A stretch of 64,000 nucleotides of DNA from an uncultured Nitrospira sp. (GTDB lineage: Bacteria; Nitrospirota; Nitrospiria; Nitrospirales; Nitrospiraceae), in contig CABVSR010000004.1 of the NCBI GenBank assembly GCA_902500995.1, positions 1-64,000 of the forward strand. Direction: 5' to 3'. Positions 1-64,000 of this stretch are shown one piece after another. Made by a program: the position numbers and the translations under genes. Under the pieces are notes generated by a model, which was not told the origin of the DNA, made no database searches, and was given only the letters and a program-made list of their open reading frames with translations. Each line of letters opens with the position of its first letter. Within the stretch, counting starts at the first letter, position 1.

Positions 1-37
1 GATACTCCTCCTCGACCTGTCGCTCCACGCGGACGGC
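1..37 (-). promoter_or_regulatory. Gap after prs ending in a Shine-Dalgarno for a gene beyond the left edge
   Basis: Reading the minus strand, the 37 bases after the prs stop contain AGGAGGAG at about positions 6-13. This strong Shine-Dalgarno points to another minus-strand gene starting just outside the window. In many bacteria the gene after prs is rplY/ctc (ribosomal protein bL25), but that gene cannot be seen here. Confidence 0.5.
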
Positions 38-979
38 CTACACGAATAACGAACTCACTGATTCATCCTCATGGATCCGCCTGATGGCTTCACCGAACAG
101 CGGCGCCACAGACAACACTTTCAACTTCGGGCACTTCAACTCCTTGCCGCGCAACGGAATCGAATCGGTCACCAGCACATCGGTCAGTCCGGATTGCTGG
201 AGTCGCTCCAATGCGGGCCCCGACAAGACGCCGTGCGAGCAGCCGGCCCACACTTCCCGCGCGCCTTTCTCGATGCAGGCCTGAGCGCCCTGCACAATCG
301 TGCCGGCAGTATCGATCATATCGTCGAGAAGCAGGGCACTCTTTCCCTGCACGTCACCGATGATATTCATCACCTGTGCCTGGTTCGGTCCTTCCCGCCG
401 CTTGTCGATAATGGCAAGATTGGCCTGGAGACGTTTCGCAAAGGCTCGGGCCCGTTCCACGCCGCCGGCATCAGGCGACACCACAACCAGGTCGTCTATT
501 CTCCGTTTGGTGATGTAATCCAACAGCACCGGGAGCGCGTAAAGATTATCCACGGGAATATTGAAAAAACCCTGAATCTGGCTGGCATGGAGATCCATGG
601 TCAGCACCCGGTCCGCTCCGGCGGTGGTGATGAGGTCCGCCACCAGTTTGGCTGAAATCGGCACGCGCGGCTGATCTTTACGATCCTGCCGGGCATACCC
701 GAAATACGGGATGACCGCGGTAATACGATTGGCCGACGAACGCTTCAAGGCATCGATCATGATGAGCATTTCCATGATCGAATCATTCACCGGCGCGCAA
801 CAGGACTGGATCAGAAACACGTCAGCCCCGCGCACATTTTCTTCAATGCGCACCCGAATCTCGCCGTCACTGAACGAGGACACGGTGGCCGTGCCGATGG
901 GCAAGTCCAGGTACGAGCCGATCGCGCGCGCAAGCGCAGGATTGGCGTTGCCCGAAAAGAGCTTCAGTTCCCTGTTCAT
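38..979 (-). CDS. prs: Ribose-phosphate pyrophosphokinase (PRPP synthetase)
   Basis: Makes 5-phosphoribosyl-1-pyrophosphate from ribose 5-phosphate and ATP for nucleotide, histidine and NAD synthesis in the cytosol. The 313-residue product has the normal family length and begins [17 protein letters not shown]. It contains the [11 protein letters not shown] segment of class I enzymes and the PRPP-binding loop [16 protein letters not shown]. The open frame extends 26 codons further upstream, but the ATG at 979 is preceded by GGGGTGG and matches the family N-terminus. It follows ispE on the same strand after about 310 bases with its own promoter. Confidence 0.96.
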
Positions 980-1142
980 TCCACCCCTTCGATGCGGTAC
1001 GTGGCGATGCCGATGCTGTAACGGTGCGTTATCGAGTTCGTCTAGAACGGTGGGCACGGAACGGACCCGTTATCGATCCCACTGACCTCGCCCGCTGACC
1101 TCACAGGGTCAGGACAAGAGGACGCCTACCGAAGCTCTGCAC
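980..1142 (-). other. Long prs leader region, no gene seen
   Basis: About 155 bases lie between the predicted prs transcription start and its ATG. On the minus strand it carries a short direct repeat (GAGGTCAG twice, near 1084-1104). No tRNA cloverleaf, no convincing small ORF and no recognised riboswitch is seen. Confidence 0.4.
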
Positions 1143-1170
1143 ATTAACGAAAAGCCTTGGAAGTTGTCAA
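1143..1170 (-). promoter_or_regulatory. Predicted sigma70 promoter of prs
   Basis: The minus strand has TTGACA (1165-1170), a 16-base spacer and GTTAAT (1143-1148). It lies in the ispE-prs gap and would start transcription near 1136. The -35 box is perfect and the -10 box matches 4 of 6. Confidence 0.55.
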
Positions 1171-1292
1171 CAATTTGCGGCAACCAACGGTCCTCAGAGT
1201 GGCGCGCCGGGCCGTCGGTAGAGGGCGCTGCGGATGGTCGCGCGCTATTGTATCGGGCTCTGCAGGAGTGTCTAGCCCTCCGGCTCATTGCG

Positions 1293-2192
1293 TCACGGGA
1301 GGCTGGCGGAAACTGTGCCTGCTGCCGGCACCGCATGGGCCGTCATATCGGGATTGCGCGCGCACTCATGAGCGGCCCGCTGTGCGCCGGATTGGTCTTT
1401 GAAGACTCCGAACATTGTCGCTCCGCTTCCTGATAACAGGGCCACCTCTGCCCCCAGGCCCAGCAGTTGACGCTTGATCTGACCCAGGACCGGATGGTGG
1501 GCAAACACCGGCGCTTCAAAGTCGTTTTCTACCAGGGGCACCAGGTCGGACCAATCCAGCACGGAGCGTTGGTTCAAATCCACGACCGCCGGCGAGAGCG
1601 GGCGCACTGCGGAGCGCGTGGCGGCCAGCTGCTGGTAGGCCCATTTGGTCGCGACCGGAAAGCCCGGATTCACCAGCACGATCCATCGTTCTCCGGTGAC
1701 CCGGATCGGTCGCACCTGCTCCCCCCGTCCCGTGACATAGGCGGCAGGCGCCAAGAAAAAGAAGGGGACGTCGCTGCCCAACTGCTGACCCACTTCCGCC
1801 ATTTGCTCAATCGACCAGGCCAATCCCAGCAACCGGGTCAGGCCGAGAATGGTCGCTGCCGCGTCGCTGCTTCCTCCCCCCAGGCCGGCTCCCATCGGGA
1901 TGCGCTTGATTAGGCTGATGGAGAGGTCGATGGTCCGATCGACCCGCGCCAGCACGAGTTCTGCGGCCCGATAGACGAGATTGGTCCGATCCACCGCCAA
2001 GTCGGACCGGTCACAGCGTAAGGCAATGCGCGAGGCGGCGGCGGGCTGCATCGTGAGGGTCAACTCATCGTTGAGCCCAACCGTGTGCATCAATGACCAG
2101 ATGGCATGGAATCCATCAGGCCGTCGTTCGAGCACCCGAAGAATGAGATTGACCTTGGCAGGAGTCAGAACCAGCAGGCTAGTTGAGTTCAC
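1293..2192 (-). CDS. ispE: 4-diphosphocytidyl-2-C-methyl-D-erythritol kinase
   Basis: GHMP-family kinase of the MEP isoprenoid pathway that phosphorylates CDP-methylerythritol. The 299-residue product starts at a GTG (2192) as VNSTSLLVLTPAKVNL; the TPAKVNL element is the usual IspE N-terminus. The GHMP ATP loop PMGAGLGGGSSDAA and a C-terminal LLSGSGATMFGV segment are present. The frame stays open a further 39 codons upstream into pilR, which is unlikely to be coding. It begins 20 bases after the pilR stop and is followed by prs, a common ispE-prs arrangement. Confidence 0.94.
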   Translation of the reverse strand: MNSTSLLVLTPAKVNLILRVLERRPDGFHAIWSLMHTVGLNDELTLTMQPAAASRIALRCDRSDLAVDRTNLVYRAAELVLARVDRTIDLSISLIKRIPMGAGLGGGSSDAAATILGLTRLLGLAWSIEQMAEVGQQLGSDVPFFFLAPAAYVTGRGEQVRPIRVTGERWIVLVNPGFPVATKWAYQQLAATRSAVRPLSPAVVDLNQRSVLDWSDLVPLVENDFEAPVFAHHPVLGQIKRQLLGLGAEVALLSGSGATMFGVFKDQSGAQRAAHECARNPDMTAHAVPAAGTVSASLP

Positions 2193-2212
2193 TCGCAGCT
2201 GACAGGGCGGCG

Positions 2213-3592
2213 CTAATCCCGGCCTCCTTTGATTTGATATTTTTCGAGACGGTATCGGAACGACCGGGTATTCAACCGCAGCAATCGCGCGGCCCGCTTC
2301 TTGACCCACCGGCTCCGTTCGAGCGCTTTCAACAGCAGATCCTTCTCGATCGTGTTGATCAGGCCTTCAAGGTCCAAGCCGTCTTCCGGCAATTCAGACG
2401 GCAGGGCCTGCTGGTTGTTCACCGGCTTATGGAGCCATCCGCGAATATCCGCATCCGTCACCGACGATCCCGTTGTGAAGGCCACGACGCGTTCGACGAC
2501 GTTCTCCAATTCACGAACGTTGCCTCGCCACTCATGCGCCAACAGCACGCGCATGGCCTCCTGGCTCATCGTCGGGACTGGTTTACCACTTTCCTTGGCA
2601 AATTTCTCCAGAAAATGTTGGCTCAATAACGGAATGTCGCCTGTGCGCATGCGCAGCGGCGGGAGCTTGATGGGAATGACATCGAGCCGGTAATACAGAT
2701 CTTCACGAAACGCGCCTTCGGCGACGGCTTTTTCCAAATCACGATTCGTGGCCGCGACGATTCGCACATCCACTTTCACGTCCTGCGTGCCGCCGACCCG
2801 ACGGAACTCACGCTCCTGAATGACCCGCAGCAACTTGACCTGAATCGCGGGCGTGGTATCGCCGATTTCGTCGAGGAAGATCGTGCCGCCGTTCGCCACC
2901 TCGAAGAGCCCGGCCTTGTTGGAGATCGCGCCGGTGAACGAGCCTTTCATATGGCCGAAGAGTTCGCTTTCCAGCAGCGTTTCGGGCACGGCGCTGCAAT
3001 TGACCGTCACGAACGGCATGGAGGCACGCGCACTGTTGAAGTGGATCGCCCGGGCGACCAACTCTTTGCCGGTCCCGCTCTCTCCGCCGATCAACACATT
3101 GCTTTTCGAATCGGCCACCTTCTTGATGACGTCATAGACCTTCTGCATCGCCTCGCTCTGACCGATGATCTGGGAGAATGACGACTGGCTGGCCAGCTCC
3201 CGCTTCAGGAGCATATTCTCCGTCGACAACCGGCGCCGCTCGATCGCGTTGCGAATGATCAGCTGCACTTCATCGACCTGGAACGGCTTGGTGAGATAGT
3301 CGTAGGCGCCGTGCTTCATCGCCTCGACGGCCGAATCGGCGGACGCAAATGCCGTGATCATCAACACCACGGTGTCCGGAGACGCAGCCTTGACAGCCTT
3401 CAGCACATCAAGCCCGCCCACTCTCGGCATCTTCAGGTCGGTGATGACCAGATCGAAAATTTCCTTCTGAAGCTGCGCGATCGCCTCTTCCCCGTCCGAC
3501 GCCGCGGTCACGGCATATCCCGCCCGCTTCAGCATGATGGTCAGCACATCGCGCAAGCCCTGCTCGTCATCGACGACTAGAATCTTTTCCAC
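2213..3592 (-). CDS. pilR: Sigma54-dependent response regulator, PilR/NtrC type
   Basis: Cytosolic transcription activator of 459 residues. Domains in order: receiver (residues 1-120, phospho-acceptor Asp52 in TDLKMPR, conserved Lys102 in TKPF), AAA+ sigma54-activation domain (about 143-370, Walker A GGESGTGK at 169-176, sigma54-contact loop GSFTGA at 217-222, usually GAFTGA), and a Fis-type helix-turn-helix near 410-455. It overlaps the sensor kinase gene by 16 bases. The partner kinase and nearby pilC point to PilR, the pilin regulator. Its target promoters are not identified here. AtoC or ZraR naming would fit the family equally well. Confidence 0.88.
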   Translation of the reverse strand: MEKILVVDDEQGLRDVLTIMLKRAGYAVTAASDGEEAIAQLQKEIFDLVITDLKMPRVGGLDVLKAVKAASPDTVVLMITAFASADSAVEAMKHGAYDYLTKPFQVDEVQLIIRNAIERRRLSTENMLLKRELASQSSFSQIIGQSEAMQKVYDVIKKVADSKSNVLIGGESGTGKELVARAIHFNSARASMPFVTVNCSAVPETLLESELFGHMKGSFTGAISNKAGLFEVANGGTIFLDEIGDTTPAIQVKLLRVIQEREFRRVGGTQDVKVDVRIVAATNRDLEKAVAEGAFREDLYYRLDVIPIKLPPLRMRTGDIPLLSQHFLEKFAKESGKPVPTMSQEAMRVLLAHEWRGNVRELENVVERVVAFTTGSSVTDADIRGWLHKPVNNQQALPSELPEDGLDLEGLINTIEKDLLLKALERSRWVKKRAARLLRLNTRSFRYRLEKYQIKGGRD

Positions 3593-5268
3593 GGTTCCCT
3601 TCCCTCATGCCGCAGGCGTACCCCCGCCTCGGGGGATTGCGGGAGGCACACGACAAATTTCGCCCCGGCGCCCACTTCGCTTTCCACCTTGATCCATCCG
3701 TCATGCAGCTCCACGATGCGATGGACCTGGGCCAGACCTAAGCCGGAGCCTTCTTTTTTCGTGGTAAAAAACGGCAAAAAGATCTTGTCGAAGTTCTGCT
3801 TGGGAATGCCTTCCCCGCTATCGTGAAAGCTGATCTCAATCACATCCTCGCGGCGCCCCCCGACTTCCACGCGCCGCAGTCCGGTGGCGATCGTCAAGGT
3901 TCCCCCTTGGGGCATGGCGTCGAAGGCGTTGGCGGCCAAATTCCAGAACACCTGTCTCAGCTGATCCTGATCCACCTGCGCCACGAGAGGGCCCGGAGCC
4001 AGGCGGGACGCGATGGAGACGCCGGTTCGTGATCGCGCTTCATGTTGGATCAGATCCAGCGTATCGGCAAGGACTTTATTCAAATCCTGCTGGGCCACGT
4101 TCAACGCCGGCGGGCGGGCATACTGCAAAAACTCCGTGATGATGTGATCCAGCCGCCTGGCCTCACGGATGGCAATGTCCATCAGCCGCTGGCTGGTCTC
4201 ATCGGATCCGACATCCTGCCGCAACATCTGCATCGCGCCCGCCAGCGCGCCGAGCGGATTACGTATTTCATGCGCCATACCGGCCGACATCTCGCCCAGA
4301 CTGGCCAGCCATTCCCGCCGACGCATCTCTTCTTCCAGATAACGGATTTGCGTGAGATCCTTGAAGACGCCGACGAGACCTCGCTGCGTCCCTTGTTCCT
4401 GTAGCGGTGAGATGGTCATGCCCAACACCAGACAGCTGCCGTTGGCATGAAAGCAGTCCACCTCGAAGCGCAGCGGCGGCGAGATCACGCCTGGATCCTG
4501 CGCCGGTCCCTCCGGATGCCAGTTGAACACGTCCTGCCACAAACGCCCCTGCACATCCGCGAACGGGTAGCCGGTCACTTCATGCGCGGCAGGGTTGAAG
4601 GATGTGATGCGCCCTTCCTCGTCGGTGGTAAACACGCCGCTGCTGATGCTGCGCACGATACTTTCATGGAACACCTGCAACCGAGTGAGCCCCTGCTCCT
4701 TCTCGCGCAGCGATTGATCGGCATGGTGGAGTTGGTCCGCCAGCGCCCCGCTCAAGAACCCGACCACCAGGAACGCCAGGCCATACACCTCGAACGTTTG
4801 CAGCACTTCGGCCCCTTCCAACTCGCTCGGAGGCAACCAGATCGACGCCTGCAGGAACCCGAAATGCTGGATGACCGTGATGCCACCGAACAAGCACGTG
4901 CAGGCGGCTCCCGTAAGGATGCCGACACGCCGGTATGGAACGAGACTGGCCACGGCCACGGTGACGACGTAGAGCACCGCAAACGGACTCTCGACACCGC
5001 CGGTTCTCACAATCAGGACGGTCTCGATGATGCTATCGACGGCCAGCTGCACCCAAGTAAAGACGGTATGCGCCGCGGGCGAGGTGAGCCGTCTCAGCAC
5101 CAGGGCGTAGACGATGGTCACAGCGTAGGTGAAGACGATGAGAGCGGTAAAGGTCGGCGCCGATTCGCCGCGCGTCGAGTGAAACGCCAGGGACAGCCCG
5201 AGCATCACCGTGACGATCACGACGCGGAGGCCCATCAGCCAATGGAGCCTCGTCTTCAACTCAGGCAT
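3577..5268 (-). CDS. pilS: PilS-type membrane sensor histidine kinase with PAS domain
   Basis: Partner of the adjacent sigma54 activator. Counted from the ATG at 5268 (MPELKTRLHWLMGLR) the product is 563 residues. About six hydrophobic helices occupy residues 10-175 as in PilS. A PAS domain follows at about 203-308 (VFTTDEEGRITSFNPAA), then a dimerisation/phospho-acceptor segment with His333 (GMAHEIRNPLG) and a HATPase domain (NLAANAFDAM, HDSGEGI, GSGLGLAQVHRI). The frame is open to an ATG at 5379, but that adds a proline-rich stretch with no Shine-Dalgarno, while GGTGA precedes 5268. It ends inside the start of pilR, implying translational coupling. Confidence 0.85.
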   Translation of the reverse strand: MPELKTRLHWLMGLRVVIVTVMLGLSLAFHSTRGESAPTFTALIVFTYAVTIVYALVLRRLTSPAAHTVFTWVQLAVDSIIETVLIVRTGGVESPFAVLYVVTVAVASLVPYRRVGILTGAACTCLFGGITVIQHFGFLQASIWLPPSELEGAEVLQTFEVYGLAFLVVGFLSGALADQLHHADQSLREKEQGLTRLQVFHESIVRSISSGVFTTDEEGRITSFNPAAHEVTGYPFADVQGRLWQDVFNWHPEGPAQDPGVISPPLRFEVDCFHANGSCLVLGMTISPLQEQGTQRGLVGVFKDLTQIRYLEEEMRRREWLASLGEMSAGMAHEIRNPLGALAGAMQMLRQDVGSDETSQRLMDIAIREARRLDHIITEFLQYARPPALNVAQQDLNKVLADTLDLIQHEARSRTGVSIASRLAPGPLVAQVDQDQLRQVFWNLAANAFDAMPQGGTLTIATGLRRVEVGGRREDVIEISFHDSGEGIPKQNFDKIFLPFFTTKKEGSGLGLAQVHRIVELHDGWIKVESEVGAGAKFVVCLPQSPEAGVRLRHEGREPWKRF

Positions 5269-5469
5269 GGATCGGTCACCCGGCGTCCGAGGAGGCTCAT
5301 CGAGCTGCGGCGGTGATCCGATCGGCCTCAGCGATGGCTCGGGCGCGCTGGGTGGGGCTGGGAGAGTTGAGGACAGCATGGCGGGCGCATTGCCCTGAAT
5401 GGATGTGCGGCGCGCGGCCGTCCCGGATGGTCGGGTCGCGCGCCGTGAATCGGATGCGAGTGTGCGTCG

Positions 5470-6684
5470 CTATTGAATGGCTTGCGCCATCGTGAAGATC
5501 GGCAGGTACATAGCGATGACTATAAAGCCGATAATGGTTCCCAGCACCACCATCATGATCGGTTCCAACAGCGAGGTCAGTGTCTCGACGGCCTGGTCGA
5601 CTTCATCTTCATAAAAATCGGCGATCTTGCCGAGCATGGCGTCGAGCGCGCCGGTCGATTCGCCGACCGCGATCATGTGCGTCACCATCTTGGGAAACAC
5701 GTTGCATTTGGCTAACGGCTCGGAAATCGTTTTCCCGCCGCTGATACTCACCCGCGCATTCATGAGCGCTTCTTCGATCACCTTGTTGCCCGACGTTTTG
5801 GCGCAGATGCTCAACCCTTCGAGTAACGGGACACCGCTGGTGATCAAGGTTCCAAGCGTGCGGGTAAATTTGGCGACGGACGCTTTCCGGATCAGATCGC
5901 CGACGATCGGCGTCTTAAGGAGCAGCTTGTCGATCACCACTCGCCCGTTCGCCGTGGCATAGTACCGTTTGATCGCGAAGATGGCACCTGCCACGGCGCC
6001 GAACATGGCATACCAATAACTTTGGAAGAAATTGCTGACGTTGATGACGATCTGCGTCGGGCCAGGCAGTCCGACCTTGCCGCCGGACATCTCGGTGAAC
6101 ATCTGCGCAAACACGGGGATGACCCACACCATCAACACGCTGATGATGACGACCGCCACACCCACGATCGCCGTAGGATAGACCATCGCCGACTTGATCT
6201 GGCCCTTCAGTTTCATGGCCTTTTCAATGTGCTTGGCCAAACGGGTCAGAATCGTATCGAGGAGACCGCCCACTTCACCGGCATGGATCATGTTCACGTA
6301 GAGATCGTCGAAGACTTTGGGATGGCGCTTCAGCGCGTCGGAAAACGTGGAACCCGCTTCCACGCTGTTTTTCACGTCCCCGACCGTCTCGCGGAGAACT
6401 TTATTTTCAGACTGGGTGGAGAGAATATCGAGGCATTGGATGAGGGGCAGCCCGGCATTGATCATCGTGCCGAATTGACGTGTGAACACGACGAGGTCTT
6501 TGTCGCTCAGACCTCCCCCGATGTTCAGCTTGAATTTTCCGCCCCCCGCCTTTTCTTCCAGGCTGGTCACGACGACCTGTTGCTTGCGAAGCTGATCCAC
6601 CGCCTCGTCTCTGGTCTTGGCGGTGAGTTCCCCTTTCTTCACAGCGCCCTGGCGGTTGCGTCCGACGTAGGTGAATGTGCTCAT
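5470..6684 (-). CDS. pilC: Type IV pilus inner-membrane platform protein PilC
   Basis: Inner-membrane platform of type IV pili and type II secretion that couples the PilB/PilT ATPases to pilin assembly. The 404-residue product has the family layout: a short N-terminal part (FTYVGRNRQGAVKKGEL), two GspF domains (about residues 65-190 and 270-395) and three hydrophobic segments near 170, 220 and the C-terminus (LEPIMMVVLGTIIGFIVIAMYLPIF). It precedes pilS-pilR on the same strand after about 90-200 bases. No pilB, pilT or pilin gene is in the window. Confidence 0.93.
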   Translation of the reverse strand: MSTFTYVGRNRQGAVKKGELTAKTRDEAVDQLRKQQVVVTSLEEKAGGGKFKLNIGGGLSDKDLVVFTRQFGTMINAGLPLIQCLDILSTQSENKVLRETVGDVKNSVEAGSTFSDALKRHPKVFDDLYVNMIHAGEVGGLLDTILTRLAKHIEKAMKLKGQIKSAMVYPTAIVGVAVVIISVLMVWVIPVFAQMFTEMSGGKVGLPGPTQIVINVSNFFQSYWYAMFGAVAGAIFAIKRYYATANGRVVIDKLLLKTPIVGDLIRKASVAKFTRTLGTLITSGVPLLEGLSICAKTSGNKVIEEALMNARVSISGGKTISEPLAKCNVFPKMVTHMIAVGESTGALDAMLGKIADFYEDEVDQAVETLTSLLEPIMMVVLGTIIGFIVIAMYLPIFTMAQAIQ

Positions 6685-6751
6685 AACGCGGTTTTCACTC
6701 CTTTGAACGCCGGGCGGGACACGTAGGTATGCGGCGGAAAACTATGATCGA

Positions 6752-6780
6752 AGTCTATAAGACGACCGAAAAACTGTCAA
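6752..6780 (-). promoter_or_regulatory. Predicted sigma70 promoter of pilC
   Basis: The minus strand has TTGACA (6775-6780), a 17-base spacer and TAGACT (6752-6757), 70 bases upstream of the pilC start. An AAAGGAG sits farther from the ATG than usual (about 13 bases). No matching GG-N10-GC sigma54 site was found, so control by the adjacent PilR is not supported at this promoter. Confidence 0.5.
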
Positions 6781-6845
6781 ACAAATGCAGGAAAAACGGA
6801 AGCATGCGGAGAGGCCACAGGAGCGGGCGAGCACGTGTCGGAAGA

Positions 6846-7388
6846 CTATACCTGGGTGGAAGTCATGCGTACGTAGCCCCGGGAGAGATAATGAAGACCG
6901 GAGGTCAGCGTCACGGCGCCCATCAGGTAGAGCAGCGGATCGAGGGTGGCGAGATCCAGTCGCCGCGAGGCAAAAAAGACCACGGCCACCAGCGTCGCCA
7001 GTTGAATTAGTGTGGTGCTCTTCCCGAGCACCGTCGGCGAGATGTCGACCTGCGCGTGGGTGAAGTGCGCGACCGCCGCGCCCAACATCAACATAAGATC
7101 CCGGCTGGCGACGAGAATCGTCAGCCAGAGGGGCACGAGGTGCATGACGGAGAGCGTGATAAATCCCGTCGTCAGCATCAGTTTGTCGGCCAGAGGATCC
7201 AACACTTCACCCAGCCTGGTTCTCTGATCTGCCACCCGCGCAATGATCCCGTCGAGCGCATCGGTCAACCCGGCGATGAACAGCACCGCCAACGCATAGT
7301 CGAATTGCTCGTAGTTGAGCAACCCGACATAAACGGGGATCAAGAGGATGCGCAACATCGTCAGGCTGTTGGGAACGTTCATGTTCAT
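6846..7388 (-). CDS. pgsA: CDP-diacylglycerol-glycerol-3-phosphate 3-phosphatidyltransferase
   Basis: Makes phosphatidylglycerophosphate, the committed step to phosphatidylglycerol and cardiolipin, in the inner membrane. The CDP-alcohol phosphotransferase signature DG-x2-AR-x8-G-x3-D-x3-D is intact (DALDGIIARVADQRTR followed by GEVLDPLADK). Several hydrophobic helices give a normal PgsA of about 180 residues. The frame opens at 7451, but that ATG lies inside the predicted -10 box, so translation should start at MNMNVPNSLTM (ATG 7388 or 7382). It diverges from the small gene at 7559. Confidence 0.9.
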   Translation of the reverse strand: MNMNVPNSLTMLRILLIPVYVGLLNYEQFDYALAVLFIAGLTDALDGIIARVADQRTRLGEVLDPLADKLMLTTGFITLSVMHLVPLWLTILVASRDLMLMLGAAVAHFTHAQVDISPTVLGKSTTLIQLATLVAVVFFASRRLDLATLDPLLYLMGAVTLTSGLHYLSRGYVRMTSTQV

Positions 7389-7446
7389 CAGAAATGAGGG
7401 CCGGAATCGCCCGTCCGGCTGACGGACCACGCCGCGGGAATCGCGC

Positions 7447-7476
7447 ATCATAGAAACCCCCGCAGAACCTTGTCAA
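7447..7476 (-). promoter_or_regulatory. Predicted sigma70 promoter of pgsA
   Basis: The minus strand has TTGACA (7471-7476), an 18-base spacer and TATGAT (7447-7452). It places the transcription start near 7440 and rules out the upstream in-frame start at 7451. Confidence 0.65.
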
Positions 7477-7482
7477 CGACGG

Positions 7483-7511
7483 TTGCACTCGACAGGGGAC
7501 GTCCCTATAAT
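7483..7511 (+). promoter_or_regulatory. Predicted promoter of the 7559 gene with a palindrome in the spacer
   Basis: The plus strand has TTGCAC (7483-7488), a 17-base spacer and a perfect TATAAT (7506-7511). The palindrome GGGACGTCCC (7497-7506) fills the spacer and touches the -10 box, so a dimeric regulator could bind there. This -35 box lies about 10 bases from the pgsA -35 box on the opposite strand. Confidence 0.6.
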
Positions 7512-7558
7512 CGGGACCCTCAGGTCGCGGGTTGGCGATGATGGACGGAGGTTGTGTT

Positions 7559-7879
7559 ATGAGTGGACTCCCCCTTCTCTTCAAGAAAGAGGGATTGATC
7601 GAACGGTACCAGGTCGAAGGGATCGATCCCAGCGATCGCTACTTTAACCGGGCCGTCCTCGTAAGCCGGGTAGCGGCCGGGTATACGGGCAAAGTGACCT
7701 ACGAAGCCTACGCGGTGGAAGGCACGGCTCAATCAACGACCGGGGCCGCCGTCAAAGCCGTCGTCGAGAAACTGCAGCAGGTGGGTTTTTCCCGGTTGCG
7801 CACACGCCTGAACTTCAAGGGCAACCGCTACCTCGCTGAAAAAGAAACCTGGACCGACTATCCCGACCTCCCCGCCTAA
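7559..7879 (+). CDS. Conserved-looking small protein of unknown function
   Basis: Codes for 106 residues starting MSGLPLLFKKEGLIERYQ. The ATG at 7559 has a GGAGG seven bases upstream and a near-consensus promoter, so the gene is probably real and well expressed. The protein is soluble, without signal peptide or membrane helix. It alternates beta-like and helical stretches (VTYEAYAVEG, then AAVKAVVEKLQQVGFSRLRTRL, then NRYLAEKETWTDYPD). I do not recognise the family. Its last four bases overlap the end of the convergent serine hydrolase gene. Confidence 0.75.
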   Translation: MSGLPLLFKKEGLIERYQVEGIDPSDRYFNRAVLVSRVAAGYTGKVTYEAYAVEGTAQSTTGAAVKAVVEKLQQVGFSRLRTRLNFKGNRYLAEKETWTDYPDLPA

Positions 7880-9006
7880 CCTTTCAGCAATTCCCGGCAA
7901 ATCACATCGTGGATATGCGGGCGGAAGGTCCGAATCTGCTCGTTTCGCCTGGTGGGATGAACCCGATTCGAAAGCAGCACCACCTCCAGCTCCTTGACGG
8001 GATCGATCCACAACGATGTCCCCGTAAACCCGAGGTGGCCGAACGACTCCGGCGAAAACCGCGTGCCTGAGGACGACCGCACCGACGGCGTATCCCAGCC
8101 CAACGCCCAACTGGAGTTCGGGACGCCCTGCCGGTTCATCGTGCACAGCCTGACCGTGTCTGGCTTCAACAAGCCGGGTTTTGAGTGCCACCCATCCATC
8201 CAGGCTTCCGAGACCGCAAGCACCGCGCGGGCCGTGCCGAACAACCCCGCATGCCCGGCGACTCCGCCCAAGGCATAGGCATTTTCATCATGCACTTCGC
8301 CGCACAAGAGTCGCCCCCTCCAGGGATCGTCTTCCGTCGGCGCAATGGCGCATCCCAACTCGTGGTGAATGGCGAAGGCCGACCTCGAGCCGCCTCTCAC
8401 ATAGGCCAGCGGACGAGCGCCGAGCGGCCCGAAGATGTGCGCACTGCAGAATCCGTCGAGTGATTCGCCGGAGATCCGCTCGACGGCAAACCCCAAGACC
8501 ATGAACCCCAGATCGCTATAGAGACTGCGCGAACCACGCTCATAGACCAGGTCTTCCTGCGCGATATATTTCAACACGGCCTCGCGCGCCGCAGGACTTC
8601 CCAGACATCCCGGTTGCGCCGCGTCGGCGGCAGCCAGGCGCTCATAATAGGGGCGCCATCCCGGTAGCCCCGAACTGTGGGTGAGCAATTGCCGCAGCGT
8701 CGCGCCTCCGGCGGCGCTCCCTTGCAGTTCCTTCACAATCCCTTCGATGCGGTCGTCCACCTTCACAAGCCCGCGCTGCATCAGTATAGCCAGCGCGGTT
8801 GTCGTCGCGAGCACCTTGGTCAGGGAGGCGAGGTCGTAACCGGTGTCGACTGTGACGGCTTCCTCCGCTCCCTGGCGTGACAACCGGCCGACGGCGCCTT
8901 CGAACACCATGGCACCCCGTAACCGCACCGCCAGGACCGCGCCCGGAAATGTTCCGTCATCAACGGCCGCCTGCAGCGCCGACTGAATGGGATTACTCAT
9001 GACCAT
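7876..9006 (-). CDS. Serine hydrolase of the beta-lactamase / penicillin-binding protein C family
   Basis: A 376-residue protein of the class C beta-lactamase-like fold, which includes esterases and D-aminopeptidases. The SxxK catalytic motif is SLTK in the segment DLASLTKVLATTTALAI (near residue 58). The YxN-type motif appears as YSD in SLYSDLGFMVLG. The third motif is HLGFTGTSLW, an HxGxTGT variant seen in this group. No signal peptide is evident, so a cytosolic role, perhaps muropeptide recycling, is possible but unproven. ATG at 9006 or 9000 can serve as start; neither has a clear Shine-Dalgarno. It is last in line after divIVA. Confidence 0.82.
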   Translation of the reverse strand: MVMSNPIQSALQAAVDDGTFPGAVLAVRLRGAMVFEGAVGRLSRQGAEEAVTVDTGYDLASLTKVLATTTALAILMQRGLVKVDDRIEGIVKELQGSAAGGATLRQLLTHSSGLPGWRPYYERLAAADAAQPGCLGSPAAREAVLKYIAQEDLVYERGSRSLYSDLGFMVLGFAVERISGESLDGFCSAHIFGPLGARPLAYVRGGSRSAFAIHHELGCAIAPTEDDPWRGRLLCGEVHDENAYALGGVAGHAGLFGTARAVLAVSEAWMDGWHSKPGLLKPDTVRLCTMNRQGVPNSSWALGWDTPSVRSSSGTRFSPESFGHLGFTGTSLWIDPVKELEVVLLSNRVHPTRRNEQIRTFRPHIHDVICRELLKG

Positions 9007-9117
9007 AGATTCGATCGACCCGTGATGTGCGGCCGGCAGGAAGGGCGAGGAGCGGAGGATTCGCTCTGCCGGGTCACGCCGGCAGGCAACATTGGAATTC
9101 CCGATGAACCAGGGGAC

Positions 9118-9630
9118 TCAACGCGCAGGGCTTGACTCGCCGGCCAGCTTCCCTTCATCCGAAGCGGCGTCCGATTGATACGCGTCGCTCTCTTCCACTT
9201 CCAGCATCCGCTCGAAGGAGCGCAGGGTTGAACGGAACCGCTCCACCATCATCAGACGCTGCTTCTGCAGGTCCGCCACGCCACGCTGCATCTCCGTGAG
9301 ACTCACTCGAGCCTGCCGGACAATTTCGCTCGCCTTGAGTTCGGCTTCCTTCACGATCAAATCGGCTTCGCGCTGGGCGGATCGCTTGACGTCCTCCGCC
9401 AACGTCTGCGCCGAGACCAACGTGTTGGAGAGCGTCGCCTCCGTACGGCGCAAGTCGGCCACCTGCTGCTCGGTCGTGGTGAGTTTCTCGCGCAGCAGAC
9501 TGTTCTCGCGATTCAGATTTTCAACGGTCAGCGCCAATTCTTCAAGAAAGCGATTGACCTCGTCCTTGTCGTACCCGCGGAACTTGACCTGAAACACCAT
9601 CTGCTGAATGTCGATGGGAGTGATTTTCAT
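9118..9630 (-). CDS. divIVA: DivIVA-domain protein
   Basis: Coiled-coil scaffold protein of 170 residues. The N-terminal DivIVA membrane-binding domain is clear (MKITPIDIQQMVFQVKF then GYDKDEVNRFLEEL). It is followed by long heptad-rich helix (about 35-145) and an acidic tail. GAGAGGTG precedes the ATG. In Gram-positives DivIVA marks curved membrane at poles and septa. Here it sits at the far end of the division cluster behind yggT, the same linkage seen in Bacillus (sepF-ylmG-divIVA). The division role in this organism is inference. Confidence 0.88.
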   Translation of the reverse strand: MKITPIDIQQMVFQVKFRGYDKDEVNRFLEELALTVENLNRENSLLREKLTTTEQQVADLRRTEATLSNTLVSAQTLAEDVKRSAQREADLIVKEAELKASEIVRQARVSLTEMQRGVADLQKQRLMMVERFRSTLRSFERMLEVEESDAYQSDAASDEGKLAGESSPAR

Positions 9631-9651
9631 GCGACACCTCTCGCCCGACAG

Positions 9652-9948
9652 TTAATGCATCCGCACGGCAATATCCCGCAAGGATTGAACCACGGCATAT
9701 TGCAGAAACACAAGGATCAGGATTGCGATCATGGGCGAAAGATCCATGCCCATGCGCCATCCGATGAATCGCCGAATCGGCGTGAGCACCGGTTCCGTCG
9801 CGCGTTCCAGGAATTGCACGATCGGATTCCAGGGATCGGGATTGACCCAGGAAATCAACGCGCGGGCGATGATCACCCACATATAGATCCACAGCACCGT
9901 ATCCAAAACCGTCGCCGTTCCTTGCAACACATTGCTTAGCACGAACAT
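9652..9948 (-). CDS. yggT: YggT/YlmG family membrane protein
   Basis: A 98-residue integral membrane protein with two hydrophobic segments (about residues 5-30 and 70-90) and the family signature ALISWVNPDPWNP between them. An upstream in-frame start at 10005 would lie inside proC; the ATG at 9948 overlaps the proC stop by one base (TGATG) and is preferred. YlmG-type proteins are linked to division or nucleoid organisation in cyanobacteria and plastids, and yggT is often next to proC and yggS as here. Molecular function unknown. Confidence 0.88.
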   Translation of the reverse strand: MFVLSNVLQGTATVLDTVLWIYMWVIIARALISWVNPDPWNPIVQFLERATEPVLTPIRRFIGWRMGMDLSPMIAILILVFLQYAVVQSLRDIAVRMH

Positions 9949-10754
9949 CAGCGTCCCAACTCCTGTGAACGTTTCGTCGCCGCCTCGACGGCCGCCATCA
10001 AACACCCCCGGAGCCCGCCGGCTTCCAGTTGATGCAACCCGGCGATGGTCGTGCCTCCCGGCGATGCCACCTGATCCTTGAGCCGGGCCGGATGCTCCCC
10101 CTGCTCCAACACCATCCGGGCTGCGCCCAGCACCGTCTGAGCCGCCAGCGTTTGCGCAGTCGCGCGCGGCAATCCCATTTTGACTCCGCCGTCGGCCAGC
10201 GCTTCGATCGCGACGAACACATAGGCCGGCCCACTCCCGCTCAAGCCGGTGACGGCATCCATCAGCCGTTCTTCGACCATGACTACGGAGCCTACGGCTT
10301 CGAAGAGGGCCCGCACCGCCGCCAGATCGCCGGCAGTCAGATCAGCCTGAGAGGCCAGCGCGGTCACCCCCTCGCGCACCAATGCCGGGGTGTTGGGCAT
10401 GGCTCGCACGATGGCGCGGGCGGCCGGAATACGTTCGCGAATCCAGGCCGTGGTGACCCCGGCGGCAATCGACACCACCAATTTCCCTGACAGCGCAGCT
10501 CCGGTTTCACTGAGGACGGCCGGCATCACCTGGGGCTTCACGGCCAACAGCACGAGATCAGCCCCGGCCGCGGCCGCGGCGTTATTGTCACTGACCTCAA
10601 TACCGAAGCGGGACTTCAAGAGATCCCGGCGTGCCGCCACTGGGTCGGTTGCGCAAAGGAAGGCGGGCTCGCTGACCTTCGAAGCCAGCACACCGCCGAT
10701 CAACGCTTCTGCCATCTGCCCGCCGCCGAGCACTGCAATCGTCCCGGTGATCAT
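9948..10754 (-). CDS. proC: Pyrroline-5-carboxylate reductase
   Basis: Last step of proline synthesis: NAD(P)H reduction of 1-pyrroline-5-carboxylate in the cytosol. The 268-residue product has the N-terminal Rossmann motif IAVLGGGQMAEALIGG, the AMPNTPALVREG segment and the C-terminal ProC signature DQVASPGGTTIAGL. Length is normal. It overlaps yggS by four bases upstream (ATGA) and yggT by one base downstream, so the three genes are tightly coupled. Confidence 0.95.
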   Translation of the reverse strand: MITGTIAVLGGGQMAEALIGGVLASKVSEPAFLCATDPVAARRDLLKSRFGIEVSDNNAAAAAGADLVLLAVKPQVMPAVLSETGAALSGKLVVSIAAGVTTAWIRERIPAARAIVRAMPNTPALVREGVTALASQADLTAGDLAAVRALFEAVGSVVMVEERLMDAVTGLSGSGPAYVFVAIEALADGGVKMGLPRATAQTLAAQTVLGAARMVLEQGEHPARLKDQVASPGGTTIAGLHQLEAGGLRGCLMAAVEAATKRSQELGR

Positions 10755-11461
10755 CCTAGTTGCCGTACTCCAAAAATAGCGGTGCCGACTCGCACGTAGG
10801 TCGCCCCTTCTTCAACCGCAACCGCATAGTCGTGCGACATACCCATCGACAGTTCCTGCATATTAATGTTCCTGCAACCCTGCGCTGTCAATGCCTGAGC
10901 AAGTTCCCGGAGTTGCCGGAAGTAGGGACGGGCCTCTTCCGCCGTCGCGGTCGGCGGAGGAATAGCCATGAGGCCGCGGATATCCAACTGCTCGAACTCG
11001 TTCAACAGCGGGAGGGCTTGAGCCAGCGCCGCCGGAGCAAATCCGCCTTTGCTGGATTCCCCTCCGAGATTGACCTCCAGCAGAACGCGCTGCCGCAGTC
11101 CCGCCGCCTTGGCCTGGCGAGCGATCTCTTCGGCCAGCACCAGACTGTCGACCGAGTGGATGGTCTCGAAGCGCCCGACGACCGACTTGACCTTCCGCCT
11201 CTGGAGGGTACCGATGAAATGCCAGACAACCCCTTCGCGATCCAACGCCTCGATCTTTGGCAGGGCCTCCTGAAGGCGGTTTTCGCCGAGATGCCGAATG
11301 CCGGCATCCACCGCTTCCCGCACCCGCTCAACGGAGACGGTTTTCGATGCCGCCAGCAGCCGTACGCTCTCCGGAGCACGCCCCGCCCGGACCGCTGCAT
11401 GCCGAATCTCGTCGAATAGTGATCGAACCCGATCGGCAATTGTCCCCGGTTCTGCGTCCAT
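10751..11461 (-). CDS. yggS: YggS family pyridoxal phosphate homeostasis protein
   Basis: PLP-binding protein of the alanine racemase N-terminal-like fold (PLPBP/PROSC) involved in vitamin B6 and amino-acid homeostasis rather than a known reaction. The 236-residue product has the PLP lysine in LLAASKTVSVERVREAV, the HFIGTLQRRK segment and the C-terminal LSMGMSHDYAVAVEEGATYVR signature split here as LSMGMSHDY and VRVGTAIFG. The ATG at 11461 follows GGCGGCAGG. It overlaps proC by four bases. Confidence 0.93.
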   Translation of the reverse strand: MDAEPGTIADRVRSLFDEIRHAAVRAGRAPESVRLLAASKTVSVERVREAVDAGIRHLGENRLQEALPKIEALDREGVVWHFIGTLQRRKVKSVVGRFETIHSVDSLVLAEEIARQAKAAGLRQRVLLEVNLGGESSKGGFAPAALAQALPLLNEFEQLDIRGLMAIPPPTATAEEARPYFRQLRELAQALTAQGCRNINMQELSMGMSHDYAVAVEEGATYVRVGTAIFGVRQLG

Positions 11462-11517
11462 CCTGCCGCCTTGCGAAGCATCGCCTGCCTGTTTCAGTCA
11501 ACAACGATCGCCTCCGA

Positions 11518-11548
11518 GGACGGGTAGGCGCGAGCATCCTGCCCGTCC
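11518..11548 (-). promoter_or_regulatory. Strong stem-loop between pgeF and yggS
   Basis: Eleven-base arms (11518-11528 and 11538-11548, one G-T type mismatch) enclose a nine-base loop. No U-tract follows on the minus strand, so it is not a typical intrinsic terminator. It could be an mRNA processing or stability element in the intercistronic gap. Confidence 0.4.
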
Positions 11549-11564
11549 ACCGGCACAGGCCGCG

Positions 11565-12302
11565 TTACCGGTCAGGCACGAGGGCGATCCCGCTGACCAT
11601 CGTTGCCTTCACGACGCCTTCGCGGCGGTAACTATAAAATGCCTCCGGCCGGCAAATCGTGCAGGCCTCAACCGTGGCCACGTGTTTTGCTTCCAATCCC
11701 TCAGCCAGCGCCTGGCGCCGCACAAAGGCGCGCAAATCCAAATGCGCTTTCTGCGTATCCACCGGCGACACCACGGACGGCCATTCCGAGAACACGTGGC
11801 GAAGCCGCGTGAGCACCGGCTCGTCCACCTCGTAACAGCAGGGACCGGCGGAGGGTCCGATCGCCATTCGCAGATCCTTAACCCTGGCTCCGAACCGGCT
11901 GACGAGCAATGCCGCGGTCTTCGGCACAATGCCGGCCACCGCGCCACGCCAGCCTGCATGGACTGCTGCGACCACCCGCCGCTTCGGATCATGCAAGAGG
12001 ACGGGCACACAGTCGGCCGTCCGCACGGTGACCATCAGTCCCGGCTGATCGGTCACCAGCGCATCCCAGCCCCCTTCGAACCGCTCACCCTCTTCAACCG
12101 GTCGATCCACCACCAGGGCATCGGTTCCATGCACCTGCTTGACGGACAGGATCACCCTCGCCCTGTGGCCCTGCGATCCCGCTTCATGCGTAGAGGCGCG
12201 TCCCGGTGTGACCGGCACCGCAGACAGCCGGGTGCCGAAAAAGTGCTCCACCCCGTCGGCAGCCGATGCAAACGAGGCGACAGTAATGACCTCGGTGGCC
12301 AT
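11565..12302 (-). CDS. pgeF: Laccase-domain protein (polyphenol oxidase / YfiH, LACC1-like)
   Basis: A 245-residue member of the YfiH/LACC1 family. The zinc-binding and active-site segments are visible: VKQVHGTDALVV, RTADCVPVLL, VAAVHAGWRGAVAGIV and IGPSAGPCCYEV. Family members act as purine nucleoside phosphorylase/deaminase, and PgeF removes L-Ser from misassembled peptidoglycan precursors in E. coli. The position directly after ftsZ, as in many dcw clusters, favours the wall-editing role. It starts 36 bases after ftsZ. Confidence 0.9.
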   Translation of the reverse strand: MATEVITVASFASAADGVEHFFGTRLSAVPVTPGRASTHEAGSQGHRARVILSVKQVHGTDALVVDRPVEEGERFEGGWDALVTDQPGLMVTVRTADCVPVLLHDPKRRVVAAVHAGWRGAVAGIVPKTAALLVSRFGARVKDLRMAIGPSAGPCCYEVDEPVLTRLRHVFSEWPSVVSPVDTQKAHLDLRAFVRRQALAEGLEAKHVATVEACTICRPEAFYSYRREGVVKATMVSGIALVPDR

Positions 12303-12337
12303 GGTCTCTTCTTTCTATGCTCAGAACCGGCTGAACC

Positions 12338-13537
12338 TCAATCGGCCTGTTTGCGCAGGAACGTCGGCACATCCCACTCATCGTCGCCGACGACGGCGAT
12401 CCGTTCCACCGCTTCTCGCGTCTCACCCATGCGCCGGAGGAAGGTCGGCCGATCGATGTCCTTGATGGGCCGATCTGATCCTGCGGCATGGACGCCCGTC
12501 AACACCTGCTGGGCGGGGCGCCCATTCCCCGTGCGCGGCACGGGCCGTTCGGTCACCACCGGCCGCGCAGCCGGCGGCTCCTCACGCTCGAATCCCGTCG
12601 CGATGACGGTCACGATCAAATCGTCGCCGATTTCAGGATTGATGACCTGCCCGACGATGATGTTGGCTTCGGCATCCGCCGCATGTTGCACAATCGACGC
12701 GGCTTCTTCCACTTCGTGCAGCGACATGTTCGGGCCGCCCGTGATATTCAGCAAGACTCCGCGAGCCCCTTCCACACTGCCTTCTTCCAGCAAGGGGCTG
12801 CAGATCGCCTTTTGCGCGGCTTCTTGCGCCCGGTTGGCGCCGCGCCCGATGCCCATGCCCATCACCGCGCGCCCCGTGTGCGCCATGATGGTCCGCACAT
12901 CGGCAAAATCGACGTTCACGAGCCCGGTCGTGGTGATCACGTCGGCAATGCCCTGAATCGCCTGGCGCAACACATCGTCCGCAACCTTGAACGCATCCAG
13001 CAGCGGCGTCGCCTTGTCCACGATGCCCAGCAAGCGCTGATTGGGGATGATCAACAGTGTGTCCACGTGCCGGCCGAGATCGCGAATACCCTCTTCGGCG
13101 TGGCTCATGCGCCGGTGCCCTTCGTATTGGAACGGCTTGGTCACGACCGCGACGGTGAGAATGCCCAACTCGCGCGCGATGCTCGCCACGATCGGAGCCG
13201 CGCCGGTCCCGGTGCCGCCGCCCATGCCGGCGGTCACGAAGACCATGTCGGCGCCGACCAGGCTCTCCCGGATTTCATCCTTACTTTCAAGAGCCGCATC
13301 GCGTCCGACTTCGGGCTTGGCGCCGGCCCCGAGACCCCGGGTCCGATCCGGACCGATCTGGATTTTATAGGCCGCCTGCGACCGCTCCAGTGCCTGCACG
13401 TCGGTATTCGCGGCGACAAAATCGACCCGGCACAATCCGCCGGTAATCATTGTATTGACGGCATTGCACCCCGCGCCTCCCACTCCGATCACTTTGATGC
13501 GAACGGGCGATTGCGGCTCCTCTTGAAATGAAAACAT
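12338..13537 (-). CDS. ftsZ: Cell division GTPase FtsZ with a doubled C-terminal peptide
   Basis: Tubulin-like GTPase that forms the division ring. Of 399 residues, about 10-315 are the GTPase core, with the tubulin signature [10 protein letters not shown] at 106-115 and the NTDVQAL segment at 44-50. A linker of about 40 residues follows. The conserved C-terminal peptide that binds FtsA and other partners is DVPTFLRK at 389-396. A second near-copy, DRPTFLRR, occurs at 362-369, 27 residues earlier. It follows ftsA after about 55 bases with CAAGGGAGGTGCC before the ATG. Confidence 0.97.
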
Positions 13538-13591
13538 CGTGGCACCTCCCTTGACGATGGCGCGGGCGCGGCCTGAAGCCGCCCGCAGAAG

Positions 13592-14836
13592 TTAGAAAAA
13601 CTCGAACATCCACGATCGCATGCGATCGAACACTTTCCCCAGCCCCTTGCCGTGACGGATGCCGGCAGCCTCCAAGTTGTCGGCATGTTGACGCGCGTGG
13701 AGTAACAGCCCGACGCCGGTCGCATGCATCGGGTTGCTGACGATATCCCGTAACCCACCGATGCCTGTCGGCGCGCCTCGGCGAGCCGGCAGATTCAGCC
13801 CGCGTTCCGCCGCATCCGGCATCCCTTCCAACAGCGAGGTTCCACCCGTAATCACCACGCCCGCGCCGAGCATGCCTTCATACCCGGCCCGCACGATTTC
13901 GCGCTTCACGAGATCGAATATTTCTTCGACGCGCGGCTCCAGAATTTCCGCAATGTCACGTCTGGTGAACTGCCGCGGCGGGCGATCGCCGACAGAGGGC
14001 ACTTCCACCATCTGATGCCCGTGCACCAACTCGGTGCGGGCGATGCCGTGCTGCACTTTGATTTTTTCTGCGTCGGTTTGCGAGGTCAACAATCCGATGG
14101 CCAGATCCTTGGTCAGATTCTGGCCGCCGATCGGGAGCACGGCCGTGTGCCGGATACTACCGTCGAGGAAGATGGCAAGATCCGTCGTCCCGCCGCCCAG
14201 ATCCACCATGGCCACGCCCAACTCGCGCTCCTCCGCGCTCAAGACGGCTTCGCTCGAGGCAAGCGGCTGCAGAATGATATCGACCACGTCGAGCCCCGCC
14301 CGGTTGACACTCTTGATGATGTTTTGCGCCGAGGTCACCGCACCCGTAATGACATGCACATTCACTTCCAAGCGGTTGCCCGACATGCCGAGCGGCTCGC
14401 GCACGCCTTCTTGATCGTCCACCATGAACTCGCGCGGCAAGACATGCAGGATGCGCCGTTCATGGGGAATGACCGCGAGTGTCCTCGCGCTCTCCACCGC
14501 GCGGTTGATGTCGTCACGGGTGACTTCCTGCTTCTTGAGCGCCACCACGCCTTTCAGGTTCTCCCCCGAGATGTGGCTGCCGGCGATACCGGTGTACACC
14601 GAATTGATCTGCACCGCCGCCATAAGCTCCGCTTCCTCGACCGCCTTCTTGATCGATTCCACGGTACTTTCGATATTGTTGACGACGCCCTTGCGAAGCC
14701 CGCGCGAAGGGCAGGATCCCACGCCGATGATGTTCAACGGGCCCTCCTCCGGCACTTCGGCCACAATGGCGCAAATCTTGGTCGTTCCGATATCGAGCCC
14801 GACCAGGATATGATCCCGCTTAGACACTCGCCTCAC
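13592..14836 (-). CDS. ftsA: Cell division protein FtsA
   Basis: Actin-like ATPase that tethers FtsZ to the membrane. Phosphate-binding motif GLDIGTTKICAIV near the N-terminus, the 1C domain between, and the second phosphate motif MVDLGGGTTDLAIF are present. A C-terminal amphipathic helix (KVFDRMRSWMFEFF) is the membrane-targeting sequence. The GTG at 14836 overlaps the ftsQ stop (GTGA); a second in-frame GTG at 14827 has better Shine-Dalgarno spacing. Length 411-414 residues is normal. Confidence 0.96.
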   Translation of the reverse strand: MRRVSKRDHILVGLDIGTTKICAIVAEVPEEGPLNIIGVGSCPSRGLRKGVVNNIESTVESIKKAVEEAELMAAVQINSVYTGIAGSHISGENLKGVVALKKQEVTRDDINRAVESARTLAVIPHERRILHVLPREFMVDDQEGVREPLGMSGNRLEVNVHVITGAVTSAQNIIKSVNRAGLDVVDIILQPLASSEAVLSAEERELGVAMVDLGGGTTDLAIFLDGSIRHTAVLPIGGQNLTKDLAIGLLTSQTDAEKIKVQHGIARTELVHGHQMVEVPSVGDRPPRQFTRRDIAEILEPRVEEIFDLVKREIVRAGYEGMLGAGVVITGGTSLLEGMPDAAERGLNLPARRGAPTGIGGLRDIVSNPMHATGVGLLLHARQHADNLEAAGIRHGKGLGKVFDRMRSWMFEFF

Positions 14837-15702
14837 CCCCTTCCCCGAACAATGACGCGGTCGGCAAAGCGAAGATCGATCTCATTCGCTCTGGCGCCCT
14901 CGCCGTCAAAAGCCACATCACGCAGCGCGGGCCGCATTTTGAGAAACCGCGACCATTGCTGATTCATCGACGACTCGCTGAACTGGAACGTCACGCCTTG
15001 TACTTCCACCACCAGATTGTTCAAATTCCCCACATTGATGTCCGGCCGTCCCCCGGTAGTTTGGCCGACCATGCGCGCCAAGGCCGCGCCTACCTGCACG
15101 GGACGACGATCTTCCGCTTTGCCCTGAGCGAAGCGCTTGCCGTCGACACCCGACAGGATGGGAAGCGTCGGGTCGTCGCTCGACCCGAGCCGTGCCAGCA
15201 ACACCCCTTCGGCGTCTGCGAGCAGATTTTCCGCCAGGGTGCGCACCACCACCGCCGGCTCCCGCTCGACGATCTCGATATGGATCTCGTGCAATGGCTT
15301 CAACACCACGGTCGCATCCTTGATCCAGGGATGGGTCTTGATCCGATCCGCCAACCAGGTCGGATTGATGGAGTAGAGCGCCGTATCGGGCTTGAGCGCC
15401 AAGCGTCCGATCACTTCCTTTCTCGTCACGTGATGCAGGCCATTGACGGACACGGACCGCACAAGAAACCATTCGCGCGTCAGCGGACCGATTTCACGCG
15501 CCAGCACAAACAACCCCGAACAGCCGCCGACCAACACCGTCACCGTCGCGACCACTCGCAAGGAAATCAGGAAACCACGCCCGAGCCGAGACCAATAACC
15601 GCCTGCCGCCCCGCCTCGGCGGCGGTCCAGGCTCGAATCGGAACGGGCATTCGCCCGCGGATTCACTCTGGCCGGTCGTGTTTTGCGCCACCTGAACGGC
15701 AT
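14833..15702 (-). CDS. ftsQ: Cell division protein FtsQ
   Basis: Bitopic divisome protein that bridges early and late division proteins. From ATG 15702 (MPFRWRKTRPARVNPRANAR) the product is 289 residues: a basic cytosolic tail, one membrane helix near residues 45-68, a POTRA domain beginning VRSVSVNGLHHVTRKEV, and the FtsQ beta domain. The frame stays open 98 codons upstream, but that part is shadow of ddl. It starts eight bases after the ddl stop and overlaps ftsA by four bases. Confidence 0.92.
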   Translation of the reverse strand: MPFRWRKTRPARVNPRANARSDSSLDRRRGGAAGGYWSRLGRGFLISLRVVATVTVLVGGCSGLFVLAREIGPLTREWFLVRSVSVNGLHHVTRKEVIGRLALKPDTALYSINPTWLADRIKTHPWIKDATVVLKPLHEIHIEIVEREPAVVVRTLAENLLADAEGVLLARLGSSDDPTLPILSGVDGKRFAQGKAEDRRPVQVGAALARMVGQTTGGRPDINVGNLNNLVVEVQGVTFQFSESSMNQQWSRFLKMRPALRDVAFDGEGARANEIDLRFADRVIVRGRG

Positions 15703-15710
15703 GACGACCT

Positions 15711-16721
15711 CTACCTCACGGCTCGAAAGGATCCCACCCCGGCCCGCCTGAGCGCGGATTCGAGGATCCGTTCCGTCAACGCATCGTATGACAGGCCCGC
15801 TTTGCCTGCCGCCATCGGCAACAGACTCGTCTCCGTCATCCCCGGCACGGTGTTGATTTCCAACACAGAGGGTTTGCCCTTGGGCGTAATGCGAAAATCT
15901 ACCCGGGCCGCTCCGTTGCAGCCCAGTGCTTGATAGGTGCGGATGGCCAGCTGCGTAATCTGCTTGGTCACCACCGCGGAAAGCGGCGCGGGACACAAGT
16001 ACTGCGTCCGGCCCTTCTGGTACTTCGCCGAGAAATCGTAAAATCCGTCAGGCGCGACTATTTCTACCGCTGGAAGGCCGGTTACCGCTCCATTCGCATC
16101 GCTCAGGAGAGACACCGTCACTTCATGCCCAGGAATATAGGCTTCCACCATCGCTTCCGGCTCGTATCGATGGGCGACCCGCAAGGCTTCTTTCCACTGC
16201 GAGGGCTTCCGAACAATCGTCACCCCGATCGTCGACCCCTGACTGGGCGGTTTGACGACGATCGGCAGCTTCAATTTGCAGCTCGTCAGGATGCGGTTCA
16301 GCGTGGGCGCGCTTCCTTGCCATACCACCGTGCCGCGCGGCACGGGAATGCCCTGTGCGGCCAGCTCCGTCTTGGTCACCACCTTATGCATGCCGATCGC
16401 GCTGGCGCGCACACCGGATCCCGTATAGGGAATGCCGATCGTTTCCAGAAATCCCTGGATCGCACCATCTTCCCCGCCGGGCCCATGTAAGGCCAGAAAG
16501 GCCACTTCTATCGCCTGTTCCTGCAAGGTTTGGGACAATCCCGGGCCGACATCGATGGCCACCGCGTCATAGCCGCTACGCACCAGGGACCGGTAGACGG
16601 CTTCGCCCGTCTTGAGGGAGACTTCGCGCTCCGAAGACTGGCCTCCCATCAACACCCCGATTTTCGAACGAGTCAGCGGCTTCCGTTCCGTCACGTCCAC
16701 TCCCTTCATCGATCGCGTCAT
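15711..16721 (-). CDS. ddl: D-alanine-D-alanine ligase
   Basis: ATP-grasp enzyme joining two D-alanines for the peptidoglycan stem. Visible motifs: KIGVLMGGQSSEREVSLKT near the N-terminus, LALHGPGGEDGAIQGFLE, the ATP-grasp segments PIVVKPPSQGSTIGV and EAYIPGHEVTVSLL, and VLEINTVPGMTETSLLP. The 336-residue frame starts at 16721, overlapping murB by four bases (ATGA); an internal ATG five codons on is possible. Order murB-ddl-ftsQ is a classic dcw arrangement. Confidence 0.95.
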   Translation of the reverse strand: MTRSMKGVDVTERKPLTRSKIGVLMGGQSSEREVSLKTGEAVYRSLVRSGYDAVAIDVGPGLSQTLQEQAIEVAFLALHGPGGEDGAIQGFLETIGIPYTGSGVRASAIGMHKVVTKTELAAQGIPVPRGTVVWQGSAPTLNRILTSCKLKLPIVVKPPSQGSTIGVTIVRKPSQWKEALRVAHRYEPEAMVEAYIPGHEVTVSLLSDANGAVTGLPAVEIVAPDGFYDFSAKYQKGRTQYLCPAPLSAVVTKQITQLAIRTYQALGCNGAARVDFRITPKGKPSVLEINTVPGMTETSLLPMAAGKAGLSYDALTERILESALRRAGVGSFRAVR

Positions 16722-17650
16722 GCCTGACCGACCACCTTTACTTCCAGTTCCAGCGTGACACCTGACGCCTTTTTGACTCCGGCGCGAACCTTTCGTATCA
16801 ACGCGAGCACATCGGCCGCGCGCGCATGACCCACGTTCACCATAAAGTTCGCGTGCTTCTCGGACACCTGTGCATCGCCCACACGCGCGCCCTTGAGGCC
16901 CGCGGCGTCCACCAGGCGGCCGGCGGAATCCTGCGGAGGATTCTTAAACACGCAACCGGCGCTCGGCAGCGTCAACGGCTGGGTGTTTTTGCGATACTGC
17001 AAGTAATCTTTCACGGTCTTTTCGATTTGGTCCTGCGCCCCCGGCTTCAGTTGCAGCCAGACTCCCGCCACGATCCCGCGCGGCAGATGAGCCTTCCGGT
17101 AACTGAATTGAATGTCGGCAGCGGGAATGTCCGACACCCGCCCTTTCGGGTCCACCATGCGCACGGCTTTGACCGAATCTTTCATTTCACCCAGCCGCGT
17201 CCCCGCGTTCATCACCACGCACCCGGCCACCGTGCCGGGAATGCCCGCGCCCCATTCCAACCCCGCCAGCGAGCGGCGGATGGCGTAGCCGATCAACGTC
17301 GGCATACCCACGCCCCCTTCCGCGTAGAGGACGGATCCCGGCTCGGGACGAATGGCTTTGAGTTGACGGAGGCTGAGCACGAGGCCGCGGATTCCCCCGT
17401 CACGTACCAGCAGATTCGTCCCACCCACCACGAAAATCGGGAGGCGCTCGGCGCGAACCTGCGCCACCACCCGGCAGAGATCGTCCAGATCGGCCGGCTC
17501 CACCAGGACTTCGGCCGGTCCCCCGATGCGGAACGACGTATAGGATTGCAGCGGCGCCTCATACAGAATCGTCCCGCGAATGCCCTCCAGGATGCTCGCC
17601 CAGTCTTTTTTCGTTCTCGCCGATTGCTCTTTTCGCGCCACACGTGACAC
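16718..17650 (-). CDS. murB: UDP-N-acetylenolpyruvoylglucosamine reductase
   Basis: FAD enzyme that reduces UDP-GlcNAc-enolpyruvate to UDP-MurNAc. FAD-binding region YTSFRIGGPAEVLVEP and VVGGTNLLVRDGGIRG, Tyr/Ser catalytic segments (FSYRKAHLPRGIV and SAGCVFKNPP) and the C-terminal Glu in LELEVKVVG are present. A reading frame opens at 17734 inside murC. The likely starts are GTG 17650 or GTG 17641, 14-23 bases after the murC stop. About 310 residues, normal length. Confidence 0.94.
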   Translation of the reverse strand: MSRVARKEQSARTKKDWASILEGIRGTILYEAPLQSYTSFRIGGPAEVLVEPADLDDLCRVVAQVRAERLPIFVVGGTNLLVRDGGIRGLVLSLRQLKAIRPEPGSVLYAEGGVGMPTLIGYAIRRSLAGLEWGAGIPGTVAGCVVMNAGTRLGEMKDSVKAVRMVDPKGRVSDIPAADIQFSYRKAHLPRGIVAGVWLQLKPGAQDQIEKTVKDYLQYRKNTQPLTLPSAGCVFKNPPQDSAGRLVDAAGLKGARVGDAQVSEKHANFMVNVGHARAADVLALIRKVRAGVKKASGVTLELEVKVVGQA

Positions 17651-17663
17651 CCTGCTTCGTCCC

Positions 17664-19046
17664 TCAGGCCGGCAGTCGATCGAGGATGGCCAAACCCGTT
17701 TTCCAGATATCTCCCGCTCCGAGGGTAATGACAAGGTCCCCCGCTTTTAGCGTCGGCAGCACTTGCTCGGCCAGGGTGTCCTTCCGCTCCACGAAGGTGG
17801 CTGAGGGATGTCCGGCCGCTTTCACGGCCTCGATCAACTTGGCGCCGGACACGCCGGGAATCGGCTGCTCCCCGGCCGCATAGATTTCGGTCATGAAGAG
17901 CGCATCGGCCTGATCGAACGCATGGGAAAACTCCTGCATCAGATCGCGCGAACGGCTGTAGCGATGCGGTTGGAACAACACGACAACGCGGCGATCCCAG
18001 CCCTGCTTGGCCGCGGCGATGGTCGCTCGCACTTCGGTCGGATGATGGCCGTAGTCGTCCACGACCATGATGCCCGCTTTTTCCCCGCGCAGATGAAAGC
18101 GCCGCTCCACGCCGCTGAACGCCGCCAGACCTTTCCGGATGAGATCGACCGGAATATCCAGCTCCATGCCGATCGCAATGGCGACAAGTGAATTCGAGAC
18201 ATTGTGAATGCCTGGAATGGCCAACCGGAACGGCCCCAGGTTGCGCCCGCGGAAGAAGACCCGGAACTCGGAACCCCATTGCCGCAAGCTGACGTCGGTC
18301 GCGCGGAAATCCGGCACATGATCGGAATGTTCGTTCAGCCCGTACGTCTGATATCGCTTGACGACCCGCGGCAACAGGCTGCGCAGCCGTTCGTCGTCGG
18401 AGCAGAGCACGGCCAATCCGTAGAACGGAACCTTGTTCACAAACTCCAGGAAACTGTCGTTCAGCCGCTCCATGCTGCCGTAATGGTCCAGATGTTCGCG
18501 GTCGAGGTTGGTAACCGCGGCGATCGTCGGCGCCAGCCGTAGAAACGACCCGTCGCTTTCGTCCGCTTCCGCGATGAGCAGATCGCCGCGCCCCAGACGG
18601 GCATGGCTCCCCAGCGCATTGACTTTGCCGCCGATGACCATGGTGGGGTCCAACCCCCCTTGGGCCAGCACATTCGCCACCATCGACGTCGTGGTCGTCT
18701 TGCCGTGAGCGCCGGCGATCGCCACACCGAACTTCAGTCGCATCAGTTCGGCCAGCATTTCCGCGCGGGGAATGACCGGGATTTGCCGCGCCTTGGCCGC
18801 TACGACTTCCGGATTGGTCGCGGCCACCGCGGACGAAATCACCACCACCTGCGCCTCGCCGATATTGGACTCATGGTGGCCGATGGCAATGCGCCCGCCG
18901 AGCTCTTCGAGGCGGCGCGTCGTCTCCGATTGACTGAGGTCCGACCCGCTGACTTTGTACCCGAGCGTCAATAACACCTCGGCGATGCCGCTCATCCCGG
19001 ATCCGCCGATACCGACCAAGTGAATATGTTGTGTCTTTCTGAACAT
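17664..19046 (-). CDS. murC: UDP-N-acetylmuramate-L-alanine ligase
   Basis: Mur ligase adding L-Ala to UDP-MurNAc. From ATG 19046 (MFRKTQHIHLVGIGGSGMSG) the product is 460 residues. The N-terminal UDP-binding loop GIGGSGMSGIAEVL, the ATP P-loop IAGAHGKTTTTSMV, NLDREHLDHYGSM and the C-terminal VVDDYGHHPTEVRATI segment are typical MurC features. Thirty-eight upstream in-frame codons are discarded because they lack family similarity. About 80 non-coding bases separate it from murG. Confidence 0.96.
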   Translation of the reverse strand: MFRKTQHIHLVGIGGSGMSGIAEVLLTLGYKVSGSDLSQSETTRRLEELGGRIAIGHHESNIGEAQVVVISSAVAATNPEVVAAKARQIPVIPRAEMLAELMRLKFGVAIAGAHGKTTTTSMVANVLAQGGLDPTMVIGGKVNALGSHARLGRGDLLIAEADESDGSFLRLAPTIAAVTNLDREHLDHYGSMERLNDSFLEFVNKVPFYGLAVLCSDDERLRSLLPRVVKRYQTYGLNEHSDHVPDFRATDVSLRQWGSEFRVFFRGRNLGPFRLAIPGIHNVSNSLVAIAIGMELDIPVDLIRKGLAAFSGVERRFHLRGEKAGIMVVDDYGHHPTEVRATIAAAKQGWDRRVVVLFQPHRYSRSRDLMQEFSHAFDQADALFMTEIYAAGEQPIPGVSGAKLIEAVKAAGHPSATFVERKDTLAEQVLPTLKAGDLVITLGAGDIWKTGLAILDRLPA

Positions 19047-19128
19047 CGCCGTCCGCCTTAGCTCCTGTCCGCGAAATGATCGCTGCCCGCTGTTCCTCTC
19101 CTGCTGGTGCCTCTCCCGCTCTCGTTGC

Positions 19129-20250
19129 TCATAGGGCGCGAGCGCTGTCGCTGGCCTCATGGCGCCTCCTTATCAGGTCATAACATTCACGCACGATGGT
19201 TTCCGCTGCATCACTGCGCCGCATATTCCAACTGTGCCGGCTCATGGTCTCCAACCGTTGCGGCTCGCTGAGAATATCCATGACGGCCTGTGCCAGGCCG
19301 GCGCCGGTCAACTCCGCCTGCGGCACGAGCAGGGCCCCTCCCGCGTTCGCCATCACTTCCGCGTTCCGCAGTTGATGATTGTAGATGGCGGTCGGGAGCG
19401 GGATCAGAATGGCCGGCTTGCCGCACACGGTCAGTTCGGCAATCGTCATGGCCCCGGCCCGCGCCACCACGAGATCCGCGGCGCGGAGCGCCGTGGGCAT
19501 GTCGTATAAAAACGGGACGACCTGGGCGCGGATGCCGGCCTGTTCGTAGGCGGCCGCAACCCGGGCATGGTCCGCTTCGCCCGTTTGGTGCGTGATGGTC
19601 AGCCGGGCATTCATGGTGGCGAGCCGAGGCAGCGCGTCGATCATGGCCGAATTGATGGCCTTTGCCCCCTGGCTGCCGCCGAATACCAATAGGCGCCGCA
19701 TAGATCCCGCCTCGCTCTGCCCCGCCTCCGAGCGGGAAGACTCCACAAATGCCTGCCGTACCGGCGTTCCGACGACACTCGTCTTCCGGCGATCGAAAAA
19801 TTGCTTGGTGGACTCGAAGGCCAGAAAGATGCGCTGTACGAGCGGCGCGACGACCTTGTTCGCCAGGCCCGGATAGGCATTCGGCTCCAGAATCACGCCG
19901 GGGATGCGCCGCAAAAATGCCGCGATCAGCATGGCCGGGCTGGTGTAGCCACCCACGCCGAAGACCAGATCCGCGCCCTGTTGTCTCAGCAGACCGAGTG
20001 ATTGCCAGAGACTCACCGGGAGCGTCACGAGCGCCTTGACCATCTCCGCCGGACGTTTGCCCATGAAGGGATGCGCCGTGATGCATTGCAAGGGAAGCGC
20101 TTCATGGGCCAGCACTTTCTGTTCGATTCCCCGTGTCGTCCCGACGAACAGGATACGCGTCGAGGGATCGCGCCGCAAAAATTCCCGGGCCACGGCAATG
20201 GCCGGATACAAGTGCCCCCCTGTGCCTCCTGCCGCAATCACGATCGTCAT
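19129..20250 (-). CDS. murG: Lipid II synthase MurG (undecaprenyl-PP-MurNAc-pentapeptide GlcNAc transferase)
   Basis: GT28 glycosyltransferase at the inner face of the membrane that converts lipid I to lipid II. Starts at ATG 20250 as MTIVIAAGGTGGHLYPAIAV, with the glycine-rich loop GGTGGH, the second loop GVGGYTSPAML and the donor-site segment LVFGGSQGAKAIN. Also present are LVVARAGAMTIAEL and AILIPLPTA. 373 residues. The same frame remains open upstream through ftsW to 21714, but that is an out-of-frame shadow. The start overlaps the ftsW stop as ATGA. Confidence 0.96.
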   Translation of the reverse strand: MTIVIAAGGTGGHLYPAIAVAREFLRRDPSTRILFVGTTRGIEQKVLAHEALPLQCITAHPFMGKRPAEMVKALVTLPVSLWQSLGLLRQQGADLVFGVGGYTSPAMLIAAFLRRIPGVILEPNAYPGLANKVVAPLVQRIFLAFESTKQFFDRRKTSVVGTPVRQAFVESSRSEAGQSEAGSMRRLLVFGGSQGAKAINSAMIDALPRLATMNARLTITHQTGEADHARVAAAYEQAGIRAQVVPFLYDMPTALRAADLVVARAGAMTIAELTVCGKPAILIPLPTAIYNHQLRNAEVMANAGGALLVPQAELTGAGLAQAVMDILSEPQRLETMSRHSWNMRRSDAAETIVRECYDLIRRRHEASDSARAL

Positions 20251-21464
20251 TCCGTCATCACCCCGCGCTTGCGCGTGCCCCGGGAACCGCCGCCGTCCTG
20301 CCCGCCGTGCCCGCCTTGCCGATCGCGCGAGATACTCAGGAGAATGCCCACGCCGAACAAATTGGCCACCAGCGAGGAGCCGCCATAACTGACGAACGGC
20401 AGCGTCAACCCCTTGGTGGGTAGCAGCCCTGTGACCACTCCCGCGTTGACCAGCGCCTGCATGCCGATCAGCATCGTGATGCCCGTCGCCAACTGCCGCC
20501 CGAAGGGATGGCGCGCCCGGCCCGCAATCTGAAAGCCTTTGATCACAAACAGACCGAACAGCAGCATGATCGTCACGGTCCCCAACAACCCCAGCTCCTC
20601 GCCGACCAGCGCCAGCACGAAGTCGGTGTGCGCCTCCGGCAGGAAGAATAATTTCTGTAAGCCCTCTCCCAGCCCGACGCCGAACGGACCGCCGCTCCCG
20701 AAGGCCAAAAACGACTGCGTGATCTGAAAGCCTGCCCCGGAGGGGTCCTTCGTCGGATCCAAAAACATCAAAAACCGCTTCCACCGGTACGGTGATGTCA
20801 GAATGAGCGCGGCGACTCCCAGCAAGGCGCACAAGGACAGGATCGCCAGATGCTTGATCCGTGCGCCGGCCAAAAACAACAGGGTCGCCACCACGAGCCC
20901 CATCACCACCACCGTGCCCAGGTCCGGCTCCAGCAGCACCAGCCCGCTCAGCACCCCGATGACAATCAGCGGCGGCAACAGGCCCCGCGCAAAGTGCGTG
21001 ATCTGATCCTGCTTTTTGGTCAGATAGGCCGCCGCGTAGATCACCGCCACAAATTTCACTACCTCGGCCGGTTGGATGTTGATCGGTCCCAGGTGCAGCC
21101 ACCGCCGCGCCCCCTTGGCCACGTTCCCCAGGGATGGCATCAGCACCAACACCAACAACAGCGTGGCGATCCCGAGCAGGGGAATCGCCAGCTTTTTCCA
21201 GATCGTGTAGTCGATCCGCGAGATGACATGCATCACCAGCAAACCCACGATCAGCCAGACGACCTGCCGTTTGAGAAAGTACCAGGGATCCTGAAACCGG
21301 TTGACCGCCACTACGGCACTGGCGCTGAACACCATCACCACGCCGATCAGCGCGAGGATCAAAGTGACCGCCAGGAGGGCCGGATCTACCGGCACGCGCT
21401 TGGATGCCCGCTGAGTCGAGCTGGACCAGGGTAACATGAGCGTTCCAAGCGCAGGCTGTGCCAT
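20247..21464 (-). CDS. ftsW: Septal peptidoglycan polymerase FtsW (SEDS family)
   Basis: SEDS glycosyltransferase that polymerises lipid II with FtsI. The 405-residue product has about ten membrane helices and SEDS signatures: WYFLKRQVVW, GARRWLHLGPINIQPAEVVK, LLLEPDLGTVVVM-like LVLLEPDLGTVVV, and the C-terminal TGLLPTKGLTLPFVSYGGSS. The C-terminal tail is glycine- and basic-rich. The ATG at 21464 could be replaced by the internal ATG at MLPWSSS. It overlaps murG by four bases. Confidence 0.95.
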   Translation of the reverse strand: MAQPALGTLMLPWSSSTQRASKRVPVDPALLAVTLILALIGVVMVFSASAVVAVNRFQDPWYFLKRQVVWLIVGLLVMHVISRIDYTIWKKLAIPLLGIATLLLVLVLMPSLGNVAKGARRWLHLGPINIQPAEVVKFVAVIYAAAYLTKKQDQITHFARGLLPPLIVIGVLSGLVLLEPDLGTVVVMGLVVATLLFLAGARIKHLAILSLCALLGVAALILTSPYRWKRFLMFLDPTKDPSGAGFQITQSFLAFGSGGPFGVGLGEGLQKLFFLPEAHTDFVLALVGEELGLLGTVTIMLLFGLFVIKGFQIAGRARHPFGRQLATGITMLIGMQALVNAGVVTGLLPTKGLTLPFVSYGGSSLVANLFGVGILLSISRDRQGGHGGQDGGGSRGTRKRGVMTE

Positions 21465-21499
21465 CGTTCAACGTTGGTTCCCCGGTGCTGCTCACGGCC

Positions 21500-22888
21500 T
21501 CAGGCCGGAAGTGCTTGCACCAATGCCTTGAATTGCCGGCCCCGATCCTGATAATCCGCAAACATGTCGAAACTGGCGCAGGCCGGTGAGAGAAGCACGA
21601 CCTCACCGGGCTGCGCCTCGCGAGCAGCAAGCTCCACGGCATCGCGGAGAGTCGCTGCAGGACGACATCGATCGAAATCACCCATCGCGGTTTGAATGCG
21701 GCCCGCCGCCTCACCGATCAAAATGAGGCCTTTCACCCGCTCGCGAATCGCGGTCTCCAGGCGGGAGAAATCGCCGCCCTTGTCTCGTCCGCCGGCGATC
21801 AACCAGATGGGCTGTTCGATGCCTTCAAGGGCTTTCAGGACAGCATCGACATTCGTGCCTTTGGAATCGTTCACATAGCGGACGCCCCGGCGCTCGCGCA
21901 CCACCTCCAGGGCATGCTCTAGGCCTGGGAACGATCGCAGCACGGCGCGGATCGCCTCGATGGAGCAGCCGCACAGCAATCCGTAGGTCACCGCCGCCAT
22001 CACGTTTTCCACATTGTGCAGCCCGATCAGCCGCATATCGCTCCGGCGGCAGATTTCTTCGCGCCGGCCCCGCACCGTCGTCACGATCAGCTCACCGTCC
22101 AGCACCGTGGCTCCCGCCACCCCTGAAACCGGCGCCCCGCTACGGCTGAAGCCAAGAACGGTGGCCTTGGTCTCCCCGCGCAACGCGGCGACCCGCGCAT
22201 CGTCCAGATTGAAGAGCGAATAATCGCCGGCGGTTTGATTGGCGAAGATGCGCGCCTTGGCCGCCACATAGTCTTCCACCCTGCTGTAACGGTCCATGTG
22301 ATCGAGCGTCACGTTGAGGATCGACGCGATCCAGGGATGGAACTGTTCGATCGTTTCCAGTTGAAAGCTGGAGGTTTCCAACACGGCATATTCATAGGGA
22401 GCCGGGCCGCCGGGCCTGGCCTGGACACAGGCCAGGGCTGCTTCGCTGGCCGCAATGCCCAAATTGCCGCCGACGAACGCCCGCTTGCCGCTCTCCTGCA
22501 AGAACTTGCCGATCAGCGTCACGGTGGTGCTTTTGCCGTTGGTGCCGGTCACGGCCACGATCGGCGCCGTCAGATAACACGAGGCCAGCTCCAACTCCCC
22601 GATGACCCGCACGCCGCGAGCGCGCACGCGATTGAGCTCGTCCATGTGGGTCGGCACTCCCGGGCTGATGACCACGAGATCCGCCGCGTCGAACGCCGAT
22701 TCATATTCCGCCCCGACCCGGACCGCCATGCTCGACCGGTCCAGCTGCGAGAGGATGGACGCAAGTTCCTGCGCCTCCTTCCGGTCGGCGACGGTCACGC
22801 GAGCCCCCAGATGATTCAGAAGCCGCGCCGCGCCGACACCACTTCGGGCGAGACCGACGACCGTAACCTGAAGACCCTTGACGTTCAT
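21500..22888 (-). CDS. murD: UDP-N-acetylmuramoylalanine-D-glutamate ligase
   Basis: Mur ligase adding D-Glu. Normal length of 462 residues. N-terminal [24 protein letters not shown] loop [33 protein letters not shown], and the C-terminal domain [31 protein letters not shown] and [13 protein letters not shown] are all present. It starts ten bases after mraY on the same strand. Confidence 0.96.
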
Positions 22889-22898
22889 GAGTCCCTGT

Positions 22899-23975
22899 CT
22901 ACCGCAATTTCAACGTGCTCAAACTCAGCAACGCCAGCAAGATCGCAATGATCCAGAGGCGCACGACGACTTTCGGCTCGTCCCATCCCTTCATCTCGAA
23001 ATGGTGATGGATCGGCGCCATATTGAAGATGCGCTTGCCTCGCAATTTGTACGATCCCACCTGCAAGATGACGGATAGGGCTTCGATGACGAACACCCCG
23101 CCGACCAGGAGCAACAGCAGTTCGTGCTTGCTGATCACCGCCACCGTTCCCAGCGCAGCGCCCAACGGAAGGGAACCGACGTCGCCCATAAAGACGGAAG
23201 CCGGGTAGGTGTTGAACCAGAGAAAGCCCAGACTCGACCCTAAAATTGCCCCCGTAAAAATGGCGATTTCTCCCGCGCCTTCGATGTACGGAATCAGCAA
23301 ATATTCCGCCATGACGCGGTTCCCCGTCACATAGGCCACGATCGTATAGGCCAGCGAGGCGATCATGACGGGACCGATCGCCAGACCATCGAGCCCGTCG
23401 GTCAAATTGACGGCATTGGAGCTGCCGACGATGACCAGAATGACGAACACAATGTAGAACCACCCCAGGTCGGGCGTGAAAAATTTGAAGAACGGGACAC
23501 TGAGTTTGGTCGTGTAGCTCGGGAGGGTGTACAGAAAGACGCCGATGGCCAAGGCCACCAGAAACTGGCAGGAGAATTTTTGCGCCGCCGACAACCCTTT
23601 GGATTGGCGCTTGATGAATTTCAGATAGTCATCGGCAAATCCGACGGCGCCGAATCCGACCGTGGCCACCACCACCAACCAGACGTAGCGATTCGTCATG
23701 TCGGCCCACAGCAGCGTGGAGAGGACGACCGCGAAGATAATGAGAATGCCGCCCATGGTCGGCGTTCCGCTCTTGGCCAAATGCCGCTTCGGCCCGTCGT
23801 CGCGAATTTGCTGGCCGAGTTTAATCTCCTGCAATTTCCGAATGACCCACGGCGCCATCACAAAGGCGATGAGAAACGCGGTGACCGCTGCGTAGATGAT
23901 CCGGAAACTCTGGTAGCGAAAGACGTTTAGAAACGAAAACTGCGTATGAAGAGGATAGAGCCAGTTGTATAACAT
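22899..23975 (-). CDS. mraY: Phospho-N-acetylmuramoyl-pentapeptide transferase
   Basis: Integral membrane enzyme making lipid I from UDP-MurNAc-pentapeptide and undecaprenyl phosphate. The 358-residue product has about ten membrane helices. Catalytic and Mg-binding motifs: [17 protein letters not shown] (the paired aspartates), [13 protein letters not shown], and the C-terminal histidine-rich [12 protein letters not shown]. About 65 bases separate it from murF. Confidence 0.97.
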
Positions 23976-24041
23976 CCTACGGCATCTTTGCCCGCCGGAA
24001 ACCGGCGATTCTAAAATTCCTATGAGTAGAGGGTGCCGCGG

Positions 24042-25511
24042 CTAGCAGGCTTTTTTCGCCACTCGCCGCATCCCCGTCACGGCTTCCACGACCTGCTCCA
24101 TGCGCATCCCGCGGGACGCCTTCACCAGCACCACATCGCCTTGCCGGATCATGCGAGCCAGGGCGGTGGCGGCCGCTTGCGCGTCAGGCCATTCGGCAAT
24201 CCTGTCCGGCGGCATGCCGGCCTGGCGGGCCCCTTCAGCCAACTCCCGCCCCAATGCCCCGCATGCCAGGAGATGGCCGATTCCTTGCGCCGCCAGAAAG
24301 GCTCCCACCTCCCGGTGCAACCGTTTGGTATCTGCGCCTAACTCCAGCATGTCACCCAGAGCCGCGATGGATCGTTTTCCGCGCCCCAGCTCAGCCAACA
24401 ATTGGATGGCCGCCTTCATCGAGGCCGGGTTGGCGTTGTAACAATCGTTGATGACCTGAACTCCGTGGGAGTAGCTGATCTGCGACCGCATCGCCGCCGG
24501 CCGGAACTTCGACAATCCCTCGGCGATGGCCGCGCCCGACAACCCCAACACGTTCCCCACGGCGGCTGCCGCCAGGGCATTGCTCACATTGTGTTGCCCC
24601 TGCGTCCGGATGCGGACTTCCGTCTGGCGGGTTTTTCCCGGCAGGATCAGACCGAACGTGGTGCCGCCCTTCTCATCGGAGCGGATATTGGCGGCGCGCA
24701 CAGCGGCCTTCGGTGACGAGCCGAACGCCACCACGCGGCATTGTGCCCGGGAGGCCAGATACTCGAAATATTCATCGTCGGCGTTCAGCACCACCGCCCC
24801 ATCCGGCGGCAGATGGTCGAGCAACTCGGCCTTGGCTTGCGCAGAGCCCTCCATGCTACCAAAAAATTCCAGATGGTCCGGTCCGATATTGGTAATCAGG
24901 CCGATCGTCGGCCTCGCGATTTCGCACAACCGGGTCGTTTGTCCCTGCTGATCCACGCCCATTTCGATCACGGCAGCCTGATGCCGCGGGGTCAGTTGAA
25001 ATAATGTTTGCGGCACGCCGATGCGATTGTTGAGATTGCCCTCGGTCTTGAGCGTTTTCCAACGCTGCGCCACCACATGGGCGACCATTTCCTTCGTCGT
25101 CGTCTTCCCGTTGCTTCCCGTGATGGCGATGACCGGAATGGGAAAACGGTTGCGATAGTGCGTGGCCAACCGTTGAAAGGCTTCGAGCGTGTCGCGCACG
25201 CCGAGCACAATGGGCGCACCTGTCCGCGGCTTCATCGGCGGGAGACGGTAATCTTCCTGGACGACGGCGCACACCGCTCCCTGCGCAAACACTTTCGGAA
25301 CGAACGTATGCGCGTCGAATCGCTCTCCCTGAAAGGCAATGAACACGTCGCCTTTTCGCACCAAGCGGGAATCGGTCACCACGCGTCGAATTCGCTGCTT
25401 CAACTCCTGGGGACTCAATCCGGCCGGTGACTTGGCGCTCAACACTTCACACAATTCTTCGACCGTAAACAACGCCATGACGCCTCGGTGTCCCTGCTCC
25501 CGCATATTCAT
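24042..25511 (-). CDS. murF: UDP-N-acetylmuramoyl-tripeptide-D-alanyl-D-alanine ligase
   Basis: Mur ligase that adds D-Ala-D-Ala. 489 residues as called; the true start may be MALFTVEELCEVL eleven codons inside. Motifs: VTDSRLVRKGDVFIAFQGE, ATP loop AITGSNGKTTTKEMVAHV, NLNNRIGVPQTLF, IGPDHLEFFGSM and NDCYNANPASMKAAIQLL, which identify MurF rather than MurE. It follows murE after 13 bases. Confidence 0.95.
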   Translation of the reverse strand: MNMREQGHRGVMALFTVEELCEVLSAKSPAGLSPQELKQRIRRVVTDSRLVRKGDVFIAFQGERFDAHTFVPKVFAQGAVCAVVQEDYRLPPMKPRTGAPIVLGVRDTLEAFQRLATHYRNRFPIPVIAITGSNGKTTTKEMVAHVVAQRWKTLKTEGNLNNRIGVPQTLFQLTPRHQAAVIEMGVDQQGQTTRLCEIARPTIGLITNIGPDHLEFFGSMEGSAQAKAELLDHLPPDGAVVLNADDEYFEYLASRAQCRVVAFGSSPKAAVRAANIRSDEKGGTTFGLILPGKTRQTEVRIRTQGQHNVSNALAAAAVGNVLGLSGAAIAEGLSKFRPAAMRSQISYSHGVQVINDCYNANPASMKAAIQLLAELGRGKRSIAALGDMLELGADTKRLHREVGAFLAAQGIGHLLACGALGRELAEGARQAGMPPDRIAEWPDAQAAATALARMIRQGDVVLVKASRGMRMEQVVEAVTGMRRVAKKAC

Positions 25512-25524
25512 GCCTCGCTGAGCA

Positions 25525-27027
25525 TCAGGATCGTCGCGCGCTGATCATCTCCCGCGCCACTTCCCGATCGTCGAAGTGATGTTTCGTCGTGCCCACGATC
25601 TGATAGTCCTCATGCCCCTTTCCGGCGATCAACACCATATCGCCGGTCCTGGCCTCTCCGATTGCGGCTTCGATGGCCGCACGGCGATCCGCAATCATCC
25701 GATACCGGACATGGCCTCGCGTGGCCAGCGCATCCTTCACCCCGGCCTCGACCTCACTCAGAATGAACGCCGGGTCTTCCGTGCGGGGATTGTCCGATGT
25801 CAGGATGACCACATCACTATACTGCACGGCGGCCCGCCCCATTTTCGGACGCTTCGTGCGATCCCGGTCGCCGCCGCATCCGAACAGGGTAATGATGCGG
25901 CCCGTGCGCAAGGCCTGGGCGGCGGTCAGCAATCGAACCAATGCATCTTCCGTGTGCGCATAGTCCACCACGACGGTGAAGTCCTGCCCGGCCTCAACCC
26001 GCTCAAACCGGCCGGGCACATTCGAGACCGCTCCCACCGCGGCGCGCACTTGATCCAGCGTCAATCCTTCGTGCAGCACGACGCCGATGGCCGCCAGCAG
26101 GTTGGAAACATTGTGCTCCCCCACCAAGCGGCTCTGGATCGCGCAACTGCCGGCCGGACTGCGCAAGGTAAAACTGGTACCCGCGGGGGACAACTTGACA
26201 TCATCCGCGTGGATATCGGCCGCTTGATGCAGCCCATAGGTCCATACCGGCACCGTACAGGCTTCGCCCATCCGTGCGCCCCAGGGGTCGTCCGCATTAA
26301 TGATGGCTCGTTTCCTGGTTTTGCGCGCGCCCGGCCCGCCGAGCTCGGCGAATAACTTGCGCTTCGCCTGGAAGTACCGCTCCATATCGAGGTGAAAGTC
26401 GAGATGATCCTGTGTGAGGTTTGTAAACACGGCCACATCGAACTCCGAGCCGGCGGTTCGATCCAGGGCCAGCGCGTGGGACGACACTTCCATGACGACC
26501 GTATCCAACCTCTTCTCGACCATTCGTGCAAATAATTTCTGTAACTCCAACGCGCCGGGCGTGGTATGCGACGCCGGAATCGATTCTGTGCCGACCAGGT
26601 AGGCGACCGTGCCGATCAAACCGACCTGCCGCGTTGCCGCCTCCAGCATGGTTTTCACGACATAGGTCGTCGTCGTCTTCCCGTTGGTGCCGGTGACCCC
26701 GATCATGCGAAGGGCCGCGGAGGGATCTCCGTAAAACCGGCTGCCAAGAACTCCCAGTGCCGCACGGGAATCCTGTACGCGAATGCAGGGAGTCGATCCC
26801 ACCTCCACATGCCGCCCGACGACGATGGCCGCCGCCCCGGCGCTGGCGGCCCGATCCAAAAACTCATGGCCGTCGGCCCGCTCTCCCTGCACGGCGACAA
26901 ACAGACAGCCCGGCACGACCTGGCGTGAGTCATCCGTCAAGACGCTGATCGTCACATGCTGATTCCCGCTACGCTCCAGGACTCCAAGTCGCCCTTGAAT
27001 GGGACTGACCAATTCGTCCAGCGTCAT
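25525..27027 (-). CDS. murE: UDP-N-acetylmuramoyl-tripeptide synthetase (meso-DAP adding)
   Basis: Mur ligase adding the third stem residue. From ATG 27027 (MTLDELVSPIQGRLG) the product is 500 residues. ATP loop VTGTNGKTTTTYVVKTM, TNLTQDHLDFH and DYAHTEDALVRLL are typical. The specificity motif DNPR in LTSDNPRTEDPAFI indicates meso-diaminopimelate rather than lysine, as expected in a Gram-negative wall. The upstream in-frame codons to 27081 overlap ftsI and are discarded. The ATG lies one base beyond the ftsI stop. Confidence 0.96.
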   Translation of the reverse strand: MTLDELVSPIQGRLGVLERSGNQHVTISVLTDDSRQVVPGCLFVAVQGERADGHEFLDRAASAGAAAIVVGRHVEVGSTPCIRVQDSRAALGVLGSRFYGDPSAALRMIGVTGTNGKTTTTYVVKTMLEAATRQVGLIGTVAYLVGTESIPASHTTPGALELQKLFARMVEKRLDTVVMEVSSHALALDRTAGSEFDVAVFTNLTQDHLDFHLDMERYFQAKRKLFAELGGPGARKTRKRAIINADDPWGARMGEACTVPVWTYGLHQAADIHADDVKLSPAGTSFTLRSPAGSCAIQSRLVGEHNVSNLLAAIGVVLHEGLTLDQVRAAVGAVSNVPGRFERVEAGQDFTVVVDYAHTEDALVRLLTAAQALRTGRIITLFGCGGDRDRTKRPKMGRAAVQYSDVVILTSDNPRTEDPAFILSEVEAGVKDALATRGHVRYRMIADRRAAIEAAIGEARTGDMVLIAGKGHEDYQIVGTTKHHFDDREVAREMISARRS

Positions 27028-27028
27028 C

Positions 27029-28747
27029 TCACGATTCCAACCCAGCCATGGCCAGCTTGACCGGTTCATCCACCGCAACACCCAGATAATTGAGGACTTG
27101 CTCGCCGACTCGCCGGAACACCGGCGCCGCTACCACCCCACCCCAGCCTTCTCCGCGCGGCTCGTCGATCATCACAATCATGGCCAGCCGCGGATCTTCC
27201 GCCGGCACATAGCCCAGAAACGATCCAACCAGCAGAGTGGATGAGTATTTACCGGTGCGGGGATCAACCTTTTGGGCGGTGCCGGTCTTCCCGGCGACGC
27301 GAAAGCCCGGAATGGCCGCCTTGCCGCCGGTCCCGCTCGTCACCACGCCCTCCAGAAGGGTGGTCAGCGTTCTGGCCGTGTCGGCGGAGATGACACGCCG
27401 TTTGGCTTGCGGCAGATTCTGCGCGACGAGTTGCCCCTTCCCGTTACGAATTTCCGAGACGACATAGGGCTTCATGAGCACGCCGCCGTTGGCAATGGCC
27501 GAGATCGCCGTCACCATCTGCAATGGCGTGACACCGACTTCCTGCCCCATGGAAATAGAGGCCAACGAGCGTTTGCCCCACTGCCGCGGGCCTCGCAGCA
27601 ATCCGGCTGTTTCACCCGGCAGATCAATCCCGCTCTTCTCCCCGAAGCCGAATTCCTTCAAATAGTCGAAGACCCGCCATTCCCCCAAAGCCATCCCGAC
27701 CTTTGCCGCGCCGATGTTGCTCGACTTCTGAATCATCTGCGCAAAGGTCATCCAGCCAGCTTTCTCGTGGTCATGGATGATCGTATTCGCAATGGCGAAC
27801 TGCCCGTTCTCCCCATAAATCATGCTGCCTGGGGTCATGACCTTTTCTTCCAGCGCCGCAGCCGCAATGACGGCCTTCATGGTTGAACCCGGCTCATAGG
27901 TGTCGGTCAAGGCCCGGTTCCGCCACCGATCAGGTGCCAGCGCGCCGACCGTATTGGGATCGAATCGCGGACTCACGGCCATGGCCAGCACGGCGCCGCT
28001 CCTGGGATCCATCACGATCATCGTGCCGGACTTGGCATTGGATCGTGACACCGCCTCATCCAATTCCTTTTCGGCGATATATTGCACCACCTCATCCACC
28101 GTCAGGGTGAGGCTGTGCCCGGCAGCGGCCCCTTCTTCGTTCAACCCCTTGGGAAACACGGCGCGTCCCAGCGCGTCCCGCTGCAAGACGACCGTTCGCT
28201 TTTCACCGCGCAGATAGGGCTCATACCGCAGCTCCACCCCTTCCAGGCCGCGATCATCCATCCCGGCAAATCCCAGGACGTGGGACAGGAGCGGCCCTTT
28301 CGGATAAAACCGGCGGCCCTCCATCACCACGCCGACTCCTTCGAGGCCGAGCCGTTGAAGCCGCCGTCCCTGCTCCGGTTCCAGCTTTCGCGCCAGCCAG
28401 ACGAAATGCTTTTCCTGCTTCAACTTTTTTTCGAGTTCCGTCGCTTTCACATGCAAAATCGGCGAGAGATTGCGCGCCGCCGCGCCAGGATTTCCGAGCG
28501 ACCCGGGCACCCCGAACACAGACGGGACGTCCATGTTCATCGCGAGGACCTTGCTGTTGCGATCGTAAATCGTGCCGCGCGCTCCCTCCAGCGTGACGGT
28601 TTTCTGATGTTGTCGATCGGCCTTGAGGGTCCACTCCGCCGATTGCATCACCTGGAGATTCACCAGACGGACGATCACGAGGATAAAGGCCACCACTAAT
28701 CCGCAGGCCACCAGAGTTCGGCGGCCTCGAAAGGAAGTCGTAGCCAC
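27029..28747 (-). CDS. ftsI: Septal peptidoglycan transpeptidase FtsI (PBP3)
   Basis: Class B penicillin-binding protein that crosslinks septal wall with FtsW. 572 residues: one N-terminal membrane anchor (TLVACGLVVAFILVIVRLV), the PBP dimerisation region with RGTIYDRN, and the transpeptidase domain with STMK (active-site Ser in YEPGSTMKAVI), SSN (QKSSNIGAAKVG) and KTGT (VAGKTGTAQKV). No PASTA domain follows. It overlaps ftsL by one base. Confidence 0.96.
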   Translation of the reverse strand: MATTSFRGRRTLVACGLVVAFILVIVRLVNLQVMQSAEWTLKADRQHQKTVTLEGARGTIYDRNSKVLAMNMDVPSVFGVPGSLGNPGAAARNLSPILHVKATELEKKLKQEKHFVWLARKLEPEQGRRLQRLGLEGVGVVMEGRRFYPKGPLLSHVLGFAGMDDRGLEGVELRYEPYLRGEKRTVVLQRDALGRAVFPKGLNEEGAAAGHSLTLTVDEVVQYIAEKELDEAVSRSNAKSGTMIVMDPRSGAVLAMAVSPRFDPNTVGALAPDRWRNRALTDTYEPGSTMKAVIAAAALEEKVMTPGSMIYGENGQFAIANTIIHDHEKAGWMTFAQMIQKSSNIGAAKVGMALGEWRVFDYLKEFGFGEKSGIDLPGETAGLLRGPRQWGKRSLASISMGQEVGVTPLQMVTAISAIANGGVLMKPYVVSEIRNGKGQLVAQNLPQAKRRVISADTARTLTTLLEGVVTSGTGGKAAIPGFRVAGKTGTAQKVDPRTGKYSSTLLVGSFLGYVPAEDPRLAMIVMIDEPRGEGWGGVVAAPVFRRVGEQVLNYLGVAVDEPVKLAMAGLES

Positions 28748-29079
28748 TACCGCGCTCTCCTCGTAACCATGTTCTTCGCAATGCGGACTTCGCCTTCTGC
28801 CGCGACGGGGTTCGCCGGCGCCTCCGGCTCGATGTTGATCACGACGACCTGCCCCTTTTCGGGCTGGATCATTCCCAATTTATCGCCGGCCAGGCGCGCG
28901 ATCCGCTCAGGCGCCGTGAACCCAGACAGCTTGACCTGCAGTTCATCCCGCTCGCGCTCCAGAATCACTTTTTGCGCCTTCAGTCGCTCGATGTGATATC
29001 CGATGCGGACAATGTCCACCCGCTCCCACACGAAGAGCAACACCAACGACGTGACCGCGGCAAACGCGACGGCTTTCAT
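28747..29079 (-). CDS. ftsL: Cell division protein FtsL
   Basis: Small bitopic divisome protein of 110 residues, identified by position between rsmH and ftsI and by architecture. It has one N-terminal membrane helix (AVAFAAVTSLVLLFVWERV), then a leucine-zipper-like coiled coil (IERLKAQKVILERERDELQ), then ARLAGDKLGMIQPEKGQVV, a typical FtsL/DivIC ending. Sequence conservation in the family is low, so context carries weight. It overlaps rsmH by four bases (ATGA). Confidence 0.88.
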   Translation of the reverse strand: MKAVAFAAVTSLVLLFVWERVDIVRIGYHIERLKAQKVILERERDELQVKLSGFTAPERIARLAGDKLGMIQPEKGQVVVINIEPEAPANPVAAEGEVRIAKNMVTRRAR

Positions 29080-29999
29080 TGCATAGACTCCTTGGACATG
29101 CGCTCCACGACTCGCAGCTTGGCGCTGCGCGATCGCGGGTTATGGTCACGCTCGCTTTCCGAAGCCATGACCGGTTTTTTTGTCAGCACCTTCACAGAAG
29201 CTGCCGGGCCAGTCGCCAATGCCCGAAACGTGTGTTTCACAATTCTGTCTTCGAGGGAATGGAACGACACAGCGCAGACTCGCCCTCCCGGAGCCACAAT
29301 GTCGGCGGCATCGCGAAGCGCCGGTTCGAGCACGTCCAGCTCCCGGTTCACAGCAATCCGTAACGCCTGAAACGTTCGCGTGGCGCAATGAATTCGCCCA
29401 TGCCGGTACGAACCCGGCACGGCGTTCTCCACCACGGCGGCCAATTGCCTTGTCGTCCCAATCACGCCTTGCATTCTCGCTTGCGCGATCGCGCGGGCGA
29501 TTCTGCGCGAATAGCGCTCCTCGCCGAGTTGAAAGATCATGTCAGCGAGCTCGCGTTCCGGCACATCTCGAACCAGATCGGCCGCCGTGCGGCCCTCGCG
29601 CTGATCCATGCGCATGTCCAAGGGGCCATCGTCACGGAAGCTGAATCCGCGCTCCGGACGATCCAGTTGCGGCGAGGACACGCCCAAATCGAAGACCACG
29701 CCATCCACATGTTGAAACCCGGATTCAGCCACCAACGTTTTGATCTCTGCAAAATTTCCATGCCGGAGATGCACCCGAGGCATGACGGCTTGCAGCCGCG
29801 CGCGAGATTCATTGAGCGCATGCTCGTCACGATCGATCCCGATGAGAATGCCGTCCGGGGCAGTACGATGAAGGATTCGAGTAGCGAGCCCTGCATATCC
29901 AAGCGTGCAGTCCACGTAAACCCCACCTGGTTTGCACCGGAGCCAAAACACGATCTCGTCGACTAAAACCGGCTCATGGGAATCGCGAGCAGAATCCAT
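29076..29999 (-). CDS. rsmH: 16S rRNA (cytosine(1402)-N4)-methyltransferase RsmH
   Basis: SAM-dependent methyltransferase (formerly MraW) modifying C1402 in the 30S P site. From ATG 29999 the product is 307 residues, beginning MDSARDSHEPVLVDEIVFWL. The SAM-binding segment DCTLGYAGLATRIL, FDLGVSSPQLD, GFSFRDDGPLDMRMD and the C-terminal SFHSLEDRIVKHTFR match the family. A GTG at 30017 is an alternative, but GGTGGAAGTGGGG precedes 29999. It is the first gene of the dcw operon; no mraZ precedes it. Confidence 0.95.
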   Translation of the reverse strand: MDSARDSHEPVLVDEIVFWLRCKPGGVYVDCTLGYAGLATRILHRTAPDGILIGIDRDEHALNESRARLQAVMPRVHLRHGNFAEIKTLVAESGFQHVDGVVFDLGVSSPQLDRPERGFSFRDDGPLDMRMDQREGRTAADLVRDVPERELADMIFQLGEERYSRRIARAIAQARMQGVIGTTRQLAAVVENAVPGSYRHGRIHCATRTFQALRIAVNRELDVLEPALRDAADIVAPGGRVCAVSFHSLEDRIVKHTFRALATGPAASVKVLTKKPVMASESERDHNPRSRSAKLRVVERMSKESMQ

Positions 30000-30038
30000 A
30001 GCCCCACTTCCACCCACTTTTCACCGCAGATTGGCTGG

Positions 30039-30066
30039 AGTATACACCCAACCAAACAGCTGTCAA
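30039..30066 (-). promoter_or_regulatory. Predicted main promoter of the dcw cluster
   Basis: The minus strand has a perfect TTGACA (30061-30066), a 16-base spacer and TATACT (30039-30044). Transcription would begin near 30032, about 33 bases before the rsmH ATG. It is one of the best sigma70-like promoters in the window. Confidence 0.8.
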
Positions 30067-30142
30067 CAGATTTTGCTCCAATTTATCAAGAATATTGTTC
30101 GATTTTGCCGCACTCGGGCACGAGCCGATTGAGACGGGATAT

Positions 30143-30174
30143 TTATCCACATTTGTGGATAAGTCTGTGGGAAA
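30143..30174. promoter_or_regulatory. Cluster of DnaA boxes upstream of the dcw promoter
   Basis: A perfect consensus DnaA box TTATCCACA (30143-30151) is followed after two bases by its exact inverse TGTGGATAA (30154-30162). A third box with one mismatch, TGTGGGAAA, lies at 30166-30174 (inverse strand). A further CCCCACA follows at 30178-30184. The group sits 77-110 bases upstream of the rsmH -35 box, with an AT-rich stretch (about 30075-30115) between. Confidence 0.7.
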
Positions 30175-30311
30175 CCACCCCACAACTGCAGCCATATGCA
30201 GCGTGAGAACTATCGAGGAGGATGAGAGACGTCCAACAAATCAGACAGATGAAATGCCCGCATTTTCTGCAGGCATTCGACACTTACAGGGGCATACAGC
30301 GGGGCAGGAAA

Positions 30312-31604
30312 TTATGGATATAACCGGTAGAGCATCCGGGGAAAGGGAATCGTCTCCCGTACATGGTCTAGCCCACAGATCCAGGCGACGGCGCGCTCAA
30401 TACCCATCCCAAATCCGGCGTGAGGAACGGAGCCATACCGGCGGAGATCGAGGTACCATTGAAATGCCTCGACAGGAAGATGATGCTCGTGTAACCGCGC
30501 CAACAATTTTTCGTGCCTGTGTATGCGCTGCCCGCCGCCGATAATTTCGCCGTATCCCTCCGGCGCCAACACATCCATACACAGCGCGAGATCGGGGCGG
30601 GCGGGATCGGTCTCCATGTAGAACGCTTTGAGTGCAGCCGGATACCGGTGCACGATGACCGGGCGATCGAATTCCTTCGAAAGAATCGTCTCATCCTCTG
30701 CGCCAAAATCATCACCCAGTTTCGCGGGGTTTCCTTTCCGTTGAAGAATGTCCATTGCTTCCTCATACGTAATGCGCGGGAAAGGGGCCGTCACACGCTC
30801 GAGCTTGGCGATATCCCGCTCCAGCAGCTGCAATTCCGGACGACGCGTCTTCAATACAGCCGCGACGATATGGGATAAAAATTCTTCGGCGAGGTCCATC
30901 ATGTCGGGCAATTCCGCAAACGCCACCTCCGGCTCGACCATCCAGAACTCCATCAGATGCCGGCGTGTTTTCGACTTCTCTGCGCGAAACGTCGGACCAA
31001 AACAATAGACCTTCCCGAACGCCGCAGCGGTCGCTTCGCTATACAGTTGGCCGCTCTGCGTCAAATAGGCCGTCTCATCAAAATACTGCGTCTGAAACAG
31101 CGTCGTCGTGCCTTCGCAGGCATTGGGCGTAAAAATCGGCGCATCGACGAGCGTGAACCCGCGATCATCAAAAAAATTCCGGCAGGCGCGGACAATCTCA
31201 TGGCGGATGCGCAACACGGCATGCTGGCGGCTGGAGCGCAGCCAGAGATGCCGATGCTCCATCAGAAATCCCGTGCCGTGCTCCTTGGGTTGAATCGGAA
31301 ATGGTTCCGCCACCTGGATGACCTCGAGGCGCACCACATCCAATTCATATCCACCCGGCGCGCGCGCGTCCTGCCGCAGCGAGCCTGTCAGGACCACGCT
31401 GGATTCCTGCGTGAGCTCAGCCGAACGAGCAAACTGCTCGTCGCCGACCGCACCCTTGCTCACAACCGCCTGGATATCGCCGGTCCCGTCCCGCACAATC
31501 AGAAAATGAAGTTTTCCCTTATCGCGTCGGCTGCGGAGCCATCCGCGAATCGTGACTTCCTGCCCGGCATGAGCAGCCGCTTCGTCGATGGAGATCACAG
31601 GCAT
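30312..31604 (-). CDS. asnS: Asparagine-tRNA ligase
   Basis: Class IIb aminoacyl-tRNA synthetase of 430 residues. N-terminal OB-fold anticodon domain ([18 protein letters not shown]) and catalytic domain with motif 2 region [20 protein letters not shown] and motif 3 [16 protein letters not shown]. The compact size, without the AspRS insertion domain, and the AsnRS-type motif 2 support AsnRS over AspRS. AGAGGA precedes the ATG. It is monocistronic between its own promoter and the dcw promoter region. Confidence 0.95.
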
Positions 31605-31651
31605 GGCATTCCTCTTGGGTATGGAAATATGAACACCTCGTCATGGGGGGG

Positions 31652-31680
31652 AGGGTAACGAACGGCCCCGGGCATTTCAA
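31652..31680 (-). promoter_or_regulatory. Predicted promoter of asnS
   Basis: The minus strand has TTGAAA (31675-31680), a 17-base spacer and TACCCT (31652-31657), about 50 bases upstream of asnS. The -10 box is weak (3 of 6). Confidence 0.35.
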
Positions 31681-31704
31681 GCGCACCACAATTCGTGCCT
31701 TTCA

Positions 31705-31733
31705 TTGACACAACACACTTCGCGGGGCATCAT
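31705..31733 (+). promoter_or_regulatory. Predicted promoter of the secreted-protein gene at 31744
   Basis: The plus strand has TTGACA (31705-31710), a 17-base spacer and CATCAT (31728-31733). Because the -35 box coincides with the first in-frame start (TTG at 31705), translation must begin downstream, most likely at ATG 31744, only a few bases after the predicted transcript start. Confidence 0.45.
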
Positions 31734-31743
31734 CAAGATCACG

Positions 31744-32829
31744 ATGCTGACGATAGCTTTGCGCCCTCATCATGTTCTCGCACCAGTGGCAGGACTGCTC
31801 CTGCTGGTCGCATTACCGGCCGCAGGAGGAGAATTTCGATCGGACAACCCGCTCAACCAGCCCGGGAAAATCTTCTGGTGCCCCAATCACACCGCCGACA
31901 AGCGCATTACCGCCACCCCTGATGCCGGCTGTACTCCTTTATATGACGCGGAGCGGGATGAGAAGAAACCCACCCCTCCCAATCAGGATGAGCGCGGCGC
32001 TTCCGCGGCGAAAGAGCCGTTGAAGATCGTCGACATTCAAAATGAGGCATCGAAGTTCACTCGCGACTACCGCGAGTTTTTAGAATGTTGCGCCGGAGAT
32101 TGGGATTCTCTCGACCGCATCGACGAACTCCTCGACCAGTCCAATCACGTCTTGATGTCGGTTCAACAGAAAGGCATCTACAACAGCGCCGGATTCGGCG
32201 TAGGCAGCGGGTCGGATGGTCTGGGCGGCGGTCCCGGTCAAGCGCCCAAACTCGGCACCTTTGCCCGGCAATGGACGCTCAGCGAAATCGTGGGAACGGT
32301 CGCCATCGCGCGGGATGATCTCAAGAAAATCAGAGGCCGGCTCAAGGGCCTGATCACGCGATACGAAAAACTCGACTCCTTGGACTATGAACAGCGAGGG
32401 AGAGAGGCCCGGCTGATCGACGATGAACGGGAGGCGATCACGCACGATATTCGGGCGAAACGACCGGCAGCGTCGGCGCCCACCGGTATGGATATTCAGG
32501 ACACCACCATTCCGACCAGAATCGGCGGCGACATCGAGAACAGCCAACTGAATCGCTCGCTCAACCCGAGCTTCGGCGCCGACATCGGCGCCACGGTCTC
32601 GCCCTACAGCAACGTCAACGAGTCCCTGCGACCGCGCAGAGGCGAGGACCTCAAAGACAGTACTCTGCCCGACCGGATTGGCAGTCACACCCAGGATACT
32701 TCTCTGCCGAATGCATTCGGATTTGAAATCGATTCAGCAGCCAACGCCGAACGCTCTTCGTCGGTGCAAACCAGGGGGGTCGGCGCCGCCATCGGGGACT
32801 CCTCCTTGAATAACCAGCCGCGCCGATAG
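31744..32829 (+). CDS. Secreted protein of unknown function with degenerate C-terminal repeats
   Basis: Codes for 361 residues from MLTIALRPHHVLAPVAG. A signal peptide is visible (hydrophobic LAPVAGLLLLVALPAAGG then EFRSD). The central part is helical and charged (TLSEIVGTVAIARDDLKK, RGRLKGLITRYEKLDSL). The last 115 residues contain repeated short units of the form D-I/L-x-D/N-S/T-x-L/I-P-x-R-I-G: DIQDTTIPTRIG, DIENSQLNRS, DLKDSTLPDRIG, TQDTSLPNAFG, AIGDSSLN. Four cysteines occur in the N-terminal half. No family is recognised. It converges with the following lipoprotein gene. Confidence 0.8.
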   Translation: MLTIALRPHHVLAPVAGLLLLVALPAAGGEFRSDNPLNQPGKIFWCPNHTADKRITATPDAGCTPLYDAERDEKKPTPPNQDERGASAAKEPLKIVDIQNEASKFTRDYREFLECCAGDWDSLDRIDELLDQSNHVLMSVQQKGIYNSAGFGVGSGSDGLGGGPGQAPKLGTFARQWTLSEIVGTVAIARDDLKKIRGRLKGLITRYEKLDSLDYEQRGREARLIDDEREAITHDIRAKRPAASAPTGMDIQDTTIPTRIGGDIENSQLNRSLNPSFGADIGATVSPYSNVNESLRPRRGEDLKDSTLPDRIGSHTQDTSLPNAFGFEIDSAANAERSSSVQTRGVGAAIGDSSLNNQPRR

Positions 32830-32865
32830 CCCAGCCCTCTCTCCCAGCAACAGAGATCGACAGCG

Positions 32866-33885
32866 CTACTCCTTGGGAAATACCGAGGGCATCGCTTGCC
32901 AGTGGGCCCCGCCATCCACACTCTTATACAACCCGCTCCCGTTCGTGCCCGCGAACAGGACTTGCGGATCCATCGGACTCTGCGCCAATGACCGGATATT
33001 GGTGGTCGCCAGCCCCTCGTTGAACACCGCCCAGGTCCGTCCTCCATCTTCGCTGCGGTGAACGCCATCGCGCCCCGCGAGATAGATCACCCCCGCCCGC
33101 CCGCGATCCAACACCATCGCCACAATCATCTGATCCTGCAACGATTCACCGATACGCACCCATGACGCAGCGCCGTCGGTGGTCTTGTACAGCCCCGCCA
33201 GCGTCGCGGCGTAGACCGTATCCGGCGTAAAGGGGTCCACTTGTACGGAGGTCACACCGAGCGCGCGCGAAGTCTTCACCATCCCTTCCGGCACGAGACC
33301 GTTATTCACCTGCTGCCAATGCGTCCCTTGATCGCTGGTCTTGTAGACGCCGCCACTGGTTCCGGCATACATGACGGCAGGGCGAGCGGCATCCATGCCC
33401 AGCGTCACGACCATCAACACTTCCTTCATCCCCTCCATTTTCTTCACCCACCGCTCCCCGGCATTCTTCGATTCGAAGACGCCCATCGTAGTCGCGAGGA
33501 AAATGTGGTTGGCATCCGCCGGATCGAACACGAACTGGTTGACGACGGAAGAGATCGTCGCATCGTCCAAGCCGGCTCGCACCGAGGTCCAGCGCTGGCC
33601 GCCGTCATAACTCTTGTAGACCGCATCGCCCTTCGTGCCGGCATAGATGGTGGCCGGATAGAGCGGGTCGATCGCCATCGCAATCACGCGCGAGTAGCTC
33701 ATGCCTTTCGAGAGATTAGCCCAGGTCTTGCCACCGTCGCGCGACTTATAAATGTAATCGTTGGTGGCGATATACAGAATGTCCGCGTTGGTGGGATGAA
33801 GCTGAATGACCACGATCGGGTCACTACCGCCGCAGCCGCTGAGAACAAGCGCGGCGAGGAAAAGGAGAGCGAGGACTCGTTTCAT
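32866..33885 (-). CDS. Lipoprotein with seven Asp-box (BNR/YCF48-like) repeats
   Basis: From ATG 33885 the product is 339 residues. It begins with a lipoprotein signal, MKRVLALLFLAALVLSGCGG, where LSGC is the lipobox. Seven Asp-box repeats of the pattern S-x-D-x-G-x-x-W follow: SRDGGKTW, SYDGGQRW, SKNAGERW, TSDQGTHW, TTDGAASW, SEDGGRTW, SVDGGAHW. This implies a single seven-bladed beta-propeller anchored in the envelope. YCF48-type proteins assist assembly of membrane complexes, but nothing here identifies the partner. The repeat element at 33907 lies directly upstream. Confidence 0.88.
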   Translation of the reverse strand: MKRVLALLFLAALVLSGCGGSDPIVVIQLHPTNADILYIATNDYIYKSRDGGKTWANLSKGMSYSRVIAMAIDPLYPATIYAGTKGDAVYKSYDGGQRWTSVRAGLDDATISSVVNQFVFDPADANHIFLATTMGVFESKNAGERWVKKMEGMKEVLMVVTLGMDAARPAVMYAGTSGGVYKTSDQGTHWQQVNNGLVPEGMVKTSRALGVTSVQVDPFTPDTVYAATLAGLYKTTDGAASWVRIGESLQDQMIVAMVLDRGRAGVIYLAGRDGVHRSEDGGRTWAVFNEGLATTNIRSLAQSPMDPQVLFAGTNGSGLYKSVDGGAHWQAMPSVFPKE

Positions 33886-33906
33886 GCAATCTGTCGTTGA
33901 ACCCTC

Positions 33907-34033
33907 TCCCGGATGCTCAAACGGACCATCCAGCAAGGCCGCAGCGAGAGAAGAGGCGAGACGTACTGGGCTTGTACGTTGAGCCTCTGATCGATGCGAG
34001 AACGGAGCTGGGGGCCCGTTTCAGCATCCGGGA
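33907..34033. repeat. 127-bp palindromic repeat, copy A
   Basis: Outer arms of 21 bases (33907-33927 and 34013-34033) match in 19 positions as an inverted repeat. The exact centre is a second stem, ACGTAC / GTACGT (33961-33966 and 33974-33979). The internal segment CAGCAAGGCCGCAG is shared with the other copies. The right end abuts the TAG stop codon of yajQ (34034-34036). Confidence 0.85.
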
Positions 34034-34531
34034 CTAGCGGTAGTTAGTGAACTGCAAATCAATCCCAAAGTCTTTGCCCTTGAGGAACGCGATTGCCGAC
34101 TGCAGATCATCCTTGCTCTTGCTGATCACCCGCACCTGTTCACCCTGGATCTGCGCCTGGACCTTCAGTTTGGATTCTTTGACGGCCTTGGTAATCTCCT
34201 TCGCCTTCTCCGAGGAAATGCCGCTTTGAATTTTGATCACCTGGCGAACCGTGGCCCCGAGCGCCTCCTCGACCTTGCCGTACTCGAATGCTTTCAAGGA
34301 GACTCCGCGCTTCACGCACTTCGACTTGATGATCTCAATCACCGCATTGAGCTTATAATCGTCGTCGGAGAGCACGACGAGTTCTTTTTCTTTCTCCTTT
34401 AAGGTGAGCTCGGTTTTCGAGTCTTTGAAGTCGAACCGCTGCTTGATTTCCTTCGTCGCCTGATCGACGACGTTTTTCATTTCCTGCATATTCACTTCCG
34501 ACACCACATCGAATGATGATTGGTCAGCCAC
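34034..34531 (-). CDS. yajQ: YajQ family nucleotide-binding protein (UPF0234)
   Basis: A 165-residue cytosolic protein with two ferredoxin-like domains. It matches the family closely: [20 protein letters not shown] at the N-terminus, [13 protein letters not shown], and [11 protein letters not shown] at the C-terminus. Some YajQ proteins bind cyclic di-GMP and act with LysR-type regulators; others are only known as tRNA/nucleotide binders. Start is GTG 34531 with GGAGG six bases upstream. The nearby PilZ gene is another possible c-di-GMP reader, but no operon link exists. Confidence 0.94.
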
Positions 34532-34568
34532 GATGCCCTCCTTCTACACGTCCATCAACCGTCCAAGC

Positions 34569-36584
<2,016 letters not shown>

Positions 36585-36678
36585 ACTAACAACCCATCAG
36601 CCTGATGTAAATCGACGCGCAGGCAACTCCCTAGCTCCGTCTCAACACTCAAGACGGCCGATGCTTCGACGATTTTGT

Positions 36679-36684
36679 TATACT
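36679..36684 (+). promoter_or_regulatory. -10 box of the PilZ gene
   Basis: TATACT lies 11 bases before the PilZ ATG; no good -35 box is seen at 16-18 bases. The distance implies an mRNA with almost no leader. Confidence 0.4.
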
Positions 36685-36694
36685 TTCTGCTGCC

Positions 36695-37090
36695 ATGCCA
36701 TCCGATACGCCTTCACCATCGCCGGGAAGAGAACGCCGCGAGTTTTATCGCGTCACGGTCGTTCTGCCTCTGTGCATCCAGCTCACGACGGATGAGGCGG
36801 AAGGCGAGCTGATTGAGACATCCGTCAACCTCAGCGCCGGCGGCGTCGGCGTGATGGTGACGACACGCTACACAGACGGCGAGGTACTTTCTCTCACCCT
36901 ACTCCTACCGGACCACGTGCTCTTCAAATCTCCTATCCAAGTCTTGTGGCTTGATCCACTTCCACTCCTTGGCGGGATGTACCGGCTCCACGCTCGCTTC
37001 GTCGGAATGACCACTCAAAACCGGGAACTGCTGGTCAGATACATTCTTCGGTTCCAGCGCGACCACCTCCAAGACCACTATTCCGCCTGA
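36695..37090 (+). CDS. PilZ-domain protein, probable c-di-GMP receptor
   Basis: A stand-alone PilZ domain of 131 residues. The first c-di-GMP motif is RREFYRV (residues 13-19) and the second is NLSAGGVGV (45-53), a variant of D/N-x-S-x-x-G. A hydrophobic beta core (SLTLLLPDHVLFKSPIQVLWL) follows. Binding is likely but the leading arginines deserve testing. It lies upstream of the glycan cluster on the opposite strand, so a role in c-di-GMP control of surface glycan or pili is only suggested by location. Confidence 0.85.
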   Translation: MPSDTPSPSPGRERREFYRVTVVLPLCIQLTTDEAEGELIETSVNLSAGGVGVMVTTRYTDGEVLSLTLLLPDHVLFKSPIQVLWLDPLPLLGGMYRLHARFVGMTTQNRELLVRYILRFQRDHLQDHYSA

Positions 37091-37421
37091 CCCGAATCCA
37101 TCATGATGTTCACGCAGTTCCTATTCAGTTTTATGTATGCCGTCGCATTTCCTTTCAATCTGATGGCTCTCTCAGAACAGGCCATGTGACCATGGCGTCA
37201 ACGGGCGAGCCTGATGGTTTTCTGTCTTTTTTGACGAACTCCCGTCCACCCATCAGGGCGAGGTCGGAGGGAAGAAACGCGAGGGGGCGAAAGAATCTAC
37301 GTCCGGTCGGTCATGATCCGGCGGTTCTTGGCTTCGAACCGGCCATCGCTGATCGCTTGGAGATGAACCGTCCTGGCCGATTCGGATGGTTGAGAGAAAA
37401 CACGCCGCTGTGGATAGGGCC
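37091..37421. other. 331-base gene-free gap with one inverted repeat
   Basis: Between the convergent PilZ and GT39 genes. An 8-base inverted repeat CCTGATGG / CCATCAGG (37210-37217 and 37250-37257) encloses a loop with a T6 run. No tRNA, no Shine-Dalgarno-supported ORF and no clear intrinsic terminator is seen. Confidence 0.4.
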
Positions 37422-39074
37422 CTAGGAGCGCACCGGTGTGTAAATCTGATACCGCCCGATGGTGGTCACGAGTCGCACGCGATTTTGTGCAATCAACGGT
37501 GCATAGAATCCGGCCCAGCGACCATACTCCCCGACCACCAGGTAGTCGGGATTGTGCTGCAAGGGGTTATACGCCACCGCCTGCGCTTGTCCCTGTTCAC
37601 GGCGGATAATTTGGACCAGATGTATGGGCAAGGCATAGGTGTAGGGGCGATCTAAAAAGAGGAAGAGTTCGCTGTCATAGGTTTCGATCAATGCCGTCGC
37701 CGGGGTCGCCTCATTCAAATACCGTGTCACGGCAAACAGGTCGCGGTCGTCTTCACGCGCTCGAAAGGCATAACGCTCCTGCACAGCGACCCACGCCATG
37801 ATGACCAGAAGCAGCACAACCACGAGGCCCTTGATGCCCTGAGCCGTCAGCCGCCTGGTTTGCACGAAATCCGCCAGCGTCTTCATCATGTAAGACGCAT
37901 TGAATCCACTCGTGGCCTCGTGAAAAAACAGGGCCGTAAACGGTGCCGCAAGAAATAATCCGGGTAGGGCATATCGCGGTTCCCCCGCGCAAAGAAACGC
38001 AAACCAGGCTAACCAACTTCCCGCCAGCAACAACAGCATGGTCTGCATGACCTGCTCGGCAGAGGCCGTATCGCGCGAGGCAGAGGACCGACGGAGACGC
38101 CAGGCTGCATAGGCCAGGCCGACTGGATATTCAGCCCACGACACGAACAGGTACTGCATCGTCTCCAGGCGAATGGCCGGCACGAATACCAACGCAATCG
38201 CTTCGGTCATTCCATCGATGGGCGGGTGCGCCATCGTGTGGCCGCTCAACAGCCAATTCTTCGCTTCGATGAGGAGACGATACCCGCCCCATGAACCGAT
38301 CGCCACGAGACCCAACCCCTGCACTGCAGACCAGTTTTTTCGAAGAGCCAGCAGGATCATGGTACCGGCAAATGACGCCATCAAAAACGGGGCGACCTGC
38401 GCCTTCGTCATCAAGGCCAACGCCCAGCAGACCATCGCCGCGAGCCTCCACATCGGCCTGTGCGCGCCCCCGAGAAAACAGATGAAGCCGGCCAGCAGAA
38501 AACATAACAGCGGCATTTCGCCCAGCACCTGCCGGCCGATGTAGAGCGGATGGATCGACCACTTCAGCGGCACGAGGATCAGCAGCACAAGGGCGGCAAA
38601 GGCGACAGATCGGCCGTACAGGCGGCGAGTCAGCACATAGAGCAGCAGGAAGGCGATGTAGGTGTAGAGCAGTCCCACCAATCTGGTCTGCCAGACACCG
38701 GCACCGAACAGGGCAAAACTGGCCGCGACCGATGCCACCACGGGGAAATGCGCAGCCAGCGAAGGCGGGGCCGGTTCGCCCCGGAGCAAACAGCCGTAAT
38801 GCCCCGACTCCACCCAGGTGCGGGCCACACAAACCGTCCAGCCTTCGTCAAACCAGAGCGGCGGAAAACTCTCCATGTGGATCATTCCGCTGCCGAAGAC
38901 GATGACGAACAACAGGCCGGCAACGACGACGTCCGTTACGCCGGAGGCGCGTTCAAGACGGGTCACGATGCTCGGAGAGGCCGTGGGGATGAGGGAAGCC
39001 CTGCTCGACGCAGGATCCAACCGTGCTGCCGGGCCAGGGCCGGGCGCCGGCACATTACGCCGCTCGATAGACAT
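37422..39074 (-). CDS. GT39-type membrane glycosyltransferase (ArnT/PMT-like)
   Basis: A 550-residue protein with a proline-rich cytosolic start and about eleven membrane helices, then a soluble C-terminal part. The catalytic acidic pair of GT-C fold enzymes is in the first outer loop: PPLWFDEGW, Asp76-Glu77. Such enzymes transfer a sugar from a polyprenyl phosphate donor to lipid, protein or glycan outside the inner membrane. Last gene of the glycan cluster; it could add a decorating sugar or act in final transfer. Substrate unknown. Confidence 0.8.
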   Translation of the reverse strand: MSIERRNVPAPGPGPAARLDPASSRASLIPTASPSIVTRLERASGVTDVVVAGLLFVIVFGSGMIHMESFPPLWFDEGWTVCVARTWVESGHYGCLLRGEPAPPSLAAHFPVVASVAASFALFGAGVWQTRLVGLLYTYIAFLLLYVLTRRLYGRSVAFAALVLLILVPLKWSIHPLYIGRQVLGEMPLLCFLLAGFICFLGGAHRPMWRLAAMVCWALALMTKAQVAPFLMASFAGTMILLALRKNWSAVQGLGLVAIGSWGGYRLLIEAKNWLLSGHTMAHPPIDGMTEAIALVFVPAIRLETMQYLFVSWAEYPVGLAYAAWRLRRSSASRDTASAEQVMQTMLLLLAGSWLAWFAFLCAGEPRYALPGLFLAAPFTALFFHEATSGFNASYMMKTLADFVQTRRLTAQGIKGLVVVLLLVIMAWVAVQERYAFRAREDDRDLFAVTRYLNEATPATALIETYDSELFLFLDRPYTYALPIHLVQIIRREQGQAQAVAYNPLQHNPDYLVVGEYGRWAGFYAPLIAQNRVRLVTTIGRYQIYTPVRS

Positions 39075-39139
39075 ATCGCATCACATTCTGAAATTGCTGC
39101 GCTGCACAAATCTGGAGGCTGACCGCATCCATCTGAACG

Positions 39140-40510
39140 TCACACCGCTGCCTCTCCGACGCGGTCGGAAACGGGCCGAACCTCGGTCGCAGCAGGTTGC
39201 AGATGGCGTGCGGGACCCTCGACATCTTCAGCCTGCACCACGCCCTCGGGCACAAGAAACGGCGCGCATCGATAGACCGCCACGGTCACAGGCCCCTCAC
39301 CGTGCCGCGCCAACAAGGCGGCTCGCAGCGCCGGCCACTCTCCGAATCGCTGCGCATGAGGGAACATAGTCTTGAGCTCATGTTCCTCAAGGCCAGGCGA
39401 GAACACCATCAGCTGTTGCTGCTTCTGACGAAGAAGTTTCACGACCGTGTTCAGCTTTTCGAGGGGGCGGTCCAGATCAGCCAGGCGAAAATGCTGCAGG
39501 CGCCTCGCCACGCGTGACCAGAGCGGACTGTCCACGGGAAACAATTCATGCGTGCCTAACCCGAGCGGGCAAGCCGCAATCACCACGCGGGATGCCGTCG
39601 GGCCCGCACATTCGATGGGCCACATGCCGCGATCCTGAGCAAACTGCCAACTGGTGTCGAACGGATACATATCCGCGACGACGATGTCCGCTCCGGTCAC
39701 CACCGGCACGGCATACATGCGCTGTGCTTCTCTCACACCGGCCTCATGCGCCTCAACCAGATCTCCTGCAAACAGGCTGCTGATTTCGCGGCAGTGATTA
39801 AGCGTGACGTTGGCAATGAAGTTGAGCCCGGCCTTTCTGGCGACCGCGATCATGTCCTGCCGCAGCTCCGTATGGATCGACCCGCCGCGTTCGCGCGAGC
39901 CGCGCAGGTAGTCGTGCATCATCCTGGTGGTCTCCGCACCGCAGACAGCGGGAAGCACGATTTTAGCGCCGCCTGAAAACCCGGCGATGGGGTGGGGATA
40001 AATGCATCCCACCCCGATCTTCAGATCACACTCCATGACCGTCCGATTGATCCGGATCGGCAATCCGGCAGGGGACTTCCCCAAATCCACCAGATCGCCC
40101 CGGCTGTCGTGGGCCATCACTCGCACGGCCGGTGAAAGTTTCGCTCCGACCTTCTTCGCCCTGTCTTGCGCCGAAGCAGGCGGATGAGTACCGCCCGCCA
40201 ACAGAACGGTAATGGCCTCCTCGCGCACACCGCCTTGCGTGATTGCTTCAATCAGCGGTGGAAGCAGATCGGCCGCGGGGGTCGGCCGCGTTAGATCATC
40301 GACGAGGATTACGGCTTTCGTTTTCCCTTTGGCGAGGTTGCGGAGCGGCGGGGAGCCGATGGGCCGATTCAATTGCTCTCGTAGCGCCTCGGCGCTCAAT
40401 GCCGGTGAGTCCCGGGGCCCCACTTCCAGGACCTTCCACGCAGGCGGGAAAGTGATCGACAACGGTTCATCGCCGAACCAGGCCTTGGTGCGCAACTGCA
40501 CGTCGCTCAT
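39140..40510 (-). CDS. LarA-like nickel-pincer racemase/epimerase
   Basis: A 456-residue LarA family (DUF2088) protein. Residues that bind the nickel-pincer cofactor in Lactiplantibacillus LarA have equivalents: His109 in GGTHPP, His173 in YPHPIAGFSGGAK and Lys183, the covalent attachment lysine. The N-terminal DDLTRPTPAADLLPPLIE signature is also clear. LarA homologues racemise or epimerise 2-hydroxy acids including lactate, malate and sugar acids. larB/C/E, needed to make the cofactor, are not in the window. It overlaps the upstream GT2 gene by four bases, so it is cotranscribed with glycan genes. Confidence 0.85.
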   Translation of the reverse strand: MSDVQLRTKAWFGDEPLSITFPPAWKVLEVGPRDSPALSAEALREQLNRPIGSPPLRNLAKGKTKAVILVDDLTRPTPAADLLPPLIEAITQGGVREEAITVLLAGGTHPPASAQDRAKKVGAKLSPAVRVMAHDSRGDLVDLGKSPAGLPIRINRTVMECDLKIGVGCIYPHPIAGFSGGAKIVLPAVCGAETTRMMHDYLRGSRERGGSIHTELRQDMIAVARKAGLNFIANVTLNHCREISSLFAGDLVEAHEAGVREAQRMYAVPVVTGADIVVADMYPFDTSWQFAQDRGMWPIECAGPTASRVVIAACPLGLGTHELFPVDSPLWSRVARRLQHFRLADLDRPLEKLNTVVKLLRQKQQQLMVFSPGLEEHELKTMFPHAQRFGEWPALRAALLARHGEGPVTVAVYRCAPFLVPEGVVQAEDVEGPARHLQPAATEVRPVSDRVGEAAV

Positions 40511-41424
40511 GAGCGAGGTTCCATTGGGAAAGAAGCGGCTTGCCCCCTAGTCCTGGCAGAGCGTTCGCCTGGAGGCGCCACCATAGACCGGCACATCTCC
40601 CACACAAATCCGGCGGACTGGCATTTCTCTCCCAGCCAGAAAAGCCAAAAATGCCCTGCCCGTTGAAACATGTGCCGCTCAAACGGCCCCAGTATTTTCA
40701 GCCAGAGAGCCTTCAGCCAACGCGGTTTGGTTTTCTTTCCACCCTCTCCCCACAACAGACTATCTTGCGGCACAATGCCGCTCGGATCGGCCTGCATCGC
40801 GCGAAACAGCACCGCGATTCCCACGCCGCGATGGAAGGAATGCCGGAAGTGTTGTCGCGCGGTCGCCCGGCGCAAGTGGGTGACCGGATTGGGGACAAAC
40901 ACCATCTTGGCGCCCCGCTTGCGTAACCGCCAGATCAATTCCCAGTCTTCACCTGCGCATTGGAAGGACGGATTGAAGATATATCCGTCTTCTTGCTCAC
41001 AGGCTGCCAGCCAGGCTCGCTTAAAAAGAATGTTACCGCCGTTACCCACCAAGCCTCCCTGATCGATCTGCTCGAGCGTCGGAAGCACGGTGCGACGACG
41101 AATGGCGTCCAACAGCGGGTCAGTTTCTTGGAAGGTTCCGCCTGCGGCAGCCGCATCGTGACGATCCAGCGCGCCCACCAGGCGTTCGAGCCAATCCGGT
41201 GGCGGAATTCCGTCGTCGTCGGCCAACGCGATCAGATCGCCCTTGGCCCGCGCAATCCCTTCATTCCTGCCCCAGGCTACGCCGCGTCGCTCTCGGTCGA
41301 GCACGACAATGACTTCGTCCGGCTGCCGCGTTTGCTTCGCAAGAGCGTCCTGGCACAGCGCCAGCGTCTCTCGTCCCAACGTGGGAATGACGACTGACAC
41401 GATATGTCGATCGATCGGCATCAT
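40507..41424 (-). CDS. Family 2 glycosyltransferase
   Basis: A 305-residue GT-A fold enzyme. N-terminal VSVVIPTLGRETLALCQDAL, the nucleotide-sugar segment VAWGRNEGIARAKGD and the metal-binding LIALADDDGIPP are diagnostic. A possible membrane-associated helix pair near the C-terminus (HMFQRAGHFWLFWL) may place it at the inner membrane. Acceptor and sugar unknown. It lies 13 bases after the flippase gene and overlaps the LarA-like gene by four bases. Confidence 0.87.
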   Translation of the reverse strand: MMPIDRHIVSVVIPTLGRETLALCQDALAKQTRQPDEVIVVLDRERRGVAWGRNEGIARAKGDLIALADDDGIPPPDWLERLVGALDRHDAAAAGGTFQETDPLLDAIRRRTVLPTLEQIDQGGLVGNGGNILFKRAWLAACEQEDGYIFNPSFQCAGEDWELIWRLRKRGAKMVFVPNPVTHLRRATARQHFRHSFHRGVGIAVLFRAMQADPSGIVPQDSLLWGEGGKKTKPRWLKALWLKILGPFERHMFQRAGHFWLFWLGEKCQSAGFVWEMCRSMVAPPGERSARTRGQAASFPMEPRS

Positions 41425-41437
41425 GTCCCCCGGATTT

Positions 41438-42982
41438 CTAATTCCATGCTAAGGCCCTGAGCCGTAACAACAGTGGGCCCACCAGATGGAATACCGTCTC
41501 GCCCGCATGGCGAAAGGTGCCGGGAAGACTTTGCACGAGTGATTCCAGTTCGCCCACCTGTACGATTCCCAGGCTGAACACAGCGACCCAATACAGCAGC
41601 CCCCCGCTGACCAGGCCTACCAACAGAGACAGCATCGGCGAGGACACGAGCGCGGACACGCCGGCCACCACGAGGCCCGTCATGATCAGGAGTGCCACGA
41701 ATCGCCAGAGCGCAAAACCGCCGAAGATACTCACCTTGCGACGCCGCAAGATCCAGGCATACCCGCCTGCGACCAGCACAAAAGAAAGGGACGTCGCACC
41801 GGCCGCACCGGCCGCGCCACCGGCGGGAATCAGGATCGCGCAGAGCCCGACATCTACCAGCACCGTCACCAGCATGACCCGGATCAGAGACAGTCCCTCG
41901 CCGCCCGCCTGAATCACCGGCCACAGCACGCGGGCCAAGGCATAACAACATGCGCCGGGAACCAACAGCTGCAGCGCCAGGGCAGCCTCAGAAAACTGCG
42001 GCCCGAAATAGACCGCGATAATCCGGTCGCCCAAGACGAACACCAGGATGAGCAGAAACACTGTGCCCAACATGACGTATCGGACCAACCGACTCACCAG
42101 GTTCGTCACATCCTTCACTCGTCCTTCGGCCCACATCCTCGACGTCGCTTGCAGCATCACCCCTTCAACCGCAATCGGAATGAACCAGACGAATTGTGAC
42201 CATTGCACCGCCGCAGCATAGAGGCCCGCCTGGGCCTCACCCGCCAGGTGGCGAACCAGAATCATATCGAGCGAGCAGAGCGCCATGTTGAGCACAGAAA
42301 AGACCATCGCCGACAACCCGAATCGCAGCATCGCTTCCGTTGAGACCGACGGCGCGCTCTCCGAGGGCGGAGCACCGAGTTCCTTGAGGGCCGATATCAC
42401 CGCCCGCAGGCAGGCGGCCGCCACACACACATCCGCAACCAGCAGTCCCGCAAACACTCCCACCACCCCCATGCCCGTCACAGCCGCGATGATGCCGAAG
42501 GTCCCCGCCATCAAGACCCCGATGATGCCCGGCACCGCCGCGCGCTCCTCATGCTGAAGTCCGTGCAACACGCCCCGTGCATAAAACCAGACTTGATCGA
42601 ACAGCAAGACGCCCGCCACGGCCAATGCGATCGGGACCGCCGCCGTGCCCGACGAAGCCGTACTCCAGATGAGCAACCCCACCGCGATTGCGACACATCC
42701 CACCCCGGCGCCGTTGATGAGGGCACCGGACCGCGCCACCGCACGGCACCAGACCGCATCCTCCGGCCGCTCCGCGATACGCTTGATCATGGTCTGCATC
42801 ATGCCGACATTGGCAATTTGCGAGGCGAGCAACAGTACCGCCAGGTAATAGGCATATTGTCCGTAGCCTTCGATGCCGAGGAAGCGCGCGAAAACAGGCA
42901 GGACGACGGCCGAGGTCGCCAATTTGGCCATCGACCATCCACCGACGGAAACAATCCCTTTAGAAACCGCTTTCGCCGACAT
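41438..42982 (-). CDS. Wzx-type polysaccharide/lipid-linked glycan flippase
   Basis: A 514-residue integral membrane protein with about 12-14 helices of the MOP/oligosaccharide flippase superfamily. The N-terminus GGWSMAKLATSAVVLPVFARFLG and GYGQYAYYLAVLLLASQIAN segment is typical. It should move polyprenyl-linked glycan units across the inner membrane, fitting the flanking glycosyltransferases. A short leucine-rich cytosolic tail follows. No Wzy polymerase is recognised in the window. Confidence 0.85.
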   Translation of the reverse strand: MSAKAVSKGIVSVGGWSMAKLATSAVVLPVFARFLGIEGYGQYAYYLAVLLLASQIANVGMMQTMIKRIAERPEDAVWCRAVARSGALINGAGVGCVAIAVGLLIWSTASSGTAAVPIALAVAGVLLFDQVWFYARGVLHGLQHEERAAVPGIIGVLMAGTFGIIAAVTGMGVVGVFAGLLVADVCVAAACLRAVISALKELGAPPSESAPSVSTEAMLRFGLSAMVFSVLNMALCSLDMILVRHLAGEAQAGLYAAAVQWSQFVWFIPIAVEGVMLQATSRMWAEGRVKDVTNLVSRLVRYVMLGTVFLLILVFVLGDRIIAVYFGPQFSEAALALQLLVPGACCYALARVLWPVIQAGGEGLSLIRVMLVTVLVDVGLCAILIPAGGAAGAAGATSLSFVLVAGGYAWILRRRKVSIFGGFALWRFVALLIMTGLVVAGVSALVSSPMLSLLVGLVSGGLLYWVAVFSLGIVQVGELESLVQSLPGTFRHAGETVFHLVGPLLLRLRALAWN

Positions 42983-43042
42983 GATTCCTCAGCCCCCGGC
43001 ATCTGCTGTGCTGCAATTCGCGCGCGCCGCCCCGGCAGGCGC

Positions 43043-44152
43043 TTAGGCCGCAAAGCGTGCGTATTGCTCTTGATGGGCGGCCAGGGCTCGGGAGGTTTCG
43101 TACGTGTCACGCACATACTGATAGGCCGCGCGACCCTTTTCCAGCGGCGCCTCGGCAAGCAGGCCGCGAACGGCGGACGCGTAATCATCATCCTGCACCT
43201 GTCGGCCGAAGCGACTGGCGAACTGGTCCGGATCAACCCGGCTGATGATCGGGCATCCGTAGGCCGCGGCTTCCAGGAAAGTCAGCGGAAGGCCTTCGCG
43301 TACCGCCGTGCTGACAAAGATCCAGGTATCCGAGAGCAGCTGGTGCATCCGTTCCGGTTCACGGAATCGATTGATCAGTCCCGGCATTTCGAGATTGGGC
43401 ACCTCCCGAAACTTCCGTCGCAAGTCGGCGTCGAAACCGGTCTCCGCGGAGGCGCTTCCCTTCCCCACCGCGACAAATCGATAGTCGGGAAACTGCGCGG
43501 CCAATTCCAGAAACAACCAGGGGCGCTTGCGCTTGTCCCAACGGGCGACAAAGGTGATCGTCGGCCGCTCGCTTTTTCGAGGGACCACTTCGGGCACGTC
43601 AATGAGATTGGGCAGCATCGTCGGTAACTGCGTGAGCCCGTACAGACGTTTGACCTTCTCTTTGAGAAAATGCGCGGGGCAATAGACCGCATCAGCCCGC
43701 CGCACCGCCTGCCTGACCAGGAACCCGGATTCGGTCAGATAGTTCAGCGGCGTCAGCAGGCGGCGCATCGGGGTGGCATACAGAAACTCCACCCACCAGT
43801 CGCTGAGTTCACGCGGATCCCGGCTCGTCACGAGATGCGCGCGGCGCGGGTGGATGCGTTGCGCCAGGTAGGTCAGGACCGTCGGATCTTGAGAGTGAAA
43901 GATATCCGCGCCGGATGCCCGAATGAGGCGGCAGGCCTCCACGACGTTTCGCGGCGAGAAACTTCGGATCTCCACCCCGCCGATGGTCTCAATCGGCTGC
44001 TGGCCCTGGCGCCCCGGCACGATCACGCTGACCGGGTGTCCTGCACGCACCAGAGTTTCGGCCAGCTTGCGCGACATGCTGCCGAAGCCGCCATAAATTC
44101 CCCAGTCGAAATACTGGCTGGTCAAAATACAGACATGCGGCAGTTTCCTCAT
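43043..44152 (-). CDS. Family 4 glycosyltransferase
   Basis: A 369-residue GT-B enzyme. N-terminal donor/acceptor loop YGGFGSMSRKLAETLVRAGH and the C-terminal nucleotide-sugar site with the E-x7-E motif in VREGLPLTFLEAAAYGCP are visible. DIFHSQDPTVLTYLAQR is typical of GT4. It overlaps the preceding GT4 gene by four bases (ATGA), so the two transferases are translationally coupled and probably act in sequence on the same glycan. Confidence 0.9.
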   Translation of the reverse strand: MRKLPHVCILTSQYFDWGIYGGFGSMSRKLAETLVRAGHPVSVIVPGRQGQQPIETIGGVEIRSFSPRNVVEACRLIRASGADIFHSQDPTVLTYLAQRIHPRRAHLVTSRDPRELSDWWVEFLYATPMRRLLTPLNYLTESGFLVRQAVRRADAVYCPAHFLKEKVKRLYGLTQLPTMLPNLIDVPEVVPRKSERPTITFVARWDKRKRPWLFLELAAQFPDYRFVAVGKGSASAETGFDADLRRKFREVPNLEMPGLINRFREPERMHQLLSDTWIFVSTAVREGLPLTFLEAAAYGCPIISRVDPDQFASRFGRQVQDDDYASAVRGLLAEAPLEKGRAAYQYVRDTYETSRALAAHQEQYARFAA

Positions 44153-45360
44153 CGCCGCGCTTCCCTGGTCAATTCGCGCGCCATGGCTTTCGCGCCGCGA
44201 GGTTCCCTGACTCCGCTTTCACTCGACGGGGCAGCGACTCCGGCGCACAGCTCAAGGTATCGGGCCGCCAGGGCCCGCCAGCCGAACGCGAGGGCGCGGC
44301 GGCGGCTTTCTTCTCCCATCCGCCTTCGCTGCTCGTCTGACATCAGCAAACAGCGCATCGCGTCGGTGAGAGCCGGCACGTCTGCCCAGGGCACGATCTC
44401 CCCGTTTTGTCCCTGCGTCACCAATTCGGCGGTGCCTCCCGTATCCGTCACAATGACCGGCAACCCGGAGGCCATCGCTTCCAGAAGGGCGATGGACATG
44501 CCTTCGTGCTGAGACGGGAGCACGAACAGATCGGCCTCGTGATAGACCTGCGGCATCTGTTCGCGCGGCACAAATCCTCGGAACGTGACCGCATCGGCCA
44601 CCTTCAAATCAGCGGCGAGCGCGCGCAACTGCGGCTCGGCATCGCCGGTGCCCACAAAGATCAGCGCGGTCGGTTCGGCGCAGACGGCGCGCAATCGGGC
44701 GAAGGCCTGCAACAGATGGTGTTGTCCTTTGCGCTCGATCAGGCGGGCGACGCAGATCAAGGTCAAGGGCCGTGAAAATGCGCCCTGACCCGGGGCAAAC
44801 GAGGTCGTATCGACTCCGTTGGGAATCGTGACCAATTCCAGATCCGGCATCGTTCGGTGCGCCAATGCCACCTGTTCGGTGCTGATGGCGGTCACCACTC
44901 CCGCCTCGCGCCAGATCCGCGTGAGGACGGGCGTGAGCACCGGGTACAGGTAGTTGTATCGCGCCTCGAATCCGGGCACATCCGGCCCCTGCAAGGAGAG
45001 CACGTAGGGCAGTCCATGCGTGAGCCGCAGCAGGTAACTGATCGCGCCGGCCGGCACGCCGGCAAAGGCGAAACTCACATCATAGCGGTGCTCGGAGGCC
45101 AACTGCCGGGCGAGACGCAGGCCCCGCCAGCCGTATCGCAGCAACTCACGATTGGTGGCATGGTGGATGTTGCGATTATCGACCGGCACTTTGTAGAGCG
45201 TGATGCGCTCGGCAAACCGTTCCGTTTCGTAGTGCGTCTTGGTGCGCGAGGACGTCACGAGGTCGACGGTGACATCGGGCCGCAAGGCCATTTCTTCCAG
45301 CAGATGTAGGTTGACGACCCCGGTGCCGCCGCCGAGGGGAGGGAACTCGTTATCGAACAT
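44149..45360 (-). CDS. Family 4 glycosyltransferase, possible ATT start upstream
   Basis: A GT-B enzyme of 403 residues from the first ATG (45360). MFDNEFPPLGGGTGVVNLHL is the acceptor-side loop, and LPSQHEGMSIALLEAMASGL carries the E-x7-E donor motif. Most relatives begin with a few residues like MRIL before this loop. Here ATT-CGC-ATT-CTC precedes the ATG, and the only Shine-Dalgarno (AGGAG) lies 8 bases before that ATT (45372) but 20 before the ATG. True initiation may therefore be at ATT 45372, giving 407 residues. It follows the GT2 gene directly. Confidence 0.85.
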   Translation of the reverse strand: MFDNEFPPLGGGTGVVNLHLLEEMALRPDVTVDLVTSSRTKTHYETERFAERITLYKVPVDNRNIHHATNRELLRYGWRGLRLARQLASEHRYDVSFAFAGVPAGAISYLLRLTHGLPYVLSLQGPDVPGFEARYNYLYPVLTPVLTRIWREAGVVTAISTEQVALAHRTMPDLELVTIPNGVDTTSFAPGQGAFSRPLTLICVARLIERKGQHHLLQAFARLRAVCAEPTALIFVGTGDAEPQLRALAADLKVADAVTFRGFVPREQMPQVYHEADLFVLPSQHEGMSIALLEAMASGLPVIVTDTGGTAELVTQGQNGEIVPWADVPALTDAMRCLLMSDEQRRRMGEESRRRALAFGWRALAARYLELCAGVAAPSSESGVREPRGAKAMARELTREARR

Positions 45361-45376
45361 GAGAATGCGAATGGGG

Positions 45377-46537
45377 TTATCTCCTGGTCACACGGCGGGC
45401 GACATACAGCGGCCGGCGTTTGACTTCATCGGAAATTCGGCCGATGTACTCCCCGATGACGCCGATCGTCATCAGCTGAATCCCGGCGAGGAAGAAAATC
45501 GATACGACCAGCGTCGTGAACCCGGCCACGCCGACCCCGATGGTGATTTTCTTGATGAGGTAGAACAAGGCCACGAGAAACGACAGCAGCGAGACGGTAA
45601 AGCCCAGCAGCGTGATGATGCGCAACGGCATATGGCTGAATGAAATCAATCCGTCGAGCGCCAGATACAGCAGTTTTCGAAGTGTGTACTTGGGAGTCCC
45701 CGCATGGCGCGCCTGGCGCTCATACGTCACGCCGATTTGCTTAAAGCCGACCCAACTGCGGATGCCCCTGACGAATCGATTCCGTTCAGGCATGCGGACG
45801 AGCAGATCCACCACTTTGCGGTCCATGACGCAAAAATCTCCGGCATCCAATGGGATCTCGATATTGGCGACCCGCTGAAGCAACCGGTAGAACCCCGCAT
45901 AGGCCAACCGCTTTCCCCACCATTCCTTCCGCTCGGTCCGCACGGCGTAGACCACTTCCCAGCCTTCTTGCCACTTGGCCAAGAAGGTATGCAGCACTTC
46001 GGGAGGATCCTGCAGATCGGCATCCATAATGCAGACAGCACGGCCGCGGCTATGTTCGAGACCGGCGCTGATGGCAACTTGATGGCCAAAGTTCCTCGCA
46101 AACTCCACAATGACGATCCGTTGATCCTCAGCCTCCATCCTTCGCAAGATCTCCGGACTCTGATCCTGGCTGCCGTCGTCCACTAGAATGATTTCAAACG
46201 ACATGCCCAGGTTCCCCAACGCCCTGGTCAGCCGGCTATATAAGGTGGCGAGGTTCTCCGCCTCATTGAAGACCGGAATGATCACGGACAACTCAGGTCG
46301 CCCATTGGATGGCGCCGCTTGCCCCATCATGGCGGCGAAGTTTGCCCGGGTCAGGGCCTCTCTCTCACCATCGGAGGTTGGTTCAAGCGCCGACGCCACC
46401 GCACGACAAAATCGCATGGCTTCGGCCGGGTCATCCAGAGGTGGCAGGATCCGGTCTACCCGCTCCATACTGCCGACAGTCTGACGTTCCGGCACAACCG
46501 GAGGAACTTGGGGCGCCGGCTTATAGGGTGGGTGCAT
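45377..46537 (-). CDS. Polyprenyl-phosphate-type GT2 transferase (GtrB/ArnC/DPM1-like)
   Basis: About 386 residues from ATG 46537. An N-terminal extension of about 75 residues is followed by the GT-A domain: LSVIIPVFNEAENLATLYSRL, VDDGSQDQSPEIL and the metal site IMDADLQDPPEVL. Two C-terminal membrane helices and the ending IGEYIGRISDEVKRRPLY are typical of enzymes loading a sugar onto undecaprenyl phosphate. This would feed the GT39-type enzyme at the cluster end. The start is uncertain: an ATG at 46639 is also in frame and neither has a strong Shine-Dalgarno. Confidence 0.85.
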   Translation of the reverse strand: MHPPYKPAPQVPPVVPERQTVGSMERVDRILPPLDDPAEAMRFCRAVASALEPTSDGEREALTRANFAAMMGQAAPSNGRPELSVIIPVFNEAENLATLYSRLTRALGNLGMSFEIILVDDGSQDQSPEILRRMEAEDQRIVIVEFARNFGHQVAISAGLEHSRGRAVCIMDADLQDPPEVLHTFLAKWQEGWEVVYAVRTERKEWWGKRLAYAGFYRLLQRVANIEIPLDAGDFCVMDRKVVDLLVRMPERNRFVRGIRSWVGFKQIGVTYERQARHAGTPKYTLRKLLYLALDGLISFSHMPLRIITLLGFTVSLLSFLVALFYLIKKITIGVGVAGFTTLVVSIFFLAGIQLMTIGVIGEYIGRISDEVKRRPLYVARRVTRR

Positions 46538-46712
46538 GCTGTTCCCGTACGATGTCAGGCCTACAATTCTCCATAGCCGCGCGTCCGGCGGCTTAAGGAA
46601 TCTCCAACCACCTAAGTGTAGCAAGAGAATCGTTTTCATCCAGTTCAGGCCAGCACGCCCAAACAATAGTTTCGATCTGGGTAGACCTCGCCAGGTGACA
46701 AGGCGAGCGTAG
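46538..46712 (-). other. Leader region of the glycan cluster
   Basis: About 175 bases between the terminator of the upstream operon and the GT2 start. A short GC hairpin (AGCCGC / GCGGCT, minus strand) lies near 46573-46592. No strong promoter could be chosen; a TACACT -10-like box occurs near 46614 without a good -35. Confidence 0.3.
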
Positions 46713-46749
46713 GAAAATAGACAGGCCGTCGCGGAACTGAACGACGGCC
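46713..46749 (-). terminator. Probable intrinsic terminator of the phosphonate operon
   Basis: On the minus strand, a 7-base stem GGCCGTC / GACGGCC (46743-46749 and 46724-46730) with a 12-base loop is followed within a few bases by a T-rich run (CTATTTTC). It lies about 10 bases after the stop of the UPF0104 gene and separates the two operons. Confidence 0.6.
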
Positions 46750-46759
46750 GGAGGACAGG

Positions 46760-47755
46760 TCAGGAGACAGGAACTGGAGGCTTTTCGCCCTTGGTGAGCA
46801 CGGCCAGGCAGGCTAACCCGATGGCAATCCAGACGAATTCCCGAAATCGTCGCAAGAGCGCGAAGGTGATGCCGGTCACCTCACCATATCCGAATGCCGA
46901 GACCAGGAACAGGTTGCCGGCATCCTGCGCGCCCAGGCTGCCGGGAATAAAGAAGGTCCCTCCCTTGATAAAAACAGAGAGCGCCCCGATGGCGATAGCC
47001 GGCAGCACGGCGATGGATTGCCCCATGCAGAGAACCATCACATAGACCTCCAGCGCTTCGGCCAGCCACCCAAGCAGAAACAATCCCGTCGAGAGGAGAA
47101 ACGCCTGTCGCTGGTGGGAATAAAATCCCGCAATCGTGCGATCCAACTCGCGCAACTGCTGCTCGCGCGATTCCAAGAATTGGATGCGCAGACCGATACG
47201 CCGCAACATGTTCAGCATCCACGAAAACATGCCGTGCCGTTGAACGATGACAAAGGCGCCGACCCCGAACAGCAGGAGGCCCACACTGACCAAGCCGGCG
47301 GTGATCGTCTGTCCGGCCGATCCTTCTGCCCCCAATAACCAGAATCCCAACCCGATGCCCGCAAGGATGAACAGAATCTGCGCAACGGTCATGGTGGTTT
47401 TGGCCGTGACCACCGACGCAAGCCCTTCCACGAGGGGCACGCCTTCTCGATTGAGGAGATAGGCCTTCAGCGGTTCGCCGCCTACGTAGGCCGTGGGCGT
47501 GGTCATGTTGACGACTTCGCCGGCCGTACGAATGGCCAGGATACGCCAGAACGGGACGCCATGGGCCCAGGTGCCGAGCGTCACCCGCCAGCCATAGGCT
47601 TCGAGCACATACATGAGGAGCGAGGGAAGAAGAATGAGCACCATGGCGGCGGGCCCCAGTTGGATCACCGCATCGTAAATACGCCCGATGCCGATGTGCC
47701 AGACCAGTGCCGAGAGTGTCAGCGCCCCGAGGACAAAAAGGGCCGCCTTAAGCAC
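46760..47755 (-). CDS. UPF0104 / lysylphosphatidylglycerol synthase-like membrane protein
   Basis: A 331-residue membrane protein with about eight to nine helices of the AglD/YbhN (UPF0104) family. PTAYVGGEPLKAYLLNREGV and IKGGTFFIPGSLGAQDAGNLF are the family signatures. Relatives include the membrane part of MprF and HpnL-like proteins, often involved in moving or modifying lipids. It overlaps the CDP-alcohol transferase gene by eight bases, which suggests flipping or handling of the lipid made by that enzyme. This link is inference. Confidence 0.82.
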   Translation of the reverse strand: MLKAALFVLGALTLSALVWHIGIGRIYDAVIQLGPAAMVLILLPSLLMYVLEAYGWRVTLGTWAHGVPFWRILAIRTAGEVVNMTTPTAYVGGEPLKAYLLNREGVPLVEGLASVVTAKTTMTVAQILFILAGIGLGFWLLGAEGSAGQTITAGLVSVGLLLFGVGAFVIVQRHGMFSWMLNMLRRIGLRIQFLESREQQLRELDRTIAGFYSHQRQAFLLSTGLFLLGWLAEALEVYVMVLCMGQSIAVLPAIAIGALSVFIKGGTFFIPGSLGAQDAGNLFLVSAFGYGEVTGITFALLRRFREFVWIAIGLACLAVLTKGEKPPVPVS

Positions 47756-49202
47756 GGGCCCGTGCCGAGGGTCGAATCACCCACACCATCATCAGCCAGA
47801 AGACGGTTGAGCCGAGCGCGGCCATCCACAGAAACCAGTCCAATTTATCCAGAAAGGCGAACAGAACGACCACCACGGAGAAATCGCGACTCGCCACATT
47901 CTTGAGAATGAAGTCGGACCAGGCCGCCTGCTTCGGCGTATTCCACCCACGCGTGGCGCCGATTTTTTGCGCCTTCGTGACCAGCCAGAACGCCATGGCA
48001 TTGCCGAACACGGCGGCGCCGCCGAGCGCCAAGGGGATCCAGGCTCCGGCCGTACCGGCCTGGCGAACATAGGCGCCGCAGGCAATCCCGGCAAAGATGG
48101 CGATATGCACCACGTTGTCCATGGCGATATCCAGCCAGGCGCCGAAGGGGGATTCGGTGAAGGTGAGGCGCGCCACCTCACCATCACAACAATCGATGAT
48201 CGCGGCGAGTTGGAATAACAGCGCCGCCACAATGCCTGCCGTATAGGTGCCCAGCCCGAATCCGACGGCAGCGAGCAGTCCGACGGCCGTCGCCACCATC
48301 GTGATGGTGTTTGGAGAGCACTTCACCTGGAGAAAGAGTCGCGTCAAGAGACGCGAAAAGGTCCGGTTGAAATACCGGTCGACGAAACCTTCGGCGTCGC
48401 CTTTCAGCGAACGGAACAATGTCCGCTCCGCCTGGCCGGCACTCGCTTGATCCCACACGTCGCGATACCAGAGCCCGGCGTGGGACGCGGCGGCGATCAC
48501 TCGTACCCGTCCTTCCATGGCAGCCCGTTCCAGCCAGCGGCGCATGGGGGTCATCCCGGGCACGTCCGCAACGCCGCTCGTCGAACCCTCAGCCGCCCCG
48601 CTGGGCGGATTCAAAATACTCGCCGGCAACACCACGAGATCGGCCGCAACCTGGTGCCCCTGCTGACCGGGCTGGTTGTGGAATGAAATCAGCCGCCCTT
48701 CCTGCAATGCGACCACCGGATTCCGACGGCCGGAGGCCGGTTCCACTGGGCCTGCTTCACGCGTGACGACGAGCGCTTCGCCGTCGCGCACGGTCTGGCG
48801 CAAATGTTCGATCAAGCCCTTGGAAAACACCGCCTGAACTCCGGCCACGAGACAGAAGCCGCGGACTTCAGCGGCGAGGGATTCCCACGTGCGAGGATCG
48901 TCGAGCGGAAATTCCCGTACCGGCATCCACCGGACCGGAATCGTGACCCGCGCTCCCCGTGCCAGCGCCTGTTTGAGCAACTCTTCATCGGGACCGGCCA
49001 ACACGATCAATTGGCGAATGCCGCCTCGCTGCAAGGTGAGCACGGTGCGTTGAAAGAGGCTCAACCCTCCGATGTGGGTCAATGGTCCGACATCGGCCAA
49101 CCCGCGGCCGGGGCGATCGCCGAACAGCCCGGCGCCGGGAAGAAGGATGGCCGTGCTCAGCCCCTGCAGTTCCGCGCCTCGTTGTAAGGTACTTTCACTC
49201 AT
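47748..49202 (-). CDS. Nucleotidyltransferase-like / CDP-alcohol phosphotransferase fusion
   Basis: A 484-residue two-domain membrane enzyme. Residues 1 to about 235 resemble a nucleotidyltransferase but lack the usual G-x-G-x-R loop (ILLPGAGLFGDRPGRGLADV). Then RYFNRTFSRLLTRLF and SPNTITMVATAVG lead into a CDP-alcohol phosphotransferase with the intact signature D-x2-DG-x2-AR-x8-G-x3-D-x3-D (DCCDGEVAR, then FGAWLDIAMD) and about six helices. The layout matches archaeal inositol-phosphate cytidylyltransferase/DIPP synthase fusions. In this operon the natural donor would be CMP-aminoethylphosphonate. The N-terminal half may be regulatory or inactive. Confidence 0.8.
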   Translation of the reverse strand: MSESTLQRGAELQGLSTAILLPGAGLFGDRPGRGLADVGPLTHIGGLSLFQRTVLTLQRGGIRQLIVLAGPDEELLKQALARGARVTIPVRWMPVREFPLDDPRTWESLAAEVRGFCLVAGVQAVFSKGLIEHLRQTVRDGEALVVTREAGPVEPASGRRNPVVALQEGRLISFHNQPGQQGHQVAADLVVLPASILNPPSGAAEGSTSGVADVPGMTPMRRWLERAAMEGRVRVIAAASHAGLWYRDVWDQASAGQAERTLFRSLKGDAEGFVDRYFNRTFSRLLTRLFLQVKCSPNTITMVATAVGLLAAVGFGLGTYTAGIVAALLFQLAAIIDCCDGEVARLTFTESPFGAWLDIAMDNVVHIAIFAGIACGAYVRQAGTAGAWIPLALGGAAVFGNAMAFWLVTKAQKIGATRGWNTPKQAAWSDFILKNVASRDFSVVVVLFAFLDKLDWFLWMAALGSTVFWLMMVWVIRPSARARA

Positions 49203-49235
49203 CGTAGAACACCTGCTGTGTAAACTCTGGCCTGA

Positions 49236-49955
49236 TTACAGACGCGGCAAAATTTCCCGCTCCGCCTTCGTCACATCTTCAGGAAAATCGATTTCGGTCC
49301 AGGGCAGGCCGCCGATTTTCTCATGCCCGACCTTCACGTCACGGAAATATTGTAACAATCCGTCTTCGTATTCCATGTCCCAGCGGTTCTGGTCGATGTA
49401 CCCCTTCAGTGAGGCGATCACCTGCGGCGTATCCGCCCGGCGCACCCGGAGGAACCCGACTCCTTCGCCGGCGAGATCATACCGGTCAGGCACCTTCTTG
49501 GTCAGGGCAATGACGCGATCGCCCTGTACGACGACCATGCATTCTTCGCCCGTTTGCTTCACCGTGTCGTCCATCAGCAGGCAGTTTTCATAGGGCGACG
49601 CCGCCAGACGCCGAAGGATTTCCCGATGAAACAAGACGTCCGCATCCATGATGACCACATCGTCCGTCAGCGCCAGCCTGGCGATCCATAACGATGAGAT
49701 GCTGCCGCGATGAAACTCCTCGTTGACGAGATACGAGATATCCACGCCATGGCAGTGCGAACCGGCGGCAGCTCTGATCATCTCCTGCTTGTACCCGACC
49801 ACAATGGTGGCATGCCTGATCCTGACCGACGCCAGGGATTCCAGATAACGAGACAGCAAGGTCTGTCCGCCGATCTCGATCAGGCACTTCGGCTTGTGCT
49901 GGGTGACCGGCCAGAGGCGTTTGCCGACCCCTGCCGCAAGGATAATCGCCTTCAT
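49236..49955 (-). CDS. PntC/LicC-like cytidylyltransferase
   Basis: A 239-residue sugar-nucleotidyltransferase fold enzyme. The nucleotide loop KAIILAAGVGKRLWPVT, KPKCLIEIGG, the metal-site VVIMDADVLFH and the C-terminal GLPWTEIDFPEDVTKAE are visible. This is the pattern of LicC-type and PntC-type enzymes that make CDP-choline or CMP-2-aminoethylphosphonate. Its four-base overlap with the PhnW-like transaminase favours 2-aminoethylphosphonate as substrate. Phosphocholine or another headgroup cannot be excluded from sequence. Confidence 0.8.
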   Translation of the reverse strand: MKAIILAAGVGKRLWPVTQHKPKCLIEIGGQTLLSRYLESLASVRIRHATIVVGYKQEMIRAAAGSHCHGVDISYLVNEEFHRGSISSLWIARLALTDDVVIMDADVLFHREILRRLAASPYENCLLMDDTVKQTGEECMVVVQGDRVIALTKKVPDRYDLAGEGVGFLRVRRADTPQVIASLKGYIDQNRWDMEYEDGLLQYFRDVKVGHEKIGGLPWTEIDFPEDVTKAEREILPRL

Positions 49956-51046
49956 GCGCGCGCCGCCGCTCCGGCCAGGACTTCTTCAAATGCGCCCAGG
50001 AATCCGTCGATCTGCGCGTCGGCGAGAGCGCCCATGTTGGCGATGCGGAAAATTTTCGACTCCAGCTGGCCTTGACCGGCATAAATCACATAGCCGCGAT
50101 CTTTGAGTTGATCGTGCAGGGCTGTGTAGGTGAGGCCGGCAGGCAGATGGAAGGCCGTGATCGTATTCGATTGCAGATCCGCGGGCAGATAGGGCTGCAC
50201 GCCCATCCCGGCCATACGTTCGCGAATTCTCGATGCGATCCGCCGATAGCGCTGAAAGCGGTGGGTCAGCCCTTCTTCCAGCAATTCGTCCAAGGCCTCC
50301 TCAAACGCGTAGTACACTTGCACGGCAGGCGTGAAGGGCACGATCCCCCGTCCCTGATCATCGACATAATGGGTCAAGGTCAGATACCAGGACCGCTTCG
50401 GATATTTGCGCATCTGGTCCAGAAACCCCTTGCGCAACAGCACAAACGAGACCCCGGGGAACCCTTGGATGCATTTCCCCGCCGTTCCCGCCACCATATA
50501 GATGTGCGACCCGGCGATGTCGATCAGTTCGCCCCCCAGACCACTCACGGAATCGAGGACAAACACCCTATTGAGACTGTCGACGACCTCGGCAATCTCT
50601 TTCACCGGATTGATCAAGCCGGTGGTCGTCTCGTGGTGCACCATGGAGACCGCATGCACCTCCGGATGCTGGCGCAGGGCCAATCGCAGCCGTTCAGGGT
50701 CAGGCCTGACGTGCCATTCCGATTTGAGTTCGGACACACCGAGCCGCTGCAGGCCGATCATATTGGAGAGGCGTTCGCCGTAGACCCCGTTATTCAGCAC
50801 CAGCATGCGTTTGCCCAGCGGCAGGCAGGACATGACGGCGGATTCCACAGCCGCCGTACCGGAACCGGTCAGGATGACGGCCACATAGTCGGACTCTGCG
50901 CCGGGCACGAAGGCGGTCAGCAACTTCTGCTGGATGCGCAGCAGCATGTCGGAAAACTCGGACTCCCGATGGCAGATGTCCGGACGCAACAACGCCTGCC
51001 GCACCCGCTCGCTCACATTTACCGGACCTGGATTCAGAAGTATCAT
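49952..51046 (-). CDS. PhnW-like 2-aminoethylphosphonate-pyruvate transaminase
   Basis: A 364-residue class V PLP aminotransferase. MILLNPGPVNVSERVRQALL and ICHRESEFSDMLLRIQ are typical of PhnW and close relatives. The GSGTAAVESAV PLP-phosphate segment, HHETTTGLINPVKEI and the lysine segment MVAGTAGKCIQGFPGVSF are also present. In the biosynthetic direction it would aminate phosphonoacetaldehyde to 2-aminoethylphosphonate. GAGG precedes the ATG. It follows the decarboxylase genes and overlaps the cytidylyltransferase gene. Alanine-glyoxylate aminotransferase is the alternative reading. Confidence 0.82.
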   Translation of the reverse strand: MILLNPGPVNVSERVRQALLRPDICHRESEFSDMLLRIQQKLLTAFVPGAESDYVAVILTGSGTAAVESAVMSCLPLGKRMLVLNNGVYGERLSNMIGLQRLGVSELKSEWHVRPDPERLRLALRQHPEVHAVSMVHHETTTGLINPVKEIAEVVDSLNRVFVLDSVSGLGGELIDIAGSHIYMVAGTAGKCIQGFPGVSFVLLRKGFLDQMRKYPKRSWYLTLTHYVDDQGRGIVPFTPAVQVYYAFEEALDELLEEGLTHRFQRYRRIASRIRERMAGMGVQPYLPADLQSNTITAFHLPAGLTYTALHDQLKDRGYVIYAGQGQLESKIFRIANMGALADAQIDGFLGAFEEVLAGAAARA

Positions 51047-51114
51047 GGTTATGCCTCAGGCTGTTGATCGAGATGGTACGGGACAGGCTCGCCGGCGCAT
51101 GCAGAGCGCCGCAG

Positions 51115-51693
51115 CTACTCGATGGCTTTCATGAATCGCGCGGTGATCGCCGGCGGCTCCAGCGCAATCCGCCCGGCGTCTTCGACAAACTCGTTCACCT
51201 TGACCAGCAACATGGCCGGCCCGTCGTTTTTCAACATGTCTTTGAATTCATACACGAGGTCTTCGCGGTCCAACACCCGTTCGACCGCGACATAGCCGGC
51301 CGCCTTTGCCACCTTTTCCAACTGGACGACATTGGAGATCGTCGGCTGATTGCCTGTCGAGCCATAGACCTCATTATCGAAGACGACATGGATAAAATTC
51401 TTCGGCCGCAACGCTCCCACGGTGGCAAGCGTGCCCATACCCATGAGGACATTGCCGTCTCCGTCGAACACAATGACTTTCTTGGAAGGTTTGGAGAGCG
51501 CCACGCCCAGGCCAATGGCGGCGGCATTCCCCATCGAGCCGATCATATAAAAATGCGTCGGCCGGTCCGCAAGCTTCTGGGCTTCCCGCGAAGGAAATCC
51601 GTTGCAGATGATGACCGGCTGATCCGCCAGCAATTCGAGCAGCGCCGCCATCGCCTGCGCCCGGCTCTGCATGGTCCCCTGCTCCGGCCTCAT
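51115..51693 (-). CDS. Phosphonopyruvate decarboxylase, beta (TPP-binding) subunit
   Basis: About 192 residues from ATG 51693, matching the C-terminal TPP domain of phosphonopyruvate and sulfopyruvate decarboxylases. The TPP/Mg motif is FDGDGNVLMGMGTLATVG with the paired Asn segment VFDNEVYGSTGNQPT. MGSMGNAAAIGLGVAL is also typical. Usually both halves are one chain of about 375 residues in Ppd; here they are separate genes, as in archaeal ComDE. It overlaps the alpha subunit by four bases (ATGA). Confidence 0.85.
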   Translation of the reverse strand: MRPEQGTMQSRAQAMAALLELLADQPVIICNGFPSREAQKLADRPTHFYMIGSMGNAAAIGLGVALSKPSKKVIVFDGDGNVLMGMGTLATVGALRPKNFIHVVFDNEVYGSTGNQPTISNVVQLEKVAKAAGYVAVERVLDREDLVYEFKDMLKNDGPAMLLVKVNEFVEDAGRIALEPPAITARFMKAIE

Positions 51694-52187
51694 GGGTGCA
51701 ACCCTTTGATGACGCCCTTCTTGATCAGCAGCGCGACAGGAATCCGCTGCTTCATAAAGGTCTGGGCCGCCCACCGCAGGTCGTCCACCATCGTCTGCTC
51801 CGACAAGGTCCGGTGAGGAATTTTTACGGTGTCGAGCAACTGCGGCATCGTCTCGCCCATCACGAGATGTTCCGGGGCGTCTTTCCCCTCAAAGCCCCTC
51901 CAGGATATCAGCAAGAGACAGGGCTGCCGGTAGATCATATTCAACGAGAGCAAGGTGTTTAACGACGTACCGAGTCCGGAGTTCTGCATCAGCACGGCGG
52001 GGATTTTCCCGGCCATAAAGGCGCCGGCCGCCATGGCGACGGCTTCATCCTCCCGCACGGCGGAGGTGTAGAGCTTGCGCGTGAGCAATTCTTCAATGAT
52101 GCCGCCCAGCAAAGAATCGGGCACGCCGGTGAAGAAGTTGACGCCCAGATTTTCGAGCGCCTGCACGAACACATCACTCTCGACCAT
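51690..52187 (-). CDS. Phosphonopyruvate decarboxylase, alpha (PYR) subunit
   Basis: About 165 residues from ATG 52187 (MVESDVFVQALENLGVNFF), first gene of the operon. GVPDSLLGGIIEEL, AVREDEAVAMAAGAFMAGK (activating Glu) and VLMQNSGLGTSLNTLLSL match the N-terminal half of Ppd. With the beta subunit it would convert phosphonopyruvate to phosphonoacetaldehyde. A start at 52256 is excluded because it lies upstream of the predicted -10 box. GGAGAG precedes 52187. Sulfopyruvate decarboxylase is the main alternative. Confidence 0.85.
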   Translation of the reverse strand: MVESDVFVQALENLGVNFFTGVPDSLLGGIIEELLTRKLYTSAVREDEAVAMAAGAFMAGKIPAVLMQNSGLGTSLNTLLSLNMIYRQPCLLLISWRGFEGKDAPEHLVMGETMPQLLDTVKIPHRTLSEQTMVDDLRWAAQTFMKQRIPVALLIKKGVIKGLHP

Positions 52188-52233
52188 GAACCACACTCTC
52201 CTGCCATCCGACGAACCACCGGACAAGAGGCGC

Positions 52234-52262
52234 ATTATAGCCAAGGGGTCTTCCATTCACAA
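52234..52262 (-). promoter_or_regulatory. Predicted promoter of the phosphonate operon
   Basis: The minus strand has TTGTGA (52257-52262), a 17-base spacer and a perfect TATAAT (52234-52239). Transcription would start near 52227, 40 bases before the alpha-subunit ATG. Confidence 0.65.
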
Positions 52263-52299
52263 CAACGCGGGTCATGGAGTTGCCGGCGCGTGAACGGCC

Positions 52300-52875
52300 A
52301 TGGTAGCGTGCCGGCGAGACCCGCTGAAAGCCATGCTCAACGCCGGTTCAATATGGTCGCTTCTCCGCATGCTGCGGCGCGTCTCCTGTGCCGCCGCGCT
52401 GCTCCTCCTCGCAGCCGGGCCGGTTGCCGCCATCACCATGAGCGATGATCCGAAGGGGTATCACGGTTGGTCCTGGGGCGTTCCCCTCGCCGATATCCCC
52501 GACCTCATGGTCATGCGCGAAAACACGCATACCACCGACTATGAATTCCGCGATCACCCGCCGGTCTATGCCGGGATCCCGGTCGAAAGCCTGCATCTCT
52601 CGACTGTGGACGCGCAGTTTGCGCGCGTCACCATCCGGTACCGCGGCGCGCAGGCTCACAAGCAGATGCTGCAACATCTCGAGCAGACCTATGGGGCGAT
52701 TGAAAAGCTGCCCGGGCAAATGATGCGAGGGCTGAATCAGCAATATACCTGGCGCGGATCGGAGACAGAAATCACCTTGACCTACGAGGCCAACCGGGAT
52801 CGAGGCTTTGTGTTTATCGAAAGCCGCAACCTGGCGCCGCGGTTTCAAGATCGTATGTCGGATACGGCGGAATAG
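52300..52875 (+). CDS. Secreted protein of unknown function, tandem paralogue 1
   Basis: Up to 191 residues; the functional start is probably MLRRVSCAAALLLLAAGPVAA (ATG 52369), which is a clean signal peptide. The mature protein begins with MSDDPKGYHGWSWGVPL and shares a block with the next gene: VESLHLSTVDAQFARVTIRY here against VESMKFSTIEGKFARVMVRY there, followed by PGQM in both. It is probably periplasmic. Family not recognised. It diverges from the phosphonate operon over a 112-base gap. Confidence 0.75.
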   Translation: MVACRRDPLKAMLNAGSIWSLLRMLRRVSCAAALLLLAAGPVAAITMSDDPKGYHGWSWGVPLADIPDLMVMRENTHTTDYEFRDHPPVYAGIPVESLHLSTVDAQFARVTIRYRGAQAHKQMLQHLEQTYGAIEKLPGQMMRGLNQQYTWRGSETEITLTYEANRDRGFVFIESRNLAPRFQDRMSDTAE

Positions 52876-52878
52876 ATT

Positions 52879-53418
52879 ATGCTGCGCGGGCAGGCCTTCC
52901 TTCATCAACGCCGCTGGTTGTGCATCCTCGCCATCGGCATGGCGCTGCTGTCTTCGGTCACCCCGGCGCTGGCCGTCCCCATGCAAAACGACCCGAACGG
53001 GTTTGAAGGCATTCCCTGGGGAGCGGCTTTTACCGAATCGGAGCAGTTCGTAAAGGTGGAAGACGCGGGCCGGGTCCAGACCTATGAACTCGTCTCCACA
53101 CCCCGGACATTAGGACCGGCGACCGTCGAGTCGATGAAGTTCAGCACGATCGAAGGCAAGTTCGCCCGCGTCATGGTCCGGTACACCGGCAAGGAGACCC
53201 ACGACCGCCTGCTGACCTTCCTGCAGCAGCAATTCGGCCCGATCGATCAGACGCCCGGCCAGATGGCCGGCGGGGCAGTCAAATTTTTCAACTGGCAGGG
53301 ACCCGATAGCGCGATCATCCTTCGCTACGACCTCCGGACCAGCCAGGGCGTGGTGTTCTTCGAAAGCGAAGCGTTCCGCGTGAAGCTGAACGAAGGCAAC
53401 TCGCCTTCCGCCCCCTAA
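52879..53418 (+). CDS. Secreted protein of unknown function, tandem paralogue 2
   Basis: A 179-residue protein starting three bases after the previous stop, clearly a tandem duplicate. It has a signal peptide (WLCILAIGMALLSSVTPALA) and mature part MQNDPNGFEGIPWGAAF. Shared features with paralogue 1 are the D-P-x-G-x-x-G-x-x-W-G start, the VES-x2-x-ST block, FARV-x-V/I-RY and the PGQM segment. Both contain alternating strand-like segments ending in VFFES or VFIES. Function unknown. Confidence 0.78.
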   Translation: MLRGQAFLHQRRWLCILAIGMALLSSVTPALAVPMQNDPNGFEGIPWGAAFTESEQFVKVEDAGRVQTYELVSTPRTLGPATVESMKFSTIEGKFARVMVRYTGKETHDRLLTFLQQQFGPIDQTPGQMAGGAVKFFNWQGPDSAIILRYDLRTSQGVVFFESEAFRVKLNEGNSPSAP

Positions 53419-53482
53419 TCAGGCTCTCATTCTCTGCACGCTCTTCCATGGGCCGGCCGCTGGGATGGAATGTGCGCGATTC

Positions 53483-53533
53483 TTGTCATGCTTCGTTCTT
53501 GCGTGATACCTTGAATGGTGAGTAACCACTCAC
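53483..53533 (+). promoter_or_regulatory. Promoter and operator of the tetR-RND operon
   Basis: TTGTCA (53483-53488) and a weak TGATACC -10 region are followed by a palindrome GTGAGT-AACC-ACTCAC (53518-53533) plus an extra ACTCACT direct repeat. It resembles operators of AcrR/TetR repressors and lies around the predicted transcript start, 20 bases before the regulator gene. Confidence 0.6.
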
Positions 53534-53552
53534 TCACTAGACGAAGGATGAC

Positions 53553-54200
53553 GTGAAAGCCGCGACCGCCAACTCCCGCCATGCCGGCCAGGATCGCCAG
53601 GCCAGCCTGATTTCTTCCGCCGCGAACCTGTTCGCCGCCAAGGGGTTCAAGGGCACCACCACCAAGGAAATCGCCAAGGCCGCCGGCGTGAGTGAAGCAC
53701 TGGTATTCAAGTACTTTCCGACCAAACGAGCCCTGTACACCGCCATCCTGGCCGAGAAGGCTCCGCTGAGCGAACTGCTGAACGCGGTGGAAGAATGCGC
53801 GCGCAAGCGTGACGACCACCGGGTCTTTACGCTGATTGCCGGCTACCGCATCCGCCCGGGCGCCGATCCCACGATGTTGCGCCTGCTGCTCTTCAGCGCG
53901 CTGGAAGGCCATGAACTGGCCGACATGTTTTTCGGGAGGCAGCACCGGGTGTTCTACGACTATTTAGCCGGATACATCCGCACCAGGATCGACGAGGGCG
54001 CGTTTCGTCCGATCGATCCGTTGCTGGCAGCGCGCGCCTTCATCGGCATGGTGGTGCACCACCGGCTGCTGCATGAAATTTTCGACGTGCCCCTGCACTG
54101 CCCGCACAAAGAGATTGTCTCGACCTATGTGGGACTCTTCGTGAAAGGCCTCCAGCCTTCCTCTACCGATAAAAAGCGAGGCCTGACTCGTGTCCGGTAA
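53553..54200 (+). CDS. TetR/AcrR family transcriptional regulator
   Basis: A 215-residue repressor. The N-terminal helix-turn-helix is LISSAANLFAAKGFKGTTT then KEIAKAAGVSEALVFKYF with the conserved K-Y-F-x-x-K turn. The C-terminal ligand domain is variable. Start GTG 53553 has AAGGA five bases upstream. It overlaps the membrane fusion protein gene by 11 bases, so it very likely controls its own operon through the palindrome just upstream. Confidence 0.92.
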   Translation: MKAATANSRHAGQDRQASLISSAANLFAAKGFKGTTTKEIAKAAGVSEALVFKYFPTKRALYTAILAEKAPLSELLNAVEECARKRDDHRVFTLIAGYRIRPGADPTMLRLLLFSALEGHELADMFFGRQHRVFYDYLAGYIRTRIDEGAFRPIDPLLAARAFIGMVVHHRLLHEIFDVPLHCPHKEIVSTYVGLFVKGLQPSSTDKKRGLTRVR

Positions 54201-55383
54201 TCCGATCAGACGCCACCCTATCGTCACCCTGGGGCTCATCCTGTTCGTCGCCGTGGCGGCCTTGGTCGTCTTCCGGCTCACGAGCGGCGCCAAGACCGAC
54301 CCCCGCAAGAACCGGATCCTCACCGTGGGCACCATGGCGCCCATCAGACAGGATCTCGACGTGCGGCTGACGTATACTGCCGATTTGATTCCGAACCAGC
54401 TCGTGAACGTGTTCTCCCGCGTGGACGGCTACATCGGCAAAATCTATGTAGATAAGGGCGACCTGGTGAAGGCCAATCAGTTGTTGGTCGAGATCGACCA
54501 TACCGACTACATCCATGCCGTCAATCAGGCCAAGGCCAATCTCCTCTCGGCCAAAGCGAAGGTCGTCCAGCAGGACGCCGCGGTGCGTAACGCCATCCTC
54601 ACGCTCGACCGCATGCAGGCGCTGATCAAAGACCAGTTCGTCTCGCAGCAAGATTTGGACACAGCCCTCGTCAACCGCGATGCGGCTGTCGCGCTACAGG
54701 ATTCGCTGCGCGCCCAGGTGCAACAGATGACCGTCGCCCAGGCCCAGGCCGAAACCAACCTGGCCTACTCCTACATCCGCGCGCCCTTCGCCGGCTATAT
54801 CGCCGAGCGCAATCTCGATCCCGGCGCGTACGTCAGCGGGACGACCGCCAGTACCTCCACCGTCTCGCGCGGCATCCTGAGTGTGCACGATGTCGAAACC
54901 GTCCGCACGTTGATCGAGGTCGTGGAGAAGGACGTCCCTCTTGTACAAATCGGGCAACGCGCCGACGTGCGCGCTGAAGCCTATCCGAATGAAGTGTTCG
55001 AAGGCCGCGTCACCCGCATCGTCCAGGCGTTGAACCGCGCCACCCGCACGATGACCGTGGAGGTCGATCTGCCGAACAAAGACCACCGCCTCAAAGGCGG
55101 CATGTTCGCCCGCGTCGAAGTGCTGGTCGGAACACATCCCCGGGCGATTCAGATCCCGCTGGACGCGGTGAGCCGGCTCGAAGAATCGCAGTATGTGTAT
55201 GTGGTCAAAGACGGGAAGGCGCACCAGGTTCCGGTTGAACTCGGCGCTCGCGCCGAAAATCGTGTGGAAGTGGTAAAGGGTCTCGCCGGCGATGAGCAAC
55301 TGATCGTCTCCGGCAAAGACTTGGTGAGTGAAGGTGTTCCCGTCCAAGTTCAACCGCTGGATGCCGTGAAACGTGAATCGTAA
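54190..55383 (+). CDS. RND efflux periplasmic membrane fusion protein
   Basis: HlyD/AcrA-type adaptor of 397 residues, GTG start. One N-terminal membrane helix (IVTLGLILFVAVAALVVF), split biotinyl-lipoyl domain (GYIGKIYVDKGDLVKANQLL and YSYIRAPFAGYIAERNLDPG), an alpha-helical hairpin between (about residues 95-175), then beta-barrel and membrane-proximal domains (AIQIPLDAVSRLEESQYVYV). It links the inner-membrane pump at 55489 to an outer-membrane channel that is not encoded here. Confidence 0.93.
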   Translation: MSGNPIRRHPIVTLGLILFVAVAALVVFRLTSGAKTDPRKNRILTVGTMAPIRQDLDVRLTYTADLIPNQLVNVFSRVDGYIGKIYVDKGDLVKANQLLVEIDHTDYIHAVNQAKANLLSAKAKVVQQDAAVRNAILTLDRMQALIKDQFVSQQDLDTALVNRDAAVALQDSLRAQVQQMTVAQAQAETNLAYSYIRAPFAGYIAERNLDPGAYVSGTTASTSTVSRGILSVHDVETVRTLIEVVEKDVPLVQIGQRADVRAEAYPNEVFEGRVTRIVQALNRATRTMTVEVDLPNKDHRLKGGMFARVEVLVGTHPRAIQIPLDAVSRLEESQYVYVVKDGKAHQVPVELGARAENRVEVVKGLAGDEQLIVSGKDLVSEGVPVQVQPLDAVKRES

Positions 55384-55488
55384 AAAGCGGACCACGATGA
55401 GACGTCCCGGGTTGCCGTCATACTCCCCGCGTTTCACCTGTAACGAGTCACCTTTCACCTTGCACATTTTACGTTTCACGCCTCCGAT

Positions 55489-58400
55489 ATGTGGCTGACA
55501 CTCCTCGCGCTCCGCAATCGCATCGGCATCCTCATGCTGTCGCTCGCCATGGTGATCCTTGGGGCCACGTCCCTGGAACGCCTCCCGGTCGATCTCTTTC
55601 CCAACATCCAGGTGCCGGTGGCCTTCGTCGGGGTCATCTACAAGGGCGCGCCGCCGCTCGACATCGAGCAGAGCGTGGTCTATCCCATCGAGAAGGCCGT
55701 CAGCTCAGCCTCCAATGTCGAACATGTGGAGTCGTTCGCCAAGCAGGGCATCGGGGCGGTCCAAATCTGGTTCAACTGGGGCGCGGATATCAATGTCGGC
55801 CAAATGGAGGTGATGCAGCGCATCACCCAGATTTTAAACAGCCTGCCGCCCGGTATCCTGCAACCCTTCATCGTCAAGTTCGACGTGTCCAACATTCCCG
55901 TCGCGTTCGTGACCGCTTCCGGCGGCGACCTCGACGAACGGGCGCTCTACGACCTGGCGTACAACACCATCGCCCCCCAGATCGAGCAAATCGCCAATGT
56001 CGCCGCCGCCACGGTCGAGGGCGGGAAGGTCCGGCAGATCAATATCAATCTGGACCCGGCCTTGCTGCAGGCGCGCGGGCTCTCGATCCTCGACGTGGTC
56101 AAGGCGGTGAAGGCGTCCAACCTGATCTTGCCGTCGGGCGACATCAAAGCGGGCAACCTCGACTACAACGTCTTCACCAACACCCAGTTCAAGACCGTAG
56201 AGCCGATCAACGACGTCGTCATCAAGATCGACGCGCGCGGCAATCCCGTGCGCGTGCGGGATGTCGGCGTGCTGAGCGACTCGTCGGACATTCAAACCAA
56301 CGTCGTCCGCACAGACGGCAAGCGATCTGTCTACCTCAGGGTCAACAAACAGCCGATCGCCAACACGGTGGAAGTGGTCGATGCCTTGCGCAAAGCCATT
56401 CCCAAAATGATCGGCATTCCCCCCGGCGTTCAGTTGGGCATTTCCTTCGATCAGTCGGTGTACATCCGGCAATCGATCAAGAATCTCATCGAGCAGGCAC
56501 TGCACGGATCGTTGCTCGCGGCGGCGGTGATTTTACTGTTCTTGCGCAACCTCACCAGCACGTTGATCATCTCCGTGGCCATTCCGCTGTCGATTCTGGT
56601 CACCTTCATCGTCCTCTATTTCACCAACCAGACGCTGAATGTCTTCACGATGGGCGGCCTGGCGCTGGGGATCGGGCGGCTGGTGGACGACTCGATCGTC
56701 GAACTCGAAAACATTCAGCGCCACCTGAATGTCGATCGGAACCGCTGGGATGCCATCGTCAACGCCGCCCGCGAGGTCGCCATGCCGATCTTCGCCTCCA
56801 CGGTCACGACCGTCGTCGTCTTTCTCCCCATGTTCTTTATCGTGGGCATCGCGCGGCTCCTGCTCATTCCCTTGACGCTCACGATCGCTATCGCACTGTT
56901 CACGTCGTTCTTTGTCTCACGGACCGTCACCCCGGCGCTCTGTTACCGCTTTCTGAAGTCCGAAGAAGAGGCGCACCGGTCGTTGCCGTCCTGGTTCGTG
57001 AACATCATGCAATGGAGCCAGCGCCGCTACGAAGCCCTCGATGAAGGATACGAACGCAGCCTGCGCTGGGTGCTGGTCCACCGCCGCACATTATTGGTGG
57101 CCGTGGTCGCGCTCTTTGTAAGTTCCCTCGCTCTCTTGCCTTTTATCGGGACTGAATTTTTGCCTGTGTCGGATGAAAGCCAGTTCCGCATCGTCTTGCG
57201 GGCCCCGGTCGGGCAGCGGGTGGAAAAGACCGTGGACCAGGTCGCCGAGGTCGAGCGCGTGCTGCGGGAAAAGATCCCGCCGGATGAACTGGAAGCGATT
57301 GCTTCCAGCACCGGCGTGCTCGCCCAGGGCCGTTCGTCACTGTTCAATCCCAACACCGGACCGCATACGTCGGTCATCTCTGTGTATTTGGCCTCTCCCG
57401 ATAAACGGCGGCGCAACCAGGTCGAGATCATGAACGCCGTCCGCCCTTCCATCGTGAAACTCTTTCCCGGCGTGGCGATGTTCTTCGATCCGGGCGGCCT
57501 GGTCAAACGCGTCACCAGCTTCGGTTCGCAAAAATCCATCGACGTGGAAATTTACGGGTATGACTTCGAGAAGGCCCGCGCCGTCATTCAACTGGTGCAA
57601 GAGATCATGCACAAAATCCCCGGGATGGCCGACATCGAAGTCAGCCGGGAGGAGAACTATCCCGAAGTAAACGTGGTGGTCGATCGCGAAAAGGCCGCGC
57701 TGCTCGGCATCAGCGAAACGGATGTCGCCAACGCCGTGCTGTTTTCCTTAAACGGTAACGGGCAAACCGATCCCATCATTTACACCGACCCGCAGAACGG
57801 GAATGAGTACTACATCAGCGCCTGGCTCGCCGAGGAACATCGCAAGGATTTGACGGCCATCGAGCATGTGCTGCTCACGACGAAAAACGCCGAGCCCGTG
57901 CTGCTGAAAAACCTGGCCACGCTGAAACTGAACGCCGGGCCTGTGAAGATCGAGCGAAAGTACTTCCAGCGCGTCGTCCACATCACCGCCAACCCCGTCG
58001 GCCGCGATCTCGGCGCGATCGCCCAGGATCTGGAAACGGCCTTCGCCCAGCTGCAATTGCCGACCGGCTTCAGCATCCGGCTCGCGGGTCAAATCCAGCA
58101 ACAGCGCGAGACGTTCGAGGGCCTGATGTATGCCAGCGCCCTGGCCTTGATCTTGGTGTATATGGTGATGGCGGCACAATTTAAGTCGCTGATCGATCCG
58201 TTTATCATCATGTTTTCGGTGCCGATGGGCATTCCCGGCGTGATCGTGATCCTTTACCTGACGAACACCACGATCTCGACCTCGTCCTTGATGGGCATCA
58301 TCATGATGCTGGGTATTGTGGTTTCGAACGGGGTCTTGCTGGTGGACTACACCAATGTGCTGCGACGACGCGGTCTGGACCTTTCCGCCGCCGTCGTGAC

Positions 58401-58668
58401 GGCCTCGCGCACCAGGCTTCGGCCGATTTTAATGACCTCGCTCGCCACGGTCGTCGGTCTGATCCCGATGGCTCTCGGCCTGGGAACCGGCAGCGAAACC
58501 AACGCGCCACTGGCCCGCGCAGTCGTGGGAGGCCTCACCGTCTCGACGATCCTCACGCTGTTTCTGGTCCCCACCGTCTATACGATGCTCGAAGAACGGT
58601 TCCCGCGACGGGCCGATCAACTGGGAGACACACCGGCGGAAGCTGAATTGGTTGGACAACAGGCCTGA
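55489..58668 (+). CDS. RND superfamily efflux pump (HAE1/AcrB-like)
   Basis: A 1059-residue inner-membrane proton-driven exporter with the usual twofold repeat: helix 1 near residues 8-28, porter domain, helices 2-6 (about 335-545), second porter domain and helices 8-12 (about 870-1035). The helix-4 proton-relay aspartates are in GIGRLVDDSIVELENI. GTEFLPVSDESQFRIVLRAP and the C-terminal MLGIVVSNGVLLVDYTNVL are typical. About 105 bases separate it from the adaptor gene. Hydrophobic drug export is likelier than metal export, since CzcA motifs are absent. Confidence 0.93.
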   Translation: MWLTLLALRNRIGILMLSLAMVILGATSLERLPVDLFPNIQVPVAFVGVIYKGAPPLDIEQSVVYPIEKAVSSASNVEHVESFAKQGIGAVQIWFNWGADINVGQMEVMQRITQILNSLPPGILQPFIVKFDVSNIPVAFVTASGGDLDERALYDLAYNTIAPQIEQIANVAAATVEGGKVRQININLDPALLQARGLSILDVVKAVKASNLILPSGDIKAGNLDYNVFTNTQFKTVEPINDVVIKIDARGNPVRVRDVGVLSDSSDIQTNVVRTDGKRSVYLRVNKQPIANTVEVVDALRKAIPKMIGIPPGVQLGISFDQSVYIRQSIKNLIEQALHGSLLAAAVILLFLRNLTSTLIISVAIPLSILVTFIVLYFTNQTLNVFTMGGLALGIGRLVDDSIVELENIQRHLNVDRNRWDAIVNAAREVAMPIFASTVTTVVVFLPMFFIVGIARLLLIPLTLTIAIALFTSFFVSRTVTPALCYRFLKSEEEAHRSLPSWFVNIMQWSQRRYEALDEGYERSLRWVLVHRRTLLVAVVALFVSSLALLPFIGTEFLPVSDESQFRIVLRAPVGQRVEKTVDQVAEVERVLREKIPPDELEAIASSTGVLAQGRSSLFNPNTGPHTSVISVYLASPDKRRRNQVEIMNAVRPSIVKLFPGVAMFFDPGGLVKRVTSFGSQKSIDVEIYGYDFEKARAVIQLVQEIMHKIPGMADIEVSREENYPEVNVVVDREKAALLGISETDVANAVLFSLNGNGQTDPIIYTDPQNGNEYYISAWLAEEHRKDLTAIEHVLLTTKNAEPVLLKNLATLKLNAGPVKIERKYFQRVVHITANPVGRDLGAIAQDLETAFAQLQLPTGFSIRLAGQIQQQRETFEGLMYASALALILVYMVMAAQFKSLIDPFIIMFSVPMGIPGVIVILYLTNTTISTSSLMGIIMMLGIVVSNGVLLVDYTNVLRRRGLDLSAAVVTASRTRLRPILMTSLATVVGLIPMALGLGTGSETNAPLARAVVGGLTVSTILTLFLVPTVYTMLEERFPRRADQLGDTPAEAELVGQQA

Positions 58669-58740
58669 CGGTAGGCTGACACACCACCACGCACAGAACC
58701 ACATCATTGTCGAATCGCGTGGCCTACGGTTCTGGGATTT

Positions 58741-58867
58741 GCAGGCTGTTGAGAAATGTTGTCCAGCAAGGCCGCAGGAAGCACGGCGACTGAGGCGTAC
58801 CCGCTGGGTACGTCGCAGGGAGACGTGCGACCGAGAACGCCGCTGGCGGCATTTCTCAACAGCCTGC
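58741..58867. repeat. 127-bp palindromic repeat, copy B
   Basis: Perfect 18-base terminal inverted repeats GCAGGCTGTTGAGAAATG (58741-58758) and its complement (58850-58867). The exact centre is a perfect CGTACCC-GCT-GGGTACG hairpin (58796-58812). The last base is the first base (C of CTA) of the complement of the TAG stop of the SCP2 gene. The rest of the 58669-58740 gap holds nothing recognised. Confidence 0.9.
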
Positions 58868-59211
58868 TAGGGACGGAGGCTGGGGAAGAGCGACGCCAGT
58901 TGCATCGCCAGGCCCATGTCCCCGCTGATACGGAGTCGGCCGGTCATGGCGATCATGGTGCCGCTGAGCTGGCCGTTCAACACCCGTAGACAATCCTCAC
59001 CCGACATCGCCAGCGTGACATGCGGGTCCGGATGCACCCCATCGGTGACCTGGCAAGCGCCGTCCCTGATCTGCAGTTGGTACTGTCCCCCGTCGACTCC
59101 GCTCAAATCGAACTGGTAGACCACGTCCAGCCCTTCGGCCGCCTCAGGATCCAGTTTGTCTGCGAGGGTAGAGAAAAACTCGCGGACGGTGGTGGGTGGT
59201 GATGGTGTCAT
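58867..59211 (-). CDS. SCP2 sterol-binding-domain protein
   Basis: About 114 residues from ATG 59211 (MTPSPPTTVREFFSTLADKL); a start at 59235 is also open. It is a single SCP2-like fold: VVYQFDLSGVDGGQYQLQI, DPHVTLAMSGEDCLRVLNGQ and GRLRISGDMGLAMQLASLF. Such domains bind hydrophobic ligands such as lipids or acyl chains. The ligand is not known. It follows the speD-like gene after 60 bases, and repeat copy B begins at its stop codon. Confidence 0.85.
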   Translation of the reverse strand: MTPSPPTTVREFFSTLADKLDPEAAEGLDVVYQFDLSGVDGGQYQLQIRDGACQVTDGVHPDPHVTLAMSGEDCLRVLNGQLSGTMIAMTGRLRISGDMGLAMQLASLFPSLRP

Positions 59212-59271
59212 GATTTGGGGCCCCGGCAGAAGCACAGACCCCGCCGGGGCCGAGTTCCAGGAGGGAGTGAT

Positions 59272-59715
59272 CTAGTATCGCAACATGGCCCGGTGGCTCG
59301 AACGACGGGCGCCGAAGAAGGCTTTGGAGAACTCTTCCACGACGGCCGGCTCATACCCCTTGCAACTGAAGATGTCGAGATAGGCGCTGTTGGTGTCGTT
59401 GGCGAAGTGCCCGCTGATCAAGGACGTTTCGATCAACTGCACCATGCTGTAGCCCGCCACTCGCCCTTCGCCGAAATTGACGATCTGGCAGGAGCCATAC
59501 CGCTTCATCTCGATCAGCTCGCAGAGCTGCACAACGTACGCTTCGATTTGTTTGGCATCGCGGATGCGGTCAGGAATGCAATCGTGGAGGTCAACGGAGG
59601 TGCAAATGCCCCAGGCTTTGCCGGGTCCGACGGAGTCCGGATGGACCGCGGAGTCAGCAACCCTGGCTGAAGATGATGAGATGTCGTCTGAAGTGGCACC
59701 TTCGGCGTTGTGCAT
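59272..59715 (-). CDS. SpeD-like S-adenosylmethionine decarboxylase family protein
   Basis: A 147-residue protein from ATG 59715. The family core is recognisable: MVQLIETSLISGHF, then NDTNSAYLDIFSCKGYEP with Cys118 at the place of the catalytic cysteine. In typical SpeD the self-cleavage site reads E-S-H followed by I-S-x-H. Here it is T97-S98-L99 followed by I-S-G-H, so the serine is kept but the adjacent Glu and His are replaced. It may be a divergent pyruvoyl enzyme or an uncleaved relative. The longer frame to 59778 lies upstream of the predicted transcript start. Confidence 0.75.
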   Translation of the reverse strand: MHNAEGATSDDISSSSARVADSAVHPDSVGPGKAWGICTSVDLHDCIPDRIRDAKQIEAYVVQLCELIEMKRYGSCQIVNFGEGRVAGYSMVQLIETSLISGHFANDTNSAYLDIFSCKGYEPAVVEEFSKAFFGARRSSHRAMLRY

Positions 59716-59767
59716 ATGCGATACGACCTTTCTGTTGGGGATGGTGGGAGTGGGAACACATGTTTGC

Positions 59768-59796
59768 AATATACTCAACGATTGAAACCCTGTAAA
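59768..59796 (-). promoter_or_regulatory. Predicted promoter of the speD-like gene
   Basis: The minus strand has TTTACA (59791-59796), a 17-base spacer and TATATT (59768-59773). It gives a leader of about 46 bases to ATG 59715. Confidence 0.65.
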
Positions 59797-59832
59797 TATT
59801 TATCTCGGAAATATCTCGCGCAGGAGCGCGCA

Positions 59833-59862
59833 TTGACAAACTCGCGACCCCTTAGCGAGAAT
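59833..59862 (+). promoter_or_regulatory. Predicted promoter of the zinc-ribbon gene
   Basis: The plus strand has TTGACA (59833-59838), an 18-base spacer and GAGAAT (59857-59862). The transcript would start at or next to ATG 59870. Confidence 0.5.
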
Positions 59863-59869
59863 GCGCGCC

Positions 59870-60055
59870 ATGACTGAACCATCGACATCGCCGGCCACCC
59901 CCTCGACCCCGACCGCTGATTTGCCCGAACGGCTCTGCACCTGGTGTAAGGTCGCCATGACCAAGCGACTGGTCGCCGGGGGCCAGTTCATTCACTACAC
60001 CTGCCCCAAGTGCGTCTTCCAGCACACCACGAAGCGAGCGTCCCAGGCGAAATAG
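59870..60055 (+). CDS. Zinc-ribbon miniprotein
   Basis: A 61-residue protein. After a threonine/proline-rich start it has two CxxC knuckles, LCTWCK and TCPKC, 21 residues apart, followed by a basic tail. This should bind one zinc ion. No family name is recognised. The in-frame ATG at 59861 overlaps the -10 box, so 59870 is the likely start, with essentially no leader. It diverges from the speD-like gene, and repeat copy C begins 12 bases after its stop. Confidence 0.65.
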   Translation: MTEPSTSPATPSTPTADLPERLCTWCKVAMTKRLVAGGQFIHYTCPKCVFQHTTKRASQAK

Positions 60056-60067
60056 GTGCTTCATAGC

Positions 60068-60194
60068 GCCGCAGCACGATCCTGGTCGTCCATCAAGGCC
60101 GCAGGAAGCACGGCGACTGAGGCGTACCCGCTGGGTACGTCGCAGGGAGACGTGCGACCGAGAACGCTGCTGGCGGCCGCTTTCATCGGCCTGC
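60068..60194. repeat. 127-bp repeat, copy C with a decayed left arm
   Basis: The central 84 bases (60092-60174 region) differ from copy B at about two positions and keep the CGTACCC-GCT-GGGTACG centre (60123-60139). The left arm no longer pairs with the right arm. The right end coincides with the TAG stop of the reductase gene (60194-60196). Confidence 0.85.
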
Positions 60195-60913
60195 TACTCG
60201 TCGTAATATTTTTCGCGATAGATCGGACACAATCCCTTGGCATTGATCCGGGCCGTCACATCCGTAATCATCGCGCTCCCCCCGCAGAGATATATCGCCA
60301 GATTGTCGACGGATTGGATCCGCTCATCGAGCAGCGCCGTCACCCGTCCGGTCACCCCCTGCCAGCCCGGCTCCGGCCTGGACAGCGTCGTCACCACGGT
60401 AAATCGGGGATATGCGGCAGCCAGCGTCGCCAGTTCATCCTGCCAATAAAGATCACGCTGGCTGCGCAGTCCCCAGAACAGTGTGACCGGTCGGTCCGGC
60501 TGCCGGTGCAATTGCGCCAGAATCATGCTGCGCATCGGCGCGATGCCGGTTCCTGTGGCGATAAACACCCGCGCTCTCTCCCCGTCGTCTCGCAAATAAA
60601 ACGCGCCCGCAGGCCCCTTGAACGAGGTCCGCTCCCCTTGGCGTAGACGAAACAGGTAGCTCGAACCGGGCCCACCCTGGACGAGGTTCAGGACGAGCAG
60701 AATCCGATCATCCTGCGCCGGCGGTGAGGCGATGGAATAGGGCCTGGTGACGGGGCGAGGCTGCCCTTCCTTCGGCACCTCGAAGGAGACAAATTGCCCG
60801 GCCTTAAAGGTCATCGTCGGTGGATCCAGTACACGCAGTTCAATCGCCCGCACGTCATGCGTCAGATCCTGAATCCGGCACACTTCAGCCGTGTATGTAT
60901 TCACGGCATCCAA
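60194..60913 (-). CDS. FAD-dependent ferredoxin/flavodoxin reductase-like oxidoreductase
   Basis: A 239-residue FNR-superfamily protein. FAD domain (residues 1-105) with RPYSIASPP, then the NAD(P)H domain with FIATGTGIAPMRSMIL and LYLCGG-like AIYLCGGSAMI. No 2Fe-2S domain is present, so it should pass electrons to a separate carrier. The frame begins at TTG 60913; GTG 60904 is an equally good start and neither has a strong Shine-Dalgarno. Electron acceptor unknown. Confidence 0.85.
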   Translation of the reverse strand: MDAVNTYTAEVCRIQDLTHDVRAIELRVLDPPTMTFKAGQFVSFEVPKEGQPRPVTRPYSIASPPAQDDRILLVLNLVQGGPGSSYLFRLRQGERTSFKGPAGAFYLRDDGERARVFIATGTGIAPMRSMILAQLHRQPDRPVTLFWGLRSQRDLYWQDELATLAAAYPRFTVVTTLSRPEPGWQGVTGRVTALLDERIQSVDNLAIYLCGGSAMITDVTARINAKGLCPIYREKYYDE

Positions 60914-60946
60914 CCCGAAGCGAAATGATGGAAAGGGAACGTCCGA

Positions 60947-61660
60947 TCAACCGCGCCCGGAAGGCAGCAAGAGGTGCGTCTCATAACTCATGATACCAAG
61001 AAATGCGGCGAGGCCGAGGTAGTACAGGCCGTAACTGATTTTGGTGGCCAGCGGCACCTCGTAGTACCGTTCAGGCAGGCCGTGGGGACCGCCACGGAAG
61101 GTGGACATGACATGTGGAAGCGCCAGCAGCGCAATCAGCAGCAGCATAGGGCTATGGTTCATGACGAACAGCCCGATCAGGATCGGCACGCCCACCCACC
61201 AGACCTTGGGCGAGATAATGGCCGTGATACGTCCGCCGTCTAATGGAGAGAGGGGAATGAGATTGAAGAGATTGATCATGAACCCGGCATAGGCCAATGC
61301 CAGCAGCAATTGACTGTTGGTGTATTCGGCGGCGTAGTAACAGGCCATGGCCGCCACGGTGCCGGCAACCGGCCCGGCGATTCCCACATACGCTTCTGTT
61401 TCCACGTCCATGGGCTGCTCTTTGAGTTGAATCCAGGCCCCGACGAAGGGAATGAAGGTCGGGGCTCCGACGTTGAGGTTGCGCTGCTTAGCCGCGGCGT
61501 AATGTCCAAGCTCGTGGAAGAGAATCAGCAACACGAACCCGACTGAATACCACCAGCCGAAGATAAAGCTATAGGCAACCATCGACAGGAGCATGGTCCC
61601 GCCGGTCAGGGCAATCTTGCCGAATTTGAGTCCGCCGAGGAGCAGCAGGAGAATTTTCAC
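60947..61660 (-). CDS. Site-2 protease family M50 membrane metalloprotease
   Basis: A 237-residue membrane protein with about six helices. The zinc-binding HELGH motif (LILFHELGHYAAAKQR) and the second metal ligand motif LSPLDGGR are intact. Without PDZ or CBS domains it resembles the rhomboid-like mini S2P group. Substrates are unknown. Its start overlaps the stop of the DUF2167 gene by four bases, so the two membrane proteins are made together. Confidence 0.88.
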   Translation of the reverse strand: MKILLLLLGGLKFGKIALTGGTMLLSMVAYSFIFGWWYSVGFVLLILFHELGHYAAAKQRNLNVGAPTFIPFVGAWIQLKEQPMDVETEAYVGIAGPVAGTVAAMACYYAAEYTNSQLLLALAYAGFMINLFNLIPLSPLDGGRITAIISPKVWWVGVPILIGLFVMNHSPMLLLIALLALPHVMSTFRGGPHGLPERYYEVPLATKISYGLYYLGLAAFLGIMSYETHLLLPSGRG

Positions 61661-62556
61661 GACGGCAAACCTCCGCCGCCGCCCGGCTGCTCTGCCTGCG
61701 GTTTCTTTTTGAGGTATTTAGCGGCCAATCCGCCGAGCGCAATGACCAGCAGCATCAAGAGCTTTTTTCCGGCCATCACCAGCGGGATGATGAAGGCCCA
61801 GAGTTTCGCCAGCAGGCCGGACTTGATCGCCGCGCCCGCAATGAGCGCCGAGAGACCGACCGCCGCGACCTTGTCGGTCGTGCTGTTGAAGTCGGTGTAC
61901 CGTTTGCCTTCGACAAACTCCACATTGGCCAGCAATTGGCTGACATGCGGCTTCAGCATCGGCAACTGCTCGAGCGACCCCACCATGTTCATGCTGAGAT
62001 ACCCCTGCCGCCCTAAGGCCAACGTGTTGTAATTGACCCCCACCTCCGAATCCCGTTCCTGCGCAGAGATCGCCCACACGACCTTGTTCGCCGCCTTGTC
62101 GTAATGCGGCTTCTCTTCCCACCCGCGAATGATCAACGGCGGAAACCCTTGAGCCTGGCGCTGCTTGTTGTCCTCCTCCGTGCCTTCTTTGATGGACGTC
62201 ATCAGCGCATCGGCGTCCCAATTGGTCGCGTCGTCGTCCTTCACGTAGCCCGCATCGATATAACGTACGACCATAAACCACTGTTCGCCTTCGCCGGTCG
62301 CCGTAATCAGCCCCAGCTCGGAACCGGAGGGGAAGTTTCCCATTCTCTTCAACAGCGCTTGGGTCTCTTGCGCGCCAATAAATTGATAGCCCTGTGGCAA
62401 TTTCAGTATTGCCTGATCGCCCAGCTTGGCTTCGGTCGGTCCCGCGATCCAGGGAAGGGTCTGCGGTTGAGACTCTGATTCCTTAGCGATGGCCGGCAGA
62501 GTCCAAAGCCAAAAGGCTGCGGCAGCAAGGACCAGCAGCCGAATTGTATATCTCAT
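61657..62556 (-). CDS. DUF2167 membrane protein
   Basis: A 299-residue exported membrane protein. It has a signal peptide (LLVLAAAAFWLWTLPAIA), a soluble periplasmic part with the DUF2167 signatures SGSELGLI, WFMVVRYIDAGYVKDDDA and VNYNTLALGRQGYLSMN, and two C-terminal helices followed by a lysine/glycine-rich tail. GGGAGA precedes the ATG. Function of the family is unknown. It is coupled to the M50 protease gene. Confidence 0.88.
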   Translation of the reverse strand: MRYTIRLLVLAAAAFWLWTLPAIAKESESQPQTLPWIAGPTEAKLGDQAILKLPQGYQFIGAQETQALLKRMGNFPSGSELGLITATGEGEQWFMVVRYIDAGYVKDDDATNWDADALMTSIKEGTEEDNKQRQAQGFPPLIIRGWEEKPHYDKAANKVVWAISAQERDSEVGVNYNTLALGRQGYLSMNMVGSLEQLPMLKPHVSQLLANVEFVEGKRYTDFNSTTDKVAAVGLSALIAGAAIKSGLLAKLWAFIIPLVMAGKKLLMLLVIALGGLAAKYLKKKPQAEQPGGGGGLPS

Positions 62557-62718
62557 AACCGTATCTCCCTGGCATTGCCTGCGGTCTGGTTTATCGTCAC
62601 GACTCTATCAACTTCTCATCATCGGCATGGGTACCGACCAACAACCACTTGATAGGCACTCGATAGCCACCCGCCCTCTCGCCTGACAGCGCGTGCTTCC
62701 GCCGGCGCCACGCACCGG
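62557..62718 (-). other. Gap between DUF2914 and DUF2167 genes
   Basis: About 160 bases. Just after the DUF2914 stop there is a GC-rich CCGG / CCGG hairpin without a T-run. No clear promoter or small gene could be supported. Confidence 0.3.
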
Positions 62719-63831
62719 CTAGTACACCATCGTCGTTAGCGACAGCGGCCCGACCGCCGTCTTGTCCAGCACCTTGACCGCCATCCGGCCGATGACACGC
62801 CCGTCTTCGACTTCTACATCAACCCGCCAATCCCCCGGATCGAGTCCCTCCTTGAAGGTGTAGGCACGATAGCCTCCCTCCCGACCGCCGGAAATCTTGA
62901 GTGGAATGCGGTCTGCGTCGGTGAAGGGCTGCGCGGAGTCCGAACGGTAATACCAGTGATGATAGATGGTCGTCTTGAGCGCCACGGGCGCAAATACCGC
63001 CGTGAAGCAATAGATGGGATCGTCGGCCGGGATGACGCTGTCTGAACTTTTCCAGACCTCGTACCAGGATTTTTCAAAGCTCAGTTCATACCGGTCCCCC
63101 GAACGCTTCACCTCATGATACATCCCACCGTGTTTCAAGGAGAGCGGCACGGGGGGAATCCAGTTCATGAAGTAGAAGCCGACCAGTAGCCCGATGAGAC
63201 CCAGCGCCGGCGCGCCGGCCCACATCGCCTCGCGCGTCGTCCGGGCGGCATTGTTCCAGTAGATCAATTGTACGACGCGCAGGATGACCAGCACAGTCAG
63301 CATGGCGCCGGCCAAAAAGATCGCCGCATTCATCCATCCGGTCATGACAGGCAGAAAAAAGGTGAAGAACGCGAAGCACACCAGGGCGTAGAGGCTGACC
63401 AGCAACTGCACGTTCGACAGGCGACTACGGAGAAATTCGTTCGCTACAAGGAACGCCACCAGGACGCAGAAGAACACGGCCGTCCCCGCGAAGGTCGCGC
63501 TTCGGGAATAAAAAATCGTATAGGCGCTGAACAGGCTGCCGAGCAGGAACTGTATGGCCATCGGCGCATAGGGCTTGGCCTGCACGACCCATTTCATGAA
63601 GAACGGCGCCTTGGGTGGCAGATCGTCGACCGTGGCCTCTTGTGTTCCCAATCGTCCGGTCAGCACGATGAGAAAACCCAGCAGAGTCAGATAGGCGAGC
63701 AGCAACAGGTTGTCCCGCAGACGGTCGATCCGCGTCAGCACCAGCGTGTCGTACGTCACGCCGCTAAAGAAAAACAGGGGTGGCAAGTAGGGCTTGCCCA
63801 GGACCGATTGGAAACGTTGCAATGAGACCAT
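62719..63831 (-). CDS. Polytopic membrane protein with C-terminal DUF2914 domain
   Basis: A 370-residue protein with about seven hydrophobic helices in residues 15-235, then a soluble domain of about 120 residues (FTAVFAPVALKTTIYHHWYY, GGREGGYRAYTFKEGLDPG, GRMAVKVLD) that matches DUF2914. Function unknown. No strong Shine-Dalgarno precedes the ATG at 63831. It precedes the DUF2167-M50 pair on the same strand. Confidence 0.8.
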   Translation of the reverse strand: MVSLQRFQSVLGKPYLPPLFFFSGVTYDTLVLTRIDRLRDNLLLLAYLTLLGFLIVLTGRLGTQEATVDDLPPKAPFFMKWVVQAKPYAPMAIQFLLGSLFSAYTIFYSRSATFAGTAVFFCVLVAFLVANEFLRSRLSNVQLLVSLYALVCFAFFTFFLPVMTGWMNAAIFLAGAMLTVLVILRVVQLIYWNNAARTTREAMWAGAPALGLIGLLVGFYFMNWIPPVPLSLKHGGMYHEVKRSGDRYELSFEKSWYEVWKSSDSVIPADDPIYCFTAVFAPVALKTTIYHHWYYRSDSAQPFTDADRIPLKISGGREGGYRAYTFKEGLDPGDWRVDVEVEDGRVIGRMAVKVLDKTAVGPLSLTTMVY

Positions 63832-63885
63832 GCGCTAGATTTCAGGAGATGCGGGCGAATGTCAAACGAAGAGCGGATTCGGGGC

Positions 63886-64000
63886 CGAATCGAAACGCGG
63901 CCTTGCCCAAGGCAAGGCCGCAGCAAGTGAGAGGGCGCGGCGTACGTGTCCGATACGTCGAACCCTGGAACGACGCGAGCACGCCGCCGAACATCACCCT
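63886..64000. repeat. Diverged 127-bp repeat, copy D, cut by the window edge
   Basis: Shares CAAGGCCGCAG, GGCGTAC and TACGTCG with the other copies at matching spacings. The centre CGTA / TACG (63941-63957) predicts an element of 63886-64012. An additional 11-base hairpin GCGGCCTTGCC-CAA-GGCAAGGCCGC lies at 63897-63921. Confidence 0.6.

Follow-up and report, generated by a model that had tools for sequence, protein, structure and literature searches.

Two palindromes of identical length lie 25 kb apart in DNA of an uncultured Nitrospira species, and their arms differ in sequence and yet pair. The locus thus raises the question of what kind of element these palindromes represent, how copies of that element come to lie where they do, and what keeps their arms complementary. 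Here we address these questions for the 64,000-nucleotide stretch that contains the two palindromes (the window), for the genome to which the window belongs, and for related genomes.

The palindromes of the window end at stop codons

Copy A (33907-34033, + strand) and copy B (58741-58867, + strand) are, as an earlier note on this DNA had reported, both 127 bp long, with outer inverted arms of 21 nt (90% matching) and 18 nt (100% matching), respectively. The note's claim of further copies also proved correct: the window contains a complete third copy at 60069-60196 (+ strand), with an intact core and a diverged left outer arm, and a core fragment lacking the outer arms at 63911-63988 (+ strand), which stands in tandem with another complete copy, at 64011-64140, immediately outside the window. 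Copies A and B each score 122.9 bits with a covariance model of the family, and the third copy scores 80.6 bits. Head-to-tail tandem copies with a period of ~130 bp, such as those from 63911 to 64140, occur also at G000:C34:5093-5485, C39:70-328, and C9:35516-35773. A search of the window against Rfam gave no match above the gathering score.

For all three window copies that have a right arm, the right end coincides with the stop codon of a gene on the - strand. Copy A, which comprises a middle arm, a core, and a right arm, is followed by CTAG at 34034-34037, an instance of the target motif YTAR, in which CTA is the TAG stop codon of a gene for a 165-aa protein (34034-34531, - strand) that we take, from the likeness of its sequence, to be yajQ. 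The right arm of copy B, CATTTCTCAACAGCCTG, ends at 58866 and is followed by CTAG at 58867-58870, in which CTA is the TAG stop codon of a 122-aa gene (58867-59235, - strand). The third copy is followed by CTAC at 60194, which supplies the TAG stop codon of the gene at 60194-60913 (- strand).

The palindromes belong to a large family in Nitrospiraceae

A BLAST search with copy B yielded 54 matches in the 3.97-Mb genome (best non-self E 7e-40), and a covariance model built from 36 copies yielded 108 matches at E<=0.01, a number that includes a few reverse-strand echoes of the palindrome and corresponds to ~100 real copies. Both searches show the window copies to be members of a genome-wide family. 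The same model yielded 116 matches in Candidatus Nitrospira defluvii and found matches in 137 of 296 sampled Nitrospirota genomes, including nearly all genomes of the family Nitrospiraceae, to which the window belongs; most matching Nitrospiraceae genomes have at least 11 matches each. A complete genome of the same genus (G143) provides a copy-poor comparison, with only 2 matches versus at least 11 in its relatives, and with no IS5 relative. An exact-pattern scan of GTDB genomes returned, among the matches listed, only records that are by title Nitrospira or relatives, apart from one Nitrosospira-titled record, which derives from a binned metagenome. Searches of viral, phage, and plasmid collections returned no match to the hairpin family, and a search of the literature on Nitrospira repeats and MITEs found no description of it. 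RepRanger places N. moscoviensis among the genomes with many REPs, and that REP count may in part comprise these hairpins.

Some copies carry extra sequence inside the hairpin (L289, L297, and L309; in N. defluvii, C1:1821007-1821197, 3604381-3604571, 650179-650369, and 1447923-1448113). Some of the extra-sequence copies seem to move as a larger unit, 271 bp long in L359, that contains an insert able to form a hairpin, GGTTCACGACGCGC...GTGAACGCC.

The hairpin forms the right side of a longer, 199-bp unit

N. defluvii contains ~11 near-identical copies that lie at unrelated places in the chromosome and that have ~100 nt in common to the left of the core. These young copies exhibit one sharp left border and one sharp right border, with divergence beyond; the left border, YTAR-CAGGTTGCGGAAAAACTC, and the right end, GACTTTTTCCGCATCCTG-YTAR, are inverses of each other. 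The full unit is 199 bp long and consists of a left terminal repeat (CAGGYTGCGGAAAAACTC), a spacer of ~60 bp, and the 127-nt hairpin, which ends in the inverted repeat; it contains no transposase gene of its own. A second N. defluvii group, of six copies, has identical ends and another spacer. Among 278 copies, drawn from many species, roughly one in four has the left-end motif 97-102 nt to the left of the core, and 80 full-length copies have a modal length of 199 bp from CAGG to CCTG. Identical 4-bp flanks are found in 35 of the 80 full-length copies, as compared to 14 expected by shuffling (maximum of 25 in 1000 shuffles), and these flanks are mostly CTAG, TTAG, and CTAA, all of the form YTAR.

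The palindrome of the earlier note is therefore real but constitutes only the right-hand part of a 199-bp element, with its right end at a gene stop codon. The left terminal repeat and spacer are absent at copy A, and none is recognisable at copy B; the two retain the right repeat and arm only. At copy A the left part has been lost, since the next coding region starts ~22 bp to the left. We treat copies A and B as probable truncated derivatives, that is, relics of the family and not complete members of it, and we assign them to the family through the common hairpin and right end.

The unit has the ends and target duplications of resident IS5-family elements

In a genome-wide search of two genomes, the end motif occurred once as an inverted pair, in N. 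defluvii, with a distance of 1.3 kb between the two. The 1.3-kb IS so delimited has ends CAGGCTGCGGAAAAACTC, with TTAG on either side, and encloses a 342-aa IS5-family transposase (L354:1149-2177; NF033581 transpos_IS5_4, E 4.5e-83, 278.9 bits with a cut-off of 140; DUF772 and DDE_Tnp_1). The ends of the full-length MITE (CAGGYTGCGGAAAAACTC and inverse) recur, over 17-18 nt, in IS5-family elements of N. defluvii and relatives. Across the genus, IS copies have ends of two types, CAGGCTGCGGAAAAAC and CAG(TG/GC)TGTTGACAAAC, with exact YTAR duplications in most intact cases (TTAG, CTAG, and CTAA), and MITE copies having left ends that match either type occur. The genome containing the window has one IS of the second end type (C45:3116-4177), with CTAA on both sides. 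Any match to the N. defluvii transposase is found in 12 of 29 genus members, most of which have no close relative of it; the abundant hairpins in transposase-poor genomes could be leftovers of earlier activity.

Dispersed palindromes that lie beside a short fixed motif and contain no obvious internal gene are also the mark of REP/REPIN-like elements, moved by a RAYT-type Y1 (HUH) transposase, and insertion adjacent to a tetranucleotide gave an HUH-like impression as long as only part of the unit was known. We tried and rejected this origin by searching the genome containing the window, and the phylum, for PF01797 (Y1_Tnp) and by examining the surroundings of Y1 genes for the hairpin. Neither that genome nor several copy-rich relatives contain a PF01797 match, a hairpin copy is near just 1 of 40 Y1-transposase loci in the phylum, and the true terminal inverted repeats and 4-bp duplications point to a DDE enzyme, which makes a REPIN/RAYT origin highly improbable. 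A related candidate, IS200-like insertion 3' of YTAR without duplication, was replaced by 4-bp duplication once the left terminal repeat was found.

The ends and YTAR duplications in common with resident IS5-family elements identify the unit as an IS5-type MITE. We conclude, with a probability of roughly 85% and on the basis of sequence comparison, that the palindromes are mostly old, left-truncated copies of a non-autonomous IS5-type MITE, probably moved by an IS5-type transposase. The earlier note had offered two readings, a miniature, non-coding, possibly mobilised element and a structured 3'-end RNA element; near-identical dispersed copies, IS5-like ends, and YTAR duplications support the first, and the second is supported in part (see below). 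According to the IS5-type MITE hypothesis, an IS5-family DDE transposase, supplied by separate IS copies having the same ends, probably recognises both terminal repeats and, as the common ends and duplications suggest, would insert the unit into YTAR with duplication of 4 bp; many of the tolerated insertions would lie exactly at stop codons, leaving the protein unchanged; and, following insertion, the left part would often be lost and the hairpin could persist for the age of the genus.

YTAR targeting accounts for the position at stop codons

Tolerated insertions are often at stop codons because YTAR contains TAG or TAA. Among 110 copies with a nearby convergent stop codon, 66 have the stop codon at one exact offset (in element orientation), and the stop codon at that offset is the TAG or TAA contained in the right-end YTAR. 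The window has 17 YTAR stop codons versus 12 wholly intergenic YTAR sites, and random YTAR insertion filtered by gene damage therefore predicts frequent stop-codon sites, in either orientation. With these sites counted, special targeting of stop codons, which we also considered, became superfluous. Full-length copies at stop codons have the hairpin side at the stop codon in 19 cases and the other side in 8, a modest bias.

Arms vary in sequence and remain paired

Covariation of the arms, which had been claimed from the window copies, is observed in the larger alignment of 36 copies, in which pairing passes every shuffle and slide control. In a structure-free MAFFT alignment (A1), 95.0% of cells are paired, as compared to 79.8% with shuffling and 33-45% with partners slid, where the tested structure was predicted from A1 itself, which favours the observed over the slid versions. 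Both-sided change is observed in 27 of 39 pairs of A1, and none of 500 shuffles reaches any observed measure. On the left the conserved sequence is CCAGCAAGGCCGCA, the tip conserves CGTAC...GTACG, and the right side conserves GAGAACG..GCTGG; the conserved core letters CAAGGCCGCA and GAGAACG are unpaired.

The interpretation of the arm differences as compensatory change holds insofar as pairing is kept as arms vary, but double changes in the outer stem occur mostly without one-sided intermediates: columns 8/129 have 15 both-sided versus 0 one-sided changes, and columns 11/126 have 11 versus 0. Terminal repeats vary from one subfamily to another, and the middle arm agrees in sequence with the right repeat. 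The outer-stem pattern fits subfamilies with different terminal repeats, together with concerted change, better than it fits stepwise RNA compensation.

One form of concerted change is arm-to-arm copying, in which template switching between arms (quasipalindrome correction) maintains the palindrome and pairing is a mutational by-product. Some such copying is suggested by an outer stem nearly without one-sided states and by complementary insertions in two orthologues: behind the orthologue of the gene at 60194-60913 in L308 and L311, each arm contains a long extra segment complementary to that in the other arm (ACCCGCCCAACCCC... / ...GGGGTTGGGCGGGT), a pattern such as the copying of an insertion from arm to arm might produce. 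As the process that maintains the palindrome, however, copying appears doubtful: almost every copy retains a C.C mismatch (A1 columns 13/124) in arms that otherwise match, and internal loops keep their sequence, whereas correction should erase both; moreover, one-sided G-T states are numerous at mid-stem pairs (9, 7, and 12 sequences). Three causes thus fit arms that differ and yet pair: subfamily terminal repeats, re-paired arms in orthologues (for example, GGATGGTGAAACAGG/CCTGTTTGACCATCC versus GGATGCTGAAACGGG/CCCGTTTGAGCATCC among yajQ orthologues), and some arm-to-arm copying.

The position of the C.C mismatch is occupied by G in the terminal repeats used for transposition, so that the middle arm resembles a terminal repeat inactivated at a single base. 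We propose that this one-base change may prevent the middle arm from serving as a transposition end.

The hairpin persists at orthologous loci

Comparison of orthologous loci, which the earlier note had suggested, established that a hairpin is present at the same stop codon in many species (this hairpin or a related one, at three loci) but did not resolve the duplication base by base: no empty/filled site pair close enough for this was obtained, the species that lack the element at yajQ (L283 and L285) being too distant. The loci were picked because the genome containing the window carries a hairpin there. Of 26 genomes of the genus, ~22 have the hairpin after the yajQ stop codon, with a conserved core and re-paired arms; two genomes are empty and two have halves. 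At the gene at 60194, the hairpin is present in most of 27 genomes, and several have a remnant or none. The left part of the MITE is absent throughout at both loci. Orthologues of the gene at 58867 are mixed: a hairpin of this family follows some, a related 181-bp hairpin with ends GAGTCTGTCCGAGTCAT follows others, still others have a hairpin with CCCGGATTATTCATGAA ends, and several have none. The 181-bp hairpins form a second family, present in L388, L401, L410, and others, with YTAR flanks and core motifs in common with the first; those with ends CCCGGATTATTCATGAA form a third.

Between distant yajQ pairs, element identity is 0.72 versus 0.56 at four-fold sites. Hairpin identity is 0.84 versus 0.63 for the short spacer beside the hairpin. 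Conservation above that of four-fold sites and spacer argues for constraint on the hairpin, at loci picked for the presence of a hairpin in the genome containing the window. Retention presumably means that the hairpin is useful or harmless as the 3'-end structure of the adjacent gene, or that its palindromic arms keep repairing each other.

The retained hairpin may serve as a 3'-end structure

The proposal of a structured 3'-end RNA element is upheld in that old copies lie directly behind stop codons with a fold kept across the genus; it is not upheld as to strand, mismatches in orthologous sets exhibiting no strand preference (GT 6 versus AC 11; 6 versus 4). As an addition to an IS5-type MITE origin, we consider it possible, at somewhat less than even odds, that the hairpin has been exapted as a 3'-end structure (an mRNA stabiliser, processing site, or transcription barrier) with its fold kept by selection. 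Retention behind the yajQ stop codon with identity exceeding that of four-fold sites, presence at the 60194 gene in most genomes, the different but related hairpins directly behind the stop codon of the 58867 gene in several species, and the conserved unpaired core letters are consistent with exaptation, as is a strand bias by replichore in N. defluvii (74 of 95 older copies, versus an unbiased 10 of 21 for the youngest, with origin and terminus assumed at 0 and 2.15 Mb). Against it, no U-tract follows the hairpin on the gene strand, so that it is not a classical terminator; the precision at stop codons is already accounted for by YTAR targeting; and retention could be neutral. Selection on a + strand RNA was rejected: G-T exceeds A-C family-wide (96 versus 13 in A1; 347 versus 61 in A2), but many of these mismatches are in conserved tip columns, and the asymmetry is gone within orthologous sets.

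More speculatively, the hairpin core may be common to several MITE families with different repeats (CAGGYTGCGGAAAAA; GAGTCTGTCCGAGTCAT; possibly CCCGGATTATTCATGAA), all YTAR-flanked, and may constitute a portable, stop-codon-docking 3'-end module that has repeatedly been exchanged at given gene ends and preserved through selection on the host; we regard this as rather unlikely.

Relationship to known repeat families

ERIC elements of enterobacteria are imperfect palindromes of ~127 bp with many dispersed intergenic copies; the comparison with the Nitrospira hairpin covered length and general shape, the host group is different, and the Nitrospira 127 bp are part of a 199-bp unit with ends of known type. 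Correia elements of Neisseria, like the Nitrospira MITE, are high-copy MITEs, with hairpin-forming ends, but duplicate TA and carry promoters and an IHF site, whereas the Nitrospira MITE has a 4-bp YTAR duplication and a long internal hairpin. REPIN/BIME elements with RAYT are alike in having inverted-repeat hairpins in many copies per genome; the Nitrospira hairpin differs in having no Y1 transposase partner and in having DDE-type ends and duplications. ERIC copies at gene 3' ends in Yersinia change transcript levels, and RNase III cuts transcripts of Correia elements at their repeats (review, PMC10969869). According to the excerpted account of MITEPsy1 of Pseudomonas syringae (PMC3189936), that element is an IS5-derived MITE of 100 bp, present in few copies, with 18-nt terminal repeats and a 4-nt duplication of CTAG or YTAA; like the Nitrospira MITE it is non-coding and has ends resembling those of a resident IS5-family element, and the excerpt reports no conserved hairpin core. 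The Nitrospira MITE differs from MITEPsy1 in having ~100 copies per genome, phylum-wide occurrence, a core of 127 nt that is structured, and prolonged persistence at stop codons.

Our results identify a family of structured, dispersed repeats with which Nitrospiraceae genomes are saturated, with few exceptions among those sampled, and YTAR targeting provides a simple rule by which its elements sit exactly at stop codons without harm to the gene. An IS5 transposase with defined ends is a possible tool for Nitrospira, which are hard to manipulate genetically. Species that differ in whether a given gene is followed by the hairpin provide a natural experiment on whether transposon hairpins become functional mRNA 3' ends.
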